Below are positions 1 through 64,000 of a stretch of 64,000 nt of DNA, piece after piece. The translations under genes were made by a program, and so were the position numbers. Within the stretch, counting starts at the first letter, position 1, and the number at the start of each line of letters is the position of its first letter. The notes beneath the pieces are model-generated. The model was not told the origin of the DNA, searched no databases, and saw only the letters and a program-made list of their open reading frames with translations. Source of the DNA: Stygiolobus caldivivus (GTDB lineage Archaea > Thermoproteota > Thermoprotei_A > Sulfolobales > Sulfolobaceae); the NCBI RefSeq assembly GCF_019704315.1, contig NZ_AP024597.1:2232001-2296000 (forward strand). Direction: 5' to 3'.

Positions 1-452
1 CTGAATTGACCCAACTAGTGATACAAGGTGTAGGCCACACCATAGCTCCCAGCTCGTCCTACACAGCGACTGTCACTTGCGACCAACTCTACTCGCCTTA
101 TCTAAACGACCCCGCCAGCTCTCCAGTGGACTTATATATACCTTACCAATATTACCAGGTCAAGATAGAAGTTTACTGTTTTGAGGTCATACATTATTCC
201 TATGGTGGACCTACACATACTCGCGGGCCATGGTATATTGGTACACATTATTACGCCTACTACAGTTATGAGCAATATAAACTGTACGACCCGTACTACG
301 GTGCTCCACCTACTATTGGTAGTTACGTGCCAACTGACTGGCACAACTTACCTACAAGTCCAGTAACGCCTTACGGTAATGTATACTTCATAGCGTTTAC
401 TAACTTCGGTAATGAAGCCCACGCATACGTCCCACTCCCTGACCCTTATTGA
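1..452 (+). CDS. C-terminal part of a secreted beta-rich protein, candidate pilus component (5' end outside window)
   Basis: The reading frame is open to the left edge of the window, so the N-terminus is missing; a TTG at position 6 is available but is probably internal. The visible part, about 150 residues, is rich in Tyr, Pro and Thr with few charged residues. This composition is common in extracellular beta-sandwich domains of archaeal pilins and surface proteins. It ends PLPDPY. The stop lies 10 nt before the preferred start of a secretion ATPase, so it is probably co-transcribed with the pilus-assembly genes. No family was recognised. It may be a pilin-like subunit or an accessory protein; the class III signal peptide that would decide this lies outside the window. 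Confidence 0.6.
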   Translation, partial: ELTQLVIQGVGHTIAPSSSYTATVTCDQLYSPYLNDPASSPVDLYIPYQYYQVKIEVYCFEVIHYSYGGPTHTRGPWYIGTHYYAYYSYEQYKLYDPYYGAPPTIGSYVPTDWHNLPTSPVTPYGNVYFIAFTNFGNEAHAYVPLPDPY

Positions 453-462
453 GGTGATCCAC

Positions 463-1953
463 GTGTCTGAACAGTCCTTAATCAAAATTTTAAAACCCGA
501 AGTTAAAGGAACTGTACTTTTTGAGAAAGAACTGAAGTGGAGGTATGAAGAAAAAGGGGTCTCCTACCCCAGAGCCTTTGTAGTCAAGGACGAGTCTGGA
601 GACCTCTATTACCAAGTCGATGAACCTGAACTAGACGACAAACAGATCAAGACTGTAGACAAGCTTAAGAAGACTCTCTACTATATTGTAAAGCCTTCCT
701 CCAACGAAGACGAAATGATCCAGCAAATACTAATGCACCCAGACGTCAAGGGGGATCCTAACATAGGCTACTTCATATACCGTGACGTCTTACGTTATGG
801 TCCACTGTCCCCGCTGTTTGATGACGAAGAATTAGAGGATATATCGTATTCAGGCTCTAGAGCAGGTCTCTATGGCGACGCCGTATGGGTGTTCCACAGG
901 GAGTTCGGAACCTGGTTACCTACCAACGTACACCTGACTAAGGCGGACGCCGACTACCTAATACAAAGGATCGTCCTAAAGTCCGGTAAGTCGGTGACCC
1001 TTGCAAGGCCTATTGTTGACGGTATAACTCCTGAAGGGTACAGGTTTGCAGTTACATTCGGTAGTGAGGTCTCCCTACCCGGGTCGACGATCACTATCAG
1101 GAAGCCCCTTGAGGAGGTCTGGACTCTGTCTGACCTTGTGTATAAGCGGAAGACGGTCTCACCTATGACTGCCGCCGCACTGTGGTACGCACTAGAAAAC
1201 AGGGGCGTTATCTTAGTGGTGGGTAGGACCGGAACTGGTAAGACTACGTTCATCAATGCATTAATGACCATACTCCCACCTTCTTGGAAAATAGTCACTG
1301 TCGAGGAAGTACCTGAGCTTAAGGTCATTTTCCCTAACTGGACTAGGTTAGTCGCTAGGAAGTCTACCACCTTCATGGAGTACAGTGATGCTATCGAGAT
1401 CCCGCTGGACAAGCTGATTTCACATACCTTAAGGATAAGACCGGACTTCGTATCCGTAGGCGAGGTCAGGACTAAGGAGGAAATAAGGGAGTTCATCCAC
1501 TCGGTCGCTAGCGGTCATGGAGGTGTAACGTCATTACACGCTGAGGACTATGATTCGTTAAAAGCTAGGTTTAACTATTCAGGCGTCGATGACTCGTTCT
1601 TCGCCTTAGTCACGATGGTGGTGTTCATAAACACGTACCCTAACCCAGAGAAGAAAGGGGGCCTGAGGAGGAGAGTGCAGGAGTCCGGAGAAGTCCTATT
1701 GAAAGGAGGCCAGGCCGTCTACAAGCAGCTTTCGTACTACAACCCGCTGAAGGACGACTGGGATGACTCTAAAATACCCATGAGTGAGAGGTTACTGCAG
1801 ATAGCCCAGAGGAACGGGTTGACCCAGAAGGAACTTGAAGACGAGTTAAAGTCAAGGGTAGATTTTTTGGAGATTGTGTATGAGAAGAACTTGTCCTTAA
1901 ACCAGTATAAGGAGGAGTTGATGAGGTTCTATGAGGCTAGGGGAATTATCTAA
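463..1953 (+). CDS. Type IV pilus/archaellum-like secretion ATPase (GspE/FlaI/TadA superfamily)
   Basis: This is a cytoplasmic hexameric ATPase that powers assembly of a type IV pilus-like surface structure. The Walker A motif GRTGTGKT lies near residue 254 and the Walker B/Asp-box region GEVRTKE near residue 333, followed by a GHGG-TSLHAE His-box. The N-terminal half is the usual two-layer domain. I chose GTG at 463 over ATG at 412 because a strong Shine-Dalgarno sequence (GAGGTGATC, 451-459) sits directly before it, and ATG 412 would overlap the previous gene by 41 nt. That gives 496 aa, normal for Sulfolobales pilus ATPases. The next gene encodes the membrane platform and overlaps by 23 nt. 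Aap, Ups, Bas or another pilus type cannot be distinguished here, so no symbol is given. Confidence 0.9.
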   Translation: MSEQSLIKILKPEVKGTVLFEKELKWRYEEKGVSYPRAFVVKDESGDLYYQVDEPELDDKQIKTVDKLKKTLYYIVKPSSNEDEMIQQILMHPDVKGDPNIGYFIYRDVLRYGPLSPLFDDEELEDISYSGSRAGLYGDAVWVFHREFGTWLPTNVHLTKADADYLIQRIVLKSGKSVTLARPIVDGITPEGYRFAVTFGSEVSLPGSTITIRKPLEEVWTLSDLVYKRKTVSPMTAAALWYALENRGVILVVGRTGTGKTTFINALMTILPPSWKIVTVEEVPELKVIFPNWTRLVARKSTTFMEYSDAIEIPLDKLISHTLRIRPDFVSVGEVRTKEEIREFIHSVASGHGGVTSLHAEDYDSLKARFNYSGVDDSFFALVTMVVFINTYPNPEKKGGLRRRVQESGEVLLKGGQAVYKQLSYYNPLKDDWDDSKIPMSERLLQIAQRNGLTQKELEDELKSRVDFLEIVYEKNLSLNQYKEELMRFYEARGII

Positions 1954-4072
1954 TAAGGGGAAAAAGACTAAAAAAGCTACAGCCCCGAAAAAGGGGCCTA
2001 AGAAAAACAAGGGAAGATTGGAGTTTAAAGTTACACCGATAAACTTCCTCTTCACGCTAGTTATAAGTATTGTTATCCTAGCCCTAACAGTTTTGTCTTT
2101 TAAGTTCCTGAGTATACCTAACCTACCTTACCTGCAGAGCATGTTCTTAGGGCTCCTAGCTTATTCAGTAGTAATAACTGTTTATAACTACATGCATAGG
2201 TATGACGACTACCTAGAGGCAGTTATAATACCTTTAGTAGACAAGGCAAAGGTAATCGAAGACCCGAATAACTGGCTGTCGGAGATGATCCAATACGCGT
2301 GGCTGGGGTTACCGCTCTCGGCTATCCTCGGTATAGTAGTGTACATGGGCAGCGGAGTAGTCCTCTACTCAGCCTCAGCAGGTGCTGTAGCAGTAATAAC
2401 CTATTTTTACCCGTGGGTGAAGACGTGGGACTATAGGAACTCCTTAGCGACTCAGGTAGAAAAAGAGCTCCCTGTAGTCTCTATTATGATGTGGAGCATG
2501 GCCCAGTTAGGTTACGGTGTAATGAAGATGGTGGAGGAACTGAAATCAAACGAGACTTATAGTGACCTCAAGGTGAAGGGCAGTAAAAAGAAGGAGAAAA
2601 AGAATAAGAAAAAGAGAGGGTCGCTTTTACTTTTCGGCAAGAGAAAGGCCCCTAACGATGGAGGGCATGAGGAAGTCAAAGAGAAGGTAGAACTGGAGTA
2701 CTTAAAGGCTATACCTAGAGAGTTCCTCAAGATCCACCGCGATTTTGTCTTGTTCAATATCCCGCCTGAAGAGGCTATAGTAAGGGAAGCAAAGGACCAC
2801 CCGTCTAAGGTGTTTGAGAGGTTGCTTTTGGGTGCAGTGTCTATATCGAGGAGTGGAGGGAGCCTGATGGAGTTTATGAACAGGATATCTGTTGAGGTGA
2901 TGTTAGAACTTAGGAGGAGATGGGAGAACTTCGGAAAAGCAGCTTCGAACCTCGGCGAACTAGCCTTACTGTTCTTGCTAATAGTCCCCCTCTTTGCCAT
3001 ATGGTTTTCGGTATCGTCCAATAACCCTATCTACGGTACAGACAGTGTAGCGTTTTTCATGGTACCTCTGGTAGGTTTTGCGCTTTACATGTACCTGAGC
3101 TTAAGTGCACCACCAGAGGACGTGAAGATAGGTGGGGACGTGAAGAAAGGAGTTATTGCTCTGGTCGTGTCTATAATAGTCCTAGTAGCGTTAACTATTT
3201 TCAAGGTGATTACCCCGACCGGCCAGTTATTGTGGGTATACTTTGAAGTGCCGGTAATGTCCTTTTCGTTCTTCTACGGGTATTCGGTATACCAGAGGAT
3301 AAAGGCCAAGAACGAAGCTGACGAGAAACTACCTATATTCGTGAGGTCTGTGGCTGAACTTATCAGGAGTACTGGCGATAACTTATATAACGCGTTAAGG
3401 AAGCTTGAGGAAGGTGATTTGCTCTCTACCACTTTGGTTAAAGTGACTACATTCGGTAAGCTTATAGACGATACCATATCCCGTTATGTGTCCGCGATGG
3501 TGACTACCGGTAACTTTAACCCTAGGACTGACTCTTGGATACTCAACACAGTATTTAGGAATTTGATGGAGATGGATAAGCAGGGAGTATTGAGGTATAA
3601 CATATTCACCAGGTTGGCTGAAATTACTGACTCATATTACGACGCGATCATGGCTAAAAAGAGGAGCCTTTACATGTTCGTGGGAGCGGCTGCACTAGCC
3701 CCGGCGATAATGGCGGGTGTAGTAGTTATGACAGTATACGTGTTACACAGTATATCCGGTCTAGTCCAGATACCTAACCTGAACTTACAGAGCACTAACG
3801 GGATCGCCATACCTTCGGGGATAACGGGGCTGTTGAACTTTTTCACAGCTTTCATTAATGTAGGAAACGACGTGGATCAGATGCTGCCTACACTGGAGTT
3901 GATGATAGCCGAGACCGGTGTAATTTTCGGTGTGTTATATGCTAAAGCTGCAGACGGTACTGTAAAGAACACTTTCAGAATATTCCAAGTGTCAATAATC
4001 GCTGTAGTAAGTATTATAGTAATGCAAATAGCCCTTACTTACGTCACTCAGGTACCAAACCTGCTAACTTAA
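1931..4072 (+). CDS. Pilus assembly membrane platform protein with two TadC/T2SSF-like units
   Basis: This is the inner-membrane platform partner of the preceding ATPase. The 713-residue protein has an N-terminal Lys-rich cytoplasmic tail, a hydrophobic block at about 30-80, another at about 120-165, and long helical cytoplasmic stretches alternating with membrane helices up to the C-terminus. The T2SSF/TadC-like cytoplasmic helical domain appears twice (about 175-345 and 455-580), so the protein is larger than single-platform FlaJ proteins. A Lys-rich insertion (KKKEKKNKKKRG near residues 218-230) interrupts the first cytoplasmic domain. The start overlaps the ATPase gene by 23 nt, which indicates translational coupling. 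The exact start is uncertain because no clear Shine-Dalgarno sequence is present. Confidence 0.85.
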   Translation: MRLGELSNKGKKTKKATAPKKGPKKNKGRLEFKVTPINFLFTLVISIVILALTVLSFKFLSIPNLPYLQSMFLGLLAYSVVITVYNYMHRYDDYLEAVIIPLVDKAKVIEDPNNWLSEMIQYAWLGLPLSAILGIVVYMGSGVVLYSASAGAVAVITYFYPWVKTWDYRNSLATQVEKELPVVSIMMWSMAQLGYGVMKMVEELKSNETYSDLKVKGSKKKEKKNKKKRGSLLLFGKRKAPNDGGHEEVKEKVELEYLKAIPREFLKIHRDFVLFNIPPEEAIVREAKDHPSKVFERLLLGAVSISRSGGSLMEFMNRISVEVMLELRRRWENFGKAASNLGELALLFLLIVPLFAIWFSVSSNNPIYGTDSVAFFMVPLVGFALYMYLSLSAPPEDVKIGGDVKKGVIALVVSIIVLVALTIFKVITPTGQLLWVYFEVPVMSFSFFYGYSVYQRIKAKNEADEKLPIFVRSVAELIRSTGDNLYNALRKLEEGDLLSTTLVKVTTFGKLIDDTISRYVSAMVTTGNFNPRTDSWILNTVFRNLMEMDKQGVLRYNIFTRLAEITDSYYDAIMAKKRSLYMFVGAAALAPAIMAGVVVMTVYVLHSISGLVQIPNLNLQSTNGIAIPSGITGLLNFFTAFINVGNDVDQMLPTLELMIAETGVIFGVLYAKAADGTVKNTFRIFQVSIIAVVSIIVMQIALTYVTQVPNLLT

Positions 4073-4085
4073 GTCCCAAAGCTAA

Positions 4086-4104
4086 TTTCTTTTTATTCTT
4101 CTCC
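4086..4104 (+). terminator. T-rich tract after the pilus operon
   Basis: A pyrimidine run rich in T begins about 14 nt after the stop codon. Archaeal termination typically uses U-rich tracts without a required stem, so this is a reasonable terminator for the pilus operon. Confidence 0.4.
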
Positions 4105-4385
4105 CACCCTTTGTTAAGCCCTTTAATTTTCCGAGATGTTAAGTTTTATCAATTTTTGTTAAGTTCATGACCAAGTTAGAAGGTGAAACCTAGCGCGGGC
4201 GACTCAGGAATTCTTTGTGAACTGCAATTTTCTCTGTTATACTCTGTCAGTTAATAAAGGACGAGGGTAATTTAATATAAGGAGACACTAGCTAGGCGCT
4301 ATATAACCTACCTCCCACACATTTAAGTTTGCAGCAGTAGAAGGGGAAGGACTTGCCCTATAGTGTCTACCATAGTATAGTTACG

Positions 4386-4398
4386 AAAAGTTTATACT
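4386..4398 (+). promoter_or_regulatory. BRE/TATA promoter of the P-type ATPase gene
   Basis: GAAAAG (BRE-like) is followed by TTTATAC (4391-4397), centred 32 nt before the ATG at 4426. This fits a short or absent leader. Confidence 0.6.
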
Positions 4399-4425
4399 TT
4401 CTAACCTAATATAATCAATTTTGTA

Positions 4426-6810
4426 ATGGAAGAGACTAATAAAGACAATCTTATCAAAAAACCTGTAGACGAGTTAGAAAAAGAACTTTCCACAGACTAT
4501 ACTAAGGGGCTATCAGAAGGAGAGGCACAGAATCGCTTACGTAAATACGGGCCTAACGAGATCGAAGAAAAGAAGGAGAACCCGCTAATTAACCTTGCGA
4601 AGAAGTTTTGGAACCCTAGTGCATGGGTCTTAGAAGCTGCCGCAGTGTTATCCCTTATACTAGGCAAGTACCTTGACTTTTACATTATAGTAGCACTAAT
4701 AATATTTAACGCCATTTTAAGTTTCTCTGAAGAACAGAGGGCTAACAAAGCCCTTGAGATGCTAAAGAGTAGATTACAAGTCCAAGCTAGAGTTCTTAGG
4801 GACGAAAACTGGAAAAGTATACCTTCACGCCTTCTAGTCCCAGGTGATATCGTTAGGCTAAGGTTAGGTGACTTCGTCCCAGCGGATGTTAGACTAATAG
4901 AGGGCCAACTCGAAGTAGACCAGTCTGCCCTGACCGGGGAGAGCCTTACAGTAGCCAAGGGTAAGGGCGATGTTGTATACTCCGGGAGTATAATAAAGAG
5001 AGGTGAAGCTACTGGAGTAGTAATCTTAACAGGGAAAAACACATATTTCGGTAAAACTGCCCAGTTAGTCAGCATAGCGAAACCTCGCCTCAGGGTACAA
5101 CAGGTGATCTCTAGAGTCGTCTTTTGGATGATGGTGATTGTCATAGTAATCTTGGGCATATCAGGTGCAGTTATCTTACTGAGGCATGAAAACCCTCTAG
5201 ATTTCTTGCCTCTGGCACTTGTACTGGTTATAGGTGCGATCCCCATAGCTTTACCCGCAATGTTTACTATCAGTTTAGCTTTAGGTAGTGAAGAACTGTC
5301 AAAGGCAGGTGTTTTGGTGACTAGGCTTGACTCAATTGAGGGGGCATCCACAATGAACACACTAGCTTCAGATAAGACTGGAACGTTGACTGTAAACAAG
5401 CTATCTGTTCATAACGTTATTCCTTTAGAGGGAGACGATAAAGAAGTAATAACATATGGTGCTTTAGCTTCTAGGGAAGAAGACCAAGACCCCATAGACC
5501 TTGCATTTATAAACAAAGCTAAAGAATTAGGAGTAGAACTACAGAGCTGGAAAGTAGTAGAGTTTAAGCCTTTTGACCCGTCTACGAGGAGGACTGAAAG
5601 CTTGGTTGAAAAAGACGGGTCTACTTTTAGGGTAACTAAAGGCGCTATAGACGCTTTAGGTAAGCTTTGTGGACTAAAGGACATAGAAAAAATATACGAG
5701 AAAGCCCAGAGTGAGGCCAAAATAGGTTGTAGGGTACTTGCGGTAGCAAAAAATGACGGAGAGAAGTGGAAATTGGTGGGCCTAGTCTCCCTCAGAGACC
5801 CTCCTAGAGAGGACTCAGCTGAGCTCGTAAAAGAGCTAAGAGACCTTGGAGTGAAAGTAATTATGCTCACGGGTGATGCACAGCCTATAGCCCAAGAGAT
5901 CGCTAAGGAAGTAGGTATAGGCCCTAATGTAGTTAAGGTAAATGAGTTTAAGGAGAACCCCAAGATAATAGACCAGATAGACGGTTTAGCCGAAGTCTAT
6001 CCAGAGGATAAGTATACAGTAGTAAAGCTCCTCCAGCAGGAGGGGAGAGTAGTAGGTATGACGGGAGACGGAGTAAATGACGCGCCTGCTTTGAGGCAAG
6101 CGGACGTTGGGATCGCTGTCAGTAATGCTACCGATGTGGCTAAGGCTGCTGCTTCTGTAGTCCTGACTTCACCTGGGTTGAGAAATATCGTAGATATGGT
6201 CAAGATAGGGAGAAGGATATATGAGAGGATTAATATATGGATTTTAAGTAGGATTACGAGGACTTTTCAGAACGTAGTATTTATCGCTCTAGCCTTACTC
6301 CTCCTGAATAAGTTTGTGATATCTACATTCGGAATGGTCCTCTTGCTCTTTATGTTCGACTTTGTTACTCTAACAATGTCTACTGATAATGTACCGTGGA
6401 GTAAGAGGCCCGCTTCTTGGAATATATTCAACTTGGTTAAAGTGTCAATAATCTTGGGCATAGTAATGGTCGTTGAAAGCTTTATGATCCTATTCTTGGT
6501 AAACTCATTACCAACAAGACCATTACAAACCAGTATATTCCTTTACTTATTATATTCGAATATCTTCAACTTACTAAATATAAGGGAGAAAAGGAACTTC
6601 TGGGACAGTGCACCTAGCAAGGTAATGGGGCTGACAATGTTGGCGGATATTATAGCAGCTTTTGCTCTGGTCACTTTCGGTATACCCGGGCTGGTCGCAA
6701 TACCTCCCACCTTAGCCCTAGAAATACTTGCCCTCTCCCTTACCCTCAACTTAATAGTGAACAATTTCATAAAGATCGGTGTTGAGAAGATACTCAAGGT
6801 AGAGTGGTAA
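4426..6810 (+). CDS. Plasma-membrane proton-efflux P-type ATPase (P3A family)
   Basis: This membrane pump is predicted to export protons using ATP. It has the P-type order: N-terminal cation-ATPase domain (about 10-75), two membrane helices (about 65-105), actuator domain with LTGES near 169, helices at about 225-290, phosphorylation motif DKTGTLT near 316, nucleotide-binding domain, hinge MTGDGVNDAP near 546, then six C-terminal helices. At 794 aa it matches plant/fungal-type and archaeal P3A H+-ATPases, and it lacks the metal-binding CPC motif of P1B pumps. Export of protons suits an acidophile that keeps a near-neutral cytoplasm. The ion is inferred from family resemblance. It is monocistronic by its own promoter; an MscS gene follows with a separate TATA box. 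Confidence 0.88.
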   Translation: MEETNKDNLIKKPVDELEKELSTDYTKGLSEGEAQNRLRKYGPNEIEEKKENPLINLAKKFWNPSAWVLEAAAVLSLILGKYLDFYIIVALIIFNAILSFSEEQRANKALEMLKSRLQVQARVLRDENWKSIPSRLLVPGDIVRLRLGDFVPADVRLIEGQLEVDQSALTGESLTVAKGKGDVVYSGSIIKRGEATGVVILTGKNTYFGKTAQLVSIAKPRLRVQQVISRVVFWMMVIVIVILGISGAVILLRHENPLDFLPLALVLVIGAIPIALPAMFTISLALGSEELSKAGVLVTRLDSIEGASTMNTLASDKTGTLTVNKLSVHNVIPLEGDDKEVITYGALASREEDQDPIDLAFINKAKELGVELQSWKVVEFKPFDPSTRRTESLVEKDGSTFRVTKGAIDALGKLCGLKDIEKIYEKAQSEAKIGCRVLAVAKNDGEKWKLVGLVSLRDPPREDSAELVKELRDLGVKVIMLTGDAQPIAQEIAKEVGIGPNVVKVNEFKENPKIIDQIDGLAEVYPEDKYTVVKLLQQEGRVVGMTGDGVNDAPALRQADVGIAVSNATDVAKAAASVVLTSPGLRNIVDMVKIGRRIYERINIWILSRITRTFQNVVFIALALLLLNKFVISTFGMVLLLFMFDFVTLTMSTDNVPWSKRPASWNIFNLVKVSIILGIVMVVESFMILFLVNSLPTRPLQTSIFLYLLYSNIFNLLNIREKRNFWDSAPSKVMGLTMLADIIAAFALVTFGIPGLVAIPPTLALEILALSLTLNLIVNNFIKIGVEKILKVEW

Positions 6811-6813
6811 AAA

Positions 6814-6823
6814 TTTTTTAAAT
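6814..6823 (+). promoter_or_regulatory. TATA box of the MscS-like gene
   Basis: TTTTTTAAAT lies about 25 nt before the ATG at 6844, the leaderless spacing seen at many genes in this window. Confidence 0.5.
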
Positions 6824-6843
6824 GATCGCTCCCAAATCGTTTT

Positions 6844-7926
6844 ATGAATACCAGGTTAATAGGATTAATTATCTTTACGATAGTAGTAATAGGGGTAGCT
6901 GCTTCTTACATAGTAGCCTCTGTACTCAAAGTCTCTCTGAGTATAGTAGACGTAGTTAGCGCTATAATAATTGCAGTAGCAGGAGTTGCGATTACTACTG
7001 TAATTGCAAGGGTTCTCAAACAGAACGTAGGTAGCGTAACCAGGTTAATAGGATTAATTATCTTTACGATAGTAGTAATAGGGGTAGGGGTAGCTGCTTC
7101 TTACATAGTAGCCTCTGTACTCAAAGTCTCTCTGAGTATAGTAGACGTTGTTAACGCTATAATAATTGCAGTAGCAGGAGTTGCGATTACTACTGTAATT
7201 GCAAGGGTTCTCAAACAGAACGTAAGTAATGTAATAGGAAAGACTACAGGTGAGAGCCTGAGCTTGTTAGTACAAATTTTAGGGTATACGGTAGTAGGTG
7301 TAATAGCTATAACTGCTCTCCATGTCGGGATAACCAGTGCGTTATTCGGTGGGACAGTGTTCGGGCTCGTGGCAGGTCTGGCCTTACAGACATCTCTTGC
7401 TAATGTGTTCTCAGGCCTCTTCTTGATATTCAGTAGGCCTTTCGAGATAGGTGATAGGGTCACAATTAATACGTGGCAATACGGCCTTCTAGCCCCTACA
7501 TACCCGCCTAAGTTCTGGAGTAATGATTTTCTAATACCCGGGTATACCGGAGTAATTACAGACATCAGCTTAATGTACACTACAATAGTCACTGACGAGA
7601 ACGTGGTCATGAAAATACCTAATAATATCATGATCCAAGCTGCTGTATTTGTGCATAAAGAGGACTATAGGCTAGTCAGGACTAAATATGAAGTGCCTAA
7701 GGAGATAGACCCTGACGAGTTAATCCCAGAACTAAAGGAAAAGATCGGGGAATTAGACTTTGTAGTTAAAGAACCGCAGGTTAAAGTCCTTGACACGACG
7801 CTTAACACTTATGTGATCGCCGTGGACGCCTTTTGTAAAGGGACATACGAAGAGCCCCCTAGGAGCGAAATAATTAAGGTCATCATGAGGACCGTAAAGG
7901 AAATGCAGAGGGTTAAGGCAAAGTAA
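6844..7926 (+). CDS. Small-conductance mechanosensitive channel (MscS family) with duplicated N-terminal membrane segment
   Basis: MscS channels release solutes when membrane tension rises. The core is recognisable: a pore helix with small residues (about 160-200: GGTVFGLVAGLALQTSLANV), the conserved stretch FEIGDRVTI near 200, and a C-terminal beta/alpha domain. Unusually, the first about 64 residues, two hydrophobic helices, are repeated almost perfectly as residues 66-130 with a two-residue insertion. The DNA repeat is described separately. The protein therefore has four instead of two helices before the pore helix. The reading frame is kept throughout, so the product can be made, though its topology at the N-terminus is uncertain. 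Start ATG is preceded by a TATA box at leaderless spacing. Confidence 0.88.
   Translation: MNTRLIGLIIFTIVVIGVAASYIVASVLKVSLSIVDVVSAIIIAVAGVAITTVIARVLKQNVGSVTRLIGLIIFTIVVIGVGVAASYIVASVLKVSLSIVDVVNAIIIAVAGVAITTVIARVLKQNVSNVIGKTTGESLSLLVQILGYTVVGVIAITALHVGITSALFGGTVFGLVAGLALQTSLANVFSGLFLIFSRPFEIGDRVTINTWQYGLLAPTYPPKFWSNDFLIPGYTGVITDISLMYTTIVTDENVVMKIPNNIMIQAAVFVHKEDYRLVRTKYEVPKEIDPDELIPELKEKIGELDFVVKEPQVKVLDTTLNTYVIAVDAFCKGTYEEPPRSEIIKVIMRTVKEMQRVKAK
6850..7038 (+). repeat. Direct tandem repeat, copy 1 (189 bp) inside the MscS gene
   Basis: This copy begins at ACCAGGTTAATAGG and is followed immediately by copy 2. The two differ by a 6-bp insertion in copy 2 (near 7083), two substitutions near 6949-6956/7144-7151, and a few differences at the 3' edge. 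Confidence 0.95.
7039..7233 (+). repeat. Direct tandem repeat, copy 2 (195 bp) inside the MscS gene
   Basis: This is near-identical to 6850-7038 apart from a 6-bp insertion that adds Gly-Val in frame. The low divergence implies a recent duplication or active homogenisation. Confidence 0.95.
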
Positions 7927-8027
7927 TTTTTGACAGTAACGTACAATTTCTTAACTGTAGTGGTTTGAGGCTTTTTACCTTAGTCGGTTATTATCCAATA
8001 CACTTCCACAACAGTTCTTCCTATCTA

Positions 8028-8531
8028 ATGATTAAAGTTAAAGCCTATAATTCCCTAACTATTTATGTGAAGAAAAGCTTTCTTATTATAGGTATAGTAT
8101 TCATAATTGTCAGTTTTATATTCCTTTATCTGCATTATTCTCTTACCTCAGATACTTTCAAGAAAGGTATAATTGTGCTTAACAGGGGTGAGTCCCGCTC
8201 ACTCGACATAAACTATCAAAATTTTATCTTTGAGTACAAGGATAACATATCAAAACCGCTCAAAGTAGTCCCAATAAACGCCCAGATCATTAACACTAGT
8301 TATAGGAACGGTACGTATTACTTAATAGGAAATAGCTTTTATGGGTCTAAAATTATTATAGAAAATAATTATACAGAGGGAGTGCTAATAGGCTTCGTAA
8401 TACTGGATAATTCCCCAGACTTGTTAGTATACTCCCTTTCATTAATGTTCTTTATAGTAAGCCTTATTGCTGGGGGAGTTATTGCAGGTATTTCTTTCCT
8501 GTTTAAAGATTCGGACACGGAGGTAAGTTAA
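8028..8531 (+). CDS. Hypothetical membrane protein, two transmembrane helices
   Basis: No family was recognised. From ATG 8028 the product is 167 aa: a short charged N-terminus, one hydrophobic helix at about 15-37, an extracytoplasmic domain of about 95 residues with possible N-glycosylation sequons (NIS, NTS, NGT, NYT), a second helix at about 133-158, and a short acidic tail. A longer version from TTG 7965 adds 21 residues without a visible ribosome site, so I prefer 8028. Its 3' end overlaps the 3' end of the opposing regulator gene by 29 bp. The function is unknown; the topology suggests a small surface-exposed anchor or sensor domain. Confidence 0.6.
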   Translation: MIKVKAYNSLTIYVKKSFLIIGIVFIIVSFIFLYLHYSLTSDTFKKGIIVLNRGESRSLDINYQNFIFEYKDNISKPLKVVPINAQIINTSYRNGTYYLIGNSFYGSKIIIENNYTEGVLIGFVILDNSPDLLVYSLSLMFFIVSLIAGGVIAGISFLFKDSDTEVS

Positions 8532-8832
8532 ATAACCTCCTAGACTTAGAACAGAGTATACAGAACGACGTGCTCTCCACTGTTTGACCACTAAGTATCC
8601 TGCCTACGAGTGACTCGATCATATCGTTAATTTCTTCGTCACTAATGACCTTCTTTACTTCCTCTTTCTTATTCTTTATCTGTTTTTCATAAGTAGTGGC
8701 AGAGATACCTACTTCTTTCGAAGCCTTTACTACTGGGATTCCTCTTTCTATAAGCCTCTTAGCTATTGCTATCCTAAGCACTGGTACAACCTCTCTAAAC
8801 GCGTCCTCACAAGGTGTAGTTAACTTCTTCAC
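8503..8832 (-). CDS. Small HTH transcriptional regulator with C-terminal CxxC (COG2522-like)
   Basis: The protein has 109 aa. It begins MKKLTTPCEDAFREVVPVLR, which resembles archaeal XRE-type HTH regulators of the COG2522 group in their characteristic TTPCE start. A helix-turn-helix (about 34-55: GIPVVKASKEVGISATTYEKQ) follows, then a linker and FCILCSK near 92-98, which could bind a metal. GTG at 8832 is taken as the start. Its tail overlaps the convergent membrane-protein gene by 29 bp. Targets are unknown; the ABC importer genes lie directly upstream on the same strand, so autoregulation or control of that locus is possible but unproven. Confidence 0.65.
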   Translation of the reverse strand: MKKLTTPCEDAFREVVPVLRIAIAKRLIERGIPVVKASKEVGISATTYEKQIKNKKEEVKKVISDEEINDMIESLVGRILSGQTVESTSFCILCSKSRRLFNLPPCPNL

Positions 8833-8902
8833 ATGTAAGATCTTTAAACCATTTCTAATAGTACTAAGTATAATTCTTAAAGGGAGGGGTTAATTAACAC
8901 TG

Positions 8903-9568
8903 TTAAAGGTCTGGTGTAAAAAATGTCATCCCGCCTACTTTCAGTTTTCTTACCTTAAAGTTGTAGACGGAAGAGAGGAGTTCTTCTGTCAGGAGTTCTG
9001 GTCTCCCCTTGAAGTTAACTCTGCCCCTATTGAGCACGATAACCTCATCGGCATAGTTTACCATCTCCAATTCGTGAACCGCTATAAGGAACTGTTTTTC
9101 GTCCCTCAACTGGTTTATGATCTGGACTAACTTATACTTGTTAGCAAAGTCCACGTACGAGAACGGCTCATCCATCAATACTAAGTTCCCTTCACTCAAG
9201 GCTTTAGCTACCAACACAAGCCTCTTTTCGCCGCTACTTAAAGTATAAAAGTCCCTTTCCAAAAGCCTTTCTATACCTAATAGTTTTACATACTTATCGT
9301 AATCTCCCTTCCTCTTGCCGGCTGTTAGTACTTCATAAGTTTTCATCTGCGGCGAGAAGAACTCCGAAGGGGAATAGGACAAGATGCCTCTCTCAAGGAA
9401 TAACTCACCCCCATCAGGCTTAATCATCCCAATTAACGTCCTTAAAAGCGTGGTCTTGCCAGACCCGTTAGGGCCCAGTAATAAAGTCACCCCTTTTTTT
9501 AACTCAAAGCTTAACTCATCAATAACGACTTTGTCCCCGAACTTAACCCTCAACCCTTTGACCATCAT
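8903..9568 (-). CDS. ABC transporter ATP-binding protein (iron-siderophore/cobalamin importer type)
   Basis: This is the ATPase subunit of a type II ABC importer. It shows Walker A LLGPNGSGKTTLL (about 31-43), signature LSSGEKRL (about 110-117), Walker B NLVLMDEP (about 128-135) and the H-loop His in AVHELEMV (about 165). At 221 aa it is slightly shorter than typical FecE/BtuD proteins. Its start overlaps the end of the permease gene by 26 bp, so the two are coupled. With the permease and the divergent binding protein it forms a complete importer. Substrate could be an iron-chelate, haem or corrinoid; the sequence alone does not decide. Confidence 0.88.
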   Translation of the reverse strand: MMVKGLRVKFGDKVVIDELSFELKKGVTLLLGPNGSGKTTLLRTLIGMIKPDGGELFLERGILSYSPSEFFSPQMKTYEVLTAGKRKGDYDKYVKLLGIERLLERDFYTLSSGEKRLVLVAKALSEGNLVLMDEPFSYVDFANKYKLVQIINQLRDEKQFLIAVHELEMVNYADEVIVLNRGRVNFKGRPELLTEELLSSVYNFKVRKLKVGGMTFFTPDL

Positions 9569-10523
9569 TTAACCTCACCAAAAGCGAAATAAGTACCGGA
9601 GAAGCCATTAGTGCAATAATTGGGGTAACAGGGATTAATGTACCGAACGCAGCGTGGGATATCACGTTCCCGATTAACATTAGAGAAGCACCCAAGACGG
9701 ATGAATATATTGTTAGGTCCCTCATGTTACCCCCTACCATTTTTCTGACTAGGTGGGGTATCAGTATTCCTACAAAACCTATTACTCCGACTAAAGATAC
9801 CTCGTATGAGACTACGAGACTTATAAAGACTAGCCAAAAAAGCCTGAACGCCTGAGGGTTAACACCGTGGGCGTAACTGATCTCATCACTTATAGAGACT
9901 AAGTCAATAGTCTTAGAGTAAAAGAGGGATAAGGACACTAAAGCGAAGGTCATTATCACTAGCGGCATGACTTGTCCCCACCCTACTACGCTCACTTCCC
10001 CTAAAAGCCAGAATAGTAGTGGGGGTATTTGCGGGTCTTTTTCCTCTAGTATAGTCAGGAGGATAGTGTAGATAGAAGTGAAGATATAAGATACTACTAC
10101 CCCACCTACTACAAGGCCGTATATGCCCCCTCTTTTACCTATTAGGATAGTAAGCCCTGTTGAGACCAGGGAGAAGAGGAAAGCCATTAGAGGCTGTAAA
10201 AATGGAATTGTCAAGTAGCTGAAGAGGAAATAAGAGAGGACAGCCCCCAAAGCTCCTCCTGAAGCTGTGCCGGAAATATAAGGGTCTACTATGGGGTTCC
10301 TGAGTAAGTGTTGCATTATAGCACCGCTTATTGAGAGTGATACTCCTACTAGGATTGCGGTAACTATTGTAGGCAACCTAATTTTATAGATAATTATAGA
10401 ATACAGACCCGAAGGGTGGACAATCTGGTTAAGTGGGATTACGACTTGACCCACCACTAGGGCTAACAGGAATGACGGGATAGGAGTTAAGAATAACAAT
10501 AAGCCTAAAACCCTTTTGTTCAC
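9543..10523 (-). CDS. ABC transporter permease, FecCD/BtuC family
   Basis: This membrane permease of a type II importer has about ten hydrophobic helices over 326 aa. FecCD hallmarks include the GAxMQ-like stretch ISGAIMQHLLRNP and GFVGILIPHLVR near the C-terminus. I start it at GTG 10523 (VNKRVLGLLLF), giving the family's usual length, not at the far-upstream GTG 10715, which would add 64 unrelated residues and begins inside a poly-C tract. Support for 10523 is a TATA-like AAATTTATTA on the minus strand (10547-10556) about 28 nt upstream, the leaderless spacing. A 17-bp operator-like inverted repeat lies between them. It is co-transcribed with the ATPase gene. Confidence 0.85.
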   Translation of the reverse strand: MNKRVLGLLLFLTPIPSFLLALVVGQVVIPLNQIVHPSGLYSIIIYKIRLPTIVTAILVGVSLSISGAIMQHLLRNPIVDPYISGTASGGALGAVLSYFLFSYLTIPFLQPLMAFLFSLVSTGLTILIGKRGGIYGLVVGGVVVSYIFTSIYTILLTILEEKDPQIPPLLFWLLGEVSVVGWGQVMPLVIMTFALVSLSLFYSKTIDLVSISDEISYAHGVNPQAFRLFWLVFISLVVSYEVSLVGVIGFVGILIPHLVRKMVGGNMRDLTIYSSVLGASLMLIGNVISHAAFGTLIPVTPIIALMASPVLISLLVRLNDGQRVEG

Positions 10524-10528
10524 AAAAT

Positions 10529-10545
10529 ATGGATAGCTTATCCAT
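10529..10545. promoter_or_regulatory. Operator-like inverted repeat upstream of the permease gene
   Basis: ATGGATA-GCT-TATCCAT is a perfect 7-bp inverted repeat with a 3-bp spacer. It lies between the TATA-like box and start codon of the permease gene, where a bound repressor would block polymerase. A related 17-mer (13 of 17 identical) sits at the same place in the divergent promoter (10929-10945). Confidence 0.6.
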
Positions 10546-10546
10546 G

Positions 10547-10556
10547 TAATAAATTT
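10547..10556 (-). promoter_or_regulatory. TATA box of the permease-ATPase operon
   Basis: On the minus strand this reads AAATTTATTA, about 28 nt upstream of GTG 10523. It supports that start and a leaderless transcript. Confidence 0.5.
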
Positions 10557-10714
10557 TACCTCACATTTACTAAAAAATAAGAAAAGGGGCTTAAATAAAC
10601 GGTCAGGAAAAGACGGAGACAACTCGTAATGTTTGCTCATCTCCCCTAGTAGGGTCCTACTCTTGAGGCGTAAGCTTAAGAATAAATTGAAGAAGGTTTG
10701 GGGTTGAGCTTGCA

Positions 10715-10726
10715 CCCCCCCCCCCC
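10715..10726. repeat. Poly-C homopolymer (12 nt)
   Basis: Twelve consecutive C residues in an otherwise mixed-composition spacer. Such tracts are prone to slippage in replication and to miscounting in sequencing. Confidence 0.9.
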
Positions 10727-10919
10727 ATTATACCGTGACTAAGAAATGGACGTAAGATGTAAAGGATACTCCCTACTTTACCGCATGCTTCAATTTTCTT
10801 AGACTAGGGCCCGAAAATTTTTGTTAAGTTCAAAAAACTAAGCGTTAATTTAAGAGCAAGTTTAACTTTGTCTCTGATAAAAATTCGACCGACCCACAAA
10901 GCAGATAGTTCCCAAAAAC

Positions 10920-10927
10920 TTAAATAT
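10920..10927 (+). promoter_or_regulatory. TATA box of the binding-protein gene
   Basis: TTAAATAT, preceded by an A-rich BRE-like stretch, is centred about 27 nt before ATG 10951. Confidence 0.55.
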
Positions 10928-10928
10928 G

Positions 10929-10945
10929 TTGGATAACCTAACCAT
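10929..10945. promoter_or_regulatory. Operator-like repeat upstream of the binding-protein gene
   Basis: TTGGATAACCTAACCAT matches the 10529-10545 repeat at 13 of 17 positions and also resembles DtxR/IdeR-type operators (TTAGGTTAG-CTAACC). It lies directly after the TATA box and before the leaderless start. Metal-dependent control of the importer is an inference from this similarity. Confidence 0.5.
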
Positions 10946-10950
10946 GTCTA

Positions 10951-11922
10951 ATGAAGCCTTCGGTAATAGTCGGGGTAGTACTAGTATTGATTATTCTAGT
11001 CTCTGTTATAGTGTATATGCATTACTTTTCAGGTACACAGACAGTAGTCCCTAGTACCACGACTGCACCGCCTAAAAACCTTAGGATCGTGAGCTTGGCA
11101 CCGTCTGATACGCAGATCCTAATATCTTTAGGTCTGGGTAAGGACATTGTGGGAATGGACATTTACTCTTATCAGTTATTGGAAGACCTTAACGAGACTT
11201 CGCTGGTGCCGTCAAACGTGACCGTGTTTAATAATATATGCCCGCCTAATATCTCGGGTATATTACTCCTCCACCCCAATAAGGTCCTGGTAGAATACGG
11301 TTTAGATGCTCATTACATACCCGAAATGGAGAAAGCTGGCTTACCTCTAATGATTACGAATAACGACTACGCATTATCATTAGCTCAAATAGAGGAGAAC
11401 ATCATTAGTATTGCCGAGTCTTTAAACGATACACAAGCTGGTATGCAGGTCGTAAAGTGGATGGAGTCCCAAGTCGAAAACTATACACCTACCGTTAGTA
11501 CTGCATACTTTGACTGGATATGTAGTAACGGTGAAGCGTATACTGCGGGCGGGGACGTGTTCATTAACAACGTCTTAGAGTTAGCCGGGGGCTATAATGT
11601 TTTTGAAAACTTTTCAGGCTATCCTGAGGTAACGCCTTCAAAGGTCTTGCTTGCTGACCCTTCCATCATAATAGCTCAATCAGTCTATAACTACTCTTAT
11701 ACGATGACCTTAATTAAGGAGTACTTCACCAATACTTCAGCAGTAGAGGACGGTAAAGTCTACATAATATCGGGTCTGGCTGTGGACTTATTAGATGAGC
11801 CCGGTCCGCTATCGGTATACGGCGTAATAATGCTCCATAAGATCCTAACTGGTCAGGCACCACATTACGTAAACACCACATGGGTACGCACGAATATAAA
11901 CGTCTCTATCCCGGTATATTGA
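10951..11922 (+). CDS. Membrane-anchored substrate-binding protein of the ABC importer (PBP class III, BtuF/FhuD-like)
   Basis: The 323-aa protein has an N-terminal hydrophobic helix (about 5-25) that can act as signal or membrane anchor, then a short Thr/Pro linker (about 33-42). A class III periplasmic-binding fold follows, with the typical first strand RIVSLAPSDTQILISLGLG. The mature domain carries several possible N-glycosylation sites, usual for surface proteins here. It would capture the substrate outside the membrane and deliver it to the FecCD-type permease encoded divergently. The leaderless promoter is overlapped by an operator-like repeat. The exact ligand is unknown: iron chelate, haem or corrinoid are the family options. 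Confidence 0.83.
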   Translation: MKPSVIVGVVLVLIILVSVIVYMHYFSGTQTVVPSTTTAPPKNLRIVSLAPSDTQILISLGLGKDIVGMDIYSYQLLEDLNETSLVPSNVTVFNNICPPNISGILLLHPNKVLVEYGLDAHYIPEMEKAGLPLMITNNDYALSLAQIEENIISIAESLNDTQAGMQVVKWMESQVENYTPTVSTAYFDWICSNGEAYTAGGDVFINNVLELAGGYNVFENFSGYPEVTPSKVLLADPSIIIAQSVYNYSYTMTLIKEYFTNTSAVEDGKVYIISGLAVDLLDEPGPLSVYGVIMLHKILTGQAPHYVNTTWVRTNINVSIPVY

Positions 11923-11927
11923 GGATA

Positions 11928-11942
11928 AACTATTTTTTCTTT
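11928..11942 (+). terminator. T-rich tract after the binding-protein gene
   Basis: CTATTTTTTCTTTTA begins about 6 nt after the stop. It may terminate the binding-protein transcript; it also lies in the promoter area of htpX. Confidence 0.35.
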
Positions 11943-11961
11943 TAAGTAAAACTTTTCCAAA

Positions 11962-12888
11962 ATGGATGTTTTACCTCAATTAAAGTTTAAGATATATTTG
12001 GCTTTAGGACTTACAGTACTATCAGAAGGGCTTGTAACTTATATTATTACTCAGTTACTTAACCTCCCCTTTATAGCCGTTATTCCGTTCCTCGGGGTAT
12101 TTTGGTTAGTCCAATGGCTCATCTCACCTTACCTTGTAGCAAGGGATGCGGTAGAAATTGACGGTAATGACCCTTATTACGGTCAAGTATATGAGTTAGT
12201 AAAAAGGATAGCGTTAGCTTCTGGTGTCAGGCCCCCAAGAGTATTTATCGTTAATGCTCCTTATCCTAACGCGTTTGCTTACGGTAACTACGTGACCGGA
12301 AAGAGGATAGGGATAACAAGGCCCCTATTAAATATCCTTAACGAGGAGGAATTAGCCACAGTAATAGGTCATGAGATAGGCCACATAAAGCACAATGACG
12401 TTGAAATAGGCATGGCTATAGGACTTATACCCACGGTCCTCGGTTTTGTAAGCAACCTCCTTATAAACATCGGGTGGTTAAGCATAATTTTTGCTATAGA
12501 CGAGAGTGACCTAATATTGGGCATTATAATGCTAACGATTGGTGGAGCCTTATTTGTAGTTACCCTTACTTTACAGCTATTCGTATTGTGGTTTAACAGA
12601 TTAAGGGAGAGCTATGCAGACCTCCACGCTGTAAAGCTTTTCGGTAGGGACTCAGTATATCTGGCAAACGCGTTAGCTAAGATAGAAATATATATGCAGA
12701 ACGTTAGGCTCGACCCATTCACCGGGATTATTGTTACAGCTTCTCCGGTGAAAGTCAAAGAGACTGACCCTTCGGTACTAGTTGAGGAATGGTTGAGAAA
12801 AAAACCTTCTCCCTTTTCAGACATACTCTCTACTCACCCTGACCCGGTGAAAAGGGTCCAAATGATCTATAGGAGTGCAATAGAGTAA
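11962..12888 (+). CDS. htpX: Zinc metalloprotease HtpX (M48 family)
   Basis: This is an integral-membrane protease for quality control of membrane proteins, active site on the cytoplasmic face. It has two hydrophobic helices at about 10-55, the zinc-binding motif HEIGH near residue 137 within the stretch VIGHEIGHIKHND, two more helices at about 155-205, and the third-ligand region ESYADLHAV near 214-222. Length 308 aa is typical. Start ATG 11962 follows an AT-rich promoter region closely. It stands alone between the importer's binding-protein gene and a small membrane-protein gene on the other strand. Confidence 0.92.
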   Translation: MDVLPQLKFKIYLALGLTVLSEGLVTYIITQLLNLPFIAVIPFLGVFWLVQWLISPYLVARDAVEIDGNDPYYGQVYELVKRIALASGVRPPRVFIVNAPYPNAFAYGNYVTGKRIGITRPLLNILNEEELATVIGHEIGHIKHNDVEIGMAIGLIPTVLGFVSNLLINIGWLSIIFAIDESDLILGIIMLTIGGALFVVTLTLQLFVLWFNRLRESYADLHAVKLFGRDSVYLANALAKIEIYMQNVRLDPFTGIIVTASPVKVKETDPSVLVEEWLRKKPSPFSDILSTHPDPVKRVQMIYRSAIE

Positions 12889-12968
12889 CCTCTTGAGGTG
12901 AAATAAGCAGGATTGAAATAGGCAGTGTATAGGTATAGACTTTCAGGCTTTATTACGTGCGTTATGGT

Positions 12969-13274
12969 TTAGCCTTTAATAAGCCCTAATACAAAGCCTA
13001 TAATAAAGATCAAGGAGTTATAAGGTATGTAAGTTATAGCTTCGTTAGCGTATTTTTCAGCTTCAGGTATTGCAGTACTTGCAGTTGACTGGACAAAAGA
13101 TAAAATAGTATGGGGGGATATGACCCCAGCTACTACTAAAAGGATTATTATAGCTAAGATTACTACCCCTATCTTCACTATATTCTTTACTAAATACCCT
13201 ATTAATAGACCTAAAAGGAACGTTACTATGGCATAAACTATTTCGCTTTTAGGTATGTCCGGTATTGTAATCAT
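12969..13274 (-). CDS. Hypothetical small membrane protein
   Basis: The 101-aa protein has an N-terminal segment MITIPDIPKSEIVY, two adjacent hydrophobic helices (about 14-55), a short polar segment, and a C-terminal hydrophobic helix (about 80-100) ending in KG. The glycine pattern (GLLIGYLV, GFVLGL) is common in small membrane proteins. No family was recognised. The opposing gene at 13328 starts 53 bp away, so the two share a divergent promoter region. Confidence 0.6.
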   Translation of the reverse strand: MITIPDIPKSEIVYAIVTFLLGLLIGYLVKNIVKIGVVILAIIILLVVAGVISPHTILSFVQSTASTAIPEAEKYANEAITYIPYNSLIFIIGFVLGLIKG

Positions 13275-13327
13275 TTTGGTATTTTACGTAAATCAGCTTT
13301 TTATATTTAAGGGGACTAGTTAAGGGT

Positions 13328-13657
13328 ATGAAAGTTGTAAAATACCATTTGACGGCTCAAATTATTAGGGGCGATAAGGAAGAAAAAATAGAGAGAAAAT
13401 TTAGGCATTTAAAAAATGCTAAAGAATTCGTAAGGGAGCTCACTTCTAAAGGAGAAGTAAAATGCGGTGAGTATTCTCAGCAAAACGGGTTATTAACCAG
13501 GGAATGTAACGGTGAAAAATTGACAATTAAGGTTGAAATAAGGACGGAAAGGATAAAGAAAATTAAAAAGGAAAAAGAAGAAAAAGGAAAGAAGGAGACA
13601 AGTGAGGAAAAGAAAGAAGCAAGTAAGGAGGAACCTAAACAAACTGAGTCTTCATAA
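13328..13657 (+). CDS. Hypothetical highly charged protein with Lys/Glu-rich tail
   Basis: The protein has 109 aa. Residues 1-78 look like a compact alpha/beta domain with two Cys (KCGEYSQQNGLLTRECN). Residues about 79-109 are almost entirely Lys, Glu, Ser and Thr, a probably disordered or coiled tail. A TATA-like TTATATTTAA (13301-13310) is about 23 nt before the ATG, supporting a leaderless transcript. No function can be assigned. A charged tail of this kind is seen in nucleic-acid-associated and chaperone-like small proteins, but that is only a compositional remark. Confidence 0.6.
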   Translation: MKVVKYHLTAQIIRGDKEEKIERKFRHLKNAKEFVRELTSKGEVKCGEYSQQNGLLTRECNGEKLTIKVEIRTERIKKIKKEKEEKGKKETSEEKKEASKEEPKQTESS

Positions 13658-13679
13658 CGACAGAGAGAGTGCCACTAAT

Positions 13680-14051
13680 TTAATGTAAATGCTCTTCTAA
13701 CCCTTCTCTAATATTTGTGGCTAATCTTTCTAGGTCTTTCTCCAGTTTTTCATATAGTTTGTTTTTATCTACCCAGTATAGGTAGCCCGGTCTGCCTTTT
13801 TTCTTATCCTCGGTTTCTTCCTTTTCTCTAATGAGTAGACCTTTATCTAGTAAGTTATTCAATGACTTGCTAACTGAAGCTTTAGTCACGTTTAGCTCCT
13901 CTGATATCTCGTCAGCCGACATCTTTTTTCCTTTAGTCATTAAAAGGTGTAGTACACTGACATCGCTTGAAGATAACCCGTACATAAAGGCTAGGAACTC
14001 ATGAATTTCTACACTGCGACCATCAGGGAAAGTTACTTTTTCTCCTTCCAT
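13680..14051 (-). CDS. Winged-helix transcriptional regulator (MarR/ArsR-like, GbsR-type)
   Basis: The 123-aa DNA-binding protein carries a winged helix at about 25-95 with recognition helix ADEISEELNVTKASVSKSLNNL, a wing with charged turn EKEETEDKKKGRPG, and a C-terminal helix likely used for dimerisation. The RPGYLYWVD stretch is typical of GbsR/DUF-type MarR proteins. I start it at ATG 14051 (MEGEKVTFPDG), because the longer version adds a hydrophobic leader not expected in this family. It is divergent from an ABC-2 exporter (start about 14126) and probably regulates it, as is usual for such pairs. Confidence 0.75.
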   Translation of the reverse strand: MEGEKVTFPDGRSVEIHEFLAFMYGLSSSDVSVLHLLMTKGKKMSADEISEELNVTKASVSKSLNNLLDKGLLIREKEETEDKKKGRPGYLYWVDKNKLYEKLEKDLERLATNIREGLEEHLH

Positions 14052-14125
14052 GGTTATAAAAATTAAAAGATTAGTATTAAGCTTGATCGTTATTAAAAGG
14101 AGCAAAATCAGTGTTTTTAGGATTA

Positions 14126-14971
14126 ATGGCAAAATTCAATATCATGATAGAAACTATTAACCTCACTAAACGTTATAGAGATGGTACTATAGCACTGGAT
14201 CACCTATCATTTACCACTAAAGCGAAAAACCTTACCGTTTTGGGGAGAAACGGTGCTGGAAAGACGACCCTGACCAGAATTTTGTCCACACAACTTTTAC
14301 CCACAGAAGGGACTGCTAGTATAGAAGGGTTAGACGTAATTAAGGATGCGAAGAGAGTAAGGAAGATAATCGCGTCTATACCTCAAGAAGCACATCCAGT
14401 AGGGATGTCGACACCCTACGAGCACTTACTAATGTATCTAACTGCTAGGGGTTTTTCGTTGTCCGAAGCTTCAGAGGTCTCGAGGAAGGTACTTAAAGAA
14501 GTAGGCTTATGGGAGGTAAAAGATAAACCGTCGGACTTCTTGTCCGGGGGTATGAAAAGGAAGATATTTGTAGCTATGGCTTTAGCTTCGAACGCCGAAC
14601 TAGTCCTACTCGACGAACCCACTGTTGGTCTAGATCCCTATTCAAGGACTGAAGTTTGGTCTGTCTTAAAAGAGAGTAAAGTCAAGCTAGTCCTTACCAC
14701 GCACTATATGGAAGAAGCAGAAGAGTTATCTGATGAGGTAATTTTACTTCATAAGGGTAAACTTATTGCTAGAGGTTCTGTAGAAGAACTACTTTCAGGT
14801 TTTAAGAATAAAGTAAGGGTCGAAGGTGTGGGAGACATAACAGTGGGGAAATTAAAGATAACCTATATAGACAAAGAGGAAGCCTTGAAGTATATCGGAA
14901 AATACGTGGTTAAGCCCGTAACTTTAGATGACCTATTTATTATCTACTCTGGTGAGGCACTTGAAGATTAA
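14126..14971 (+). CDS. ABC-2 type exporter ATP-binding protein
   Basis: This is the ATPase of a drug/polysaccharide-type ABC exporter. It has Walker [13 protein letters not shown] (about 39-50), signature FLSGGMKRK (about 138-146), Walker [15 protein letters not shown] (about 157-170) and the switch His in [12 protein letters not shown]. The C-terminal 60 residues form the DrrA-like extension. Possible starts are GTG 14111, ATG 14126 and ATG 14144; I prefer 14126 because a TATA-like TTATTAAAAG (14090-14099) lies at leaderless distance. 14144 matches the usual family N-terminus ([11 protein letters not shown]) and is a real alternative. The membrane partner follows with an 11-bp overlap. Confidence 0.87.
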
Positions 14972-15689
14972 GTTCATATTGGCTTTTGCAAGGTTTTACG
15001 GTTACGCCCCTTTAACTAGGGGGGCAGTATACGTCTTTTCATACTTGACCGTACCTTTAGCAGAGCTCTTCCTCATTTATATAATTACGAAAGGGGCATT
15101 CGTTAAGTTTGCCATAGCCGGTGGACTAATCACAGTAATAGCTACTAACGGTCTTTCCTTTATAGCAGATTTCGCTTTTCTGAGACTTGAGTTAAAATTA
15201 CAAGACCTACTAGTAGCTACAGAAATATCTGCCGGGGACTATATCCTCGCTTTAACTGTTTCTAACCTCATCTATTCCTCACCGGGGATCATAACTTATC
15301 TTGTACTAGCATTCATATACCACTTGTTGAACATAACTAACTTCGTGCCAGCACTTTTCGTCTTACTGCTATTGCTTCTTAATACCTCAGCCTTGGGCTT
15401 CTTTATAGGTAGTTTAATACCACACGTAAGGTATTCATGGGGGATAGGGTCTATAATGGGGACTTTGCTTACCATTTTACCTCCAGTATTCTACCCCTAC
15501 TATTTACTGCCTAACACGATCTTTGAAACCGTATACCCTCTGCCTACGACTTTAGCCTCCTTGCTTATTCAAAATTTAACCGGTCTGATAAGCACTAAAT
15601 TAGTAGTACAGAGCCTGATCTTGCTAGTTATTGAAACAGCTTTATTCTATTACCTATCAATAAAATTCAGTAGATGGGTTTCCAAATAG
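14961..15689 (+). CDS. ABC-2 type exporter permease
   Basis: This is the membrane subunit for the preceding ATPase. It has six hydrophobic helices in about 242 aa with the ABC-2 pattern, including a conserved late segment ending [17 protein letters not shown]. Start: TTG 14961 has GGTGA exactly 5 nt upstream, the same arrangement as at the pilus ATPase gene, so I prefer it; ATG 14928 would give 11 more residues. The 3' end overlaps the convergent DUF929 gene by 23 bp. The substrate is unknown; control by the divergent winged-helix regulator is likely. Confidence 0.8.
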
Positions 15690-16680
15690 TTACTATGAAA
15701 ATCTGCCTGATCGCTCTACTCTCGGTAGTGGGTAATATGTTATATTCCGACCCGTAGTTAAAAGGGGTATTTTGGAGAACACCTTTAATTTGGGTCGTCA
15801 TTTCACTATTCCCAGTCACTTTACTTATCAGCTGGTGCTCTAACATTTGTATTTCGGTTATCCCACACACGTTATAGGGCTGGTTATTATCGGCTATACA
15901 GAACTCAGCGGTTAAAATGTTTGCCGTTGAATACACTTGTTTAGCTAGGGGTGAAGAAAGGTTTAAGAGCTGGGAAAAAGCATAGCTCCAATTCTTTCCG
16001 CTCAGCAGTGAAGGACTAACTGTAGAACCTACTTGATAATAGAGCCCCGCCACGTATATGAATGGAATTGAACCATGACCTAGTTCCTGCCATAGCTCGT
16101 AAATATTTTGAGGGACGGGCTGTAATGGTTGGTGATCCCTATTTTGATATTCATAAGCTAACAGAGAGAGGTATTTACTACTATAAGACACGTTTACAAG
16201 AGTAAAGGTCGGAGTATTAGGATAAACATCAGTAGAGCTTGATAACATGTACTTTAAGCCAGAGATATTCCCAAACCTATCTAAAGCAATCAGAAAAGCC
16301 CACATCTCGGCGCCACAAAATGGACACCATTCAGCTCCAACAAATATTATTACGGGTTTTCCTCCGTAATCTAAGGATTCAGTGTAGTAAGTAGGATAAA
16401 CTGCCTCAAGGAGAGTTGTGTTAGTAATATTGTACCCCTGTTGGGATAAAGATTTCAACTGAAAATATACAGATGGTGAGACTTTTACTCCGATAATCGA
16501 AGAATCAGATGAAACAGTCTTTGACGTGAAGTAATTAAATGCCACAAAAGAAGAGATTATAATTAGGAAAATAATTAAAAAAATTAAAGCGACTTGCTTA
16601 TGACTTCTCAACCGTATCCACCGTTTATGAGCTTGTGTATGTGTAGTATGCGTCTGGGTATGGGTATACGTTGGGGTCAC
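15667..16680 (-). CDS. DUF929 family protein: membrane-anchored thioredoxin-fold protein with CPFC motif
   Basis: DUF929 proteins are known mainly from Sulfolobales. This 337-aa copy has a His/Thr-rich N-terminus, one hydrophobic anchor (about 31-50), and then an extracytoplasmic domain. [20 protein letters not shown] near 110-129 matches a thioredoxin active site (CPFC), and [14 protein letters not shown] adds two further Cys. A disulfide or thiol redox role outside the cell is inferred from the CxxC and topology. GTG 16680 overlaps the next gene's end by 56 bp; TTG 16611 (removing the TH-rich repeat) is an alternative start. The upstream gene encodes a secreted six-Cys protein, a possible partner. 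Confidence 0.75.
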
Positions 16681-17734
16681 TGAAGTACAATATCATATTT
16701 GAAGGTACTTCAATAGCGTCAACAGCCTTACCGTTCAACAGCGTCTTCCATATTGGGTTATTCTGGTTAGCCATCAAAACAGCACTATCATAAGTACTCA
16801 AAGCCTTCTGCAAATTAGCATAAGAGTTCAAGCACAAGGAAGTATCATTAGTCACATTAGAAGGCACAATCTGCTCACACTGACCCGTCAACGGGTTAGG
16901 GAAAATATTAGGATTAAACACCAGTACTACTACAATATACCATGGTATAGACTGAGTAGTACTAAAAGTCACAATGTGGTCATGAGCAGGAGTAGGCAAA
17001 ACACCCTCAGGAAGACCAAAAACACCATTCTTAATCCCCAAAGACTCCTCAACAGCAGTAAAAGCAGGAGAATATATCAAAGACATGTGGTCGGGACAAG
17101 CAGCAGGAGTATCAGCAGCACCACACTGAGTCAATACAGTATAAGTAGTACCATTATAAGTAAACGTAGGGAAACCCTGAGCATTAGCACCCAACTTCTG
17201 CACACCAAAAATCGACAAACCAGCAAAAGCAGGAACAATCACATAAACCGGAGCAGCATTAGACGGCAAATCAGAAGAAGGCAAACCCTGACCAACCTCA
17301 CACCCATCAGCAACACTCTCCTGCTGAGACTCATTAGCAAAAATCGTAATACCAGACGTATTACAACTAAAGTCCATAGTATAATTAAAAGTTATAACCT
17401 GACCATTAAGAAAAGCAGCAGACAAATTATACATAACAGGAACTCTCTGAGTAACAGTTTGAGTAGCTGTTACTGTAGAAGTTACCGTTTGATTAACTGT
17501 TACTGTAGTAGGCACTGTAGATGTACTTATAACCGTAGTCGAAGAAGTTACCGTAGTAGGCACTGTAGTAGGCACTGTAGATGTTACTGTAGAAGTCACA
17601 CTTGGTTTAGTTGCATATAAGTAAAACCCTATTGCTGCTATTATTAAAAGTATTATTACAGCTGCACCAAATACTATGTTTGAGACTGCTTTTTTCTTCT
17701 TATCTGAACTATGTTTTGTAGATTTTCTCTCCAT
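16625..17734 (-). CDS. Secreted, membrane-anchored protein with Thr/Val/Ser-rich stalk and six cysteines
   Basis: The 369-aa protein has a basic N-terminus ([15 protein letters not shown]), one hydrophobic anchor (about 18-42), then a low-complexity stalk of repeated TVTST/PTTV units (about 46-92). A globular domain of about 275 residues follows, with six Cys (FSC, DGC, TQC, AAC, GQC, LC) and several N-glycosylation sequons. No family was recognised. Codons in the globular part end in T far more often than in neighbouring genes. It is divergent from a membrane polyferredoxin and followed by a DUF929 thioredoxin-like gene; six Cys would suit three disulfides made by such a partner. Function unknown. 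Confidence 0.72.
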
Positions 17735-17864
17735 TTTGCGTCTGATATAAGGACTTTCTAAGCGATTAATAAAAAAGTGTTAAATAAATTTTAACCGTTA
17801 CTGTGGGTTGATATTTAAAGTTTTTAACACACTTTTTTTAAGATTGATATTTAGGGAAGAGCAA

Positions 17865-19223
17865 ATGGCTAATGATACTACTACTCTAATCCTCCTTTTA
17901 AGTAGCGTATTGATCTCAGTAGGTGAAGGAATAACTTACATAAAGAATTATAAAAGACCATCGCTTAGGATAAATTTCTTAAAAATTTTAGTATTATTAA
18001 CAGAAGGGCTAATCATATCTACTATACTATTAGTCTTAACAATCTTATCAAATATTAACATATTGTGGATAATTTCTCTAGATTTTATATATTTGTTTTC
18101 TGTATTCCTTATGTCAAGCAAATTCTCACCTATTAAAGGGGAAGAAAAGAGTATAAACAACATCAAAGTAGCCTTACCCCTCTTATTCTTACCTTTTGCT
18201 ACAGCGTTGTTTTTATCAAGCGATATACTGATCTACACAGACCAGTTCCAACCATCTCTAGGCTTATACGACCCCGTGTGGAATGCAATATCTTATTTTG
18301 TTACAATTACTGGAAGTCAATGGTTGTTAGTTATATTTGGTTCTTTCTTTACACCTCTGGTTGTCCACAAAATCCTATCATCAAGGAGTAGGGGCAATAA
18401 GATAAGGTTGACATTAATGCTTTTAGCTTACTGGATTTACAGCACATATTTACCTAACTTTTCTCCTGTCTCTTCAATTTTCCCCTACATCCCATATTCA
18501 TGGTTTAACGGGTTTGGGACTTTTGGTCCATTAGCTCCGTCCTTACTCATAGGGGCGTTAGGCACTTACGCAGTAACAGCAGTTCTGTCTTTTCTCTTCG
18601 GTTCGAGGCAAATATGTTCAGTGACTTGTACGGCACCTTTCATGCTACAAGGAACTGTTATAGGGGACATGAAGGTCTTTAACAGGACAGCTAAGGTCGG
18701 AAAAAAGATGCTAACTAGTAGGCTCTCTACATGGTATAAGGTAGTTACAGCAGCAGTATGGGTAATGCTTTTAGCCTTTGCCACAGTTTCTTTGTTAGAC
18801 CAGTTAGGCTATACCAACTTTTATATATTGGGTAACGACCCTACAGTACTATACGTGGCGGTTTACTTTAATTTACTATGGTACTTACAATTTCTACTAA
18901 TACCCTTTGTAGGTAATTACAGCTGTGTAAATATGGGTATTTGTACATGGGGGAGCTTCAACCAATTATTCGGGAGGCTTGGGTTTTTCAGGCTAAAGGT
19001 AAGAGATACACAGACTTGCCTTAACTGTAAGACAGTTGATTGTGCTAAAGCGTGTCCGGTAGGGATCACAGATATGAGGGCAGCATTTATTAAAAAAGGT
19101 GAGTTAAGGTCGTTTAAGTGTATAGGTACTGGAGAATGTATTGAATCATGCCCGCATGATAACATATTTATCTATGATTTCAGGAATTGGCTAAAGGAAA
19201 ATTATAAAAAGCAAATGAAATAA
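17865..19223 (+). CDS. Membrane-bound polyferredoxin-like protein (NapH/NosR/CcoG-type architecture)
   Basis: The protein has about ten hydrophobic helices and a C-terminal iron-sulfur domain. Visible Cys sites are ICSVTC in a loop (about residue 247), YSCVNMGICTW (about 350), and a ferredoxin-like tail CLNCKTVDCAKACPVG plus CIGTGECIESCPHD. The first tail motif can ligate a [4Fe-4S] cluster; the second lacks one Cys of CxxCxxCxxxCP (reads Cx5Cx3C), so it may be degenerate or share ligands. I take ATG 17865 (MANDTTT) giving 452 aa; TTG 17808 is possible. By family analogy it would pass electrons between the quinone pool or cytoplasm and an outside acceptor. The divergent neighbour is a secreted six-Cys protein. 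Confidence 0.72.
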   Translation: MANDTTTLILLLSSVLISVGEGITYIKNYKRPSLRINFLKILVLLTEGLIISTILLVLTILSNINILWIISLDFIYLFSVFLMSSKFSPIKGEEKSINNIKVALPLLFLPFATALFLSSDILIYTDQFQPSLGLYDPVWNAISYFVTITGSQWLLVIFGSFFTPLVVHKILSSRSRGNKIRLTLMLLAYWIYSTYLPNFSPVSSIFPYIPYSWFNGFGTFGPLAPSLLIGALGTYAVTAVLSFLFGSRQICSVTCTAPFMLQGTVIGDMKVFNRTAKVGKKMLTSRLSTWYKVVTAAVWVMLLAFATVSLLDQLGYTNFYILGNDPTVLYVAVYFNLLWYLQFLLIPFVGNYSCVNMGICTWGSFNQLFGRLGFFRLKVRDTQTCLNCKTVDCAKACPVGITDMRAAFIKKGELRSFKCIGTGECIESCPHDNIFIYDFRNWLKENYKKQMK

Positions 19224-19301
19224 AGAGAGATGTTTTCTGAAAATATATAATTAGAAGTAATTTTTAATCGGAGCTTCTCAGCCGTTTCGTTATTCGTTTT
19301 T

Positions 19302-19349
19302 ACTTGCCACTAGTTTTTATTATAGTCAGTCAAGTACTAAATGGCAAGT
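19302..19349. repeat. 8-bp inverted repeat in intergenic region
   Basis: ACTTGCCA (19302-19309) and TGGCAAGT (19342-19349) are exact inverted copies 32 bp apart between the polyferredoxin and MFS genes. Role unknown: stem-loop or operator half-sites. Confidence 0.4.
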
Positions 19350-19448
19350 TTATTGTCATATACAGAGGAGATGTGTATGCTTTGAATTCGAGCCACCGTT
19401 ACCTTTTGTGGGCTGACCAAGTTTTTAGATAGAACATGACCTTAATGA

Positions 19449-19462
19449 GTTAAAATTTTAAC
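19449..19462. promoter_or_regulatory. Perfect 14-bp palindrome before MFS gene
   Basis: GTTAAAATTTTAAC ends 3 bp before ATG 19466. A weak TATA-like CTTAATGA lies about 22-25 nt upstream of the ATG, so the palindrome occupies the space between TATA and start, a position where a repressor would block initiation. Confidence 0.4.
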
Positions 19463-19465
19463 TAA

Positions 19466-20554
19466 ATGCTTAAATTATCATTAAGATTGAGAGGCATCCC
19501 CATCCTGATTGCACGAGCTATTTACGGTATAAGCTGGTTCTTTCTTTCACCCTACTTGCCTTATCTTATAAAAAGTTTAGACGCACCTCCTTATTTTACC
19601 AATTTAGTCCCAATATCCTTTTTTGCTTCCGCAGCTATTATGCAAGTCCCTGCTGGTATAATATCGACTAAGTTAGGGATGAAAAAGACTTACACATTAG
19701 GTCTGATAATAATGGGCATCGGGGACTCCCTTATAGGTCTCTCCCCGAACATTTATACGGTCTTAGCTTTTTATGCAATGACAGGCTTCGGAGCTTCCTT
19801 TTTCTTTTCCTCAGCAGGGGGTACATTAGCGGTGGTAAATGAAGGTAAGGTAGCTACTGTTCTAGGCCTTTATAATGCTATGTTTGCTGTGGGAGGGATA
19901 ATAGGACTTAATTGGGGTTTTCTGGACGCTTTATTAGGATTTAGCTATGCGTCCTTATTTTTGGGTGCTGTGACAGTAGTTATGGGATTTCTCAACTGGT
20001 TTTCTGTATATCCAAATAATAAGCCTGACTTTAGAGTGATTAAGGACTTAAGAGTGGTAGTTATAGCTTTAGCTACTTCTGGTGTATGGGGTGCGTATTA
20101 CGTAGTAAGTGAGTACTTCCCCTCTTTTACATACTATGTATTAGGAAAATCCGCTATACTTACTGGGTCTGTGTCTTCCGTGTTACTGCTTTCATCTGTC
20201 TTAGGAGGGACGTTAACCGGGCTTTTTGAAAACAAGGACAAAGTTAAAGGGATTGTATTTACGGGCATCCTAGGTGTCCTACCATCTATTTTGCTCTACA
20301 CTGACTTCTATGAAATAGGGCTCTTTATCATGGGACTATTCAACGAGCTATGCATCTCGATCATATATTCGTTAGTAGTAAACTTCGTTAAAAGTCAGAA
20401 TTCTTCTCTATCACTTGCTGTAGTTAACGCGATACAAATAGGTGTTGGTATGAATGAACTACTATTACCCTCAATCACCGGTTTTTACGTCTGGGTCGCT
20501 GTATCTATAGTATCTATAATACCTCTTCTTTTACTACTAGTTGTATGGAGATAA
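19466..20554 (+). CDS. Major facilitator superfamily transporter
   Basis: The 362-aa protein has about 11-12 hydrophobic helices. The MFS loop 2-3 signature is visible as GIISTKLGMKKTYTLG (about 67-82), followed by the Gly-rich helix 4-5 region (GFGASFFFSSAGGTLAVVNEG). The length is at the short end for the family. The substrate cannot be read from sequence. It is likely monocistronic; a palindromic site overlaps its promoter. Acetyl-CoA synthetase and another MFS gene lie downstream past a 600-bp spacer. Confidence 0.8.
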   Translation: MLKLSLRLRGIPILIARAIYGISWFFLSPYLPYLIKSLDAPPYFTNLVPISFFASAAIMQVPAGIISTKLGMKKTYTLGLIIMGIGDSLIGLSPNIYTVLAFYAMTGFGASFFFSSAGGTLAVVNEGKVATVLGLYNAMFAVGGIIGLNWGFLDALLGFSYASLFLGAVTVVMGFLNWFSVYPNNKPDFRVIKDLRVVVIALATSGVWGAYYVVSEYFPSFTYYVLGKSAILTGSVSSVLLLSSVLGGTLTGLFENKDKVKGIVFTGILGVLPSILLYTDFYEIGLFIMGLFNELCISIIYSLVVNFVKSQNSSLSLAVVNAIQIGVGMNELLLPSITGFYVWVAVSIVSIIPLLLLLVVWR

Positions 20555-21157
20555 GTTCTAGGGATACTAAGAATAGATGTATCAAAAGGTCACTGCCACG
20601 CCTTTGCCCGAAGACTTAGCTTCGGTTTTCTACCATGTTTCCCCAGCCAAGGAGTATTACTGTCCCCCGGCTAATAAGGCCTATATAGACAGGGGGAGTT
20701 TGATAAGCTAACCTTAATAGAAACTGCGGCTCTGATTAGTTTTTCGCTCCTAGCCATCGAATTATCGTTAGAAAAAGGCGTATTTAAATATTCATGATCC
20801 TTGCCTTAAAAAGGCGTGGCTTTCAACCTTTTGCAATTCAGAGAAGGATAGCCACATAAAATATTAAATATTAAGTAATATGTTATCATTTTCCCTTGTA
20901 TGTTCATATAATGTCCTCTTACTTACCATGTAGATGGAAAAAAAGATCTATTAATTTTTTTTTAATATTTCATGTTGTATAACGCATCATTATACCGTTA
21001 AAAACTCGGCTTATGATAAGATTATCTATATTCACAATCCCCTAGTTCAACGCTAAATATGTCTTTAATACTTACTTATCTAAGAAAGATAAACGGTTCT
21101 AACTTAATGAGAATAAATAGTTAAATCAGGGATAAAAAGTAGGAAAAATTTATTAAT
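20555..21157. other. 603-bp intergenic region
   Basis: No credible coding frame. Positions 20583-20833 form the inverted-repeat-bounded element described separately. The right part (20834-21157) is very AT-rich, with a GATAA-ga-TTATC palindrome (21015-21026) and a run of nine T (about 20957-20965), and probably includes the 3' region of the leftward acetyl-CoA synthetase transcript. Confidence 0.5.
20583..20833. repeat. 251-bp element bounded by imperfect inverted repeats (MITE-like or structured RNA)
   Basis: The left end reads CAAAAGGT-cact-GCCACGCCTTT (20583-20605). The right end is its inverse, AAAGGCGTGGC-tttca-ACCTTTTG (20810-20833): 19 paired positions around a 4/5-nt internal mismatch. 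Inside are a perfect hairpin CCGAAG-acttag-CTTCGG (20608-20625) and a bulged stem with ACTgtCCCCC (20659-20668) against GGGGGAGT (20692-20699). AAAAAGGCGT also occurs directly at 20772-20781 and 20808-20817. No open frame. I see no obvious target-site duplication, so either a miniature transposable element or a folded RNA fits. Confidence 0.5.
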
Positions 21158-23134
21158 TTACTTCAGTGATTTCCTAAACTCTTCTACGGCTTTCTTTATG
21201 TCTTCCATAGATGCTTCATCTTCAAGCGTTGATATATCCCCTGCACTCTGTCCCATCATTACAGCTTTAATAACCCTTCTCATCACTTTACCAGACCTAG
21301 TCTTAGGTAACTTGTCTACAAAGTGTACCTCAGGCGTAACAATTGCTCCCATATACTTCCTAACGTGGTTCTGGATATCTCTAGCTAGGTCTGGAGAAGC
21401 AGTATACCCTGACTTAAGGACTACGAAGAGGTGTACTGCTTCCCCTTTGACCGGGTCTGGAATTCCTACAGCAGCAGCTTCAGCTACTGCAGGATGGGCT
21501 GTAACTATCGACTCTACTTCTCCAGCCCCGATCCTGTGCGCAGCTACTTTTATAGTCTCATCCGCCCTCCCCATAACCCAAATATATCCGTCTTCGTCTA
21601 CCATAGCATAGTCACCGGGATAGTAAATACCGGGGAACTTGCTAAAGTACGTCTTCTTTAACCTCTCGTTATTAGTGTCATTCCACATCCCTATCATCAT
21701 CATAGGTGGGAACGGCGGTAGCATCACTAAATATCCTCTCTCTCTAGGCCCTGTAGGTTTGCCTTCGTCATTTAATACTTGGACTTTATTGCCCGGTATA
21801 GCGTAACCTACAGCAGGACCAGACTTCATGGGTAAGTAGACTAATCCAGGTATATAACCGATGTTGGGCCCACCGGTCTCAGTCTGCCACCACTGGTGGG
21901 ACATAAACACTTTCCCTCCACCTACTATTTCAAGGCCCCATTTCCAAGGTGCGTAGTTCAAAGGTTCGCCATTGGTTACAATTACTCTAAGTGAAGACAT
22001 ATCATGCTGTTTGACGTAGTCTTCACCATACTTCATAAACGACCTGATTGCGGTAGCTGATGTCCCGAAGGTCGTAGCCCTATATTTTTCAATTATTTCA
22101 GCCCACTTATCTGGGTATGGGTAATCCGGGGCGTCTTCATAGATAACAATAGTCCTACCCATAACTAAGGGCGAGTAGGTTATGTATGAATGCCCTACGA
22201 TCCAGCCTATATCTGACGTATTGAAGAGGACGTCATTTTCCTGGCTTAACCCGTAGCTCCATAGTAACATTGTAGCTGTTCCCACTAGGTACCCGCCGGT
22301 ACTGTGTACAATACCTTTAGGCTTTCCGGTAGTCCCTGAAGTGTATAATATGAAGAGGGGGTGTGTCGCCTCTACCGGTTCTGGTTCTATAGGCTTAAAC
22401 TTTCCTATTTCATCAAAGTAGACGTCCCTCTTATCATTAAATGAGATCTCCGTACCAGTCCTCTTATACACCAGTACCTTCTGGACTGGACTGTTATTTC
22501 CTAGTATCTGTAAGGCCTCGTCTACGGTCTTCTTGAGCTCCACTATTTTTCCGCGCCTATAATATGCGTCCGCAGTTATAACTACCTTAGCCCCCGCGTC
22601 TTGTATCCTGTCCGCGAGGGCTTGGGCACCGAACCCAGCAAAGACTACACTGTGGATTGCGCCTAACCTAGCTACGGCGAGTTTTGCAATAACTCCTTCT
22701 GGAGTTAAGGGCATATATATTGTTACCCTATCACCTTTTTGTACTCCTAGCTGCCTGAGTGCATTTGCCCACCTATTTACCTCATAGTAGAGGTCTTGGT
22801 ATGTTACTACTTTCTTTTCTCCTTTTCCACTTTCCCAGATGATAGCGGCTTTGTACTTCCTTGGCGAGTTGAGGTGTCTATCTATTGCGTTATATGAAGC
22901 GTTCAGCTTACCACCTACAAACCACTTTGTCAAAAGTCCTTCTTCTTGGACGAACGCCTTCTGCCATGGCTCATACCAGTCTATAAGTTCCTTTGCAAGT
23001 TCGCCCCAGAAGCCAGCAGGGTCTTCAACACTTTTCTTATATAAGTATTGGTAATATCTCATATTATAATCTGCTTTCTCCTCTAGATTTTTCTCGCCGA
23101 GTTGTTGTAACTGTTCTGACAATTTCTCATCCAT
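21158..23134 (-). CDS. acs: Acetyl-CoA synthetase (AMP-forming)
   Basis: This enzyme activates acetate with ATP and CoA through acetyl-AMP to acetyl-CoA in the cytoplasm. The adenylate-forming core motif LYTSGTTGKPKG lies near 265-275, the substrate motif HQWWQTETGGP near 425, and the catalytic-lysine motif RSGKVMRR near 615. I start at ATG 23134 (MDEKLSEQLQ), removing nine hydrophobic residues of a longer frame; 658 aa fits the family. A minus-strand TATA-like CTTTTTATGAG lies about 34 nt upstream. It is divergent from an MFS transporter gene, 66 bp away. The assignment to acetate versus propionate is by overall resemblance. Confidence 0.92.
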   Translation of the reverse strand: MDEKLSEQLQQLGEKNLEEKADYNMRYYQYLYKKSVEDPAGFWGELAKELIDWYEPWQKAFVQEEGLLTKWFVGGKLNASYNAIDRHLNSPRKYKAAIIWESGKGEKKVVTYQDLYYEVNRWANALRQLGVQKGDRVTIYMPLTPEGVIAKLAVARLGAIHSVVFAGFGAQALADRIQDAGAKVVITADAYYRRGKIVELKKTVDEALQILGNNSPVQKVLVYKRTGTEISFNDKRDVYFDEIGKFKPIEPEPVEATHPLFILYTSGTTGKPKGIVHSTGGYLVGTATMLLWSYGLSQENDVLFNTSDIGWIVGHSYITYSPLVMGRTIVIYEDAPDYPYPDKWAEIIEKYRATTFGTSATAIRSFMKYGEDYVKQHDMSSLRVIVTNGEPLNYAPWKWGLEIVGGGKVFMSHQWWQTETGGPNIGYIPGLVYLPMKSGPAVGYAIPGNKVQVLNDEGKPTGPRERGYLVMLPPFPPMMMIGMWNDTNNERLKKTYFSKFPGIYYPGDYAMVDEDGYIWVMGRADETIKVAAHRIGAGEVESIVTAHPAVAEAAAVGIPDPVKGEAVHLFVVLKSGYTASPDLARDIQNHVRKYMGAIVTPEVHFVDKLPKTRSGKVMRRVIKAVMMGQSAGDISTLEDEASMEDIKKAVEEFRKSLK

Positions 23135-23200
23135 AAGGATCAGTATAAATTGTTTAAACACTCATAAAAAGCTTTTACCTCCCAAGTTGAGAATAGGGAG

Positions 23201-24220
23201 ATGAGGAAAATAGGCTTAATTATACTGAGCTGGTTGTTCTGGGGGGTATCTTATTACCTGAGTTACCCCTTCATATCTATTTATGCAGTACAGTTTATTC
23301 CCAGCCGATATGTTAGCCTGGTATATGTATTTTTTACGTTATCCGCTATCCCTATGCCTCTCCTAGGTGCTAAGGTCTCTAGGAAGCTAGGTGTAGTCAA
23401 GACTGTTTGGTTGGGTATGTTCCTATCGGGTTTCGGTTACTTGGTAGTGTCGTTGGCAAAGGACTTCTCGGAGATGGTGATAGGTTTTATGGTATCATAT
23501 ACTACATTCCTCTCTTTACCTAACTTTTACTCCTACATGAGCTCTTGCGGAAAAGGGACTATATCTCGTGTATGGGGGATTTCAATCCTCCCTTCATTGT
23601 TTACTCCTTCAATAGCAGGAGTCTTAGGCAGTTATATAGGGCTAAAATACGTATTTCTTCTAGCTGGGGTCTTTAACTGGGCTTCCTCACTTCCCGTACT
23701 ATTTTTGGATGAAAAGCCGGTCTTAAGGGGCAAAATGTCTATGAGTAAGGCAATAACTATCCCAGTACTAGTCGTGTTTCCCATCGCGTTAGTATTTCCG
23801 TATGTATTTTTAGAAATAAAGACAATTTATAGGCTAAGCGATGTATATATTGGCGTCTTTGCGACTTCTGCAGAAGCAGTAGGCATGGTATTGACTTTAT
23901 TGTCCTCTTATGTGAAGAGGACCCTCTTATCAGTGTATTTGTTCCTCTTCTCTTTAATCCCGCTAATTTATATTTCTCCTGTTTTTTCTATATTTTTCGG
24001 TTCTTGGGAAGCCATAATACCTAGTTCGTTAGAAAACCTAACAGACAACAGCCCGGAGACCTATGCGGTAATTAATTCTCTACAACAGGTGGGGTGGCTC
24101 ATTGGGTTTATAGTAAGCGCGATCTCCTTCTCCCCTTTAATATCTATTTTAATTTCGTCCGCATTCTCTTTAGCTCTGTCCATCTTGCTATTTTTTACTA
24201 GAGGAAGATTATTGGTATAG
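23201..24220 (+). CDS. Major facilitator superfamily transporter
   Basis: The 339-aa protein has about 10-11 hydrophobic helices, short for MFS but with the loop signature GAKVSRKLGVVKTVWLG (about 55-71). ATG 23201 is preceded by a purine-rich AATAGGGAG that could serve as ribosome site. It is divergent from acetyl-CoA synthetase; a carboxylate substrate is tempting from that context but unsupported. The C-terminal half has fewer charged loop residues than usual. Downstream (24232-24248) is a TCACC-ttctt-GGTGA stem that may help end transcription. Confidence 0.75.
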   Translation: MRKIGLIILSWLFWGVSYYLSYPFISIYAVQFIPSRYVSLVYVFFTLSAIPMPLLGAKVSRKLGVVKTVWLGMFLSGFGYLVVSLAKDFSEMVIGFMVSYTTFLSLPNFYSYMSSCGKGTISRVWGISILPSLFTPSIAGVLGSYIGLKYVFLLAGVFNWASSLPVLFLDEKPVLRGKMSMSKAITIPVLVVFPIALVFPYVFLEIKTIYRLSDVYIGVFATSAEAVGMVLTLLSSYVKRTLLSVYLFLFSLIPLIYISPVFSIFFGSWEAIIPSSLENLTDNSPETYAVINSLQQVGWLIGFIVSAISFSPLISILISSAFSLALSILLFFTRGRLLV

Positions 24221-24390
24221 TAAGTAAAATTTCACCTTCTTGGTGAGATGAGTCATGACGGTTAACTTTCTACCAGACTAACCTTCCCAACTGCTTGAGG
24301 GCTCGTAAAGTAGTATAAAAGGGCATTACTTCGCAAAACACCAGTTATTTACCCATTTTTATCTTTTTTCTTTCGTATTTGTGAAAAGCG

Positions 24391-24400
24391 ATTTATATAC
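24391..24400 (+). promoter_or_regulatory. TATA box of the small wHTH gene
   Basis: ATTTATATAC is centred about 26 nt before ATG 24422; a GAAAAG BRE-like stretch precedes it. Strong leaderless promoter. Confidence 0.65.
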
Positions 24401-24421
24401 TCTAATGTTAAGTTAATCATA

Positions 24422-24703
24422 ATGGACATATTACAGATAGCGATACTCACAGTGCTCTCAGAGGACGAGATGAGCATAAGAGAGATAGAGCAATTCTTAG
24501 GTACACGGAGGAAGAGACTCTCTAGGTCAATACAAGACCTAGAGAGAAAAGGGTTTATTCAGAAGAAGGCATATGTAGGTAACGGTGATGTAATATTCGG
24601 GATTACGGAACAAGGATTAGAAGAGCTTTATAAAAATTATTTAATTTTGAGAGACCTTATGAAGGAAATGGAATTTTCTGTATGCACTAAGTTTGAGTGT
24701 TAA
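24422..24703 (+). CDS. Small winged-helix transcriptional regulator (PadR/MarR-like)
   Basis: The 93-aa protein consists of essentially one winged helix: [23 protein letters not shown], recognition helix [19 protein letters not shown], and wing with [16 protein letters not shown] short C-terminal helix carries two Cys (VCTKFEC). A strong leaderless promoter precedes it. Its 3' end overlaps the convergent MFS gene by 17 bp. The target is unknown; the flanking MFS genes are candidates. The two tail Cys could sense oxidation or metal, but this is speculative. Confidence 0.75.
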
Positions 24704-25970
24704 TCGTAGAAGCCTTACCTACTGCAGTGTCCTCTAGCCTCTTCTTCTTGGTCTCCTTCACTGAAAACACACTAATAAGTAAGGCTATAAGTGACGTCAT
24801 ACCGAATAACATAAGCGAATCCGAGAGACCTAGGGACTTGACCATAGAAGGGAAAACGAAGACACCTAGCACTGCCCCTACCCTGCTCACGGCTGTTGTT
24901 ACACCTTGTGCCGTAGACCGCACCGATGTGGGAAAAACTTCTGTAGGATAAAATAAAGTAACTGCACCAGCCCATTGTTCCATTGCAACGAACCCCATAA
25001 AGTAAGGTAGGAGTACAAAGCCTGAGACCTTACCTATTCCTCCAATTAAGAGTAGTGCCGCCATAGCCCCCAAACCTGTGAACAAAGTAAACCTCCGCCC
25101 GAGACTGTCTATAACAGTAAGTGCAATTAGGTATCCTGCAATAGCACCTACAGAGATCAGCATAGTAGCATATAGGGTCTCGAGCTCAGACGGAAAAGCG
25201 AACTGGTGGAGTAAGGAAGGATAGTATAGGCCTATCCCGTAAGACGCTACGTCGAACAAGAACCAGATAGTTGATAAGGAAACTAGGGTCAACCCAACTC
25301 TCCCTTTGAGTAAATCCCGTATTGTTAAACCTTTGGTCTCTTCCTCGGGAGCAGGCAGGCCTTTTTCTTTAAGTAACCCCTTTGATACTAACCACCTAGG
25401 CGATTCAGAAAAGGTTATCCTACCTACAATGATCGGGACTGCCATTATACCTCCGAGCAAAAAAGAATAACGCCAAAAGTAGTTCCCAGTACCTAGAAAG
25501 ACCAAATTAACTATTGCCGAAAACAGGGTACCTAGCCAATACATCGCTACAGAACCTACTAGATACCTCCCCCTACTTCTTGACGGGGAAAACTCGGATA
25601 CTATAGTACTGCTTATTGGGTAGTCTCCTCCTATACCTATGCCTAATAGGAACCTGAAAGTGAACAGCTGATAAAAGTTGGTAGACAGACCGGAGAGGAC
25701 TGCAAATACTGCAAAGAAAAATAAATCAATCCCCATTAGCTTCTTTCTACCTACCTTGTCTGACAAATACCCAAAAATTAATGCACCGATACCCATTCCC
25801 ATAAGAGAAGCAGCAGTAACGAGCCCGACCTCTATTGCGTTTAGCGACATTTCCTTGGTGATGAAGAGGAGTGCATAGGAGATCACTGATAAGTCATACC
25901 CATCTAAGAAAAACCCTCCTGAAGACAAATAAAATGACTTGGCTCTGTCTTTCAAATTTTCAATGTCCAT
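24687..25970 (-). CDS. Major facilitator superfamily transporter (sugar/anion:H+ symporter type)
   Basis: The 427-aa protein has 12 predicted helices. Clear MFS signatures are DGYDLSVIS (about 19-27) in helix 1, [14 protein letters not shown] (about 62-75), [20 protein letters not shown] (about 110-129) in helix 4 and [12 protein letters not shown] in the second half. DGYD and GGDYP resemble the phosphate and aromatic-acid/H+ symporter groups. A minus-strand TATA-like region (TTTTTAAAGTATAC) lies at leaderless distance upstream of ATG 25970. The substrate is not determined. The tail overlaps the small regulator by 17 bp. Confidence 0.83.
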
Positions 25971-26090
25971 GGACTTAGTTACGCAAGTATACTTTAAAAA
26001 CCATGTGAAATAAAAATACTATGCTAATCTTTACAAATTTTGATCCAGTCTTAATTTAATGTTTTAAAAAATTAGAATTTTTTGTTCACG

Positions 26091-27020
26091 TTAGAACCAC
26101 GATAGTAAATTAAAAAGCATACTTAGGAACTTTTGGAAATCTATTTCGTAGACAACTTCCGTATTAGCCGCCTTTTTCCAAATATTTAAATAATCGATGA
26201 CGGTCATTCCCCTCGTTATACAGTCACAGTTCTCTATGTCTACGTAGTGTTTTTCAGAACTTTTAATCACACTTCTGTCTATTGCTACACTGGTGGTAAT
26301 AAGGTCTGGATGCGGTGTGCCTCCGATTTTCTCGTTCTTCATAGAATATTCTCTATAGTGAGAATATATTTGGACGTAAAATTCACTCATCTTAGTATTC
26401 ATTCCTTTAATCTTATTCCATACTCCCTCATCTACCGGGTAATCGACTATTACGTCCCAGGGGACCATAGTGATATCAAACCCAGCATTGAACACTATTT
26501 TCGCTGCATCGGGGTCTACCCATATGTTATATTCAGCCACGGGAGTGATATTCCCACGCCCCCAAGCTGTTCCTCCCATTACCCAGACTTTCTTTACCTT
26601 GTCCACAATTGATTTGTCCTTAAGATATGCTAAGGCCAAGTTTGTCAGGGGTGAAATGGCTAAAAATTCGATCTCTCCGGAAAACCTATCAGCTAACTCC
26701 ACTATTGCGTCTATCGCACTCTTATTTTCGGGTTTTAGCCTACTAGGCTTCACTAATATGTCTCCTATACCTCCTTTACCGTGCACTTCTTCTACGCTTC
26801 TAAAGGACTTAACGATAGGTCTATCGCTACCTGGATAGACTTTTATGTCCTTTCCTATAAATTCTAGAGCCCATAAGGCGTTATTTATCTCCTGTTGGTA
26901 GGAAATGTTACCTTCTACGATCGTAACTGCCTCCACTGATATGCCGTTCCTCACCAACATAAATAAGGACATTATGTCATCTTCAGCGGTATCACAGTCT
27001 ATTATGAAGTGTCTAGCCAT
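26091..27020 (-). CDS. Inosine/uridine-preferring nucleoside hydrolase family protein
   Basis: This family hydrolyses the N-glycosidic bond of nucleosides to ribose and base, using a Ca2+ held by a DxDxxxDD motif. Here the N-terminus reads [15 protein letters not shown] (about 5-19), matching the Asp cluster. Later family features include LTNLALAY (about 125-132), [27 protein letters not shown] (in parts about 148-174; the NxWxDP motif is present), and a C-terminal region with a His (TPHPDLITT) near 236. Length 309 aa is standard. A FAD-binding protein gene lies 45 bp upstream on the same strand, likely co-transcribed. Substrate specificity is not deducible. Confidence 0.88.
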
Positions 27021-27065
27021 CTACTGGACCACCGACTAGGGATACTGTTGAACTCAGTAAGGGGT

Positions 27066-27932
27066 TCAGGCGAATATACCTTTAACATCTAACAGCTTCT
27101 TTAGTTTTATGTGAACTTCTTTAGGCTGATCCCTAGTATAGTACTTAATATTATACTCTCTAAGCATGTCGGTATCTGCATTGAAAAGTATGAACATACC
27201 GCTCTTCCATATCCAATAAGCATAGATAGGCTGCGAAACCTCTATCACTTTCTTGAATGTATCAAAATCGTCTCCTTCTACTATTATTTCCTTTCTTTCA
27301 TCGTTTACTTCTACGAGGGGGACTCCCTCATCGACTGAATAGCCCTTCAGTCCTACTTCATGACTATAAGACGAATGGATCCTAAATTTACCCCCCTGAT
27401 AGTCCACTAGAAGTACAAGCGGAGACAACGACATAACCTTCTCGAGCTCTCTTTCATTAAAATCTTCCTTTTCGTATGTGAATATCTTATTCGGTTTAGG
27501 ATATAACCTTAGTTCAGCTCTTGAAATAGCCCCTATAACTCCCTTTGAGCCCACTAGCATCTTCCACTTTATCCCGCCGTATGGAGTTAAGACCCTTACC
27601 CAATTGGTAAAGTCTATTGGTTTACCGTAAGCCGTGGAAAGGGGTGAAGGGAAGTTAGTAGCTAATAGCCCTCCTATAGTCCCATCATATAATGTTGGTA
27701 GGAGGAGGCCTTCTTCACTAGCTTCCTTTCGTATTTCCCCTATATCTGCACCTGCTAATGCCTCAACCATACCGTCTCTGATTTCGAACCAGTCCATTTT
27801 TCTCGTGTAGACGTATTCGTCTACTCCTTCCTTTTTTCCGTGTTTTCCCTTACCCAATACTTGTATCCTTAGTCCTCCTTCATAAGCACTCCTAATAACT
27901 TTAAATAACTCTTCTTCTGAGTAAACGTCCAT
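27066..27932 (-). CDS. FAD-binding oxidase-like protein (FAD_binding_4, GlcE-like)
   Basis: The 288-aa protein resembles the FAD-binding subunit of glycolate oxidase-type enzymes. It shows an N-terminal PCMH-type FAD fold with LRIQVLGKGKHG (about 21-32), ALAGADIGEIRKEASEEGLLLP (in part about 58-79), GTIGGLLATN (about 84-93) and LVGSKGVIGAISRAELRLYP (about 125-144). It lacks the long C-terminal domain of complete FAD-linked oxidases, so it may need a partner or be a reduced form. It sits between a hypothetical gene and the nucleoside hydrolase on the same strand. Substrate unknown. Confidence 0.75.
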   Translation of the reverse strand: MDVYSEEELFKVIRSAYEGGLRIQVLGKGKHGKKEGVDEYVYTRKMDWFEIRDGMVEALAGADIGEIRKEASEEGLLLPTLYDGTIGGLLATNFPSPLSTAYGKPIDFTNWVRVLTPYGGIKWKMLVGSKGVIGAISRAELRLYPKPNKIFTYEKEDFNERELEKVMSLSPLVLLVDYQGGKFRIHSSYSHEVGLKGYSVDEGVPLVEVNDERKEIIVEGDDFDTFKKVIEVSQPIYAYWIWKSGMFILFNADTDMLREYNIKYYTRDQPKEVHIKLKKLLDVKGIFA

Positions 27933-27959
27933 ACAATTACATTATTATGATGGAAAGAT

Positions 27960-28547
27960 TTAAATAGTGGTTGGCTTAAACTCGTAGAGTTCTATATAAC
28001 ATACGTCTTCACAATTCTTTTTAATCTCATCGCCATATAATGGTATCCCGTTCACAATTTCTACTATATAAGACTTATTTATAACTAGAAAATAATACAC
28101 GGATTCGTCTTTGGGAAGTGTGTCTAAGAGTTTGAGTAGACCTTTATAGTTAGTATAGAGTTTAAGCTTTAGTTTCTTCTGTATCCTACTTGTGGGTTCA
28201 AATTCGGCTTTTATTACAAAGTTAATTAAGTTACTTAAAACCTTGTTTTTTATTACTTTTCCCGCCAGTCCCCAACTACTCAGATTGACCTTTATCCTGC
28301 TGGAGTAATCGTCCAACGGGATGACTCCTACGTCTATCTTACATGAACCAAACTTGGTGTGAAGGAGTAAAGATACAGAGTTTTCCTCTATCTTTCTTAT
28401 TATTTTGCCCCTTATTTTTACTCCTAAAAGCGTTGTCTCAAAAGTATCGTTATCAACAACAGTAAAACCCAAGCTCTCTAAGAAGTCATTCTTGGACAAC
28501 ATTAAAATGAGCTCTTCAGCCCTACGTAATAATGTGATCTCATTCAT
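27960..28547 (-). CDS. Hypothetical protein, mixed alpha/beta
   Basis: The protein has 195 aa with no recognised domain. It has an N-terminal helix (about 1-20), then a long run of alternating beta-strand-like segments (TTLLGVKIRGKIIRKI, SVSLLLHTKF, IDVGVIPLDD), a basic central region, and a C-terminal acidic part with CEDVCYIELYEF, where two Cys are four apart. The SRPBCC/DUF3211-like beta pattern is possible but not convincing. It is 28 bp upstream of the FAD-binding protein gene on the same strand, and divergent from purE (85 bp). Confidence 0.6.
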   Translation of the reverse strand: MNEITLLRRAEELILMLSKNDFLESLGFTVVDNDTFETTLLGVKIRGKIIRKIEENSVSLLLHTKFGSCKIDVGVIPLDDYSSRIKVNLSSWGLAGKVIKNKVLSNLINFVIKAEFEPTSRIQKKLKLKLYTNYKGLLKLLDTLPKDESVYYFLVINKSYIVEIVNGIPLYGDEIKKNCEDVCYIELYEFKPTTI

Positions 28548-28602
28548 TCATGTATAGTATTAACTTAAATCTTAAATAAATTTTTCCAATTAAAGCCCTT
28601 TA

Positions 28603-28611
28603 GCTTAAATT
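28603..28611 (+). promoter_or_regulatory. TATA box of the purE-purK operon
   Basis: GCTTAAATT is centred about 25-26 nt before ATG 28633, leaderless spacing. Confidence 0.55.
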
Positions 28612-28632
28612 TCTCTATACAAAATACTAAAT

Positions 28633-29106
28633 ATGCCTAAAGTAGCCGTCATTATGGGAAGTAAGTCAGACTGGGAATACATGAAAGAAGCTGTTGAAGT
28701 ACTAAGAAACTTCGGGGTAGAAACAGAAGTTAGGGTGGTGTCAGCCCACAGGACTCCTGAGTTCATGGTAGAATTCGCTAAATCTGCCGAAGAGAAAGGT
28801 ATCGAGGTAATAATAGCAGGGGCTGGAGGTGCAGCACACCTGCCCGGTATGACCGCTTCATTAACACACTTACCCGTGATAGGTGTCCCGATACCTTCAA
28901 AGAACCTGAATGGGCTAGATTCCTTACTCTCCATAGTCCAAATGCCTTACGGTATTCCGGTAGCTACGGTCGCTATAGGAGGAGCAAAGAACGCCGCATT
29001 ATTAGCTATAAGAATTTTAGGCATAAAGTATCCTGAGTTAGCTGAAAAAATGAAGAAATTCATGGTGGATATGAAAAATGAAGTCCTTAATACAAGACTT
29101 GAATAA
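28633..29106 (+). CDS. purE: N5-carboxyaminoimidazole ribonucleotide mutase PurE (class I)
   Basis: PurE converts N5-CAIR to CAIR in purine synthesis. The 157-aa protein shows the full class I signature: [14 protein letters not shown] (about 4-17), [11 protein letters not shown] (about 37-47) with the catalytic His, [14 protein letters not shown] (about 60-73) and the C-terminal [15 protein letters not shown] box at leaderless distance precedes ATG 28633. It overlaps purK by 29 bp, and the pair together replace the single-step class II PurE. Very secure. Confidence 0.97.
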
Positions 29107-30175
29107 GAAAATCGCCATATTGGGTGGAGGACAGCTGGGTTGGATGATGATACTTGAGGGGAGGAAATACCCTTTTACATTTTATGTTATGGATGAGCCT
29201 GATGCACCGGCCTGCAGGATCGCTGATAAGTGCTTTAGACCAGAAGACTATAAGGAGATGATTGAAAAAGCAGATGTGGTCACGTTTGAATTTGAGCATG
29301 TAAAAGATGAAGCCCTGAACTATGCTGAGGAACAAGGTAAGCTGTACCCAGACATTAATGCTGTAGAACTCAAAAGAGAAAGGTGGAAGGAAAAAACATA
29401 TTACAAAGACCATTCTTTACCTACTCCCAGATTCTATGTCGCTGAGGACGGAGAGGAGGCCCTGAAAATACTTAAGGAGGAGTTCAATAACATAGGAGTA
29501 TTGAAACAGAGTAAGGGAGGATATGACGGTAAAGGTCAATACTTCATTAGGGGTGACGTAGACAAGTACCTGTTTATAAAGGATATGAAGTGCAAATTTG
29601 TCGTAGAAGAGTTTGTAAATTATGACTATGAGGCTTCTATAATAGCAATGAGAGATAAAAACGGTAACTTTAAGGCATATCCACCTACTTTCAATTATAA
29701 CGAGAAAGGGATCTTAATATACAATTATGGTCCGCTCAATGACATCAGGTTTGAGGAAATAGCGAGAAGGCTTGCCGAATATTTAGGATACGTAGGCACT
29801 ATGGGCATAGAGTTCTTTGTGAGGAACGGAGAGATCCTGATAAATGAGTTTGCACCGAGAGTCCATAATACCGGTCACTACACTTTAGATTCGGCTTTCA
29901 TTTCCCAGTTCGAGCAGCACTTGAGGGCCATTGGTGGTATGGAGTTAGGTGATACGAGGCTACTATCTTATGGTGGTATGGTAAATATTTTAGGGACTGA
30001 CAAAGTCCCACCAGAGGTGTCAAAGTTCGGAAAAGTGTATTGGTACGGTAAAAGTGAAGTGAAAAAGAGAAGGAAGATGGGCCACATAAATGTAGTAGGT
30101 GAAGATTTAGAGGATGTAAAGCAAAAGATTGATAATATTATTAGTCTAATATATCCTGAAGGCTTTGATCTATGA
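29078..30175 (+). CDS. purK: N5-carboxyaminoimidazole ribonucleotide synthase PurK
   Basis: PurK is an ATP-grasp enzyme that makes N5-CAIR from AIR, bicarbonate and ATP, feeding PurE. The N-terminus [15 protein letters not shown] (about 9-23) is diagnostic; the ATP-grasp core includes [13 protein letters not shown] (about 142-154), [14 protein letters not shown] (about 176-189) and [14 protein letters not shown] (about 259-272). Length 365 aa is typical. The start overlaps purE by 29 bp; TTG about 29099 would remove seven residues. Its stop shares an ATGA with the ModE-like gene. Confidence 0.96.
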
Positions 30176-30510
30176 GAATAAAGTTCAAGATTTGGATAGA
30201 AACTGATGACGGTAAACCTATTATAGGTAAAGGTGGGGTTAAGCTTCTAGAGAATATAAAAAACACGGGGAGTATTGCAGAAGCAGCAAAGAATGTAAAC
30301 GTATCCTATAAGTTTGCGTGGGAGTACGTGAAGAAGATAGAAGGGCTATTGGGTGGAATAGAGACAAAAAAGGGCGGTAAGGGTGCTGGTGGGACTGTCC
30401 TATCTGAAAAGCTGGAGAAAATCCTCGAAATATATCAGGAAGCAGAAAACGAAATCCAAGAAGTTATAAAAAAATATGAGAAAAAATTAAACGAGTTAAA
30501 TTCCAGCTAG
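30172..30510 (+). CDS. ModE N-terminal-type winged-helix regulator
   Basis: The 112-aa protein matches the DNA-binding half of ModE (COG2005): [46 protein letters not shown] shows the LysR-like HTH with the SIAEAAK and SYKFAW helices. A basic glycine stretch ([17 protein letters not shown]) and a charged C-terminal helix follow. It has no molybdate-binding MOP domain, so it either does not sense molybdate or uses a separate subunit. It starts within the purK stop (ATGA), a tight coupling that suggests co-expression with purine synthesis; targets are unknown. Confidence 0.82.
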
Positions 30511-30515
30511 GACCT

Positions 30516-30791
30516 TCACAGCCTTAAGGACTGAGGGACTTGTATAGCTAACTTAGAAATTATTGCTTTCTTCACCTCATCTTTTTCAAACCCTATGCAC
30601 TGTAATGCTACCAATTTATTCTTACTAATATCCACATCCAATACACAAACAGAGTTATAGTTTAAGCTCCTGAGAATTATTTTTGTTATAGCCCCAGGTT
30701 TTATTTCCACCTTATATGTTACCTCAATGCCATGGACTAACAACTTAAATTTCTCGTCATCTATCCATTGTACATCTTTAAACACTATCAC
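30516..30791 (-). CDS. Hypothetical small protein
   Basis: The protein has 91 aa with a predicted mostly beta N-terminal half (VQWIDDEKFKLLVHGIEVTYKVEIKPG) and a helical C-terminus ending QVPQSLRL. It starts at GTG 30791, overlapping the previous gene's stop by 4 bp (GTGA), so the two are translationally coupled. No family was recognised. The 3' end is 5 bp from the convergent ModE-like gene. Confidence 0.55.
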   Translation of the reverse strand: MIVFKDVQWIDDEKFKLLVHGIEVTYKVEIKPGAITKIILRSLNYNSVCVLDVDISKNKLVALQCIGFEKDEVKKAIISKLAIQVPQSLRL

Positions 30792-31102
30792 CTTTCTATC
30801 ACCACTGTTATATCACCTTTCTTGCATAGTTTCTGGTTTTTAAATAAGGGCTTAAGATCCTCTTGTAACGCCCTAGCTACACACTCGCAGTGTTCTCCTC
30901 CTTCCATGATCTCGTACTCGAAGATATAGTTAGAAAGGAATGGCGGAGGTCTGTAATTTCCTAAATTCTCATGGACGCAGTCTACATATAATACCTTACT
31001 CTGAGTCTTGATAATCACAACTGTATCTTTCATAAATACATACTTCCCTTTAATCTCTGAAGGGAAAACTTTGATCGTTTTGTAAGGGACTTTTATCAAC
31101 AT
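30788..31102 (-). CDS. Hypothetical protein with five cysteines, two in a HCEC motif
   Basis: The 104-aa protein has beta-like strands (KYVFMKDTVVIIKTQSKVLYVDC), then HENLGNYRPPPFLSNYIF, EYEIMEGGEHCECVARAL and a basic end with KLCKKGD. Cys and His residues (DCVHEN, EHCEC) could form a metal site, but no known motif is matched. It is coupled to the downstream gene by a GTGA overlap and preceded, 5 bp away, by a small membrane-protein gene. Function unknown. Confidence 0.55.
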   Translation of the reverse strand: MLIKVPYKTIKVFPSEIKGKYVFMKDTVVIIKTQSKVLYVDCVHENLGNYRPPPFLSNYIFEYEIMEGGEHCECVARALQEDLKPLFKNQKLCKKGDITVVIER

Positions 31103-31107
31103 TTTCC

Positions 31108-31503
31108 TTACCCGAATATCTGCTTCTGTATTTTCCTGTATATATATAGTACACCTAGCTGAGCTAGGGATAGGACAATTATAATCACTGCCATTAAAAC
31201 AATGTATAAGGGTAAGGAGAAGAAGTGAAGATAAATTGAGTACACTATGATTGCCATAATCGACTTTATAATTCCGTATGAAACCGCGTCCTTTAATTGT
31301 GCAGCTATTAGACCTAGGATTATCCCGTTCAAGATCGCTGAAAATAGAGGCACAGCAAACAAGAGTGAGTATACTAGGTTATCTTTCGCTAGACCTAAAC
31401 TTTCTAATGCAGTATAAATCGAGGTGGAAAAGAATATATTAATAAGGTAAATGGCAGCACCCATAATCCTGACAGTTTGTAATTGTTTCTCAAGTCCTTC
31501 CAT
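31108..31503 (-). CDS. Hypothetical membrane protein, four transmembrane helices
   Basis: From ATG 31503 (MEGLEKQLQTVRIMG) the product is 131 aa with hydrophobic helices at about 11-33, 40-66, 72-95 and 97-122. A longer frame reaches 31581 but adds an unlikely hydrophilic leader. Minus-strand TATA-like sequences lie 15-40 nt upstream. No family was recognised. It heads a three-gene set with the two small soluble unknowns downstream, with 4-5 bp spacing, so the three probably act together. Confidence 0.6.
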   Translation of the reverse strand: MEGLEKQLQTVRIMGAAIYLINIFFSTSIYTALESLGLAKDNLVYSLLFAVPLFSAILNGIILGLIAAQLKDAVSYGIIKSIMAIIVYSIYLHFFSLPLYIVLMAVIIIVLSLAQLGVLYIYRKIQKQIFG

Positions 31504-31690
31504 ATATTTCACTATATTTAACTGTTGTTTTTGAATCTTATATAGTTTTATATTAATGAAAGTATGCAAAATTAAGCACAATTACATAAAAACAATTTTT
31601 CTAAAAGTGATAATTAAAAATAAAAACATATTTATATTTATGGCTATCCAAAACTAGGAAAATGTCCTGATTGAATTAGGATAAACTTCC

Positions 31691-33694
31691 TTATATTTCT
31701 ATAGTTGAAGTACTAGGATTAGATGTAATGTCGATCCCATAGCTATAACGTATCAGATACTTTAGTTCTCTACTTATGACCTCCATCGATATCTCGCCTC
31801 TAAGTCCTCTTTCGATTAAGTCTCTAAACTCTTCAGGGACATAATCCATTCTAGGTTCCACGTTGTAGAAATCTCTCATCACGCTCTCTCTTTTTGAGGG
31901 GTTCGTAACTGCCTCTTCAACCTCCCTTTCTAGCCATTCTGGGAAGGGGAAGTTGTTAGTAAGTGCTACATATAGCGAGACAGTGAACGAATAGACGTCA
32001 AAGTTATACTCCGCTTTACCGCCAAACCTTTGCAACGGGTGAGCATAATATGGCGTATAGTGGATAACAGGTAAGCCTAATTTAACGGCAGAACCGAGGT
32101 CAGAAAGTTTGGGCTCAACCTTACCGCTAACTAATGCATCCAATGCTTCATCTCCGTACTTAGGGAGCCTGGAAGTGAAGAGGACGTTCGAAGGCTTGAT
32201 ATCACAGTGGACATACCCGTTTTTATTAACGTGGACTACGGCATCAGCCAACTTAGAAAATATTACGGCAACTAATTGGCTCCATTTACTCGAATGCCTC
32301 AGTGTAGAATATTCGGAATTTACTAGGACTTCTCTTAGGTCGCCCCCCTCCATGTATTCCATAACTATTGCAGGCGGAGAGGAGTAATAATCGGTAAAAT
32401 TCTCGTCTACAAAACTGGCAAAGATCCTGACAAGATTGGTAGACCCCTTAGATATTTCCTGCATCTTAGCTACCTCATAGAGTAATTCGTCATACCTGAA
32501 CTCCTTCTTTACCACTTTCATCGCAAACTTCCTCATCCCTTTTTCAACTAACAAGACATAGCCCATACCACCTGTCCCTATAACCTTCTCTACCTTATAC
32601 CCATAGAGGACATAACCTATCCAACTATTGGGGTCAAATTCGTCCCTAGGAGTGTATAACATGTAAGGTTTAATCTTACTGCAAGCTTCTACTAGCCCTT
32701 CTTTACAAGCGAACAAGAACTCTTTCATTGCACCGGAAGGTGAGTTCAATGCCTCAAACGCAAGCCCTTTAAGATATGCGGTTGAGGAGTTTCTCCTGAG
32801 CTTCTCTGCTTCCTCGATTATCTTTAAGGCTTGTTCATATTGCTGGTTCTTTACATAAGCGTTAGCTAACGCTAAAAGGTTACTAAAATCTCTCCTGAGC
32901 TTAACAGCTTCTTCAAAGTACTTGACGGCTTCTCTATAGTTCTTTTTGGACATAAAATACCAGCCCAATTTAAGTGATGGGGCATCGTAAGTGGGCAGGA
33001 CTTTTAGGGCTTCAAACAGTGTCTTTACATTTCCGGTCCTGTCAAATTCATCTATTAGAGTATTGACTTTTTCTCTTAATTTTCTTTCTAATTCTCTATA
33101 TTTATTCTCAGAAAAGAAGGAGTATATTTTTAAAGCTTGTAACTCTTCTCCTACTTTTTCATAACACTCTGCTACGGCTAACGACTCTTCAGGGAACTTT
33201 GAGTCCAAGGAGTTGTAGAGCTGTATCGCTTCCTCGCATTTATTCAGTCGCGAGAGAGCAATCACAGCACTCCGTACTACCTCCGGAGTATTATGTTCCT
33301 TTAGCATGTATTTGACCAAGTCGTAGCTAGTATCCATATAGTTGATTAGGGTCTTTATATCCCCTTTCTGAACCGGCATACCGTGGACTAATAAATACTG
33401 GACGTTTTCTACAGCATTACCCTTAACTTCACCGAAATGTAGGATTATTGAATCGTTAGTCTGAAAGATATACCCCTTCAATTCTTTTATTGAGCCGACT
33501 AAAACGGCTTCAACAAGTCCATCTAGTTTAGAAGAGTCATAAACTGGCGTAGATGTGAGTTTAACCCTGCCATTTTCATACCTAATTACGTAACCAATCA
33601 CGTTTCCCTTTAGCCTCGGTCTCTCTTGAGTTTTCCTCAAAGTGCCGTCTAGGTATAAATAGTATTCTCCATCCTTAGTGAACAGTATAAACAT
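31691..33694 (-). CDS. Eukaryotic-like Ser/Thr protein kinase with N-terminal TPR repeats
   Basis: The 667-aa protein has a beta-rich N-terminus (about 1-105), TPR-like helical repeats (about 140-345, with units such as NYREAVKYFEEAVKLRRDFSNLL and QYEQALKIIEEAEKLRR), then a kinase domain from about 365. Kinase motifs: Gly-loop VIGTGGMGYVLLV (near 371), FAMKVVKK with the ATP Lys, HCDIKPSNVLF (catalytic Asp near 496; HRD replaced by HCD) and SDLG (metal Asp near 530; DFG replaced by DLG). The architecture resembles the Sulfolobus Arn-type TPR kinases that act in archaellum and stress regulation; which one cannot be said. Soluble, no membrane helix. Confidence 0.88.
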   Translation of the reverse strand: MFILFTKDGEYYLYLDGTLRKTQERPRLKGNVIGYVIRYENGRVKLTSTPVYDSSKLDGLVEAVLVGSIKELKGYIFQTNDSIILHFGEVKGNAVENVQYLLVHGMPVQKGDIKTLINYMDTSYDLVKYMLKEHNTPEVVRSAVIALSRLNKCEEAIQLYNSLDSKFPEESLAVAECYEKVGEELQALKIYSFFSENKYRELERKLREKVNTLIDEFDRTGNVKTLFEALKVLPTYDAPSLKLGWYFMSKKNYREAVKYFEEAVKLRRDFSNLLALANAYVKNQQYEQALKIIEEAEKLRRNSSTAYLKGLAFEALNSPSGAMKEFLFACKEGLVEACSKIKPYMLYTPRDEFDPNSWIGYVLYGYKVEKVIGTGGMGYVLLVEKGMRKFAMKVVKKEFRYDELLYEVAKMQEISKGSTNLVRIFASFVDENFTDYYSSPPAIVMEYMEGGDLREVLVNSEYSTLRHSSKWSQLVAVIFSKLADAVVHVNKNGYVHCDIKPSNVLFTSRLPKYGDEALDALVSGKVEPKLSDLGSAVKLGLPVIHYTPYYAHPLQRFGGKAEYNFDVYSFTVSLYVALTNNFPFPEWLEREVEEAVTNPSKRESVMRDFYNVEPRMDYVPEEFRDLIERGLRGEISMEVISRELKYLIRYSYGIDITSNPSTSTIEI

Positions 33695-33851
33695 GATTAA
33701 CTCATTATCAGAAACCAGTATTTAATATACCTACAAATAATACCATTTAAGTGAGTGTGGTTGGTATTATGAGAGTATTATTAAGCCTTTGTCTTTTAAA
33801 GAGTTTAATATTAACGCTGGACTACATTCCCTTAAGTATTTTTAGTACTAA

Positions 33852-34078
33852 ATAGAGAGAAGGAGTGTCTGGCAAATTCCTCCAATTGATTTACAACCTC
33901 CCACTGTTGTAAACCCAAGTCTTTTAGAGGCGTTAGCACGGGTGCTTATTAAGTTATTCAATCTTTGTATAAACAAGATATTGAACTTGCATGTTGTCAT
34001 ATACGTCTTACAACATTAAGAAGAAAATTACAAGTTGATGAAATCACTGCCTCGACTTATGCAAATGGGATCAAATAA
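33852..34078 (+). pseudogene. Decayed transposase-like fragment (inferred)
   Basis: One frame is open from 33852 to 34019 without a start codon of its own and encodes WQIPPIDLQPPTVVNPSLLE followed by ALARVLIKLF. This reads like an internal piece of a real protein, with an ordered Pro-rich then helical segment. A second frame, shifted by one or two bases, continues at 34019-34078 with RRKLQVDEITASTYANGIK. I read this as a frameshifted, truncated relic, most likely of an insertion-sequence transposase, because such relics are common in Sulfolobales and no other gene fragment is nearby. The family is not identified. Confidence 0.35.
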
Positions 34079-34238
34079 TATAAGTTATTTGTATAGCATT
34101 TACAGAATTATTCTCAAGCTTTAATTATTTCACAGGCTCTAACTCACTATAGCATCACGATAATTTTTGTAATTTTTGTAATTTAGCAAATTAGATATTT
34201 CTACAAAAAAGAAAATTTCGCCAAAAAGTTATAAATTC

Positions 34239-34252
34239 AAATATTTAATATT
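34239..34252 (+). promoter_or_regulatory. TATA box of the lone oxidase subunit I gene
   Basis: AAATATTTAATATT is centred about 28 nt before ATG 34273; leaderless spacing. Confidence 0.5.
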
Positions 34253-34272
34253 AGCTTCAAACTCTGTTAATA

Positions 34273-35859
34273 ATGAAGCAGATAATTTCCTTCGTAAAAG
34301 ATGTATTCCAACTTGATAAAGACTGGATAACACGAATAACTATGGCGATGATAGTAATGAGTCTTATCTGGGGAGCACTAGGAGTTATTGATGCACTGAT
34401 GGTTAGAATACAAGAAGCATCATGGGGGGTTGCACAATTACTGCCTCTAACACCTCAAGAATATTATGCTTCAATAACTCTTCATGGGATGAGAGATTTA
34501 TTCGGGTTTGCTCAGCAACTTGAATTTGCTATTTTTATCTACTTTACATTTAAAATGTTGAAGATAGAACCAAAAGCTAAATGGGTCTTTAACCTATCCT
34601 TCATTGTTTTCAATATAGCCTTCATGCTTCTTGAAGGGCCAATACTTTTAGTAAATCAACAAGGGTTCGATAACTATTTTCCATCAGAGGGTTGGTACTA
34701 CTTAGTTCCATTAGGACTTCCGAACTATTCACTATATGTCGTATCGCCTTTGTGGTATTTTGGCTGGATGTTAATTGACATAGCAACTTATATGCAGACA
34801 TTGTGGATAATTTACCATTACTATTTAGTAAGTAAAAGTCCCAACAGAGAAAAATTGCCTATCTTCCTTGTGTTCACACTAATGGACGTATTACTATACG
34901 CTATAGGATATTCAGGAGAGACAGTGGCGAATATATGGGACATATTAGCTTTTTACGGATTTGTAGGACTCAACCCTATTGCAAATCAGATAGCGTTTGG
35001 CATATTATGGCATGCTGTAGTGTACATGGCTTGGTTACCTGCGGTCGGTGCAATGTATCTACTTATACCTATGTTGGCAAACAGACCCCTCTATAGCGAT
35101 AAAATGGCTAGAGTAGCAGCCGTATTATATTTGTTGTTTTCTAATAACGTCCCAATTCATCACCTTTACATGGTCGATTTACCGATAGCGATTAAAGTGC
35201 TAACTGAAATACTAACTTACGGTGTCGTACTACCTTCTCTAATGACATTCTTTAACTTATTAGCGACTGTAAAAGGAGCTAGAGTAGAGTGGAATATCCT
35301 TACGGCTTTTACTTCTCTATCATTTGTAGGGTCTATATTTTCTGGCGTAACTGGGATTTCCAATGCGACCATAACATTTGATGCCATCATTCACGAGACT
35401 ATGTGGGTCGTAGGGCATTTCCATGGATTTATATTGTTATCCATCGTACCAGCAGGGTTTGCTGTACTCTATCTCATGATACCAATGATGACTGGAAGAG
35501 GCTGGTATTCTTCAAAGCTAATGTGGGTTCACTTTTACGGTTATTTAGTAGGTTCTTCAATGGTAGTTTTGGGATTTGATGAATTAGGTCTAACTGGACT
35601 GATCAGAAAGGCTGAAATCTTTCCTTTATCATCCACATTTATACCAGCTGAACTAATAGCTACTGCTGGTGCATTTATAGCAGATATAGCAACTGTTGTT
35701 TGGTTAATTAACCTTGTTTTAACGTTAGTAAGAGGAAAAACAGCTAATGTTACTAGCTTAAATGAATCATTTAGTCTAATTACAATGCAAACAGCAACTA
35801 TCCTAACGAGAAAAAGAGACTTAATATTTAAAAGCGGTTTTAAGAAGAAAGGGTTATAA
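34273..35859 (+). CDS. doxB: Haem-copper terminal oxidase subunit I, DoxB-like
   Basis: This subunit I of an oxygen reductase holds low-spin haem, high-spin haem and CuB. There are about 12 helices in 528 aa. Ligand motifs are seen: [10 protein letters not shown] (low-spin haem His near 71), [13 protein letters not shown] (CuB His near 246 with the Tyr four residues on, replacing HPEVY), NNVPIHHLY (two CuB His near 295) and VVGHFHGF (haem His pair near 380-382). The WHAVVY form and general sequence resemble DoxB of the Acidianus terminal quinol oxidase. No DoxC/DoxE or subunit II gene is adjacent, so partners must be encoded elsewhere. The symbol is by resemblance only. Confidence 0.8.
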
Positions 35860-36006
35860 TTTTTTGCTTTTTCCTTTCATGGTCTCTTGAAATTAAACTA
35901 CAAATAAAAGAAAAGGGGACTAACCACATCACTTGAGTAGAAAAGCTTATATGAGTGTTTTGATAGTAATAATGATTAAAAAGTAAGTAACAAGAGGGAA
36001 TAAAAC

Positions 36007-36192
36007 ATGGCAGAGACAACATATAAAATAGTCTTTGAGGGGGCATTTTACAAGATAGTGGAGGATGACGAGGCATCGCTATTGCTGTTCGAAGGAAAGC
36101 CTATATCAGCGACGTGCATTGAGCACGGTAGCCATTGCAACCCATATGGTTGCCCCCACGTAGAAAGACTAATGAAAAAAGTTTTTTCTTAA
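36007..36192 (+). CDS. Small Cys/His-rich protein, possible metal-binding
   Basis: The 61-aa protein has a beta-like N-terminus ([25 protein letters not shown], about 6-30) followed by [19 protein letters not shown]. Three Cys and three His lie within about 18 residues, a plausible zinc or iron site. A purine-rich AGAGGG lies about 10 nt before ATG 36007 and a TATA-like TTATATGAG about 55 nt upstream. Its end overlaps the convergent ridA gene by 4 bp. I do not recognise the family. The closeness to an oxidase gene may be accidental. Confidence 0.65.
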
Positions 36193-36569
36193 ACACCTTT
36201 CGAGCCTATAACAGCTATTTCGATTAACACATCTTTTGGTAACCTCGAAACTTCTACTGTAACTCTAGCCGGAGGTTTTTCTCCAAAGTACTCGGCGTAG
36301 ACTGCGTTAAATTCGGAAAACAAGTTCATATCCTTAATATACACGAAACTCATAACTACATCGCTCAAGCTAAACCCTGCAGCGTTTAGCACAGCCTTAA
36401 TATTTTCTAATACAGCCTTTGTTTGTTCTTTTATTCCTCCTTTCACTACTTCTCCAGTCTTGGGGTCTACTGGTATTTGTCCAGAAACATATATTGTATT
36501 CTCGACCTTTATGGCTTGGGAATATGGTCCTATTGGTTTTGGTGCATCGGGCGAGAAAACTATTTCCAT
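36189..36569 (-). CDS. ridA: RidA family enamine/imine deaminase (YjgF/UK114)
   Basis: RidA hydrolyses reactive 2-aminoacrylate-type intermediates to keto acids and ammonia in the cytoplasm. The 126-aa protein has family features throughout: [14 protein letters not shown] (about 9-22), [14 protein letters not shown] (about 29-42), [18 protein letters not shown] (about 48-65), and the active-site Arg in [20 protein letters not shown] (about 99-118), all in the trimeric YjgF fold. It is convergent with a small Cys/His protein (4-bp overlap) and follows a DUF3211-like gene by 17 bp on the same strand. Confidence 0.95.
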
Positions 36570-36586
36570 AGTGGAAAAATAACATA

Positions 36587-36994
36587 TCAGATTTTACGTT
36601 TTATCCTCTCTAACCTAATTTCTTCATCAAGGTTCTTCTCAAGTTTATTTAAGTTAGAATTCACAGCTGGATAACCTAATCTAGCTAATAGTGTACCGTC
36701 ATGCTCCAGTGTGATCCTTATCGTGTTATCATTAACTTTATTTATCCTTAAGACTCCCCCGCCTTTGTCTGAGTCATAAACGTATCTTATTTCACTGCTC
36801 CCTACAAATACTCTACCCGAAACATGATAAGACGTGACTACTAATTTTCCCTCAACATCAAATGTATCTTCATGGACTTTTATCGACGTAACATTTGGAA
36901 ATATCCTAGGTATTAAGAAAGAAGGATCTGATAGAATCCTCAACACAACATCTATCTCATGCGAGATTTTGACTTCCTTTTCCAATTTCATCAT
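36587..36994 (-). CDS. DUF3211-like / SRPBCC-fold small protein
   Basis: The 135-aa protein has the arrangement of small START/SRPBCC domains: a strand [20 protein letters not shown], a short helix and [18 protein letters not shown], six beta segments in the middle, and a long C-terminal helix ([24 protein letters not shown]). This matches the Sulfolobales DUF3211 type as I remember it. Such domains often bind hydrophobic ligands; none is known here. Same-strand spacing of 17 bp to ridA suggests an operon. A second protein of similar type is at 49640. Confidence 0.6.
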
Positions 36995-37410
36995 TATAAA
37001 ACTTGATTTGCAAAGAATTAATTTTTATCCTTAGCCCTCAGGGCTGGAGTCTCTTCAGGAGACTGTAACAACTTTACGTTACTTTTAACTACTTTTGTTC
37101 ACTCTGAATATGACCTCTATTGTGTTGTGTTTATATTAAGTATTACTTAATAAGTAGGATATTTTGACGGCCTCCCTACTGATGACGGGCTCTGCCCACG
37201 AAGTTTTGGAAGTGATAAATACGGATGGGAGTAGTTGCGTCCCCCCAAACTAGCCCCAATGGGGTAAGGGTGACTGTGTATGATCCCTTAGGAGGGTGCA
37301 CGTGGCGGAGTTAAAAGTAACTATAAGGATAAGTTACACCATAGGCAAACGCGAGCTAAGCTAATAAAGATAGTTAGTATCACTTATATAAAATATGCTT
37401 TTTTAACAAC
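36995..37410. other. 416-bp intergenic region rich in palindromes (possible mobile-element end or RNA)
   Basis: No coding frame seen. Left part: two consecutive perfect hairpins, AGCCCT-c-AGGGCT (37033-37045) and AGTCTC-ttcag-GAGACT (37048-37064). Middle part (37160-37320), more GC-rich than its surroundings: GGGC-tct-GCCC (37187-37197), CCCC-aat-GGGG (37254-37264) and CCCT-tagg-AGGG (about 37285-37297). A CCCTCAGGGC core and clustered hairpins recall the ends and guide-RNA regions of IS200/IS605-type elements, but no TnpA or TnpB frame is present here. Confidence 0.4.
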
Positions 37411-38232
37411 TCACTCAGATTTCAAATGTAATTGATAGTGTAATGCAATAATTAGATCCCTCTCAGTTATAATACCCCCTACACTTCCATCTTCTTTCAG
37501 TATAAGCAGGGAACCCACCTTCTTCATGATCATTATACCTGCTGCCTCGTTTATTGACTTCTCAGGGTCAATAGCCAGCACGTCTTTCGTTGCAACTTGA
37601 GACACCTTTTTAGTGAAGAACATTTCAGGGTCACTTTTCAGCACAGCTTTTGTAAAGAGCTTTAGAGCGTCCGCAGCTGTAATTATACCAATAACCTTCT
37701 GTTGGTCATTTATTATGGGTAACCTCCTAAACCCCCTCCTGATCATCAGTTTAACTGCTTCAAACACAGGAACGTCCTCATATACCGTGGTGACTTTCTT
37801 CGTCATGAATTTCTTGACTGGGAACAGTTCGTCTAGGTCTTGAAAGATAAGGAGGAACTCTCTCTCAGTTATTATGCCCGATACTTTTTTCTCTTTGCTT
37901 AATACAGGTAATGCCCCAAAGTTTCTAGCTACCATTAAAGTTAACGCGTCCATAACGTCATCGTCTTCATAAGCAAAGACAGGCTTAGGGGTCATAACCT
38001 GGGCTACTCGTTTTTCGATCAGTGCGAATATATCTCCCCTATTGCATCCCTCCTCACATCTATCGGTTACAAAGGTTAGTAAGTCACGGGTAGAAATTAT
38101 CCCTTCAATACTATCATTGGTTACTATAACTCTTCCGATCCCCCTAATGTTCACTTTTTTAAACGCCTCTACCAGCTTGTCTTTTACTGTGACTATTGGT
38201 GGGTCAGAAAGCATGAGTGTTTTAATTATCAT
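37411..38232 (-). CDS. Four-CBS-domain protein
   Basis: The 273-aa cytoplasmic protein consists of four CBS motifs in two Bateman pairs: about 1-55 (SDPPIVTVKDKLVEAFKKV), 75-128 (MTPKPVFAYEDDDVMDALTLM), 140-195 (MTKKVTTVYEDVPVFEAVKLM) and 212-268 (VSQVATKDVLAIDPEKSINEA). Each shows the GIIT-x-RD/E or GIITAAD end that contacts adenine nucleotides. A CEEGC sequence lies in an insertion after the first repeat. It is the gene before the glycogen locus on the same strand (56 bp downstream of debranching enzyme), so it may sense adenylate energy charge for that pathway; this is inference. Confidence 0.85.
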   Translation of the reverse strand: MIIKTLMLSDPPIVTVKDKLVEAFKKVNIRGIGRVIVTNDSIEGIISTRDLLTFVTDRCEEGCNRGDIFALIEKRVAQVMTPKPVFAYEDDDVMDALTLMVARNFGALPVLSKEKKVSGIITEREFLLIFQDLDELFPVKKFMTKKVTTVYEDVPVFEAVKLMIRRGFRRLPIINDQQKVIGIITAADALKLFTKAVLKSDPEMFFTKKVSQVATKDVLAIDPEKSINEAAGIMIMKKVGSLLILKEDGSVGGIITERDLIIALHYQLHLKSE

Positions 38233-38288
38233 GGTTTTCCTATTTTATCTGCTCGTTTATAATTCTTACCTTCTACGTAAAAGTTAAG

Positions 38289-40112
38289 CTAAATCCCTAT
38301 AACTTTGTTAAACCCCCTATAGACCTCGGCGACACTCCAAGCTTGGGCTATACACCCGCCTGCTAAGTAAGGCGGAATATCTTCAAATAACTCAGGGATA
38401 TATCCATTATTTTCCTTAATTACATCTAGAAGTGGCCTGAAGACATCTATGAGCATCTTAGCTTTAATTACGTCGTTTTCTACTTTCAGTTTTGCGTCTA
38501 TATACGCACCTATAAGCCACGGCCATATAGGACCGTTATGGTACGCTTCGTCCCTACTAGCCCTATCACCCCTATATATAGGTTTATACCTAGGGTCTCT
38601 CATAGAAAGAGTACTGAGTCCATAAGGCCTTAAAAGCTCATTCTCCACCGTAGTCAACATAACCTTTCCCATCTCTGGGGGTAAGACGTTAAAAGGGAGG
38701 GAAAGGGAGAAAATCTGGTTGGGCCTGATCGACTTATCGGGTATCATGTATTGGTCTATATAATCGTAAAGCCCCCAACTGGTAACGAATTTCTCATTAA
38801 AGGCATTCTTTACTTTCTCCGCCATTATTCCGTAGTCTTGGTTGTCATTAAACATTTTGGAAAAGAAGTCCATTATCATTAAAGCGTTATACCATAACGC
38901 GTTAATCTCTACCGCAGCCCCTTCTCTAGGTGTTACAATTCTACCGTTATAACTGGCGTCCATCCACGTCCTTGGGGCCCCTCTGTGGAATAATAAGTTA
39001 TCTTTTAAGTAAACTATACTATTCCCCTTTGAGTACCAGTCTATTATTTCTTGGAGTTTAGGGTAAACTCGCCTAACATACTCCTTATCACCACTATATG
39101 TATAGATCTTATAGACCGCGTTAACAGCCCACAGGCTAATATCTACTCCAACATAAATCGGCTCTCCTTCGGGTGTTATGTGGTTCGGCAATAGGCCTTT
39201 CTCCATATAACTTAGATACCTATCAGTTATTTCTTCAGCTAATTTATAGAGCCCGTTCATTAAAAGGATACCTTCCATTGAAATAAAAGTGTCTCTCCCC
39301 CACTCATCGAACCAGTGGTACCCGGCAATAATCGCCCACCCGTCTTTCCCCCTCACTAAGAAATCTGTAGAAGCTGAGGCTAAGAGCTTTAACACGTCGT
39401 AGGGGCTTTCCTTTGGTTTTTCAAAACCTGCCCTATCGTAATAAATGTGAACCGCTAAGCTATTATTTTTACTCGTAGCACAAAACGGGTTGTATAGGTC
39501 TTCTTTATAGTTAGAGCCCCTTTCGAAGTCAAGTAAATAAAAGAAGTTATAATACCAATATCCGGTAAGCTCTACGTCAACCCCGCTTTCGAACAGAAAA
39601 TTTAGGAATGACGTACCCTCTTTCATTACTTTAACCTTCTGGCCCTGATAAGACACATCAAAAAACAGAGACTTTGGTGTTACCAAGTGGTGGCTACGGT
39701 AAGTGACTAATGGGCACACCCTTATCTTGCCCTCACTTGTCTTATACTCTACGGTTATAGCGTTCTCGAATTCATGAGCAATTAAAGTCTTTTCGACTTT
39801 CTTATCATTTATCTCATAAATCCACTTTACGTAATTCCTCCCCCACTTGAACTCTTTAAGGTATTTATAGCCTTCTGGGTAATACGCACCTTCATAATGG
39901 TTTGCAGACAAGGGGAACTCTCCTTCATCTGTTATTAAATAGTCCTCAAATTTTGACAGCATTAAGTACCTTTTATGAGGTTGGTTAAGGGGGACTACTA
40001 AGTATCCGTGATAAGTCCTCGAATTTATACCGCAGATAGTAGAGGAAGAATACCCTCCAGTCCTAAGCGATAAAAGCCACTCACGCCTTTCACATTCCTC
40101 GGGTGGTAACAC
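38289..40112 (-). CDS. Glycogen debranching enzyme (amylo-alpha-1,6-glucosidase type)
   Basis: This enzyme removes alpha-1,6 branches from glycogen. The 607-aa protein has the GDE N-terminal domain with EWLLSLRTGGYSSSTICG (about 11-28) and NSRTYHGYLV, and a C-terminal (alpha/alpha)6 domain with GYHWFDEWGRDTFISMEGI (about 267-285), whose Asp is the family's catalytic-region signature. Other expected pieces are LPNHI, RTWMDA and GPIWPWLIGAY. The start is a GTG, 9 bp after the GH15 gene stop. It is in an operon with a glucoamylase-like gene and a sugar nucleotidyltransferase, all concerned with alpha-glucan metabolism. Confidence 0.9.
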   Translation of the reverse strand: MLPPEECERREWLLSLRTGGYSSSTICGINSRTYHGYLVVPLNQPHKRYLMLSKFEDYLITDEGEFPLSANHYEGAYYPEGYKYLKEFKWGRNYVKWIYEINDKKVEKTLIAHEFENAITVEYKTSEGKIRVCPLVTYRSHHLVTPKSLFFDVSYQGQKVKVMKEGTSFLNFLFESGVDVELTGYWYYNFFYLLDFERGSNYKEDLYNPFCATSKNNSLAVHIYYDRAGFEKPKESPYDVLKLLASASTDFLVRGKDGWAIIAGYHWFDEWGRDTFISMEGILLMNGLYKLAEEITDRYLSYMEKGLLPNHITPEGEPIYVGVDISLWAVNAVYKIYTYSGDKEYVRRVYPKLQEIIDWYSKGNSIVYLKDNLLFHRGAPRTWMDASYNGRIVTPREGAAVEINALWYNALMIMDFFSKMFNDNQDYGIMAEKVKNAFNEKFVTSWGLYDYIDQYMIPDKSIRPNQIFSLSLPFNVLPPEMGKVMLTTVENELLRPYGLSTLSMRDPRYKPIYRGDRASRDEAYHNGPIWPWLIGAYIDAKLKVENDVIKAKMLIDVFRPLLDVIKENNGYIPELFEDIPPYLAGGCIAQAWSVAEVYRGFNKVIGI

Positions 40113-40121
40113 ACTTTAAAT

Positions 40122-41971
40122 TTAGTCATTACTAGTTATTAGCTTATCTAAAGTAATGATAAATTCCGAATGAGACCATACCAAAGGCATTACAGAAGAG
40201 CTCTGTAAAGTATCTGGGTATACTTGTTCAGGCAAAAGGCCGGTAGGTAAAGCCCTATCCATGACCCACTTAACGTATTTCATTGCTTTCTGCATGTCTT
40301 GTATTTCAGCATAGTACTGGGCAACCCATAAAGTAGTTATTATCCAAGGGTTAGGGAGTGGCCTTTCCCTCCTATAATAGTCGTTTTCATACCTGATTAT
40401 GCCACCGTTAACAGTCAAGAGGTCTTCAATGATCTTTATAGTATTTTTCATTATTGGGTGTCCTGCATCGACCATCTCAAAGAAGAAAGGAGAATACATA
40501 CTCGCATCTACTGTTAAGTCCTTATTCCCGTTTTCGTCAAGACGCCTTATAAATCTATCATTATGTACCATCCTCTTCAAAGCTTCCTCTTTAATGTACC
40601 TAGCAATAGTCACCATGTCTCCTGAAAGGACTTCATCCCCCATATCTGATACAAGTTTAGAAGCCGACTTCAGAGCACCGTATACTGTTGACACGGTATA
40701 GATGTGTATCCCGTACCTCTCTTCCCATAAGTCAAAACTCGGTTTAGGTAAACCGTCTTCTATGTACCTCATCATGAACCTTACAGCCGGCTTTACAAAG
40801 TCCTTATAAACTGAAACTAGTTCGTCAATGTCTTTATAATATTCATAGTGTTTAGCTATAGCCCACACTTGCAATGCTGTCTCATCTTCTTGTATCGGGT
40901 AAATCCTTTTACCGTTCATGAGCCATGGGTGCCATGAACTAGCCAACGTACTGTCGGGATTATATTTGTGGAAAAGGAACCCCTCTTCACTAACTAATTT
41001 TGAAATAAACGCGTAGTGTTTTACCGCTAAGTCACCGTAGCCCGCTAGGTCTAACGCATGGGCAGTTATTGCACTGTCCCTAGGCCAGCAATAAGTATAC
41101 GAATCACCGTATACACCCACAAAGCTATAGTCAGAGGAAGCTATTATTGAACCGTTTTGATCCATGTGGTTTTTTATCACTAAAAGGCTAATCTGGAATA
41201 AGTCTTTGATCTTGTCGTCCACTTCTTTTAGCTCAAACTTATCGAACCAATTTTTCCAAAACATATAAGAAGTAGTAAATGAGGACTCGATCTCTGTAGA
41301 AGTTACCCTTTTTAACAGTTTCCTCAGCCCTTGCAGAGTCCTGTCAAACGCTATCGCAAGGTATGCCTTCTCGCTTCCGAGGGGGCTTAACGATAGTTGT
41401 AGAGCCAGTGCAGACTGTACGTTACCGTTTTCAATAGTCTTGCCGATGAGGTTGCCGTCTTTCACGTCCTCAAATACGTCATTTTTGCCTACTGTAAATT
41501 CGTTAAACTCTTTCATAATCCCTAACAGTTTAATCCCGACATACCTCTTGGCCTTATAGTGGATAATTGAAGTAGTCTCGGGGTCAAAGAACGCTGTGTC
41601 TCCATAAGGGTTAGAATAAAGGTCTAGGTCAAATAAAAATATCAATTTAGCCCTTATAACTTCAGTTGACTTATTGTAGACTTTTATTACTCTGTAAAAA
41701 ATAGGCTCGTATAGGTCCGTAAAATCATATGACAGTAAAGAGATTTTACTATTAATATCTGCCTTTACTTCAGCAATATTTGTATTGTTCAAGTAATTTA
41801 GGTTAACCCGCCATTCTGTATCTTGATAAAGTCTATCCGTAAAAATGTATTGTCTTACAGGTTTTCCGTTAGTATGGTTTTCCATTCCCACGTATGGGTA
41901 ATATAAGTCGATGATCCTTCCTAATTCGTCAAGGTTCACTAATAGTTTGCCGTTACCTACGCTTAAGACCC

Positions 41972-41975
<4 letters not shown>
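40122..41975 (-). CDS. Glycoside hydrolase family 15 (glucoamylase-like)
   Basis: This enzyme is predicted to release glucose from the non-reducing ends of alpha-glucans or short maltosaccharides. The 617-aa protein has an N-terminal beta-sandwich (about 1-230) and an (alpha/alpha)6 barrel. GH15 motifs: [20 protein letters not shown] (about 290-309), catalytic acid in DLWEERYG (Glu near 417) and catalytic base in VWSHSEFI (Glu near 602). No signal peptide, so it acts inside the cell on glycogen. It overlaps the nucleotidyltransferase gene by 4 bp (ATGA) and is followed by the debranching enzyme gene after 9 bp. Confidence 0.9.
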
Positions 41976-43228
<1,253 letters not shown>

Positions 43229-43236
43229 CAATAATA

Positions 43237-43261
43237 ATTTTTATACAATCACTTATAAAAC
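43237..43261. promoter_or_regulatory. Interleaved divergent TATA boxes of the glycogen locus
   Basis: Rightward TATA TTTTTATAC (about 43237-43245) lies 26 nt before ATG 43268. Leftward TATA, read on the minus strand GTTTTATAAG (43252-43261), lies about 28 nt before ATG 43228. Each gene's TATA box sits between the other's TATA box and start, so both promoters cannot be fully occupied together. Confidence 0.6.
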
Positions 43262-43267
43262 ATATAT

Positions 43268-44599
43268 ATGAGGCACGTTAGCCTAGGCTTTGAAGTACAC
43301 CAACCTTTTAGGATAAGAAAAGACTTCCTGTGGAACCCCATATACAGAAGTGAGGTGCTGAGTAAGTTCTTTGACGACTCTCTAAATAAAGAAGTCTTTG
43401 AAAGGGTAAAAAGGAAATGTTACATACCTGCAACAAAGATTATCCTTGAAGAAATTGAGAGGGGAGAAAATGAAGGATACGACGCTAAGTTCTTTTATTC
43501 CGTTTCAGGGACGTTTTTAGAGCAAGCAGAGAAATGGGGTAGGGAAGTAATCGAGCTATTACAACAGCTCTCATATACTAAAAAGGTAGAATTCCTTTCC
43601 CAGACCTATTACCATTCAGTCACAAGCCTTTGGGCTGACTTGGATGAGTGGAAGGAACAAGTTAAAAAACATAGGGAACTCATCAGGGAACTCTTTGGGC
43701 AAAACCCTATAACATTTGAGAACACTGAACTATTAGCAAATTTTAGGATAGCTAGTGAAGCTGAAAAACTAGGGTTTAAGGCGATAGTCACTGAAGGAAA
43801 AGAAAGCTTGCTAAAAGGTAGAAGCCCTAACCACGTGTATAAAGTGAAGGGGACTAATTTGTCCCTCTTCTTGAGGAACTACAGGCTTAGCGATGACATA
43901 GCCTTTAGGTTCTCTAACAGAAACTGGGACCAGTACCCGTTAACTGCAAAGAAGTTCGCTGACTGGGTAAGCTGGTCAGAGGGTGATACTGGTATGATCT
44001 TCGTAGACTATGAGACATTCGGTGAACATCACTGGCCTGAAAGCGGGATACTGGACTTCCTACGTTGGTTACCGAGGGAACTCTACAAGGCTAATGTAAA
44101 GATGATACTCCCCAAGGAAGTATACCAGAACGTATACGACGAACTACCTCTAGACCAGACAGTTTCTTGGGCTGACGTAAATAAAGATGAGTCGAGCTGG
44201 TTAGGGAATATAATGCAATGGGCATATGACGAGATGGTACGGAGGACTGAAATGTTAGCAAAAGAACTAGGTGGGGATTACTTAAAGGCGTGGAGGTACT
44301 TCACCACCAGCGACCATTATTACTATATGTTCCTAGGTACAGGGGGGCCGGCTGAAGTCCACTCGTATTTCAGTTCTTTCAATTCCCCAATAGATGCTTT
44401 TATTAATGAATTCTATGCAATTACCCTATTTCAGGAGGAAATGCGAACGAAATTAAATATTAATAATGAACCGTTCATATTTCACTTAAACGGTCAAAGG
44501 GGGAAAGAAGTCTGGACTTTGAAGCAATTTTACGACGTAGTGAAAACCCACCCTGAATATAAGGAATTGGAAAAATATGTTAGAGAGTGGGCTAAATGA
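43268..44599 (+). CDS. Glycoside hydrolase family 57 (alpha-amylase/alpha-glucan-active)
   Basis: The 443-aa protein begins with the GH57 motif FEVHQPFRI (region 1, HQP). Further GH57 regions include FENTELLANF (catalytic-type Glu region, about 147-156), IVTEGKESLL, and FVDYETFGEHHWPESGIL (region 4 with catalytic Asp, about 244-261). Family members hydrolyse or transfer alpha-glucan chains. It could be an alpha-amylase acting on glycogen or a 4-alpha-glucanotransferase; branching enzymes of the family are usually longer. No signal peptide, so intracellular. It overlaps the glycogen synthase gene by 4 bp (ATGA) and shares a divergent promoter with the nucleotidyltransferase operon. Confidence 0.85.
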   Translation: MRHVSLGFEVHQPFRIRKDFLWNPIYRSEVLSKFFDDSLNKEVFERVKRKCYIPATKIILEEIERGENEGYDAKFFYSVSGTFLEQAEKWGREVIELLQQLSYTKKVEFLSQTYYHSVTSLWADLDEWKEQVKKHRELIRELFGQNPITFENTELLANFRIASEAEKLGFKAIVTEGKESLLKGRSPNHVYKVKGTNLSLFLRNYRLSDDIAFRFSNRNWDQYPLTAKKFADWVSWSEGDTGMIFVDYETFGEHHWPESGILDFLRWLPRELYKANVKMILPKEVYQNVYDELPLDQTVSWADVNKDESSWLGNIMQWAYDEMVRRTEMLAKELGGDYLKAWRYFTTSDHYYYMFLGTGGPAEVHSYFSSFNSPIDAFINEFYAITLFQEEMRTKLNINNEPFIFHLNGQRGKEVWTLKQFYDVVKTHPEYKELEKYVREWAK

Positions 44600-46305
44600 A
44601 AAGATATGAATCCCTTTGGATGCCAGACGAAATAAAAAACATCTGGATGATCTCGGTTGAACTTACTAAAGTGGCTAGCCTTGGAGGACTAGGACCGGTA
44701 GTATATAATCTAAGTAGAGAGCTAGCTGGGCAGGGCTACAAAGTAACAGTGATAATGCCGAGCCACGGAAGGCATTTTGACCCCAAACTAAGGGAATACC
44801 TTTCCCTAAAAGACCTCCCTTTAGTAGCTGAAGGGGATAGAGTAGGCCTAGATGGCAGAAAATACCATTATAAGCTAGGTTTTGAGGAAGGCAAACTGGA
44901 CGGTTTTAACGTGGTCTTAGTAAAAGGTTTAGACCATTCTACCGGAGTAATAATGGATGACTGGAATATCTATTCGAACATTAATGAAAAATCGGCGCTC
45001 CTAGCACGCGGAGTAATAAAATATTCCGAGTTCTCTATACCGTCTAATGTCCCTTCTATAATCCACGTCCATGACTGGCACTCGGTATTAGCAGGCGTAG
45101 GGGCTAAACAGACCTTCGAAACTAGGAGGATAATAGTCCCCCTAATCTACACTATCCACTTACTGAATAAAGTAGGATTCCCTTGGCACTATGCTTCCGA
45201 AGATTGGGCTGGCCTACTGAATTGCCCCCACTATATCTGGAAGGTAATAAAACATGAACTATATACCACAAGACAAGTATGGGATGAACTATCCTCGGGG
45301 TTAATTGAAAAGTTCGGAGCGTATGAGGCTGATATGCTAGCTACTGTAAGCAAAAGTTACCTTACTTACGACGTCTACAACTTCATCGGTAACTGGATCG
45401 AAAATAAGAGCTGTGTGACTTATAACGGGACTGAATGGAATGTAAACGAAGCAGTAGAATACGCTAGGTCTAGGTTCAACACCACCGAGAGGGAGACGGT
45501 AAGGAGAAGGTTATACGAAGAGTTGGAAAGGTTGAGAGTGATCCCGGAAGACTATGTAACAGGGAACCTATTATGGAACAACAGGTTCAGGATAGGTATC
45601 AAAGACGACTGGACATATTCAAGGCTCGATGACGGTCCCTTAGTGCTATTTGCTGGTAGAATGGTTTATCAAAAAGGAGTAGACTTGCTGGTCAGGGCAT
45701 TCAGGGAAACACTTAACGTGATCCCTAATGCTAGGTTAGTAGTCCTCGGTTTACCTTCCGGTGATTACGGTCTATTACAAGACGTTATAAACAAGTCATC
45801 CGAAATGGGAGGAAACGTTAGGCTAATAATATCTTCATCATTACCTAAAGACATCTACAAATTATTCTACTATGCCTCGTCTGTATTTGTAATACCGTCT
45901 AGGTGGGAGCCTTTTGGGCTAGTATCTGTAGAAGCCATGGCTTTAGGAGCCCCTGTAGTGGCATACGCAGTAGGAGGACTTAGAGAGACAATAGTAGACA
46001 TTAGGGAAGATAGTAAAAACGGTACAGGTTTCTTAGTAGAACCGGAAAATATATGGGAACTAAGTAGGGCTATTACAACTTCTCTGTTACTATCTATGGC
46101 TACAGAGAAAAAAGACGTCTCCATACTAGATAATAAGAGTTTATTATTCAAGCCTGAGGACGTAAACTATTGGAATAAAGTCAGGGAAAATAGCATTAGA
46201 AGAGTAGAGGAAAACTTTAGGTGGTCTGCCTCAGTAAAACAACTCCTCAGCTGTTACTCAAAAGCTCAGACTATGGCTAAATACAGAGTATTAGCATCAT
46301 TCTAA
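44596..46305 (+). CDS. glgA: Glycogen synthase (GT5 family)
   Basis: This enzyme elongates alpha-1,4-glucan from ADP- or UDP-glucose. The 569-aa GT-B fold protein has MISVELTKVASLGGLGPVVY near 18-37 (the KxGGL donor-phosphate loop reads KVASLGGLG), the acceptor-domain HVHDWHSVLAGVG (about 155-167), and the C-terminal donor-binding VIPSRWEPFGLVSVEAMALG (about 432-451) with the catalytic E-x7-E. The start overlaps the GH57 gene by 4 bp, so chain synthesis and chain processing are co-produced from this operon. The divergent operon supplies donor sugar and degradation. Confidence 0.92.
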   Translation: MKRYESLWMPDEIKNIWMISVELTKVASLGGLGPVVYNLSRELAGQGYKVTVIMPSHGRHFDPKLREYLSLKDLPLVAEGDRVGLDGRKYHYKLGFEEGKLDGFNVVLVKGLDHSTGVIMDDWNIYSNINEKSALLARGVIKYSEFSIPSNVPSIIHVHDWHSVLAGVGAKQTFETRRIIVPLIYTIHLLNKVGFPWHYASEDWAGLLNCPHYIWKVIKHELYTTRQVWDELSSGLIEKFGAYEADMLATVSKSYLTYDVYNFIGNWIENKSCVTYNGTEWNVNEAVEYARSRFNTTERETVRRRLYEELERLRVIPEDYVTGNLLWNNRFRIGIKDDWTYSRLDDGPLVLFAGRMVYQKGVDLLVRAFRETLNVIPNARLVVLGLPSGDYGLLQDVINKSSEMGGNVRLIISSSLPKDIYKLFYYASSVFVIPSRWEPFGLVSVEAMALGAPVVAYAVGGLRETIVDIREDSKNGTGFLVEPENIWELSRAITTSLLLSMATEKKDVSILDNKSLLFKPEDVNYWNKVRENSIRRVEENFRWSASVKQLLSCYSKAQTMAKYRVLASF

Positions 46306-46340
46306 TACCACTTTATTAACTTTATACGTGATTTTTAGTC

Positions 46341-46943
46341 GTGCAAGAACAAATTCCACCCGGACAAAAATACGTTAAAAAGTTCATATACTATGCGGCG
46401 TTAGGAGTACCAGATGTAGATGTAAATACTTACAAACTGAAAATTTTCGGTGAGGTCGAGAAGAAACTAGAATTCAGTTATGAAGAACTACTTAAAATGA
46501 TCGACGTTGAATATACTAAAGATTTCCACTGCGTGACAGGTTGGAGTGTAGCTGGTGTAAAATGGGAGGGGGTAAAAATAAAGACATTGGCTGAAATGGC
46601 AAAGGTCAAAGACTCAGCCAAATGGGTTATCTTTTACTCACTCGATGGTTATACCTCTGTAGTGCCGGTAGAGGACGCATTATCTGAAGACTCTATAGTA
46701 GCCCTAAAGATGAACGGAAAGCCCTTAGATATAAAGTCAGGGTTCCCTGCCCGTCCTTTTATACCCCACCTCTACGGATGGAAAAGTGCAAAGTGGCTTA
46801 CTGCTATCCAGTTCACCACTGAATATCAAGATGGATTCTGGGAGGAGAGGGGATATCACGAAAGAGGTAATGTGTGGGAGGAAGAGAGGTTTAAGGGAAA
46901 AGGGTTCAGTCATAGCGGTTTAAAAAGAAGACCTATACTTTAA
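46341..46943 (+). CDS. Molybdopterin-dependent oxidoreductase (sulfite oxidase/MsrP-like domain)
   Basis: The 200-aa protein is a lone Mo-binding domain of the sulfite oxidase superfamily. The Mo-ligand Cys is in DFHCVTGWS (near 64), followed by WEGVKI and later [18 protein letters not shown] (about 146-163), all typical of MsrP/YuiH-type proteins. There is no dimerisation domain and no signal peptide, so it is probably cytoplasmic with an unknown electron partner. The start is GTG 46341, with a TATA-like CTTTATTAAC about 27 nt upstream. The next gene, convergent 3 bp away, is an XdhC-like protein also linked to molybdenum enzymes. Confidence 0.85.
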
Positions 46944-46946
46944 ACC

Positions 46947-47525
46947 CTATTTCACTTCTTCGAAGATTTTTTCGAAACCTTTTACTTCTCTAAGTGGCCT
47001 CCCGCTCCCCCCTCTTTCCACCGTAATAATCTCGGCTAATATGCTTAACGCTATTTCTTTTTCGCTTTTAGCACCTATATCCAAGCCCGCAGGTATCCTC
47101 AGCCTCTTAAGTTGCTCAACTGGTATCCCTGCTTCTAGGAGTCTCCTCATTATAACTTTTGCCCTCTTTATGCTCATAACTACGGCGATCTCCTTAGCTC
47201 CACCTATTATTGATTTCATTATAGCCCATGTATCATAAACGTGTTTAGTAGCTATTACTACATATTTCCCTTTTACGACTTCATCTGGGACTTTAAACGA
47301 GTCGCCTTTTATCACTTCATCAGCTTCATAAGCTACATCATCTGCAAAAGGGTCTACTACTGTAACCTTAAACCCCAGGTCTTTTAAATACCTAGAGAGG
47401 ATCGGTGCAACACTTATACTCTTCCCAGTGCATTTACTCTTATCGACTTTGACACTATCCCTATCACAAAATACCGGTTCTTCTGCCTCTGCTTCCCTAC
47501 TCGAAGTGAAGATAACTACATCCAT
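46947..47525 (-). CDS. XdhC/CoxI family Rossmann-domain protein
   Basis: XdhC-type proteins help insert or sulfurate molybdenum cofactor in enzymes such as xanthine dehydrogenase. The 192-aa protein holds the C-terminal Rossmann domain: FKVTVVDPFADDVAYEADEVI near 52-72, VIATKHVYDTWAIMKSIIGG (about 92-111), the IPVEQLKRLRIPAGLDIGAKSEKEIALSILAEI run (about 137-169; the conserved PxGLDIGAxTPxEIAxSI motif with Ser for Thr), then ERGGSGRPL. The N-terminal XdhC CxxG-type domain is absent, so it is the short form. I use ATG 47525; a TATA-like CTTTTTATTT lies about 25 nt upstream. It is convergent with the Mo-oxidoreductase gene, a meaningful pairing. Confidence 0.87.
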   Translation of the reverse strand: MDVVIFTSSREAEAEEPVFCDRDSVKVDKSKCTGKSISVAPILSRYLKDLGFKVTVVDPFADDVAYEADEVIKGDSFKVPDEVVKGKYVVIATKHVYDTWAIMKSIIGGAKEIAVVMSIKRAKVIMRRLLEAGIPVEQLKRLRIPAGLDIGAKSEKEIALSILAEIITVERGGSGRPLREVKGFEKIFEEVK

Positions 47526-47591
47526 ACACAATACTTAGGAAAGGAAAAATAAAAAGAATGATTAAAACACCTTTGAGATTAAAAACGGGGC

Positions 47592-47897
47592 TTAGTCTTC
47601 TCCGTATATATCCTTAATCTGAGACGTTACCTTATCTAGTGCTGTCTTCTTTTCCTTATATTCCTTTAGTAGCTCTAGTAACTTCTTACCTTTTTCGGTG
47701 AGGTAATACAGACCGTCTTTTTGAGATATTAAATCTTTCTCTACTAGTCTGTTTATGTAGTTATTTGTTAGTTCATAGCTTAGATTTGCCTTATACATTA
47801 GCCAAGTCTTCTTTGCACCGTTCTCGCACTGTGATAATATATCATGTATTATTTCATACCTTGTCCTCTTTTTTCTACCCATTACAGTTTCTGTCAT
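47592..47897 (-). CDS. Sso10a-like winged-helix DNA-binding protein (HTH_45)
   Basis: The 101-aa protein matches the small Sso10a-type architecture of Crenarchaeota: RTRYEIIHDILSQCENGAKKTWLMYKANLSYELTNNYI winged helix, SQKDGLYYLTEKGKKLLELL wing, and a C-terminal coiled-coil helix (about 68-101) used for antiparallel dimerisation. The family includes abundant chromatin proteins and specific regulators. I use ATG 47897 over an upstream TTG. It stands alone, so a nucleoid or global role is as likely as local regulation. Confidence 0.82.
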   Translation of the reverse strand: MTETVMGRKKRTRYEIIHDILSQCENGAKKTWLMYKANLSYELTNNYINRLVEKDLISQKDGLYYLTEKGKKLLELLKEYKEKKTALDKVTSQIKDIYGED

Positions 47898-48091
47898 CAA
47901 TATGTAACTGGATAAGAAACTTAAAAATTTTACTTCTATTTTGTTGGTGTAATGATTGTAATATCAGAGATACTAACCCACTCTCAATCTCGTTATATAC
48001 AAAAATACTACGTGAGAGGTCTCTTTGATACTAAAGTTTTACTATGAATTACATTCAAAATTTGTCAAAATATATTAGATAATATGTACAA

Positions 48092-48775
48092 CTATTCATA
48101 TTTTTTTCTGAAGTTATCAAACAGAGACCATGAGGCATAAGAAGCAGATTTAACCGAACTTAGAGTAGGGAATAGATCCCATTCTACCTCTCCATGAGCA
48201 AGTAAATTCCTGACATTCACCGATAACCTGTAAGTCAAACTCAGTTTCTGGTCCATATACCTTTCAGCCCAAGCTAATAGAGAACCTTGAGAGAAAGGGA
48301 AAACCTCACCGTTGACCTTCACCTTATATTTACTCCAGCCCTTTCTCCTTATATATAGTTTGAGGCGACGGTAGTCCAACCCCTTAACCTTTACTTTTTT
48401 CTCTTTATACTTTATGGTCACCCCTTTTGACAAATACTCTGAGTAAAGTGTACGTAAGCTCATCTCTAACATTAGGTAAATCTCTAATGTAGCTACCTCG
48501 TTTATCCCTAATGTGACCAGTTTTATTGCATCACTCTGGATTTTTCTCACTTTATCTGGTAAATCTTCTCTAATCTCTCCTTCCCCGAGGATGGCATAAG
48601 GGATATTAGCGAGAAAAACGCCCACAGCATCTTCCTTGTTCTCTACCTTAATCTTCTCCTCTCTTAAAATTACATACCCGTCCTTATACCGTACTTCTTT
48701 AAGTACTTCCTTTAATAATTCTAGATCCCCCTCCTTCTGGTACTGAAAGAACGACTTTATTTCCTTTAATATCAT
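48092..48775 (-). CDS. Unknown protein with HEPN-like RNLLAH motif
   Basis: From ATG 48775 the product is 227 aa. The N-terminal half is mixed alpha/beta and highly charged. The C-terminal half is helical, including [22 protein letters not shown] and, near residue 200, [19 protein letters not shown]-x3-H fits the Rx4-6H signature of HEPN RNase domains, with the usual polar residue after Arg. A helix-rich context on both sides is consistent with HEPN. No MNT-type nucleotidyltransferase antitoxin gene is adjacent. The gene shares a single TATA box with the divergent racemase-superfamily gene. Whether it is an RNase is inference; the family is not recognised. Confidence 0.6.
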
Positions 48776-48796
48776 TTTTCTTACGTTCAACAACTA

Positions 48797-48806
48797 CTTT
48801 AAAATA
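48797..48806. promoter_or_regulatory. Shared bidirectional TATA box
   Basis: CTTTAAAATA on the plus strand reads TATTTTAAAG on the minus strand. Its centre (about 48801.5) is about 27 nt from both start codons (ATG 48829 rightward, ATG 48775 leftward), the leaderless distance in both directions. Confidence 0.6.
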
Positions 48807-48828
48807 CAAGTAGCTTTTAAGTATTAAA

Positions 48829-49503
48829 ATGCCAGGCGGAAGAGGGAGGATAGGACTCATTTTACCTGCAAATAACGCAGCTATGGAATACGACATGTGG
48901 AAAATGGCACCAGAAGGAGTAACAATCCATTCGACGAGGATGAAACCTACGAAAGGGTGTGAGCCTGACAACGTAGAGGAGTTCGAAAGAGAGCTTAAGT
49001 ACGTCTACTCCCTACTAGAGGAAGTATCAGACGTCATAGTCTACGGGAGGACTTACGGTACACATAGACATGTAGACGTTATAAGGAAGGTAATAAGGAA
49101 GGAAGTAGTGATCCCAGAAGAAGAAGTCTACAACTTATTAAGAGAATTAAAAGTAAAGAAAATCTGGGTAGGAACACCGTATATAAAGGAGAGAACTTTG
49201 GAAGAGGTAGAGTTTTGGAGGTCTAAGGGGTTCGAGGTAGTCGGTTATGACGGGTTAGGAAAGGTAAAAGGTGTTGATATTTCTAATACTCCAATATTTA
49301 CTATTTACAGGCTTGTAAAGAGAAACCTCGATAAGGTAATTAACGCTGACGCTATTTACATCGCATGTACAGCACTATCTACCTATGAGGCAGTAACATA
49401 CTTACACGAGGACTTAGGAATACCGGTAATTTCTGAAAATACTGCTACCATGTGGGGGACATTAAGAAAATTGAAAATTAAAAACAGGGTTCCGGGGTTT
49501 TGA
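48829..49503 (+). CDS. Asp/Glu racemase superfamily protein, arylmalonate-decarboxylase/maleate-isomerase-like
   Basis: The 224-aa protein has the pseudo-symmetric fold of this superfamily: [21 protein letters not shown] (about 5-25; the PxxNxxxE start typical of maleate isomerase/AMDase), a central region [14 protein letters not shown], and [16 protein letters not shown] (about 184-199) with a single catalytic-type Cys. The first Cys found in racemases and maleate isomerase (around the YGRTYG position) is absent, as in arylmalonate decarboxylase. The reaction is therefore uncertain. It shares one promoter element with the HEPN-like gene on the other strand. Confidence 0.78.
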
Positions 49504-49639
49504 TTATCAGGGAATTTAAGTTAATAATTCAGCTAATAATAAATCAACTAGGTGTTACATAGAGATTTTTAAGTTCCTTTAATCTAATTGAATTAATGAT
49601 AATAACGTTTATATACAAGAAACTAAATTATTAAATTAA

Positions 49640-50188
49640 ATGTTAAACTCTGTTAAACTCACATTTAATTCGCCTAGATCTGAGATAATGAAGATCTTTA
49701 CAGACCCATTTAGACTGAGCGGTATTATTTCTCATTTCGTAATCTTACAAGTCTATGATACTGCAAGTGAAACTTTCGTAAGTCCAGGCAAAGTAACATT
49801 AGAAAAATTACCTAATTATTATAAAGTCCTTTACGTTTTTGGGACACCAGATACTGGAATAAGGACACTTTTAGGGACTTTAAAGGGACCTGAAATAATA
49901 ATGGGGGGAGTAGAATATAAGGGTAAAGACGTAGATAACACGTTTGAGTTGACCATGCAGTTCTTATCCCAAGAACTGAGCAACAAAACAGTGATTACGA
50001 TAAATGCTAATTTAATATATAATCCTTCTCTAAAACATAAGATCTTTGGAAAAGAGATAAGAGAATTAAAGAAAGAATTTGACTTCCCGAACCATATAAT
50101 AAAAGACCACATAGTCCCGTACCTAAACCTGACCTTTAAACTTGAAGAAACGTTATACGAAGAAGAGAAGGGAGAAGAAGAAAGTTAA
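49640..50188 (+). CDS. DUF3211-like / SRPBCC-fold small protein
   Basis: The 182-aa protein begins MLNSVKLTFNSPRSEIMKIFTDPFRLSGII, an arrangement of first strand and helix found in small SRPBCC/START-type domains. Beta-rich middle segments (KVTLEKLPNYYKVLYVFG, NKTVITINANLIYNP) and a C-terminal helical, acidic tail follow. It is similar in plan to the 36587-36994 protein. A TATA-like TTTATATAC (about 49608-49616) lies about 28 nt before the ATG. Ligand and function are unknown. The PsiE-like gene follows after 56 bp. Confidence 0.6.
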   Translation: MLNSVKLTFNSPRSEIMKIFTDPFRLSGIISHFVILQVYDTASETFVSPGKVTLEKLPNYYKVLYVFGTPDTGIRTLLGTLKGPEIIMGGVEYKGKDVDNTFELTMQFLSQELSNKTVITINANLIYNPSLKHKIFGKEIRELKKEFDFPNHIIKDHIVPYLNLTFKLEETLYEEEKGEEES

Positions 50189-50244
50189 ACCCCTAGCTTA
50201 GCTTTTTTAGTCTACACGACAAAGGTAAAAGTCGGACTTATGAA

Positions 50245-50682
50245 TTGAAGGCAGAAAAAAAGAATATAAAAAAGCGATTTAGTCTCAATTTACCAGAAGA
50301 AAAAATAGTGATGTATGTAGCCAAGATAGTTGAAATCATCCTACTGTTAGCCATAGCAATTGTAATTGCATATACTGTGGTCGACATATTCCTCCTAATA
50401 CCAACAGGGCTTCTTAGTGAGATCTTTGGGTTAGTAGGTAACGCGTTTTTAGTAGTTGTCTTATTAGAGCTATTCCAAAGCATTGTAGATTTCGGTAGAG
50501 GAAGAGGGAGGAGTGTAATTTACGTCATGGACGCTACTATGAGCTTTGTACTTAGAGAAATTATTATAGACCTGATAAACGGTATAAATAGCATAACAGA
50601 CCTAGTGTACTTATCCTCTATTACACTAATAATCGCTGTTAGTAGGTTCCTGATCTCTTTCAGGCTAAGGAGAAAACGCTAA
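50245..50682 (+). CDS. PsiE-like small membrane protein
   Basis: The 145-aa protein has an N-terminal basic stretch, then about four hydrophobic helices. The pattern LLELFQSIVDFGRGRGRSVIYVMDATMSFVLREIIIDL, with a charged loop between helices 2 and 3, resembles the PsiE (phosphate-starvation-inducible) superfamily. TTG 50245 is taken as the start; GTG/ATG at about 50308-50311 would remove 21 residues but keep all helices. Function in archaea is unknown. Its position after the DUF3211-like gene may reflect co-transcription. Confidence 0.65.
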   Translation: MKAEKKNIKKRFSLNLPEEKIVMYVAKIVEIILLLAIAIVIAYTVVDIFLLIPTGLLSEIFGLVGNAFLVVVLLELFQSIVDFGRGRGRSVIYVMDATMSFVLREIIIDLINGINSITDLVYLSSITLIIAVSRFLISFRLRRKR

Positions 50683-50769
50683 AGATTTTCCTCTTTCTTC
50701 TATATTTGATTCATATCAATTTAATTAGATTAAAAAGCTTTAATTTAATCCTTATAAATTATTAGAAAT

Positions 50770-51300
50770 ATGATAGATGTAAATGACTTCCAGCCCGTTT
50801 TAAGGATGGGCATAACTGTTGATGAGGAAGCATATATAGCAAGAAAATTAGCGCCCGTGGTAGACAAAGTAGAAGACAGAGTTTTAGATATAGCACCTAG
50901 TAATTGTTTAATCCCCATCTATCTCTCCGTTGAACTGGGGAAAGAAATCCTAGCTGTAGATGACTGGAAGTATTTTAAGAGAGAAGACGCTGAAAAGTTA
51001 ATAAAAAAATATAACGCTAACGTTAAACTTTTCGACGGGTTACCCAAGATCCCCTTTGGTAACGAGAGTTTTTACTTTATCTATAGTGTAATGTACTTCT
51101 ACAACTTAAAGAGGGATATCATGAAAATAGTAGTATCTGAGATAAGGAGGATACTTAAAACACACGGGCAAGTACTCATAGTAGACCCAATAATGACCAG
51201 AGGAAAGATCAGAAAAGAAATGGAAGAGCAAAAGTTTAAACTTATAGAATACACGGAAAATAACGCGCTGTCATTTAGTAAATGGGAAAAAACAGAATGA
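50770..51300 (+). CDS. Class I SAM-dependent methyltransferase-like protein
   Basis: The 176-aa protein has the Rossmann-type methyltransferase order: motif I RVLDIAPSNCLIPIYLS (about 38-54, with APSN instead of the usual G-x-G-x-G), an acidic residue after strand 2 (LAVDDWKY), motif IV-like FYFIYSVMYFY, and strand VLIVDPIM (about 136-143). The altered glycine motif suggests weak or changed SAM binding. A TATA-like GCTTTAATTT lies about 28 nt before the ATG. The substrate cannot be guessed. It is convergent with the DUF2173-like pair (7 bp). Confidence 0.68.
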   Translation: MIDVNDFQPVLRMGITVDEEAYIARKLAPVVDKVEDRVLDIAPSNCLIPIYLSVELGKEILAVDDWKYFKREDAEKLIKKYNANVKLFDGLPKIPFGNESFYFIYSVMYFYNLKRDIMKIVVSEIRRILKTHGQVLIVDPIMTRGKIRKEMEEQKFKLIEYTENNALSFSKWEKTE

Positions 51301-51307
51301 GTACCTT

Positions 51308-51787
51308 TCACTCAAGTCTGTAGTTGAACTTGGACTTTGAAGATGCAAGCAAGACTATCCCCACTAACAGCATACCTATAGGTATATAATATCTTGGTTC
51401 AGGTGTTATACTATTAAAGTAAGGTATGTAGTTAATTAAGGGAGTTACGTCTATTATAAATATGAGTATTGATAAAATCGTAAAGAACAACCCCGCAATT
51501 AGCGTTGAAAAGGAGTAAGTGTACTTAACGAACAGTTCATGCCAGTCCACCTCTTTAGTCTTTACAATATATGCCCCATTTTTCATAAAAGTTAGAGAGT
51601 AATCCTTACCGATCATTGCAAACCCATTCATGTGCCCAAATCCTAGTTCATGTGCTTCTTCATTCCCTTTTTTCACGTTGAACTTAATTACCTCCGCCCA
51701 TTCTTCTGGGTTTTCGACATTTTTACTTTCGATTACGTTCCCTTGATCATCTAATTTTATATGCCCGACATAACCTTTTATCCCCAT
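51308..51787 (-). CDS. Roadblock/DUF2173-like domain with two C-terminal membrane helices
   Basis: The 159-aa protein has residues 1-85 that parallel the adjacent upstream protein: GFAMIGKDYSLTFMKNGAYIVKTKEVDWHELF corresponds to GYAMIIDDIGVVVVRDLVYFVRARETNWDYVI. Two hydrophobic helices (about 88-113 and 131-151) then anchor it to the membrane. The pattern resembles DUF2173/roadblock-type domains that accompany energy-metabolism and motility GTPases. Spacing to the upstream paralogue is 2 bp, so they are one operon and arose by duplication. Role unknown; the respiratory genes lie about 1 kb further right on the same strand. Confidence 0.6.
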   Translation of the reverse strand: MGIKGYVGHIKLDDQGNVIESKNVENPEEWAEVIKFNVKKGNEEAHELGFGHMNGFAMIGKDYSLTFMKNGAYIVKTKEVDWHELFVKYTYSFSTLIAGLFFTILSILIFIIDVTPLINYIPYFNSITPEPRYYIPIGMLLVGIVLLASSKSKFNYRLE

Positions 51788-51789
51788 CT

Positions 51790-52110
51790 TTACCCCTCTC
51801 CGCTACTACTAATTGCATGTTTAATCACGTAATCCCAATTAGTTTCCCTAGCTCTAACGAAGTAAACTAAGTCTCTAACCACCACGACCCCGATATCGTC
51901 AATTATCATAGCATATCCCAAAAGGGGGTCTAATAATTTCAACTTCTTTGCCTCTTGTTGACCTATCTCCATATTTTCTACTAAAATCTTAGCTAATTTA
52001 CCCAAGTCTACTCTGATCATATCCATCCCATAAACCTTCTCTAAGTGATCGTCTTTTAACCGATAAACGGCTAACAGACCGGGTATTTTTTGGAATGTAA
52101 CTTGCGACAT
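51790..52110 (-). CDS. Roadblock/DUF2173-like small protein
   Basis: The 106-aa protein starts MSQVTFQKIPGLLAVYRLKD; the IPGLLAVYRL start is typical of roadblock/LC7-like DUF2173 proteins. A central helix (LGKLAKILVENMEIGQQEAKKL) and a C-terminal strand pair GYAMIIDDIGVVVVRDLVYFVR complete the fold. No membrane segment, unlike its downstream paralogue, with which it may form a heterodimer that brings it to the membrane; this is inference. It is the first gene of the pair. Confidence 0.62.
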   Translation of the reverse strand: MSQVTFQKIPGLLAVYRLKDDHLEKVYGMDMIRVDLGKLAKILVENMEIGQQEAKKLKLLDPLLGYAMIIDDIGVVVVRDLVYFVRARETNWDYVIKHAISSSGEG

Positions 52111-52729
52111 TAATGAATATTTTGATTTTAGGCTTTAAAAAGATATCTTTGAAATTAGTCTAATATTATTAAAAAAGATAGCTTATGTTTTTAAAAAGGA
52201 TATTTATTATAAAGTTATTTTTTAAGTTTTAAACAAAAACTTGTTTTCGAACCTTAAATTTTTCTTATTAGATGTAAAACCTCATCGATTTTATTGTAGA
52301 TACTAGGTAGCATTTTACGTAGAACCTTTATATCCGACATATTTTACTAAATGGATGTCTGACGCTCTATACTTTCCGATTCGAGCCTTGAACCCCCAAC
52401 TATCCAATGCCGAGATGAAGTTAAAGTATTAAGGTAAGGATTTAGGATAACGCTTAACTGCCACGGTTTTTCCGATTAGTGCTGACCGGATTTAGGCGGT
52501 GTATTATACCTTAATCTCATTAACTTTCCTAAATTCGACTAAAAATTTACGATCCGAAGGAAAAAATTCGTAGACTAAATATATAGAAGCTGAGGAGAAG
52601 GAAATACCTTATCTCCTATTTCTCTATCTACTCTACTCTAATTTATATCTCAGAAACATGAGAGACATAATTAAGATAAATAATATTTAAAATTTAAAAA
52701 AGAATTTAACTTTTTTGTTTTCCTCATCA
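52111..52729. other. 619-bp intergenic region, no gene recognised
   Basis: AT-rich throughout. It has a TATA-like CTTTATATCC (about 52327-52336) followed 25 nt later by ATG and a very short frame, a direct repeat GGATTTAGG (about 52438 and 52491), and an 8-bp inverted repeat TTAAGGTA / TACCTTAA (about 52429 and 52508). This could be a small RNA with its own promoter, but neither tRNA nor box C/D features are convincing. Confidence 0.4.
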
Positions 52730-53128
52730 TTATATAGACCTAAAAAGGAACCCTGTTGTACTGAAGAAAGACCCTACAAAACTTAAAGCCATAATATATG
52801 AGTAAAGTGGGTCTAAAGTGGAATAGAATAACAGGCCTCCAGCTGCTGCCATCCCAATAAATATTATGTTAGCCGTAGAAAGATAGAATAGCACCTTGTC
52901 CTTGCTTAATGTACCTAACGCAAAGAGAGCAACTCCCAAGAAAGCGGTAAGCATTGCAAAACTAATATGAAGGGACAGTAACGCTGACTGGTATGCATTA
53001 GTTAATGGGAACTTATCGTACAAGAGAGTAGCAAGACCGAAACTGAAGAGAAAAATTAAGGATAAAAGTTCTGAGCCTGCAAATACAGTTAAAGCCCTCG
53101 ATTTTTGATAAAGCGCCATACTTATCAT
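52730..53128 (-). CDS. Small membrane protein, four transmembrane helices (respiratory-locus associated)
   Basis: The 132-aa protein has helices at about 11-36, 47-70, 79-101 and 108-130. It resembles the following upstream protein (53164-53598) in spacing and in its last helix (LDPLYSYIMALSFVGSFFSTTGF versus VDPSYALMMGLGFLGVLFTSSAI), so the two are likely paralogues. There is no cofactor motif. It is last in a run of small membrane-protein genes following the Rieske gene, so it may be an accessory subunit of the oxidase complex; this is inference from position only. Confidence 0.62.
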   Translation of the reverse strand: MISMALYQKSRALTVFAGSELLSLIFLFSFGLATLLYDKFPLTNAYQSALLSLHISFAMLTAFLGVALFALGTLSKDKVLFYLSTANIIFIGMAAAGGLLFYSTLDPLYSYIMALSFVGSFFSTTGFLFRSI

Positions 53129-53163
53129 TATTATGTTAATAATTAATAGTTAAAAAAGTTTGG

Positions 53164-53598
53164 TTAAATACTCACGTAATGTATCGCTCTCTGAATTACA
53201 TCTACTGTGATAGCTGAAGACGTGAACAATACACCTAAAAACCCTAACCCCATCATCAAAGCGTAAGACGGGTCTACATACCCACCGAAATAAAATAGGC
53301 CTTCAAAAGCCGCAAATATGCAGAACAAGACGTTTAATAGCCCTAACGCTTTTAGTTTTAGATTATTTCCACGCATAGCAGACCCTAAGACAAAAAAGCT
53401 TAAAATTACTACTATAGCGGCACCGTAGATATGTGCTGTAATTGCGTCACCCACAAGTCCGAGGTTAAATATCGGTATTGCCATACCTGCACTGTAAAGG
53501 ACTATTAATACTACTAATTGAAATAAAGTAGGCATTAGGATATAATTTTCAGCATACATCAAATCTATAGTTTTATTTATAAAATTTGTCGCACTCAT
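53164..53598 (-). CDS. Small membrane protein, four transmembrane helices (paralogue of neighbour)
   Basis: The 144-aa protein has helices at about 22-45, 52-76, 83-106 and 112-132, with short polar loops. The C-terminal VDPSYALMMGLGFLGVLF matches the LDPLYSYIMALSFVGSFF of the downstream gene. ATG 53598 is used over the TTG before it. The Rieske gene and two very small membrane proteins are immediately upstream on the same strand. No function known; membrane location and position suggest association with the respiratory complex. Confidence 0.62.
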   Translation of the reverse strand: MSATNFINKTIDLMYAENYILMPTLFQLVVLIVLYSAGMAIPIFNLGLVGDAITAHIYGAAIVVILSFFVLGSAMRGNNLKLKALGLLNVLFCIFAAFEGLFYFGGYVDPSYALMMGLGFLGVLFTSSAITVDVIQRAIHYVSI

Positions 53599-53631
53599 CA
53601 AAAAATACTTTACAAGTGAAATTAAAAAATT

Positions 53632-53823
53632 TTACCTTAGCTTCCTGAATAGGTATAAAAACAAGAGGCTGGCGAAGAGCATGTAGAAACTAGCAGCCAC
53701 TATTGTAGTCAGTTCAGTCCCTATCACGTTTTCTGTAAGGTAATTAAACGGTATTGATAAGAATACGAAAAATATGAGGCCCAGAGACGCTAAAAATATA
53801 TATAATATCGATTTCTCTTTCAT
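53632..53823 (-). CDS. Very small membrane protein after the SoxD-like gene
   Basis: The 63-aa protein has two hydrophobic helices (about 6-25 and 38-58) ending in basic FRKLR. It begins 1 bp after the stop of the 35-residue gene before it (TGAAATG), so the two are coupled. Sulfolobales respiratory clusters of the soxABCDD'L type carry more than one such small protein; this may be the SoxD' equivalent, which I offer as inference. Nothing else can be said from sequence. Confidence 0.65.
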   Translation of the reverse strand: MKEKSILYIFLASLGLIFFVFLSIPFNYLTENVIGTELTTIVAASFYMLFASLLFLYLFRKLR

Positions 53824-53824
53824 T

Positions 53825-53932
53825 TCACTTCACCGGTGCCGTTTCCCATATAATGTTATAAGCAATGAACAGTGCCATAGCTATAGTACCACCGAAAATC
53901 AGACCGAGTATGAAGAGGCCCAATTTAGTCAT
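53825..53932 (-). CDS. 35-residue single-helix protein, SoxD-like
   Basis: The product is MTKLGLFILGLIFGG followed by TIAMALFIAYNIIWETAPVK: one transmembrane helix with a short polar tail. It begins 4 bp after the Rieske gene stop, with GGGGTGA as Shine-Dalgarno immediately before the ATG, and ends 1 bp before the next start, so it is part of the operon. Size and character match the small SoxD subunit of the Sulfolobus quinol oxidase, known to be about 40 residues. It is short enough to be missed by automated callers. The Rieske-side placement, instead of after the cytochrome b gene, makes the SoxD identity tentative. Confidence 0.72.
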   Translation of the reverse strand: MTKLGLFILGLIFGGTIAMALFIAYNIIWETAPVK

Positions 53933-53936
53933 GTTT

Positions 53937-54920
53937 TCACCCCGACTGCTGGAAGGGATTCCCAAAACTGGTCAAAATCCTTGTATAACAGTTAGTGGGA
54001 GTCTGTCCCTTTTGAACCAATAATTTACTACACCCGGTGCTCTCATCATAACTGGACAGAGTAGCGAAACCAGACAGATCACTGCTCCTACCTAAGATTA
54101 CGGGTGCATGTAAGTTCATACCAACAGCGTATAAATAGTCGGTGTTGGGATCCCAATAAAGTTGGACGTAAGGAAGGGGTCTGACCGTAGGACCAGTAAC
54201 TACAGCGGCACCCTTATAGGGGTCGTAAGTAGACCCGTGGCAGTCACAATGGATCACACCGTATTTAATACCTTGAGAGATGATGATGTTGTATACATCG
54301 GAGGGTATAAAATCAGGGAAAGGCCCGTTAGGTTTGACTAGGTCGGGAGGATAGTAGTGTATCTCCGGAGGTATACAGCCTAAGTGTTGACATATTGCAC
54401 TAAACGCTACTATAGAGTTATTTGGCCCTACTCCCCCCGGAAAAGTATAAGTAGCTCCAGTCTCTGGGATCGTGACAGTAGTAGAGGGGACTTTCACCGG
54501 GTTCCCGTTTTCATCACCAATGTTTAACAGGAAAGTTATATCACCTTGCATAGGGTACTGGAATACTAAAATAGCGGGATTATTTACCGGCAATTTAGAA
54601 GCCTGAATAGGGTTCCCGTCAGAATCCGTTATTATCATCCACGGAAAGTCCTTAAGTGTTATCTCTGGCTGATTAAGGTAACCTAAAACCGGTAAAACGG
54701 AAACTACTGCTAGCGCTCCTATCCCTACTAGTAGTCCCTTTAAAAATAGTCTCCTTTCAGGGTTTAAAGGACCTACATTGTCTTCGGCATACTTAAATAG
54801 GTAGTCCCTCCCTTTCTTTACAAACTCCTTCTCATCAAACTTGGTTGGGGGGTTCCTCATTTTATACACGAGGCGGTGTAAAAATATTAGGTCATCTCTC
54901 TTGAGGGCAAATGGTTTCAT
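53937..54920 (-). CDS. soxL: Rieske iron-sulfur protein (SoxL-like)
   Basis: The 327-aa membrane-anchored Rieske [2Fe-2S] protein is on the outside of the cell membrane. A twin-arginine signal RRLFLKGLLVGIGALAV (about 61-77) precedes the transmembrane anchor. Cluster ligands are CQHLGC (about 176-181, Cys and His) and HCDCHGS (about 224-230, Cys and His), with a 40-residue insertion between them, typical of Sulfolobales Rieske proteins. A C-terminal extension follows. It is the first gene of a leftward operon with small membrane proteins, and is divergent from the oxidase subunit operon. It takes electrons from quinol and works with the SoxC-like cytochrome b. Confidence 0.9.
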   Translation of the reverse strand: MKPFALKRDDLIFLHRLVYKMRNPPTKFDEKEFVKKGRDYLFKYAEDNVGPLNPERRLFLKGLLVGIGALAVVSVLPVLGYLNQPEITLKDFPWMIITDSDGNPIQASKLPVNNPAILVFQYPMQGDITFLLNIGDENGNPVKVPSTTVTIPETGATYTFPGGVGPNNSIVAFSAICQHLGCIPPEIHYYPPDLVKPNGPFPDFIPSDVYNIIISQGIKYGVIHCDCHGSTYDPYKGAAVVTGPTVRPLPYVQLYWDPNTDYLYAVGMNLHAPVILGRSSDLSGFATLSSYDESTGCSKLLVQKGQTPTNCYTRILTSFGNPFQQSG

Positions 54921-55137
54921 TTCTTTTCACAAATTTAGTTATAGTTGAAATCTTTAAATTTTTATTTTATATCTTTTCTAGCTCACAAAATTAATCTTCT
55001 TTGTAATTAAAACTTAAACATAGTTTAATGTTATTTTCAATTAGATAGATTAAAGTATGTTAAGTTTGAATTCATAATGCTAAATTATTTTATTTATATA
55101 AACTAAGTTTCAAAAATAAATAAATCACAGAAAAAGT

Positions 55138-55172
55138 TAAATATAATGATAATTACAGTGAATTTTAGGTGA
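55138..55172 (+). promoter_or_regulatory. TATA box and Shine-Dalgarno of the soxABC operon
   Basis: TTAAATATAAT (55137-55147) followed about 25 nt later by AGGTGA (55167-55172). The AGGTGA sits 6 nt before an ATA codon that is in frame with subunit II, the spacing used at other genes in this window. Confidence 0.5.
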
Positions 55173-55178
55173 ACGAGT

Positions 55179-55697
55179 ATAGCACTAATTGATAAAATAA
55201 AACACGAGGCAGAAGCTGTCTGGTTTATTGTAATGCTAGCCATTATTCTAGGCTATTTTTCATGGGAAATAGTCCAAATACAGACCGGTGCTAACGTAAG
55301 TTTTAGATACGGTCTACCCTTGTATTCAGGGATGCCTAAACAAGCCCAAGAAGCCGTTTCGTATTTTGAGTCCCACCCACCGTCTAACCACACGTCTGAA
55401 GTCATTAACGGCATATTAGTAGTTAACATGACAATATACCAGTATTACTACTCACCTAACGTAATCAAGGCTCAACCTAACCAGCAAGTAGTCCTAATAT
55501 TAAACTCCCCCCAAGTCATAACCGGAATATACTTACGGCTCCCTAACGGTGTAATTAACGTAAACGCAGTACCAGGGATCCCGAGTTATGCATACTTTGT
55601 GTCCCCCAGTTCTCAGGGGAACTATACTTGGTATGAGCCCGAATACGCGGGCTATGCGTTTTCTACGAATATGACCGGGACATTAGAGGTGGTCTAG
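55179..55697 (+). CDS. soxA: Quinol oxidase subunit II, SoxA-like (cupredoxin fold without CuA)
   Basis: This is subunit II of the terminal quinol oxidase: one transmembrane helix then an extracytoplasmic cupredoxin domain. The CuA ligand set (CxxxCxxxH) is absent (EPEYAGYAFSTNM instead), so it takes no cytochrome c electrons, as expected for a quinol oxidase. The frame is open upstream with DKIKHEAEAVWFIVMLAI, where the helix begins, so the first canonical ATG (55233) would cut into it. The only well-placed start is an ATA at 55179, 6 nt after AGGTGA, giving 172 aa (S. acidocaldarius SoxA is of similar length). A sequencing error or true non-canonical start are both possible. Confidence 0.78.
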   Translation: MALIDKIKHEAEAVWFIVMLAIILGYFSWEIVQIQTGANVSFRYGLPLYSGMPKQAQEAVSYFESHPPSNHTSEVINGILVVNMTIYQYYYSPNVIKAQPNQQVVLILNSPQVITGIYLRLPNGVINVNAVPGIPSYAYFVSPSSQGNYTWYEPEYAGYAFSTNMTGTLEVV

Positions 55698-57269
55698 TTG
55701 GCTTATAATTTATCTAAGCAAATAATTGGAAATTTAAAGAAAGATATGTCTATGTTTTTAAGTAAATTTAAGAGTGTTGCGTTACCAAAAGATACCTTAG
55801 GAGTAGTCTGGCTATTCACTCTCGGTGCGATAGGTTGGCTAGTAATAGTGGGAACCGCAGCTATGAACATGAGGACTTACCTTGTATTTCCCAGTAATTC
55901 TGCAGGTATAGGGCCCACATACTACCTAGCCCTGACACTACACGGATGGAGTGCAATGCTCGGAGTAGTTCCCGATGCTGCATTTGCTGTAATAGCATTC
56001 GCTATGTATAAAAGTGGTCTATCTGTAGTGAACACTAAGAAGATAGCTTATCTGTTCTGGGCGTCGAATTTAGGCTTATTGTTAGCGTTACTAGGAGGAC
56101 CCGATATGGGCTGGTATATGTATCCGCCATTAGCTATAGAAGAAAATAGTACCTTTAAGGCATTCCTCATCTACCAGTCCCCCTTACTAATAGGTCTCGC
56201 TTATATTGCCTTAGCTGTAAACTCTATTGGGGAGACTATAATCCCTATTATTTTACTGGCTGATGCTTACGCAACAAAGCCCAAGAACCAGAAACTGAAC
56301 ATTTTCGCAGCATACGGTGTAGCTTTTGCGGCTATAATAGCCCTTACAATGCCTGCATTATCAGCAGCGGAGATCTGGTATGCGTTGCACTTTTTAGCTG
56401 GTGTTCAAGTAGACCCGCTCCTCTGGTTAATACTGTTCTGGTTCTACGGACACCCGGTAGTCTATTATGTACCGTTCCCTCTATTTGGAGCATTATATTA
56501 TTATATACCTAAGGCCGCTGGTAGGGCATTGTACAGCGAGAAATGGGCTAGATGGAACATATACCTTTTGGCTATAGGTTCGATGTTAATTTGGGTGCAC
56601 CACTTACAGACTTTTCCACTGCCAGTAGTCCTGAGGCTGTGGGCTAACTTCGCCACTTTAGTCTTAGCTGCTGGTTCCGGGTTGACCGTTTTAAACCTAG
56701 GCCTTACAATTCTCTTATCAAACGGTTATAACTACAGAGACCCCATAGGAATGTCGTTCTTAATAGCTTTAATAGGGTTTATACTAGGCGGAGTACAGGC
56801 ATTACCTCAGCCTTTCAATATAGTAAACCCAATCATACATAATACGTATTATATAGTAGGGCACTTCCACTTAATAATTTGGACGTTAATACTAGTTGGC
56901 TTTACGGGTGTATTCCTAGACCTATTAAAGTCCAGTTCCACGGGATTCGACTACTCAAAGACCGCCTCAAGGTTAATAACTGCAGGGCTTTTACTCTGGA
57001 CTATACCGTTCATGACTATAGGGTACCTAATGTCAGTAGAAGGATATCTAGGGATGATCAGGAGGGTTATAGCTTATCCTGCCATGTTCGAGCCCTTTAA
57101 CCTCGCCATTTCCCTGCTTGCAGAGATCGGGATCCCCGGTCTTGTATTAGCAATTTCTACTGCTATTGGTGATTACATTACGAGGGGAGTTACTACTGGA
57201 GGTGTATCTATATCTGCATCCACCTCTATATCAATGAACGTAAGTAAGGAGGTGAAATTGGATGGCTGA
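55698..57269 (+). CDS. soxB: Quinol oxidase subunit I, SoxB-like
   Basis: This haem-copper oxygen reductase subunit I has about 12 helices and 523 aa. Ligand motifs: LHGWSAMLG (low-spin haem His near 82), WFYGHPVVYYVPFPLFG (CuB His near 252 and cross-linked Tyr, HPVVY form), VHHLQTF (two CuB His near 301) and VGHFHLIIW (haem His pair near 389-391). It starts with TTG directly after the subunit II stop, with GAGGTGG as ribosome site 5 nt upstream, and overlaps the cytochrome b gene by 8 bp. HPVVY and the general sequence fit SoxB, with the proton-pathway residues differing from A-type oxidases. Confidence 0.92.
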   Translation: MAYNLSKQIIGNLKKDMSMFLSKFKSVALPKDTLGVVWLFTLGAIGWLVIVGTAAMNMRTYLVFPSNSAGIGPTYYLALTLHGWSAMLGVVPDAAFAVIAFAMYKSGLSVVNTKKIAYLFWASNLGLLLALLGGPDMGWYMYPPLAIEENSTFKAFLIYQSPLLIGLAYIALAVNSIGETIIPIILLADAYATKPKNQKLNIFAAYGVAFAAIIALTMPALSAAEIWYALHFLAGVQVDPLLWLILFWFYGHPVVYYVPFPLFGALYYYIPKAAGRALYSEKWARWNIYLLAIGSMLIWVHHLQTFPLPVVLRLWANFATLVLAAGSGLTVLNLGLTILLSNGYNYRDPIGMSFLIALIGFILGGVQALPQPFNIVNPIIHNTYYIVGHFHLIIWTLILVGFTGVFLDLLKSSSTGFDYSKTASRLITAGLLLWTIPFMTIGYLMSVEGYLGMIRRVIAYPAMFEPFNLAISLLAEIGIPGLVLAISTAIGDYITRGVTTGGVSISASTSISMNVSKEVKLDG

Positions 57270-58929
57270 AAAGGAGAAAGGTATAGTGGAAGACGTATTA
57301 GAAAGAGTTGGAGTTAAAGAAGTACCTTTCTTCAAGACCCCAGACTACATGTATAACCCGTCCTACTGGCTCGGTGCGATGGTAGCTGGTGCATTCGTCT
57401 ACACTGTCATCACCGGACTACTGCTTTTGCTTTATTACCAACCATCATACGCTTATCAGTCCACAATGAATATCATCTATCACGTACCCTACGGGCCAGT
57501 ACTCCTCTTTAGCCACCTATACGGGGCCTACATTATGATTATCCTAGCATATATCCATATGTTCAGAAACTTCTACGCAGGGGCGTATAAGAAGCCTAGA
57601 GAATTACAATGGGTAACCGGTGTCTTATTACTACTACTGACTTTAGGTGCCTCGTTTTTCGGTTACAGCCTTGTGAGTGACGTGTTAGGTGTCAATGCTG
57701 TAGACATAGGGAGTGAGTTAATGGTAGGGACAGGCTTCCCCGGTGCGACTGTAATTGTGAATTGGTTATTTGGGCCTGGTGCTCTAGCATCAATATCAAG
57801 CAGCCCGTTAACTAGGGCGGAATTATTTGACAGACTTTTAGGCTGGCACATAATCCTTGTATTCCTGATAGGTGCGTTATTCGGTTTCCACTTCATGCTC
57901 TCAGAAAGATACGGCATGACACCTTCTAAAAAGGAGAAACCAAAGGTACCAGCATATTATACTAAAGAGGAGTGGAGTAAGTTCAATGAATGGTGGCCAA
58001 GAAATGTAGTGTATATGATGTCCATTGTGCTCACGACATGGGGGATAATATTATTCGTACCCAACCTCTTAGCCAATATCAACGGACTACCTATAGTCAT
58101 AAACCCCTACCCAGCACCTCAGGCCGGGACGCCTCAAGCAGCAGGTGTCCAGCCCTATCCGCCTTGGTTCTTCTTGTTCTTGTACAAGTTCGTAGACTTT
58201 GAACTACCTAACGGACAGCCCCTAACTCCTGCAATGGTAATAGCCGTATTGGTGTTCTTATTACTAATAGTAATGTTACTACCGTTTTATGAAAATAGTC
58301 AATGGATGTACTTGAGGAATAGGAAGTTCTGGGTATGGGTTATGACTTTAGCGTGGATATACCTAGTAGAGCTTAGCTTATGGGGATACTATCAACCTGG
58401 AGTTCCAGCTCCTTTCACGGAACAAGTAGAGTTATTGGGACCACCAGCAGTAATTGTAGGCTTAATAATATTATTCTGGGGTAGGGGTAAGGAGAATAGA
58501 GATAAGGGAGTGTCACTGAACTTCATGAAAACCGTTAAAATGACACCTTACACAGTTCTGATAGGTTCGGTGGCAGGACTAGCTTTCGCAGGGAGCCTAG
58601 TTAACTTCTTTGAAGAACCGGCTATAGTTAACTTAATAGCCCTATTCCCTCTAGGTATATTTACGTTTATATGGACCTACAAGTTAGGTAGAGCTATAAT
58701 AAGAGGAGAGGGTACGGCTACTTCGATGGCAGGAGGGTATAAGAGAAAAGATATAGCATTTGTTGGAATAGTTGCAATTTTAGTTATTGTTGCGATACTT
58801 GCAGGTGTTATGTGGACTCTGCCTTCAGTAGGTCCGCAAGCAACATACGCTGGTATGGATCTAGGCGTGATCCTGATCTTGTTTGGTGGTGCATTACAGC
58901 TATACCACTATATAATATATGTAAAGTGA
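57262..58929 (+). CDS. soxC: Cytochrome b subunit, SoxC-like
   Basis: This di-haem cytochrome b homologue passes electrons from quinol via the Rieske centre to the oxidase. In the 555-aa protein the N-terminal four-helix haem domain has His pairs in LFSHLYGAYIMIILAYIHMFRN (about 76-97) and LGWHIILVFLIGALFGFHFML (about 193-213), the haem b spacing. PYPPWFFLF (about 293-301) is the PEWY-type quinol-site equivalent reading PPWF. More helices follow in the C-terminal third. Start ATG 57262 has GGAGGTGA 6 nt upstream and overlaps soxB by 8 bp. Together with Rieske and SoxAB it forms a Sulfolobus-type quinol oxidase supercomplex. Confidence 0.92.
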   Translation: MAEKEKGIVEDVLERVGVKEVPFFKTPDYMYNPSYWLGAMVAGAFVYTVITGLLLLLYYQPSYAYQSTMNIIYHVPYGPVLLFSHLYGAYIMIILAYIHMFRNFYAGAYKKPRELQWVTGVLLLLLTLGASFFGYSLVSDVLGVNAVDIGSELMVGTGFPGATVIVNWLFGPGALASISSSPLTRAELFDRLLGWHIILVFLIGALFGFHFMLSERYGMTPSKKEKPKVPAYYTKEEWSKFNEWWPRNVVYMMSIVLTTWGIILFVPNLLANINGLPIVINPYPAPQAGTPQAAGVQPYPPWFFLFLYKFVDFELPNGQPLTPAMVIAVLVFLLLIVMLLPFYENSQWMYLRNRKFWVWVMTLAWIYLVELSLWGYYQPGVPAPFTEQVELLGPPAVIVGLIILFWGRGKENRDKGVSLNFMKTVKMTPYTVLIGSVAGLAFAGSLVNFFEEPAIVNLIALFPLGIFTFIWTYKLGRAIIRGEGTATSMAGGYKRKDIAFVGIVAILVIVAILAGVMWTLPSVGPQATYAGMDLGVILILFGGALQLYHYIIYVK

Positions 58930-58937
58930 AGAAAAGA

Positions 58938-58962
58938 TTTTTTCTCGGTTTCTTTTTTTTTT
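58938..58962 (+). terminator. Poly-T terminator after soxC
   Basis: Two T runs, including ten consecutive T (58953-58962), begin about 8 nt after the soxC stop; a typical archaeal terminator that also ends close to the convergent gene at 58976. Confidence 0.6.
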
Positions 58963-58975
58963 AATCCCTCTAAAA

Positions 58976-59590
58976 TTATTCCAGATATAAAATCTTAGGA
59001 AGGGATTCTCTGAACCAGCCTACTTTTTCTGGATCCAAAAACCTTATCTTGTTATCAAACGGAAATACGAATGTCGCCTTAAAAATACCTTTTTCATAAA
59101 CCAAGTCTATAATGTCGTCCTCAACGGTAGACAGCTGATTATCAGGAACCATATTTACCACCAATATCTTTTGTCCGTCATTCCACATCTTAGCATACTC
59201 TATTATTTCCTCTAACTTATTTAACTCCGTAAGAAAGACGTTAACGTTATTAGACGTAATTATATTCTGGAATTTTATAGCCTCATGTTCTGGACTAATC
59301 TTAGTTAACATGTCTGAAATTAGGATATTCCATATCGTATTATCATACCCTCTTTTGAGTTTAGATTGGTCAATTATTAAGTTCCCATGTGAATACAAAA
59401 ACTGGTTCAGGTCAAAATAATAAATTATTTCAAATTCGTCGTCAACAAAAGTCCCTACCGTATGAAAGGGGTCGAGCTCCTCAATAAGAAAGGGGATATC
59501 AAGAGATTTTAAGTAATAAGCAGTGAGAACTGTAAACACAGATTTTCCTACTTTGCTGGAAGCACTCAAGAACCTGAGTCGCTTTTTCAT
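58976..59590 (-). CDS. MinD/ParA-like P-loop protein with altered Walker A
   Basis: The 204-aa protein starts MKKRLRFLSASSKVGKSVFT: ASSKVGKS takes the place of the deviant Walker A KGGVGKT, with Lys moved by two positions. Strand-like YLKSLDIPFLIEELDPF follows at the site of the ParA/MinD Asp switch (VLLIDxDP). NLIIDQS and KILVVNMVP (about 143-151) resemble later strands. At 204 aa it lacks the usual C-terminal membrane-targeting region. Nucleotide binding seems plausible but changed. Neighbours do not identify a cargo: it is convergent with soxC and divergent from a DUF929 gene (265 bp). Confidence 0.55.
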   Translation of the reverse strand: MKKRLRFLSASSKVGKSVFTVLTAYYLKSLDIPFLIEELDPFHTVGTFVDDEFEIIYYFDLNQFLYSHGNLIIDQSKLKRGYDNTIWNILISDMLTKISPEHEAIKFQNIITSNNVNVFLTELNKLEEIIEYAKMWNDGQKILVVNMVPDNQLSTVEDDIIDLVYEKGIFKATFVFPFDNKIRFLDPEKVGWFRESLPKILYLE

Positions 59591-59855
59591 ATACTTACAA
59601 GTTGTAGCTTACCAAAAAAAGTATTTGGGTTTAAATAAAAAAATTCTTAAATTACATTTAAATAATACTCTACTTATTTCTTATTTTTATTACGATAGAT
59701 AAGTAAAGTATAAAACTCTATTCTTGCAGAAGAGATAAGACATTCAGAAAAGGTAACTAGATAGATAGAACAAGGTACAAGTTCTAGTCTTGGAGTTAGG
59801 AACAAGATCTGTTTTAGGAAAAACTTTTAGTAATCATAACCGTAGATAAAAACTA

Positions 59856-60749
59856 ATGGCTAAAACTAAAAAGACTAAGAAAGAGAGTAAACTGATCTAT
59901 GTCCCATTTATAATATTTATCGCTGTCTTAGCCTTAATATTAGTACTACCTTCTATAAAAAGTCCCTTTGCCCAGCCTTCAAGTTCACTGCCTTTCATGC
60001 ACTTCCAAAAAGTATCTAACCAAGACTACGCTTCATCACCGAACACTGTAGACGTATACTTTATATCTTGGGAAGGGTGCCCCTATGGCGCTACCCAGTC
60101 ATGGCCTCTATACTTGGCCCTGAGCCATTACGGCACTATTAACGCTACACCAACATGGTCTGACCCCGAACCTTTACCTACACCTAGTTCAAACCCACCT
60201 ACCTCGCCTCCCATGCCAGTACCCAGTCTACTATTCAATTCTTTCACCCCTAACGGTAGCGTCCACTTCCACTTCTTCTATATGATCGGTAGGATGTTTA
60301 CTAACAACAACAGTATCAGTTTGCCAAACGGGACTATAATACCGTACTCTGGAAATTCAATAGTGACCCTTGAACAGCAAGAACTCCAGAAAGACGTACC
60401 TAGCTGGGTGTATAACTTGATAGCTAAATACGAGTTAAATACACCGTTCGGGCAATTCCCTAACCTAGCTGATGCTGGGAACCCGCCACATATAGCTACA
60501 GCCTTAATAATAACCGGCCCTAAGGGTACGTGGATGATAATTGGTTACGACCAGTCTGTGGGTTACGCTGCAGCCTATTACCTCGCTACATCTGGCTTCA
60601 CGCCGCAAGAACTTTACTCTAACGTAACCAAAGGGCAGTTACCTAATGTGACTTCAGCGTCTTTTAGCCAAATACAAGCCGTTAGTTATATACAAGACGA
60701 GGAGAATGTTATACTAAATATAATAAACCAAGCGATGGGTACCTCATAA
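59856..60749 (+). CDS. DUF929 family protein with single-Cys CPYG site
   Basis: The 297-aa protein has a Lys-rich cytoplasmic start, one hydrophobic anchor (about 15-36), and an outside thioredoxin-like domain. The active-site region reads FISWEGCPYGATQSWPLYLALSHYG (Cys near 75), corresponding to [20 protein letters not shown] in the paralogue at 15667; the second Cys is Gly, so disulfide exchange by CxxC is not possible. The rest (HFHFFYMIGRMF, NGTIIPYSGNSIVTLEQQEL) differs from the other copy. A TATA-like region precedes the start weakly. The end overlaps the convergent 409-aa gene by 6 bp. Confidence 0.7.
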   Translation: MAKTKKTKKESKLIYVPFIIFIAVLALILVLPSIKSPFAQPSSSLPFMHFQKVSNQDYASSPNTVDVYFISWEGCPYGATQSWPLYLALSHYGTINATPTWSDPEPLPTPSSNPPTSPPMPVPSLLFNSFTPNGSVHFHFFYMIGRMFTNNNSISLPNGTIIPYSGNSIVTLEQQELQKDVPSWVYNLIAKYELNTPFGQFPNLADAGNPPHIATALIITGPKGTWMIIGYDQSVGYAAAYYLATSGFTPQELYSNVTKGQLPNVTSASFSQIQAVSYIQDEENVILNIINQAMGTS

Positions 60750-61973
60750 TAAGAACTCCCTGAACCAGTTCCTTATTACCCTATTCCATAAGCTAACTTT
60801 TTCTTTTAACTCACAATCCGTACATAGCGTAACGTCCTGTCCCTTAGTCTTATAGTACCAGAACGAGATAGGGTCAACAACGTTTATTGCCTCTTTACTC
60901 ACGGCCCGTACGAGCTGGATATCATATATTAAGTTTTCTAGTTCAAAGACCTCTTTAACGAATTTGGCCCCTATACCCTTTGATATTACACTATTCACAA
61001 AGTTACTTACAAGCCTGTCAAAAGCTTGATAGTCCACCGTGAAGTCCCTTTCTGTTACAATAAATGATGAAAACAAATAGGAATTTATGGTAAACTTTCC
61101 GTTCTCATGGTATTCCAGCAAGTCGTATCCGCCAAGCCTTATAAACTGTTGCCCGTCATGAACAAAATACCCGACATAAAGTCCGTTTTTCCTGTTCTTA
61201 GAATAATCGAGGAACTCGAGGGGTATAGGTTTAAGCCCGCCCTTTGAGTTAGAAGTAAAGAACTTCCCGTTTCTCTTAGGCATTTTCCTCCCTAAGAACT
61301 CACCTTCACCGATCTCTCCCATATCTACGAACATGGCTGTGAAGAAAGTAAGCTCGTTAAGGGAAGAAAAGGGGTTACCCTTTTGTAGGTCAAACTTCAC
61401 CGTACTTAGCACGTAGTTAAGTACCTGGAGGTCAGGGTTTATAGGTGTCAAATTTTCTCCTTCAACATGCGACATAGTTTTAACTATTTTATCAAAGGAG
61501 ATGAGTGACAGGTTTTGGGGGACAAAAGAGACTAACTTACCTTCTTTAGTGAGCAGGGGTAAAACATCAAACTCATTGGGTAATGCCTTCATCTGCTCTA
61601 TGAGGAGTTTAATGTCTTCCTTTTGTGGCTTAGCTACTTTAGTTTTCTCCCTCTTGACTTCCCTCTGTCTTGCCTCCCTCTTCTCCACACAGTCAGGAAA
61701 AGAAACAGAGTTGGCTAAATTAAGTTCGTCCACCTGCGTCTGTAAGTAGCTTGATAAGTTATTTATTAAGTCTATGACTGCCCTGTGGACTGTAGGTTTG
61801 TCAAAGGTCTCCCTGAACTTCTTAACTTCCTCATTTTTACAGACGTAGGCTACAATATTATACTCGTCTTGTTTATCTATCATTATTGGTACATTATCTA
61901 GAGTGGTAACCACGACTATTGACCCCGGTTGGGTATGCTCTAATAAGTAGGCTAGGAGCTCATAGGCTTTCAT
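60744..61973 (-). CDS. Hypothetical protein, 409 aa
   Basis: No domain was recognised. It has an N-terminal alpha/beta segment (YELLAYLLEHTQPGSIVVVTTLDNVPIMIDKQD) with repeated helices to residue about 95, then a charged linker (EKREARQREVKREKTKVAKPQK, about 99-120) and a large C-terminal region with FDVLPLLTKEGKLVSFVPQN, FTAMFVDMGEIGEGEFLG and a CTDCELK CxxC near the end. No membrane segment; probably cytoplasmic. Its 3' end overlaps the convergent DUF929 gene by 6 bp and a membrane-protein gene is 41 bp upstream on the same strand. Confidence 0.6.
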   Translation of the reverse strand: MKAYELLAYLLEHTQPGSIVVVTTLDNVPIMIDKQDEYNIVAYVCKNEEVKKFRETFDKPTVHRAVIDLINNLSSYLQTQVDELNLANSVSFPDCVEKREARQREVKREKTKVAKPQKEDIKLLIEQMKALPNEFDVLPLLTKEGKLVSFVPQNLSLISFDKIVKTMSHVEGENLTPINPDLQVLNYVLSTVKFDLQKGNPFSSLNELTFFTAMFVDMGEIGEGEFLGRKMPKRNGKFFTSNSKGGLKPIPLEFLDYSKNRKNGLYVGYFVHDGQQFIRLGGYDLLEYHENGKFTINSYLFSSFIVTERDFTVDYQAFDRLVSNFVNSVISKGIGAKFVKEVFELENLIYDIQLVRAVSKEAINVVDPISFWYYKTKGQDVTLCTDCELKEKVSLWNRVIRNWFREFLL

Positions 61974-62014
61974 TTTACCCTTCTATTCTATCATAGAACA
62001 GCAATTAATACGTT

Positions 62015-62575
62015 TTAGCCAAAGATATTGAGGTTCTGAAACCCCTTAAACACCAGATATCCCAAAACAAATGTCATCGCTATGACCATGACATAGCCCG
62101 TTAAAGGCTCTTGACTCAGTGTATAGGGAGATGGAGGTATAGTATAAAAAGGATAAGAGATAATTAAGACGACGGCTAAAGTAGTGTCACCTATCATCCA
62201 TAAGACAAGGAGGAGAAGTTTTTCTATTAACCTCATATTCCTTACCCCTATTCCCAGCAATGCACCACCTAAAAACAAAGATAGTTCGTCCAGAGCCCGG
62301 AAGGGTACCTCTGCCCCACCCAAAACGAATAGCTGAGGCAAATGCCATACTACTACTAGAACCGCCCCTAGGTAACCTAGGAGTGACAACCTGATATTTT
62401 TCCCCCAGTAATAATAACCTACCAATGCACCTGCAAACACTAGGGCATAATGGGACGCCATAAATACTGGTTCTTCACTAAACATAAGCTCTTCCACTAT
62501 AGGGTTAATAAAGGCTAAAGTAAGTATTATTGAGACTATGAGAGGCCTTTTATCTCCTATCTGTAATTTCTTCAT
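62015..62575 (-). CDS. Hypothetical membrane protein, six transmembrane helices
   Basis: The 186-aa protein has hydrophobic helices at about 12-30, 36-54, 62-83, 91-107, 113-137 and 155-180. A pattern with FSEEPVFMASHYALVFAGALVGYYYWG, a His within the membrane and VVVWHLPQLFVLGGAEVPFRALDE recalls small copper- or oxygen-linked membrane proteins such as DUF1404-type, but I cannot confirm a family. Divergent from glucose dehydrogenase (61 bp). The following 409-aa unknown may be co-transcribed (41 bp). Confidence 0.6.
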   Translation of the reverse strand: MKKLQIGDKRPLIVSIILTLAFINPIVEELMFSEEPVFMASHYALVFAGALVGYYYWGKNIRLSLLGYLGAVLVVVWHLPQLFVLGGAEVPFRALDELSLFLGGALLGIGVRNMRLIEKLLLLVLWMIGDTTLAVVLIISYPFYTIPPSPYTLSQEPLTGYVMVIAMTFVLGYLVFKGFQNLNIFG

Positions 62576-62636
62576 AAGTTTAATTTTTGAAAGAGTAAAT
62601 AAAAGACTTTTTTACTCGGATTAGAAAAAGGATAGT

Positions 62637-63719
62637 ATGAAGGCTATAACTATAAAGCCTAATAATATAGGAGTTGAGGTAAAAGACGTTGAAATAAGAG
62701 AACAGTTAAGAAAAGGGCAAGCGTTGATCAAGACTGTTATGACCGGTATATGCGGCACGGATAGGGGTATAGTAAGCGGAAAAATCTCTTTCGCATATCC
62801 CCCAGAAGGTTATACTTACCTAGTTCTAGGTCATGAAGGACTAGGGAGAGTGGAAGAGACGGGCGAAGACGTAAATGAACTAAAAAAAGGAGATTATGTA
62901 GTCCCCGTAGTTAGGAGAGGGTGCGGGGAATGTCTAAACTGTAAGATAGGAAGACAGGACTTTTGTGAAACCGGAAAGTTTGTAGAAGCGGGAATAAGGG
63001 GAAAACACGGTTTTATGAGAGAGGAATTCGTAGACGACGAAAAATACCTTGTTAAGGTCCCAGAAGAAGTAAGGGACGTGGCGGTATTAACAGAACCCCT
63101 GTCAAACGTCGTTAAGGCCATAGACGAACTCCTTTTCCTACAGAGAAGAATGATCTGGACTTGTGAGGATTCGACACTTGAATGTAGAAACGCTTATATA
63201 GTAGGTACTGGCCCAATAGGTACATTTTTTGCGATGGTACTAAGGACTCTAGGTCTTCAAGTTTTCATGCTTAATAGGAGAGAACCGAGCGATATAGAGG
63301 CCTATATTTCCGAAAAAATCGGTGCGACTTTTTATGATACCAGAAAAGGACTTGAAGGACTACCTGAAGCTGACCTAATAGTAGACACTAGTGGAGTCCC
63401 AGAGGCCTTTATCCCTTTAATGAAAAAGTTAAAACACAACTCAGCTCTAGTTCTATTCGGGACTGTAGAAGGAGAAAAAGCTGAGTTTGTATCGGATTTA
63501 GTTACAGAAATAGTAGAGAAAAATATACTAATAATGGGTAGTGTAAATGCCAGTAAAAAGGACTTCCAAGGTGCACTTAATTACCTTTCCATTTGGAAAT
63601 ATAGGTATGGTGACGTCCTAACGAGGATGATAACGAGGGTTGTAAGCATAGAAGAAGCTCCGAATGTCCTTACTAAGAAGGTGAAGGGTGAGGTAAAGAC
63701 GGTCATTAAATGGTCTTGA
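62637..63719 (+). CDS. gdh: Glucose 1-dehydrogenase (NAD(P)+, zinc-dependent, Sulfolobus type)
   Basis: This enzyme oxidises glucose (and galactose) to the lactone in the non-phosphorylative/branched Entner-Doudoroff route. The 360-aa medium-chain dehydrogenase has catalytic-zinc Cys in GICGTDRG (near 39), GHEGLG (His/Glu near 66-67), structural-zinc Cys cluster RGCGECLNCKIGRQDFC (near 93-107), and Rossmann YIVGTGPIGTFFAMVLRTLG (about 183-202). NRREPSDIEAYISEKIG follows, with Asn-Arg-Arg suggesting NADP use. Close resemblance to Sulfolobus GDH supports the call. The 3' end overlaps an FAH-family gene by 14 bp. Confidence 0.93.
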   Translation: MKAITIKPNNIGVEVKDVEIREQLRKGQALIKTVMTGICGTDRGIVSGKISFAYPPEGYTYLVLGHEGLGRVEETGEDVNELKKGDYVVPVVRRGCGECLNCKIGRQDFCETGKFVEAGIRGKHGFMREEFVDDEKYLVKVPEEVRDVAVLTEPLSNVVKAIDELLFLQRRMIWTCEDSTLECRNAYIVGTGPIGTFFAMVLRTLGLQVFMLNRREPSDIEAYISEKIGATFYDTRKGLEGLPEADLIVDTSGVPEAFIPLMKKLKHNSALVLFGTVEGEKAEFVSDLVTEIVEKNILIMGSVNASKKDFQGALNYLSIWKYRYGDVLTRMITRVVSIEEAPNVLTKKVKGEVKTVIKWS

Positions 63720-64000
63720 CGTAATTCCTGAGAACTCCTATACCTTTCACTTCTACCTCGACTACGTCCCCTTCTTGTAAGTACTTTTTACCGCTAAATT
63801 CAGCAACACCCGCAGGAGTCCCAGTGGTTATTATATCCCCGGGTTCAAGTGTAATACCTTTACTTAGGTACGAGATCATATCCTCTACCGAAAAGACCAT
63901 GTCCTTTGTAACACCGTTTTGAACTAGGACTCCGTTTACCCTAGTCTTTATCTCTAGCGAGTAAAAATCGACTTCGTCTTTAGTCACTATCCAAGGGCCT
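63706..64000 (-). CDS. Fumarylacetoacetate hydrolase family protein, C-terminal part (continues beyond window)
   Basis: Visible are about 98 C-terminal residues; the frame remains open to the right edge (GPWIVTKDEVDFYSL), so the N-terminus is outside. Family motifs: GPWIVTKDE, EIKTRVNGVLVQNGVTKDMVF (Mg2+-site region typical of FAH), LEPGDIITTGTPAGV (about 15-residue signature) and EGDVVEVEVKGIGVLRN. Members cleave or dehydrate 2-keto acids, and in Sulfolobales one is a 2-keto-3-deoxy-arabinonate dehydratase. Being beside glucose dehydrogenase favours a sugar-acid or acylpyruvate substrate, but this is inferred. The end overlaps gdh by 14 bp. Confidence 0.88.
   Translation of the reverse strand, partial: GPWIVTKDEVDFYSLEIKTRVNGVLVQNGVTKDMVFSVEDMISYLSKGITLEPGDIITTGTPAGVAEFSGKKYLQEGDVVEVEVKGIGVLRNYVKTI

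Follow-up and report, generated by a model that had tools for sequence, protein, structure and literature searches.

A linked three-gene set of the Sulfolobaceae as a candidate thiol-disulfide system for a six-cysteine surface protein

Three neighbouring genes of Stygiolobus caldivivus, at 15667-19223 of the 64,000-nt stretch analysed here (the window), encode a membrane-anchored stalked protein with a six-cysteine ectodomain (SIX), a DUF929 thioredoxin-like protein and a NapH-like membrane polyferredoxin (PFD). The arrangement is not due to chance: all three genes lay within 3.4-6.2 kb of DNA in 21 of the 23 SIX-bearing Sulfolobaceae genomes, in variable order and strand. The set probably constitutes a dedicated system for making or using the disulfide bonds of SIX in hot acid. 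In the specific form that we tentatively propose, at somewhat short of an even chance, it is a horizontally mobile cassette in which SIX is the client of its own extracytoplasmic thiol-disulfide partners and PFD exchanges electrons. No description of this gene set was found in the literature, as judged on titles and the starts of abstracts.

Open reading frames and Pfam matches confirmed the three genes and positions given in the preliminary description. The PFD gene (17808-19223, + strand, 471 aa) is divergent from the SIX gene (16625-17734, - strand, 369 aa), as had been described, and the intergenic region between them (17735-17807) would be longer with the in-frame ATG at 17865 as the PFD start. 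At its N-terminus SIX has a hydrophobic (transmembrane) segment and then a Thr/Val-rich stalk, both judged by eye (17444-17734, - strand), followed by the ectodomain (16623-17443, - strand, residue 98 to the stop). The DUF929 reading frame (15667-16680, - strand, 337 aa) encodes a hydrophobic segment near the N-terminus, a CPFC motif (residues 119-122) and a second cysteine pair, C261/C272. The reported overlap of the SIX 3' end with the DUF929 gene did not hold up, as its 56 nt hang on an upstream GTG start and are probably a start-codon artefact. The true start is likely the in-frame TTG at 16611, which gives an N-terminus that aligns with homologous ones (MRYKQIIRI..., for example) and puts DUF929 13 nt away from the stop codon of SIX. 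Translational coupling through the overlap was dropped for this reason.

The SIX gene was present in 23 of the 31 Sulfolobaceae genomes, a count that takes in three genomes where it is broken (G015, G023 and G030), and all 23 carried matching DUF929 and PFD genes. The two genomes in which the three genes were not together (G008 and G016) had separate SIX+DUF929 and SIX+PFD loci, so that each partner still has a SIX gene adjoining. The module PFD was found in 23/23 genomes with SIX and 0/8 without a full SIX, and intact module-type DUF929 in 23/23 and 1/8, respectively; the assemblies of G002 and G017, two genomes scored as lacking the set, reach a completeness of 79% and 87%. ORF calling gave short PFDs for G009, G021 and G027. 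At the same syntenic site in G001, SIX was gone and only remnants of PFD and DUF929 were left. In tree-independent pairs, PFD tracked SIX in 6/6 (p = 0.031) and DUF929 tracked SIX in 5/6 (p = 0.0625). Two observations count against the client model. Genome G022 has an intact module-type DUF929 with neither SIX nor a module PFD, and DUF929 and PFD persist in the three genomes with a broken SIX, which is split by extra DNA in G015 and G030 and has a stop in the stalk in G023, where the DUF929 reading frame is open.

The trees of the three genes matched each other better than they matched a single-gene marker, a PFD paralogue. Partial correlations given the marker were 0.74 for SIX and DUF929, 0.56 for SIX and PFD, and 0.81 for DUF929 and PFD (20 of the 23 genomes), and 0 of 500 permutations were as high. 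This comparison omitted G009, G021 and G023 (partial ORFs) and included G015 and G030 with their incomplete SIX; G001 is absent from the marker tree because the marker gene is missing there. The DUF929 tree omitted rows shorter than 200 aa (G023, G001 and G007) as well as L059 and L064, which are duplicates. Since the three trees agree with one another more than with the marker, the sequences suggest that the set is carried, lost and exchanged as a unit.

SIX also occurred in Marsarchaeota, Thaumarchaeota, Thermoplasmata and Micrarchaeota, mostly apart from DUF929 and PFD. The archaea that share SIX are unrelated and include genome-reduced Micrarchaeota; to judge by record names, many come from acidic sites. 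Genes for Rieske ferredoxin and FAD oxidoreductase lie close to SIX, or are divergent from it, at a few loci in Thaumarchaeota. Among the 42 SIX loci outside Sulfolobaceae, many of them on short contigs, DUF929 lay about 7 kb off in two and PFD in none. DUF929 of any kind was present in 17 of the 19 SIX-bearing genomes outside the family (21 of the 42 loci covered), and no DUF929 was found in three SIX-bearing genomes. PFD-like genes were present in 8 of these 19 genomes, all outside the module clade. DUF929 was present in 93 of 106 Thermoplasmata-order genomes and showed no association with SIX there (11/12 with SIX against 82/94 without; p = 1.0). Outside Sulfolobaceae, general co-occurrence of SIX and DUF929 is therefore weak evidence of partnership, because DUF929 is common without SIX. 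Within Sulfolobaceae, the linkage and joint absence of the genes and the agreement of their trees strongly support the earlier proposal of a single system, and the genes were not scattered among relatives in this family, whereas outside it SIX was usually unlinked from its partners.

The six cysteines were invariant in all 46 aligned SIX ectodomains. The cysteine count was even in 45 of the 46 members, which suggests paired structural disulfides, and three disulfides per protein are probable on this pattern. Conserved polar residues were E229 (46/46), H251 (45/46), H253 (40/46) and H216 (38/46), and identity to the window copy was 50-69% across the other aligned Sulfolobaceae genomes. The ectodomain alignment (A4) omitted two truncated ectodomains (L077 and L102) and a spurious segment of L061; the alignments A1, A2 and A3 consist of 21, 17 and 17 chosen rows rather than all homologues.

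No Pfam family exceeded its cut-off on the window SIX, and a Pfam scan over the 46 aligned members gave weak matches only, the best to DUF6814 (E = 0.013; seen in 18/46 at E up to 1). A PDB search with the SIX profile gave a best E of 1.2. The predicted ectodomain fold was confident, without a PDB match, and was matched by neither Foldseek nor VIA. On these results, a known family or fold was rejected for SIX. A hit to DotF (E = 0.023) in a PDB search with the whole window SIX covered the membrane segment and stalk only and was set aside as low-complexity noise, and the idea of SIX as a viral gene was rejected as viral contigs contained no relative. The SIX ectodomain seems to represent a protein family without a name, whose predicted fold is confident but unmatched. 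In the window, its 821-nt tract shared 99.5% identity with that of another SIX copy at a different place in the genome, and the N-terminus was not homogenised between the two. Such ectodomain gene conversion was seen in G000, G003, G008 and G016, and also inside the tandem gene of G010. The high T content at third codon positions of the window SIX is not a family trait, as 12 other SIX genes measured fell short of it. By eye, the anchor is N-terminal in Sulfolobaceae and C-terminal in Micrarchaeum L097, and L094 has a hydrophobic segment at both ends.

The window DUF929 protein matched PF06053 with 123 bits (gathering cut-off 24.6) and shows the invariant columns of 17 aligned rows. According to PMC3091736, this family belongs to the thioredoxin-like clan, and PMC8345856 places three DUF929 proteins in the experimental secretome of Picrophilus, that is, among exported proteins. 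The module type differs in having CPxC and C-x10-C; CxxC was absent in all 19 other Sulfolobaceae paralogues examined. This CPxC subfamily formed one clade, with C-x10-C in 33 of 35 rows and C-x9-C in one more. Similarity to CcmG/DsbE around the CPxC motif was weak, and a structure model (three sequences) had a pLDDT of 34.

PFD matched PF13237 (Fer4_10) over residues 398-449 with 34.4 bits (cut-off 25.5), a C-terminal 4Fe-4S dicluster-type domain; the transmembrane segments before it were judged by eye only. Its best named match was NapH, at 39.2 bits against a cut-off of 234, and NapH/MauN scored 35.3 bits against 213.05. Two cysteine pairs, C270/C274 (CX3C) and C373/C379 (CX5C), were invariant in 17/17 rows, drawn from the 23 module PFDs, with no CP directly after either. 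Proteins of the NapH/MauN/NosR/CcoG family have CX3CP motifs in their membrane part. PFD is like these ferredoxins in its multiple transmembrane segments (by eye), membrane cysteine pairs and C-terminal Fe-S domain. It differs in falling far below the NapH cut-off, in a second cluster motif short of one cysteine (by eye), and in that the module PFDs form their own Sulfolobaceae clade. No nap, nos, mau or cco gene was recognised among the scanned neighbours within the window, and PFD had no DsbD/CcdA Pfam match at E up to 1.

In the proposed mechanism, DUF929, thioredoxin-like and tethered to the membrane, would use its CPxC site to form, isomerise or reduce the SIX disulfides, with C261/C272 perhaps acting as a relay for that site. 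PFD would connect quinol or ferredoxin of the cell with the outer face by electron exchange, and so keep DUF929 in its working redox state. The partners would interact physically, and the direction of electron flow and the role of folded SIX, like the disulfide bonds themselves, are putative. DsbD/CcdA with TlpA/CcmG/DsbE joins a membrane electron conduit to an extracytoplasmic CxxC thioredoxin-like protein, and the cassette is predicted to make the same pairing. It differs in that the conduit is a NapH-like Fe-S protein and in that the set includes a gene for a specific candidate client.

The preliminary description proposed that the combination could carry electrons outward to a thiol-disulfide or metal acceptor at the cell surface. 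In the form considered here, they would pass outward from PFD through DUF929 to SIX, and SIX itself would carry electrons or act as a reductase of thiols, metals or sulfur compounds outside the cell. The resemblance of PFD to NapH-type membrane electron donors, the conserved polar residues of SIX and the Thaumarchaeota loci near redox genes favour such a role. Sulfocyanin and cytochrome b558/566 are stalked redox proteins of Sulfolobus, and SIX has the same N-terminal anchor, Thr-rich stalk and extracellular domain. However, SIX showed no sign of being an electron carrier: by eye it had no CxxC or CxxCH (haem) motif, the nearest thing to a cupredoxin match was COX2 at E = 0.11 in 1/46 members, and the fold search matched no redox protein. 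The even cysteine numbers fit structural disulfides instead, and no PFD was found in the DNA examined around SIX genes outside Sulfolobaceae. We consider this role unlikely. Maturation of a metal centre would use the same residues otherwise: H251xH253, H216 and E229 would form a His/Glu site in SIX, PFD would reduce the metal ion, and DUF929 would keep the ligands reduced or deliver the metal. The best named matches of PFD are NapH-type proteins, which are related to CcoG, a protein proposed to reduce copper ions. Yet H253 is replaced in 6/46 members and H216 in 8/46, and SIX matched no metal family or fold. We rate this the least probable of the readings considered.

SIX might instead mediate interactions at the cell surface, as an adhesin, a receptor or a factor in antagonism, and owe its spread to selection between cells. 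DUF929 and PFD would then simply be convenient neighbours that fold SIX and serve other clients too. Patchy presence and transfer as a unit, ectodomain gene conversion, swapped anchoring and the spread of SIX over archaeal phyla would all suit such a protein. SIX is well conserved, however, unlike most arms-race surface proteins, and we hold this explanation improbable, slightly more so than the electron carrier.

SIX is the novel part of the set, with six invariant cysteines, no convincing Pfam family and an unmatched predicted fold. A wider reading, which we regard as doubtful, has SIX founding an extracytoplasmic family with a new fold, special to acid life and passed among archaeal phyla including Micrarchaeota; in Sulfolobaceae, SIX would be run by a dedicated transmembrane chain from Fe-S protein to thioredoxin-like protein without described counterpart. 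At pH 2-3 thiols are protonated and their exchange should be slow. To our knowledge, how archaea make and control extracellular disulfides at this pH and high temperature is an open question. With a conserved client encoded beside its own redox partners, that question could be tested directly in those Sulfolobales that are genetically tractable.

All three open reading frames of the preliminary description were present: a thioredoxin-like DUF929 gene (PF06053) with a CPFC motif (15667-16680, minus strand), the stalked six-Cys surface protein gene, here SIX (16625-17734, minus strand), and a polyferredoxin gene, PFD (17808-19223, plus strand). In the Pfam scan the 337-aa protein fell in DUF929, the 471-aa PFD showed a 4Fe-4S dicluster domain, and the 369-aa SIX scored above the cut-off of no family. 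The described overlap of SIX with DUF929 holds only if the most upstream GTG is used; if DUF929 starts at 16611, on an in-frame TTG, its N-terminus resembles those of its homologues and the overlap disappears. SIX was a codon usage outlier, with 62% T and 2% C at fourfold sites; the window mean was 32% T (sd 5.6 points, 49 ORFs), and 12 other SIX genes measured had 8-45% T.

We searched for the three proteins in 60 genomes, the window's own included, of which 31 (G000-G030) represent its family, Sulfolobaceae. A full or near-full SIX ectodomain was found in 23 of the 31, with three of these genes broken (split in G015 and G030, a stop in the stalk in G023). All 23 genomes carried a matching DUF929 and a module-type PFD, and in 21 the three genes lay within 3,352-6,161 bp in variable relative orientation. 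In G008 and G016 the set was divided into a SIX and DUF929 locus and a SIX and PFD locus. The eight genomes without full SIX, among them G014 with a fragment and G002 and G017 at 79% and 87% completeness, had no module PFD except a 51-residue scrap in G001, and intact module DUF929 only in G022. G001, from the window genome's genus, showed synteny on both flanks; SIX was gone and only the PFD scrap beside a DUF929 remnant was left. Fisher tests of co-occurrence with SIX gave 1e-7 for PFD and 3e-6 for DUF929 (31 genomes, kinship ignored). In independent pairs taken on supported branches of a marker tree (a PFD paralogue present in 30 of 31 genomes), PFD tracked SIX in 6/6 (p = 0.031) and DUF929 in 5/6 (p = 0.0625). 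The extra DNA of about 0.8-1.2 kb that splits SIX in G030 (L051) and G015 (L052) is perhaps insertion sequences. The marker paralogue, longer than PFD at 558-656 aa (G000:835163; L121 9143-11044), was absent only from G001.

The module PFDs formed a single clade (SH-aLRT 100) separate from the PFD paralogue. Across 20 genomes, the SIX, DUF929 and PFD trees correlated with the marker at 0.23-0.44 and with each other, given the marker, at partial r of 0.74, 0.56 and 0.81, values reached in 0/500 permutations. In all three trees the window genome's module clustered with those of G009, G010, G018, G025 and G027, at a support of 92 to 93; a larger DUF929 tree added G022 to this cluster (support 98). 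Its marker clustered with G011 instead. These tree results suggest that the cassette was transferred as a unit, the single-gene marker being a weakness of the comparison. The linkage, joint absence and agreeing trees support, within Sulfolobaceae, the earlier proposal that the three genes form one system.

A second SIX in the window genome (G000:97413-98399; L031 8411-9400) differed from the first in membrane segment and stalk, but from residue 98 onwards, stop codon included, the two were 99.5% identical over 821 nt. NiFe-hydrogenase-like subunit genes, named by eye, lay about 1 kb from this second copy. Similar ectodomain tracts linked SIX paralogues in G003 (99.7%), in G016 (94.0%) and in G008, where BLAST gave 97.8% and the ectodomain by itself 99.4%. 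A tandem SIX gene in G010 (L043 9358-11166) had two ectodomains 99.9% identical over 780 nt. In G008 and G016, N-terminal regions at corresponding positions were closer across the species (90.7% and 94.0%) than within a genome (67-70%), whereas ectodomains were closer within a genome (99.4% and 93.7%) than across (88-90.5%). This pattern is the signature of gene conversion. It may be that the tracts end simply where similarity runs out.

A SIX profile scan with one genome per species, which may omit records close to the window genome, gave 44 loci. Of these, 42 lay outside Sulfolobaceae and belonged, by record title, to Marsarchaeota, Thaumarchaeota/Nitrososphaerota, Thermoplasmata, Micrarchaeota and Mancarchaeum, with others in further archaea and one in a metagenome bin whose title reads bacterium. 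To judge by sample names, many SIX-bearing samples probably came from acidic sites. No SIX relatives were found in viral contigs. The six Cys were invariant in 46 aligned ectodomains, with an even Cys count in 45, and E229 (46/46), H251 (45/46), H253 (40/46) and H216 (38/46) were conserved. Five thaumarchaeal proteins (L067, L068, L070, L076 and L099) had two additional adjacent Cys (CC) just past the HxH motif. For the AlphaFold2 model of the ectodomain (pLDDT 87, pTM 0.87), Foldseek found no PDB entry or viral model with an E of 0.001 or lower, and VIA aligned 0/232 chains at Z 2; this lack of matches is no proof that the fold is new. Read by eye, the anchor was a hydrophobic segment plus stalk at the N-terminus in Sulfolobaceae and in those members read from Marsarchaeota, Thaumarchaeota and Thermoplasmata. 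Micrarchaeum L097 combined a signal-like N-terminus with a C-terminal hydrophobic segment, and L094 had such a segment at both ends. The ectodomain therefore seems to need tethering, whichever end is used.

Co-occurrence counts indicate that DUF929 ranges more broadly than SIX and that tight grouping of the three genes is particular to Sulfolobaceae. In searches covering 21 of the 42 outside loci, any-type DUF929 was present in 17/19 SIX-bearing genomes and PFD-like genes in 8/19. Counting any DUF929 and with kinship left in, it occurred in 13/13 of the genomes with a SIX match (one a fragment) vs 3/287 others over the cut-off among 300 sampled Thermoproteota, in 5/5 with SIX vs 43/142 without in a Micrarchaeota class (p = 0.003), and in 11/12 vs 82/94 in a Thermoplasmata order (p = 1.0). 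SIX was rare in the Thermoplasmata phylum sample (2/194). The fetched DNA around the 42 outside loci held no PFD, and DUF929 at only two. Recurring neighbours within 7 kb, named by Pfam scan of one member per cluster, included ArsR-like regulators of two kinds, one at 7 loci and the other at 5. In Thaumarchaeota they also included Rieske ferredoxins at 6 loci and FAD oxidoreductases at 4.

In the module DUF929s and in 11 relatives fetched from SIX-bearing Marsarchaeota, Thaumarchaeota and Micrarchaeota, a GAE-like stretch preceded a CP[YF]C motif. CxxC was absent from 19/19 other Sulfolobaceae DUF929 paralogues examined (7 checked over the Pfam-matched stretch), among them the window's other DUF929 gene (59856-60749, plus strand). 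The CPxC type formed a single clade of 35 rows, of which 33 had C-x10-C and one had C-x9-C; one row (L144) came from a genome without a SIX match. Two Thermoplasmata proteins with CPYC fell outside this clade, a placement subject to a long-branch warning. DUF929 proteins of Picrophilus were found outside the cell, according to one report (PMC8345856).

The overall pattern fits SIX as a client of dedicated extracytoplasmic thiol-disulfide partners. DUF929 and PFD would be these partners, and PFD would link DUF929 with the electron pool of the cell, whether for oxidation or for reduction. In the rival readings SIX is itself the carrier in a chain that moves electrons outward, the system serves metal-centre maturation, or SIX is a protein of surface interactions that DUF929 merely folds; the electron-outward function stated in the preliminary description is unproven. 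The main interest lies in the SIX family and in a clean, testable three-gene unit.
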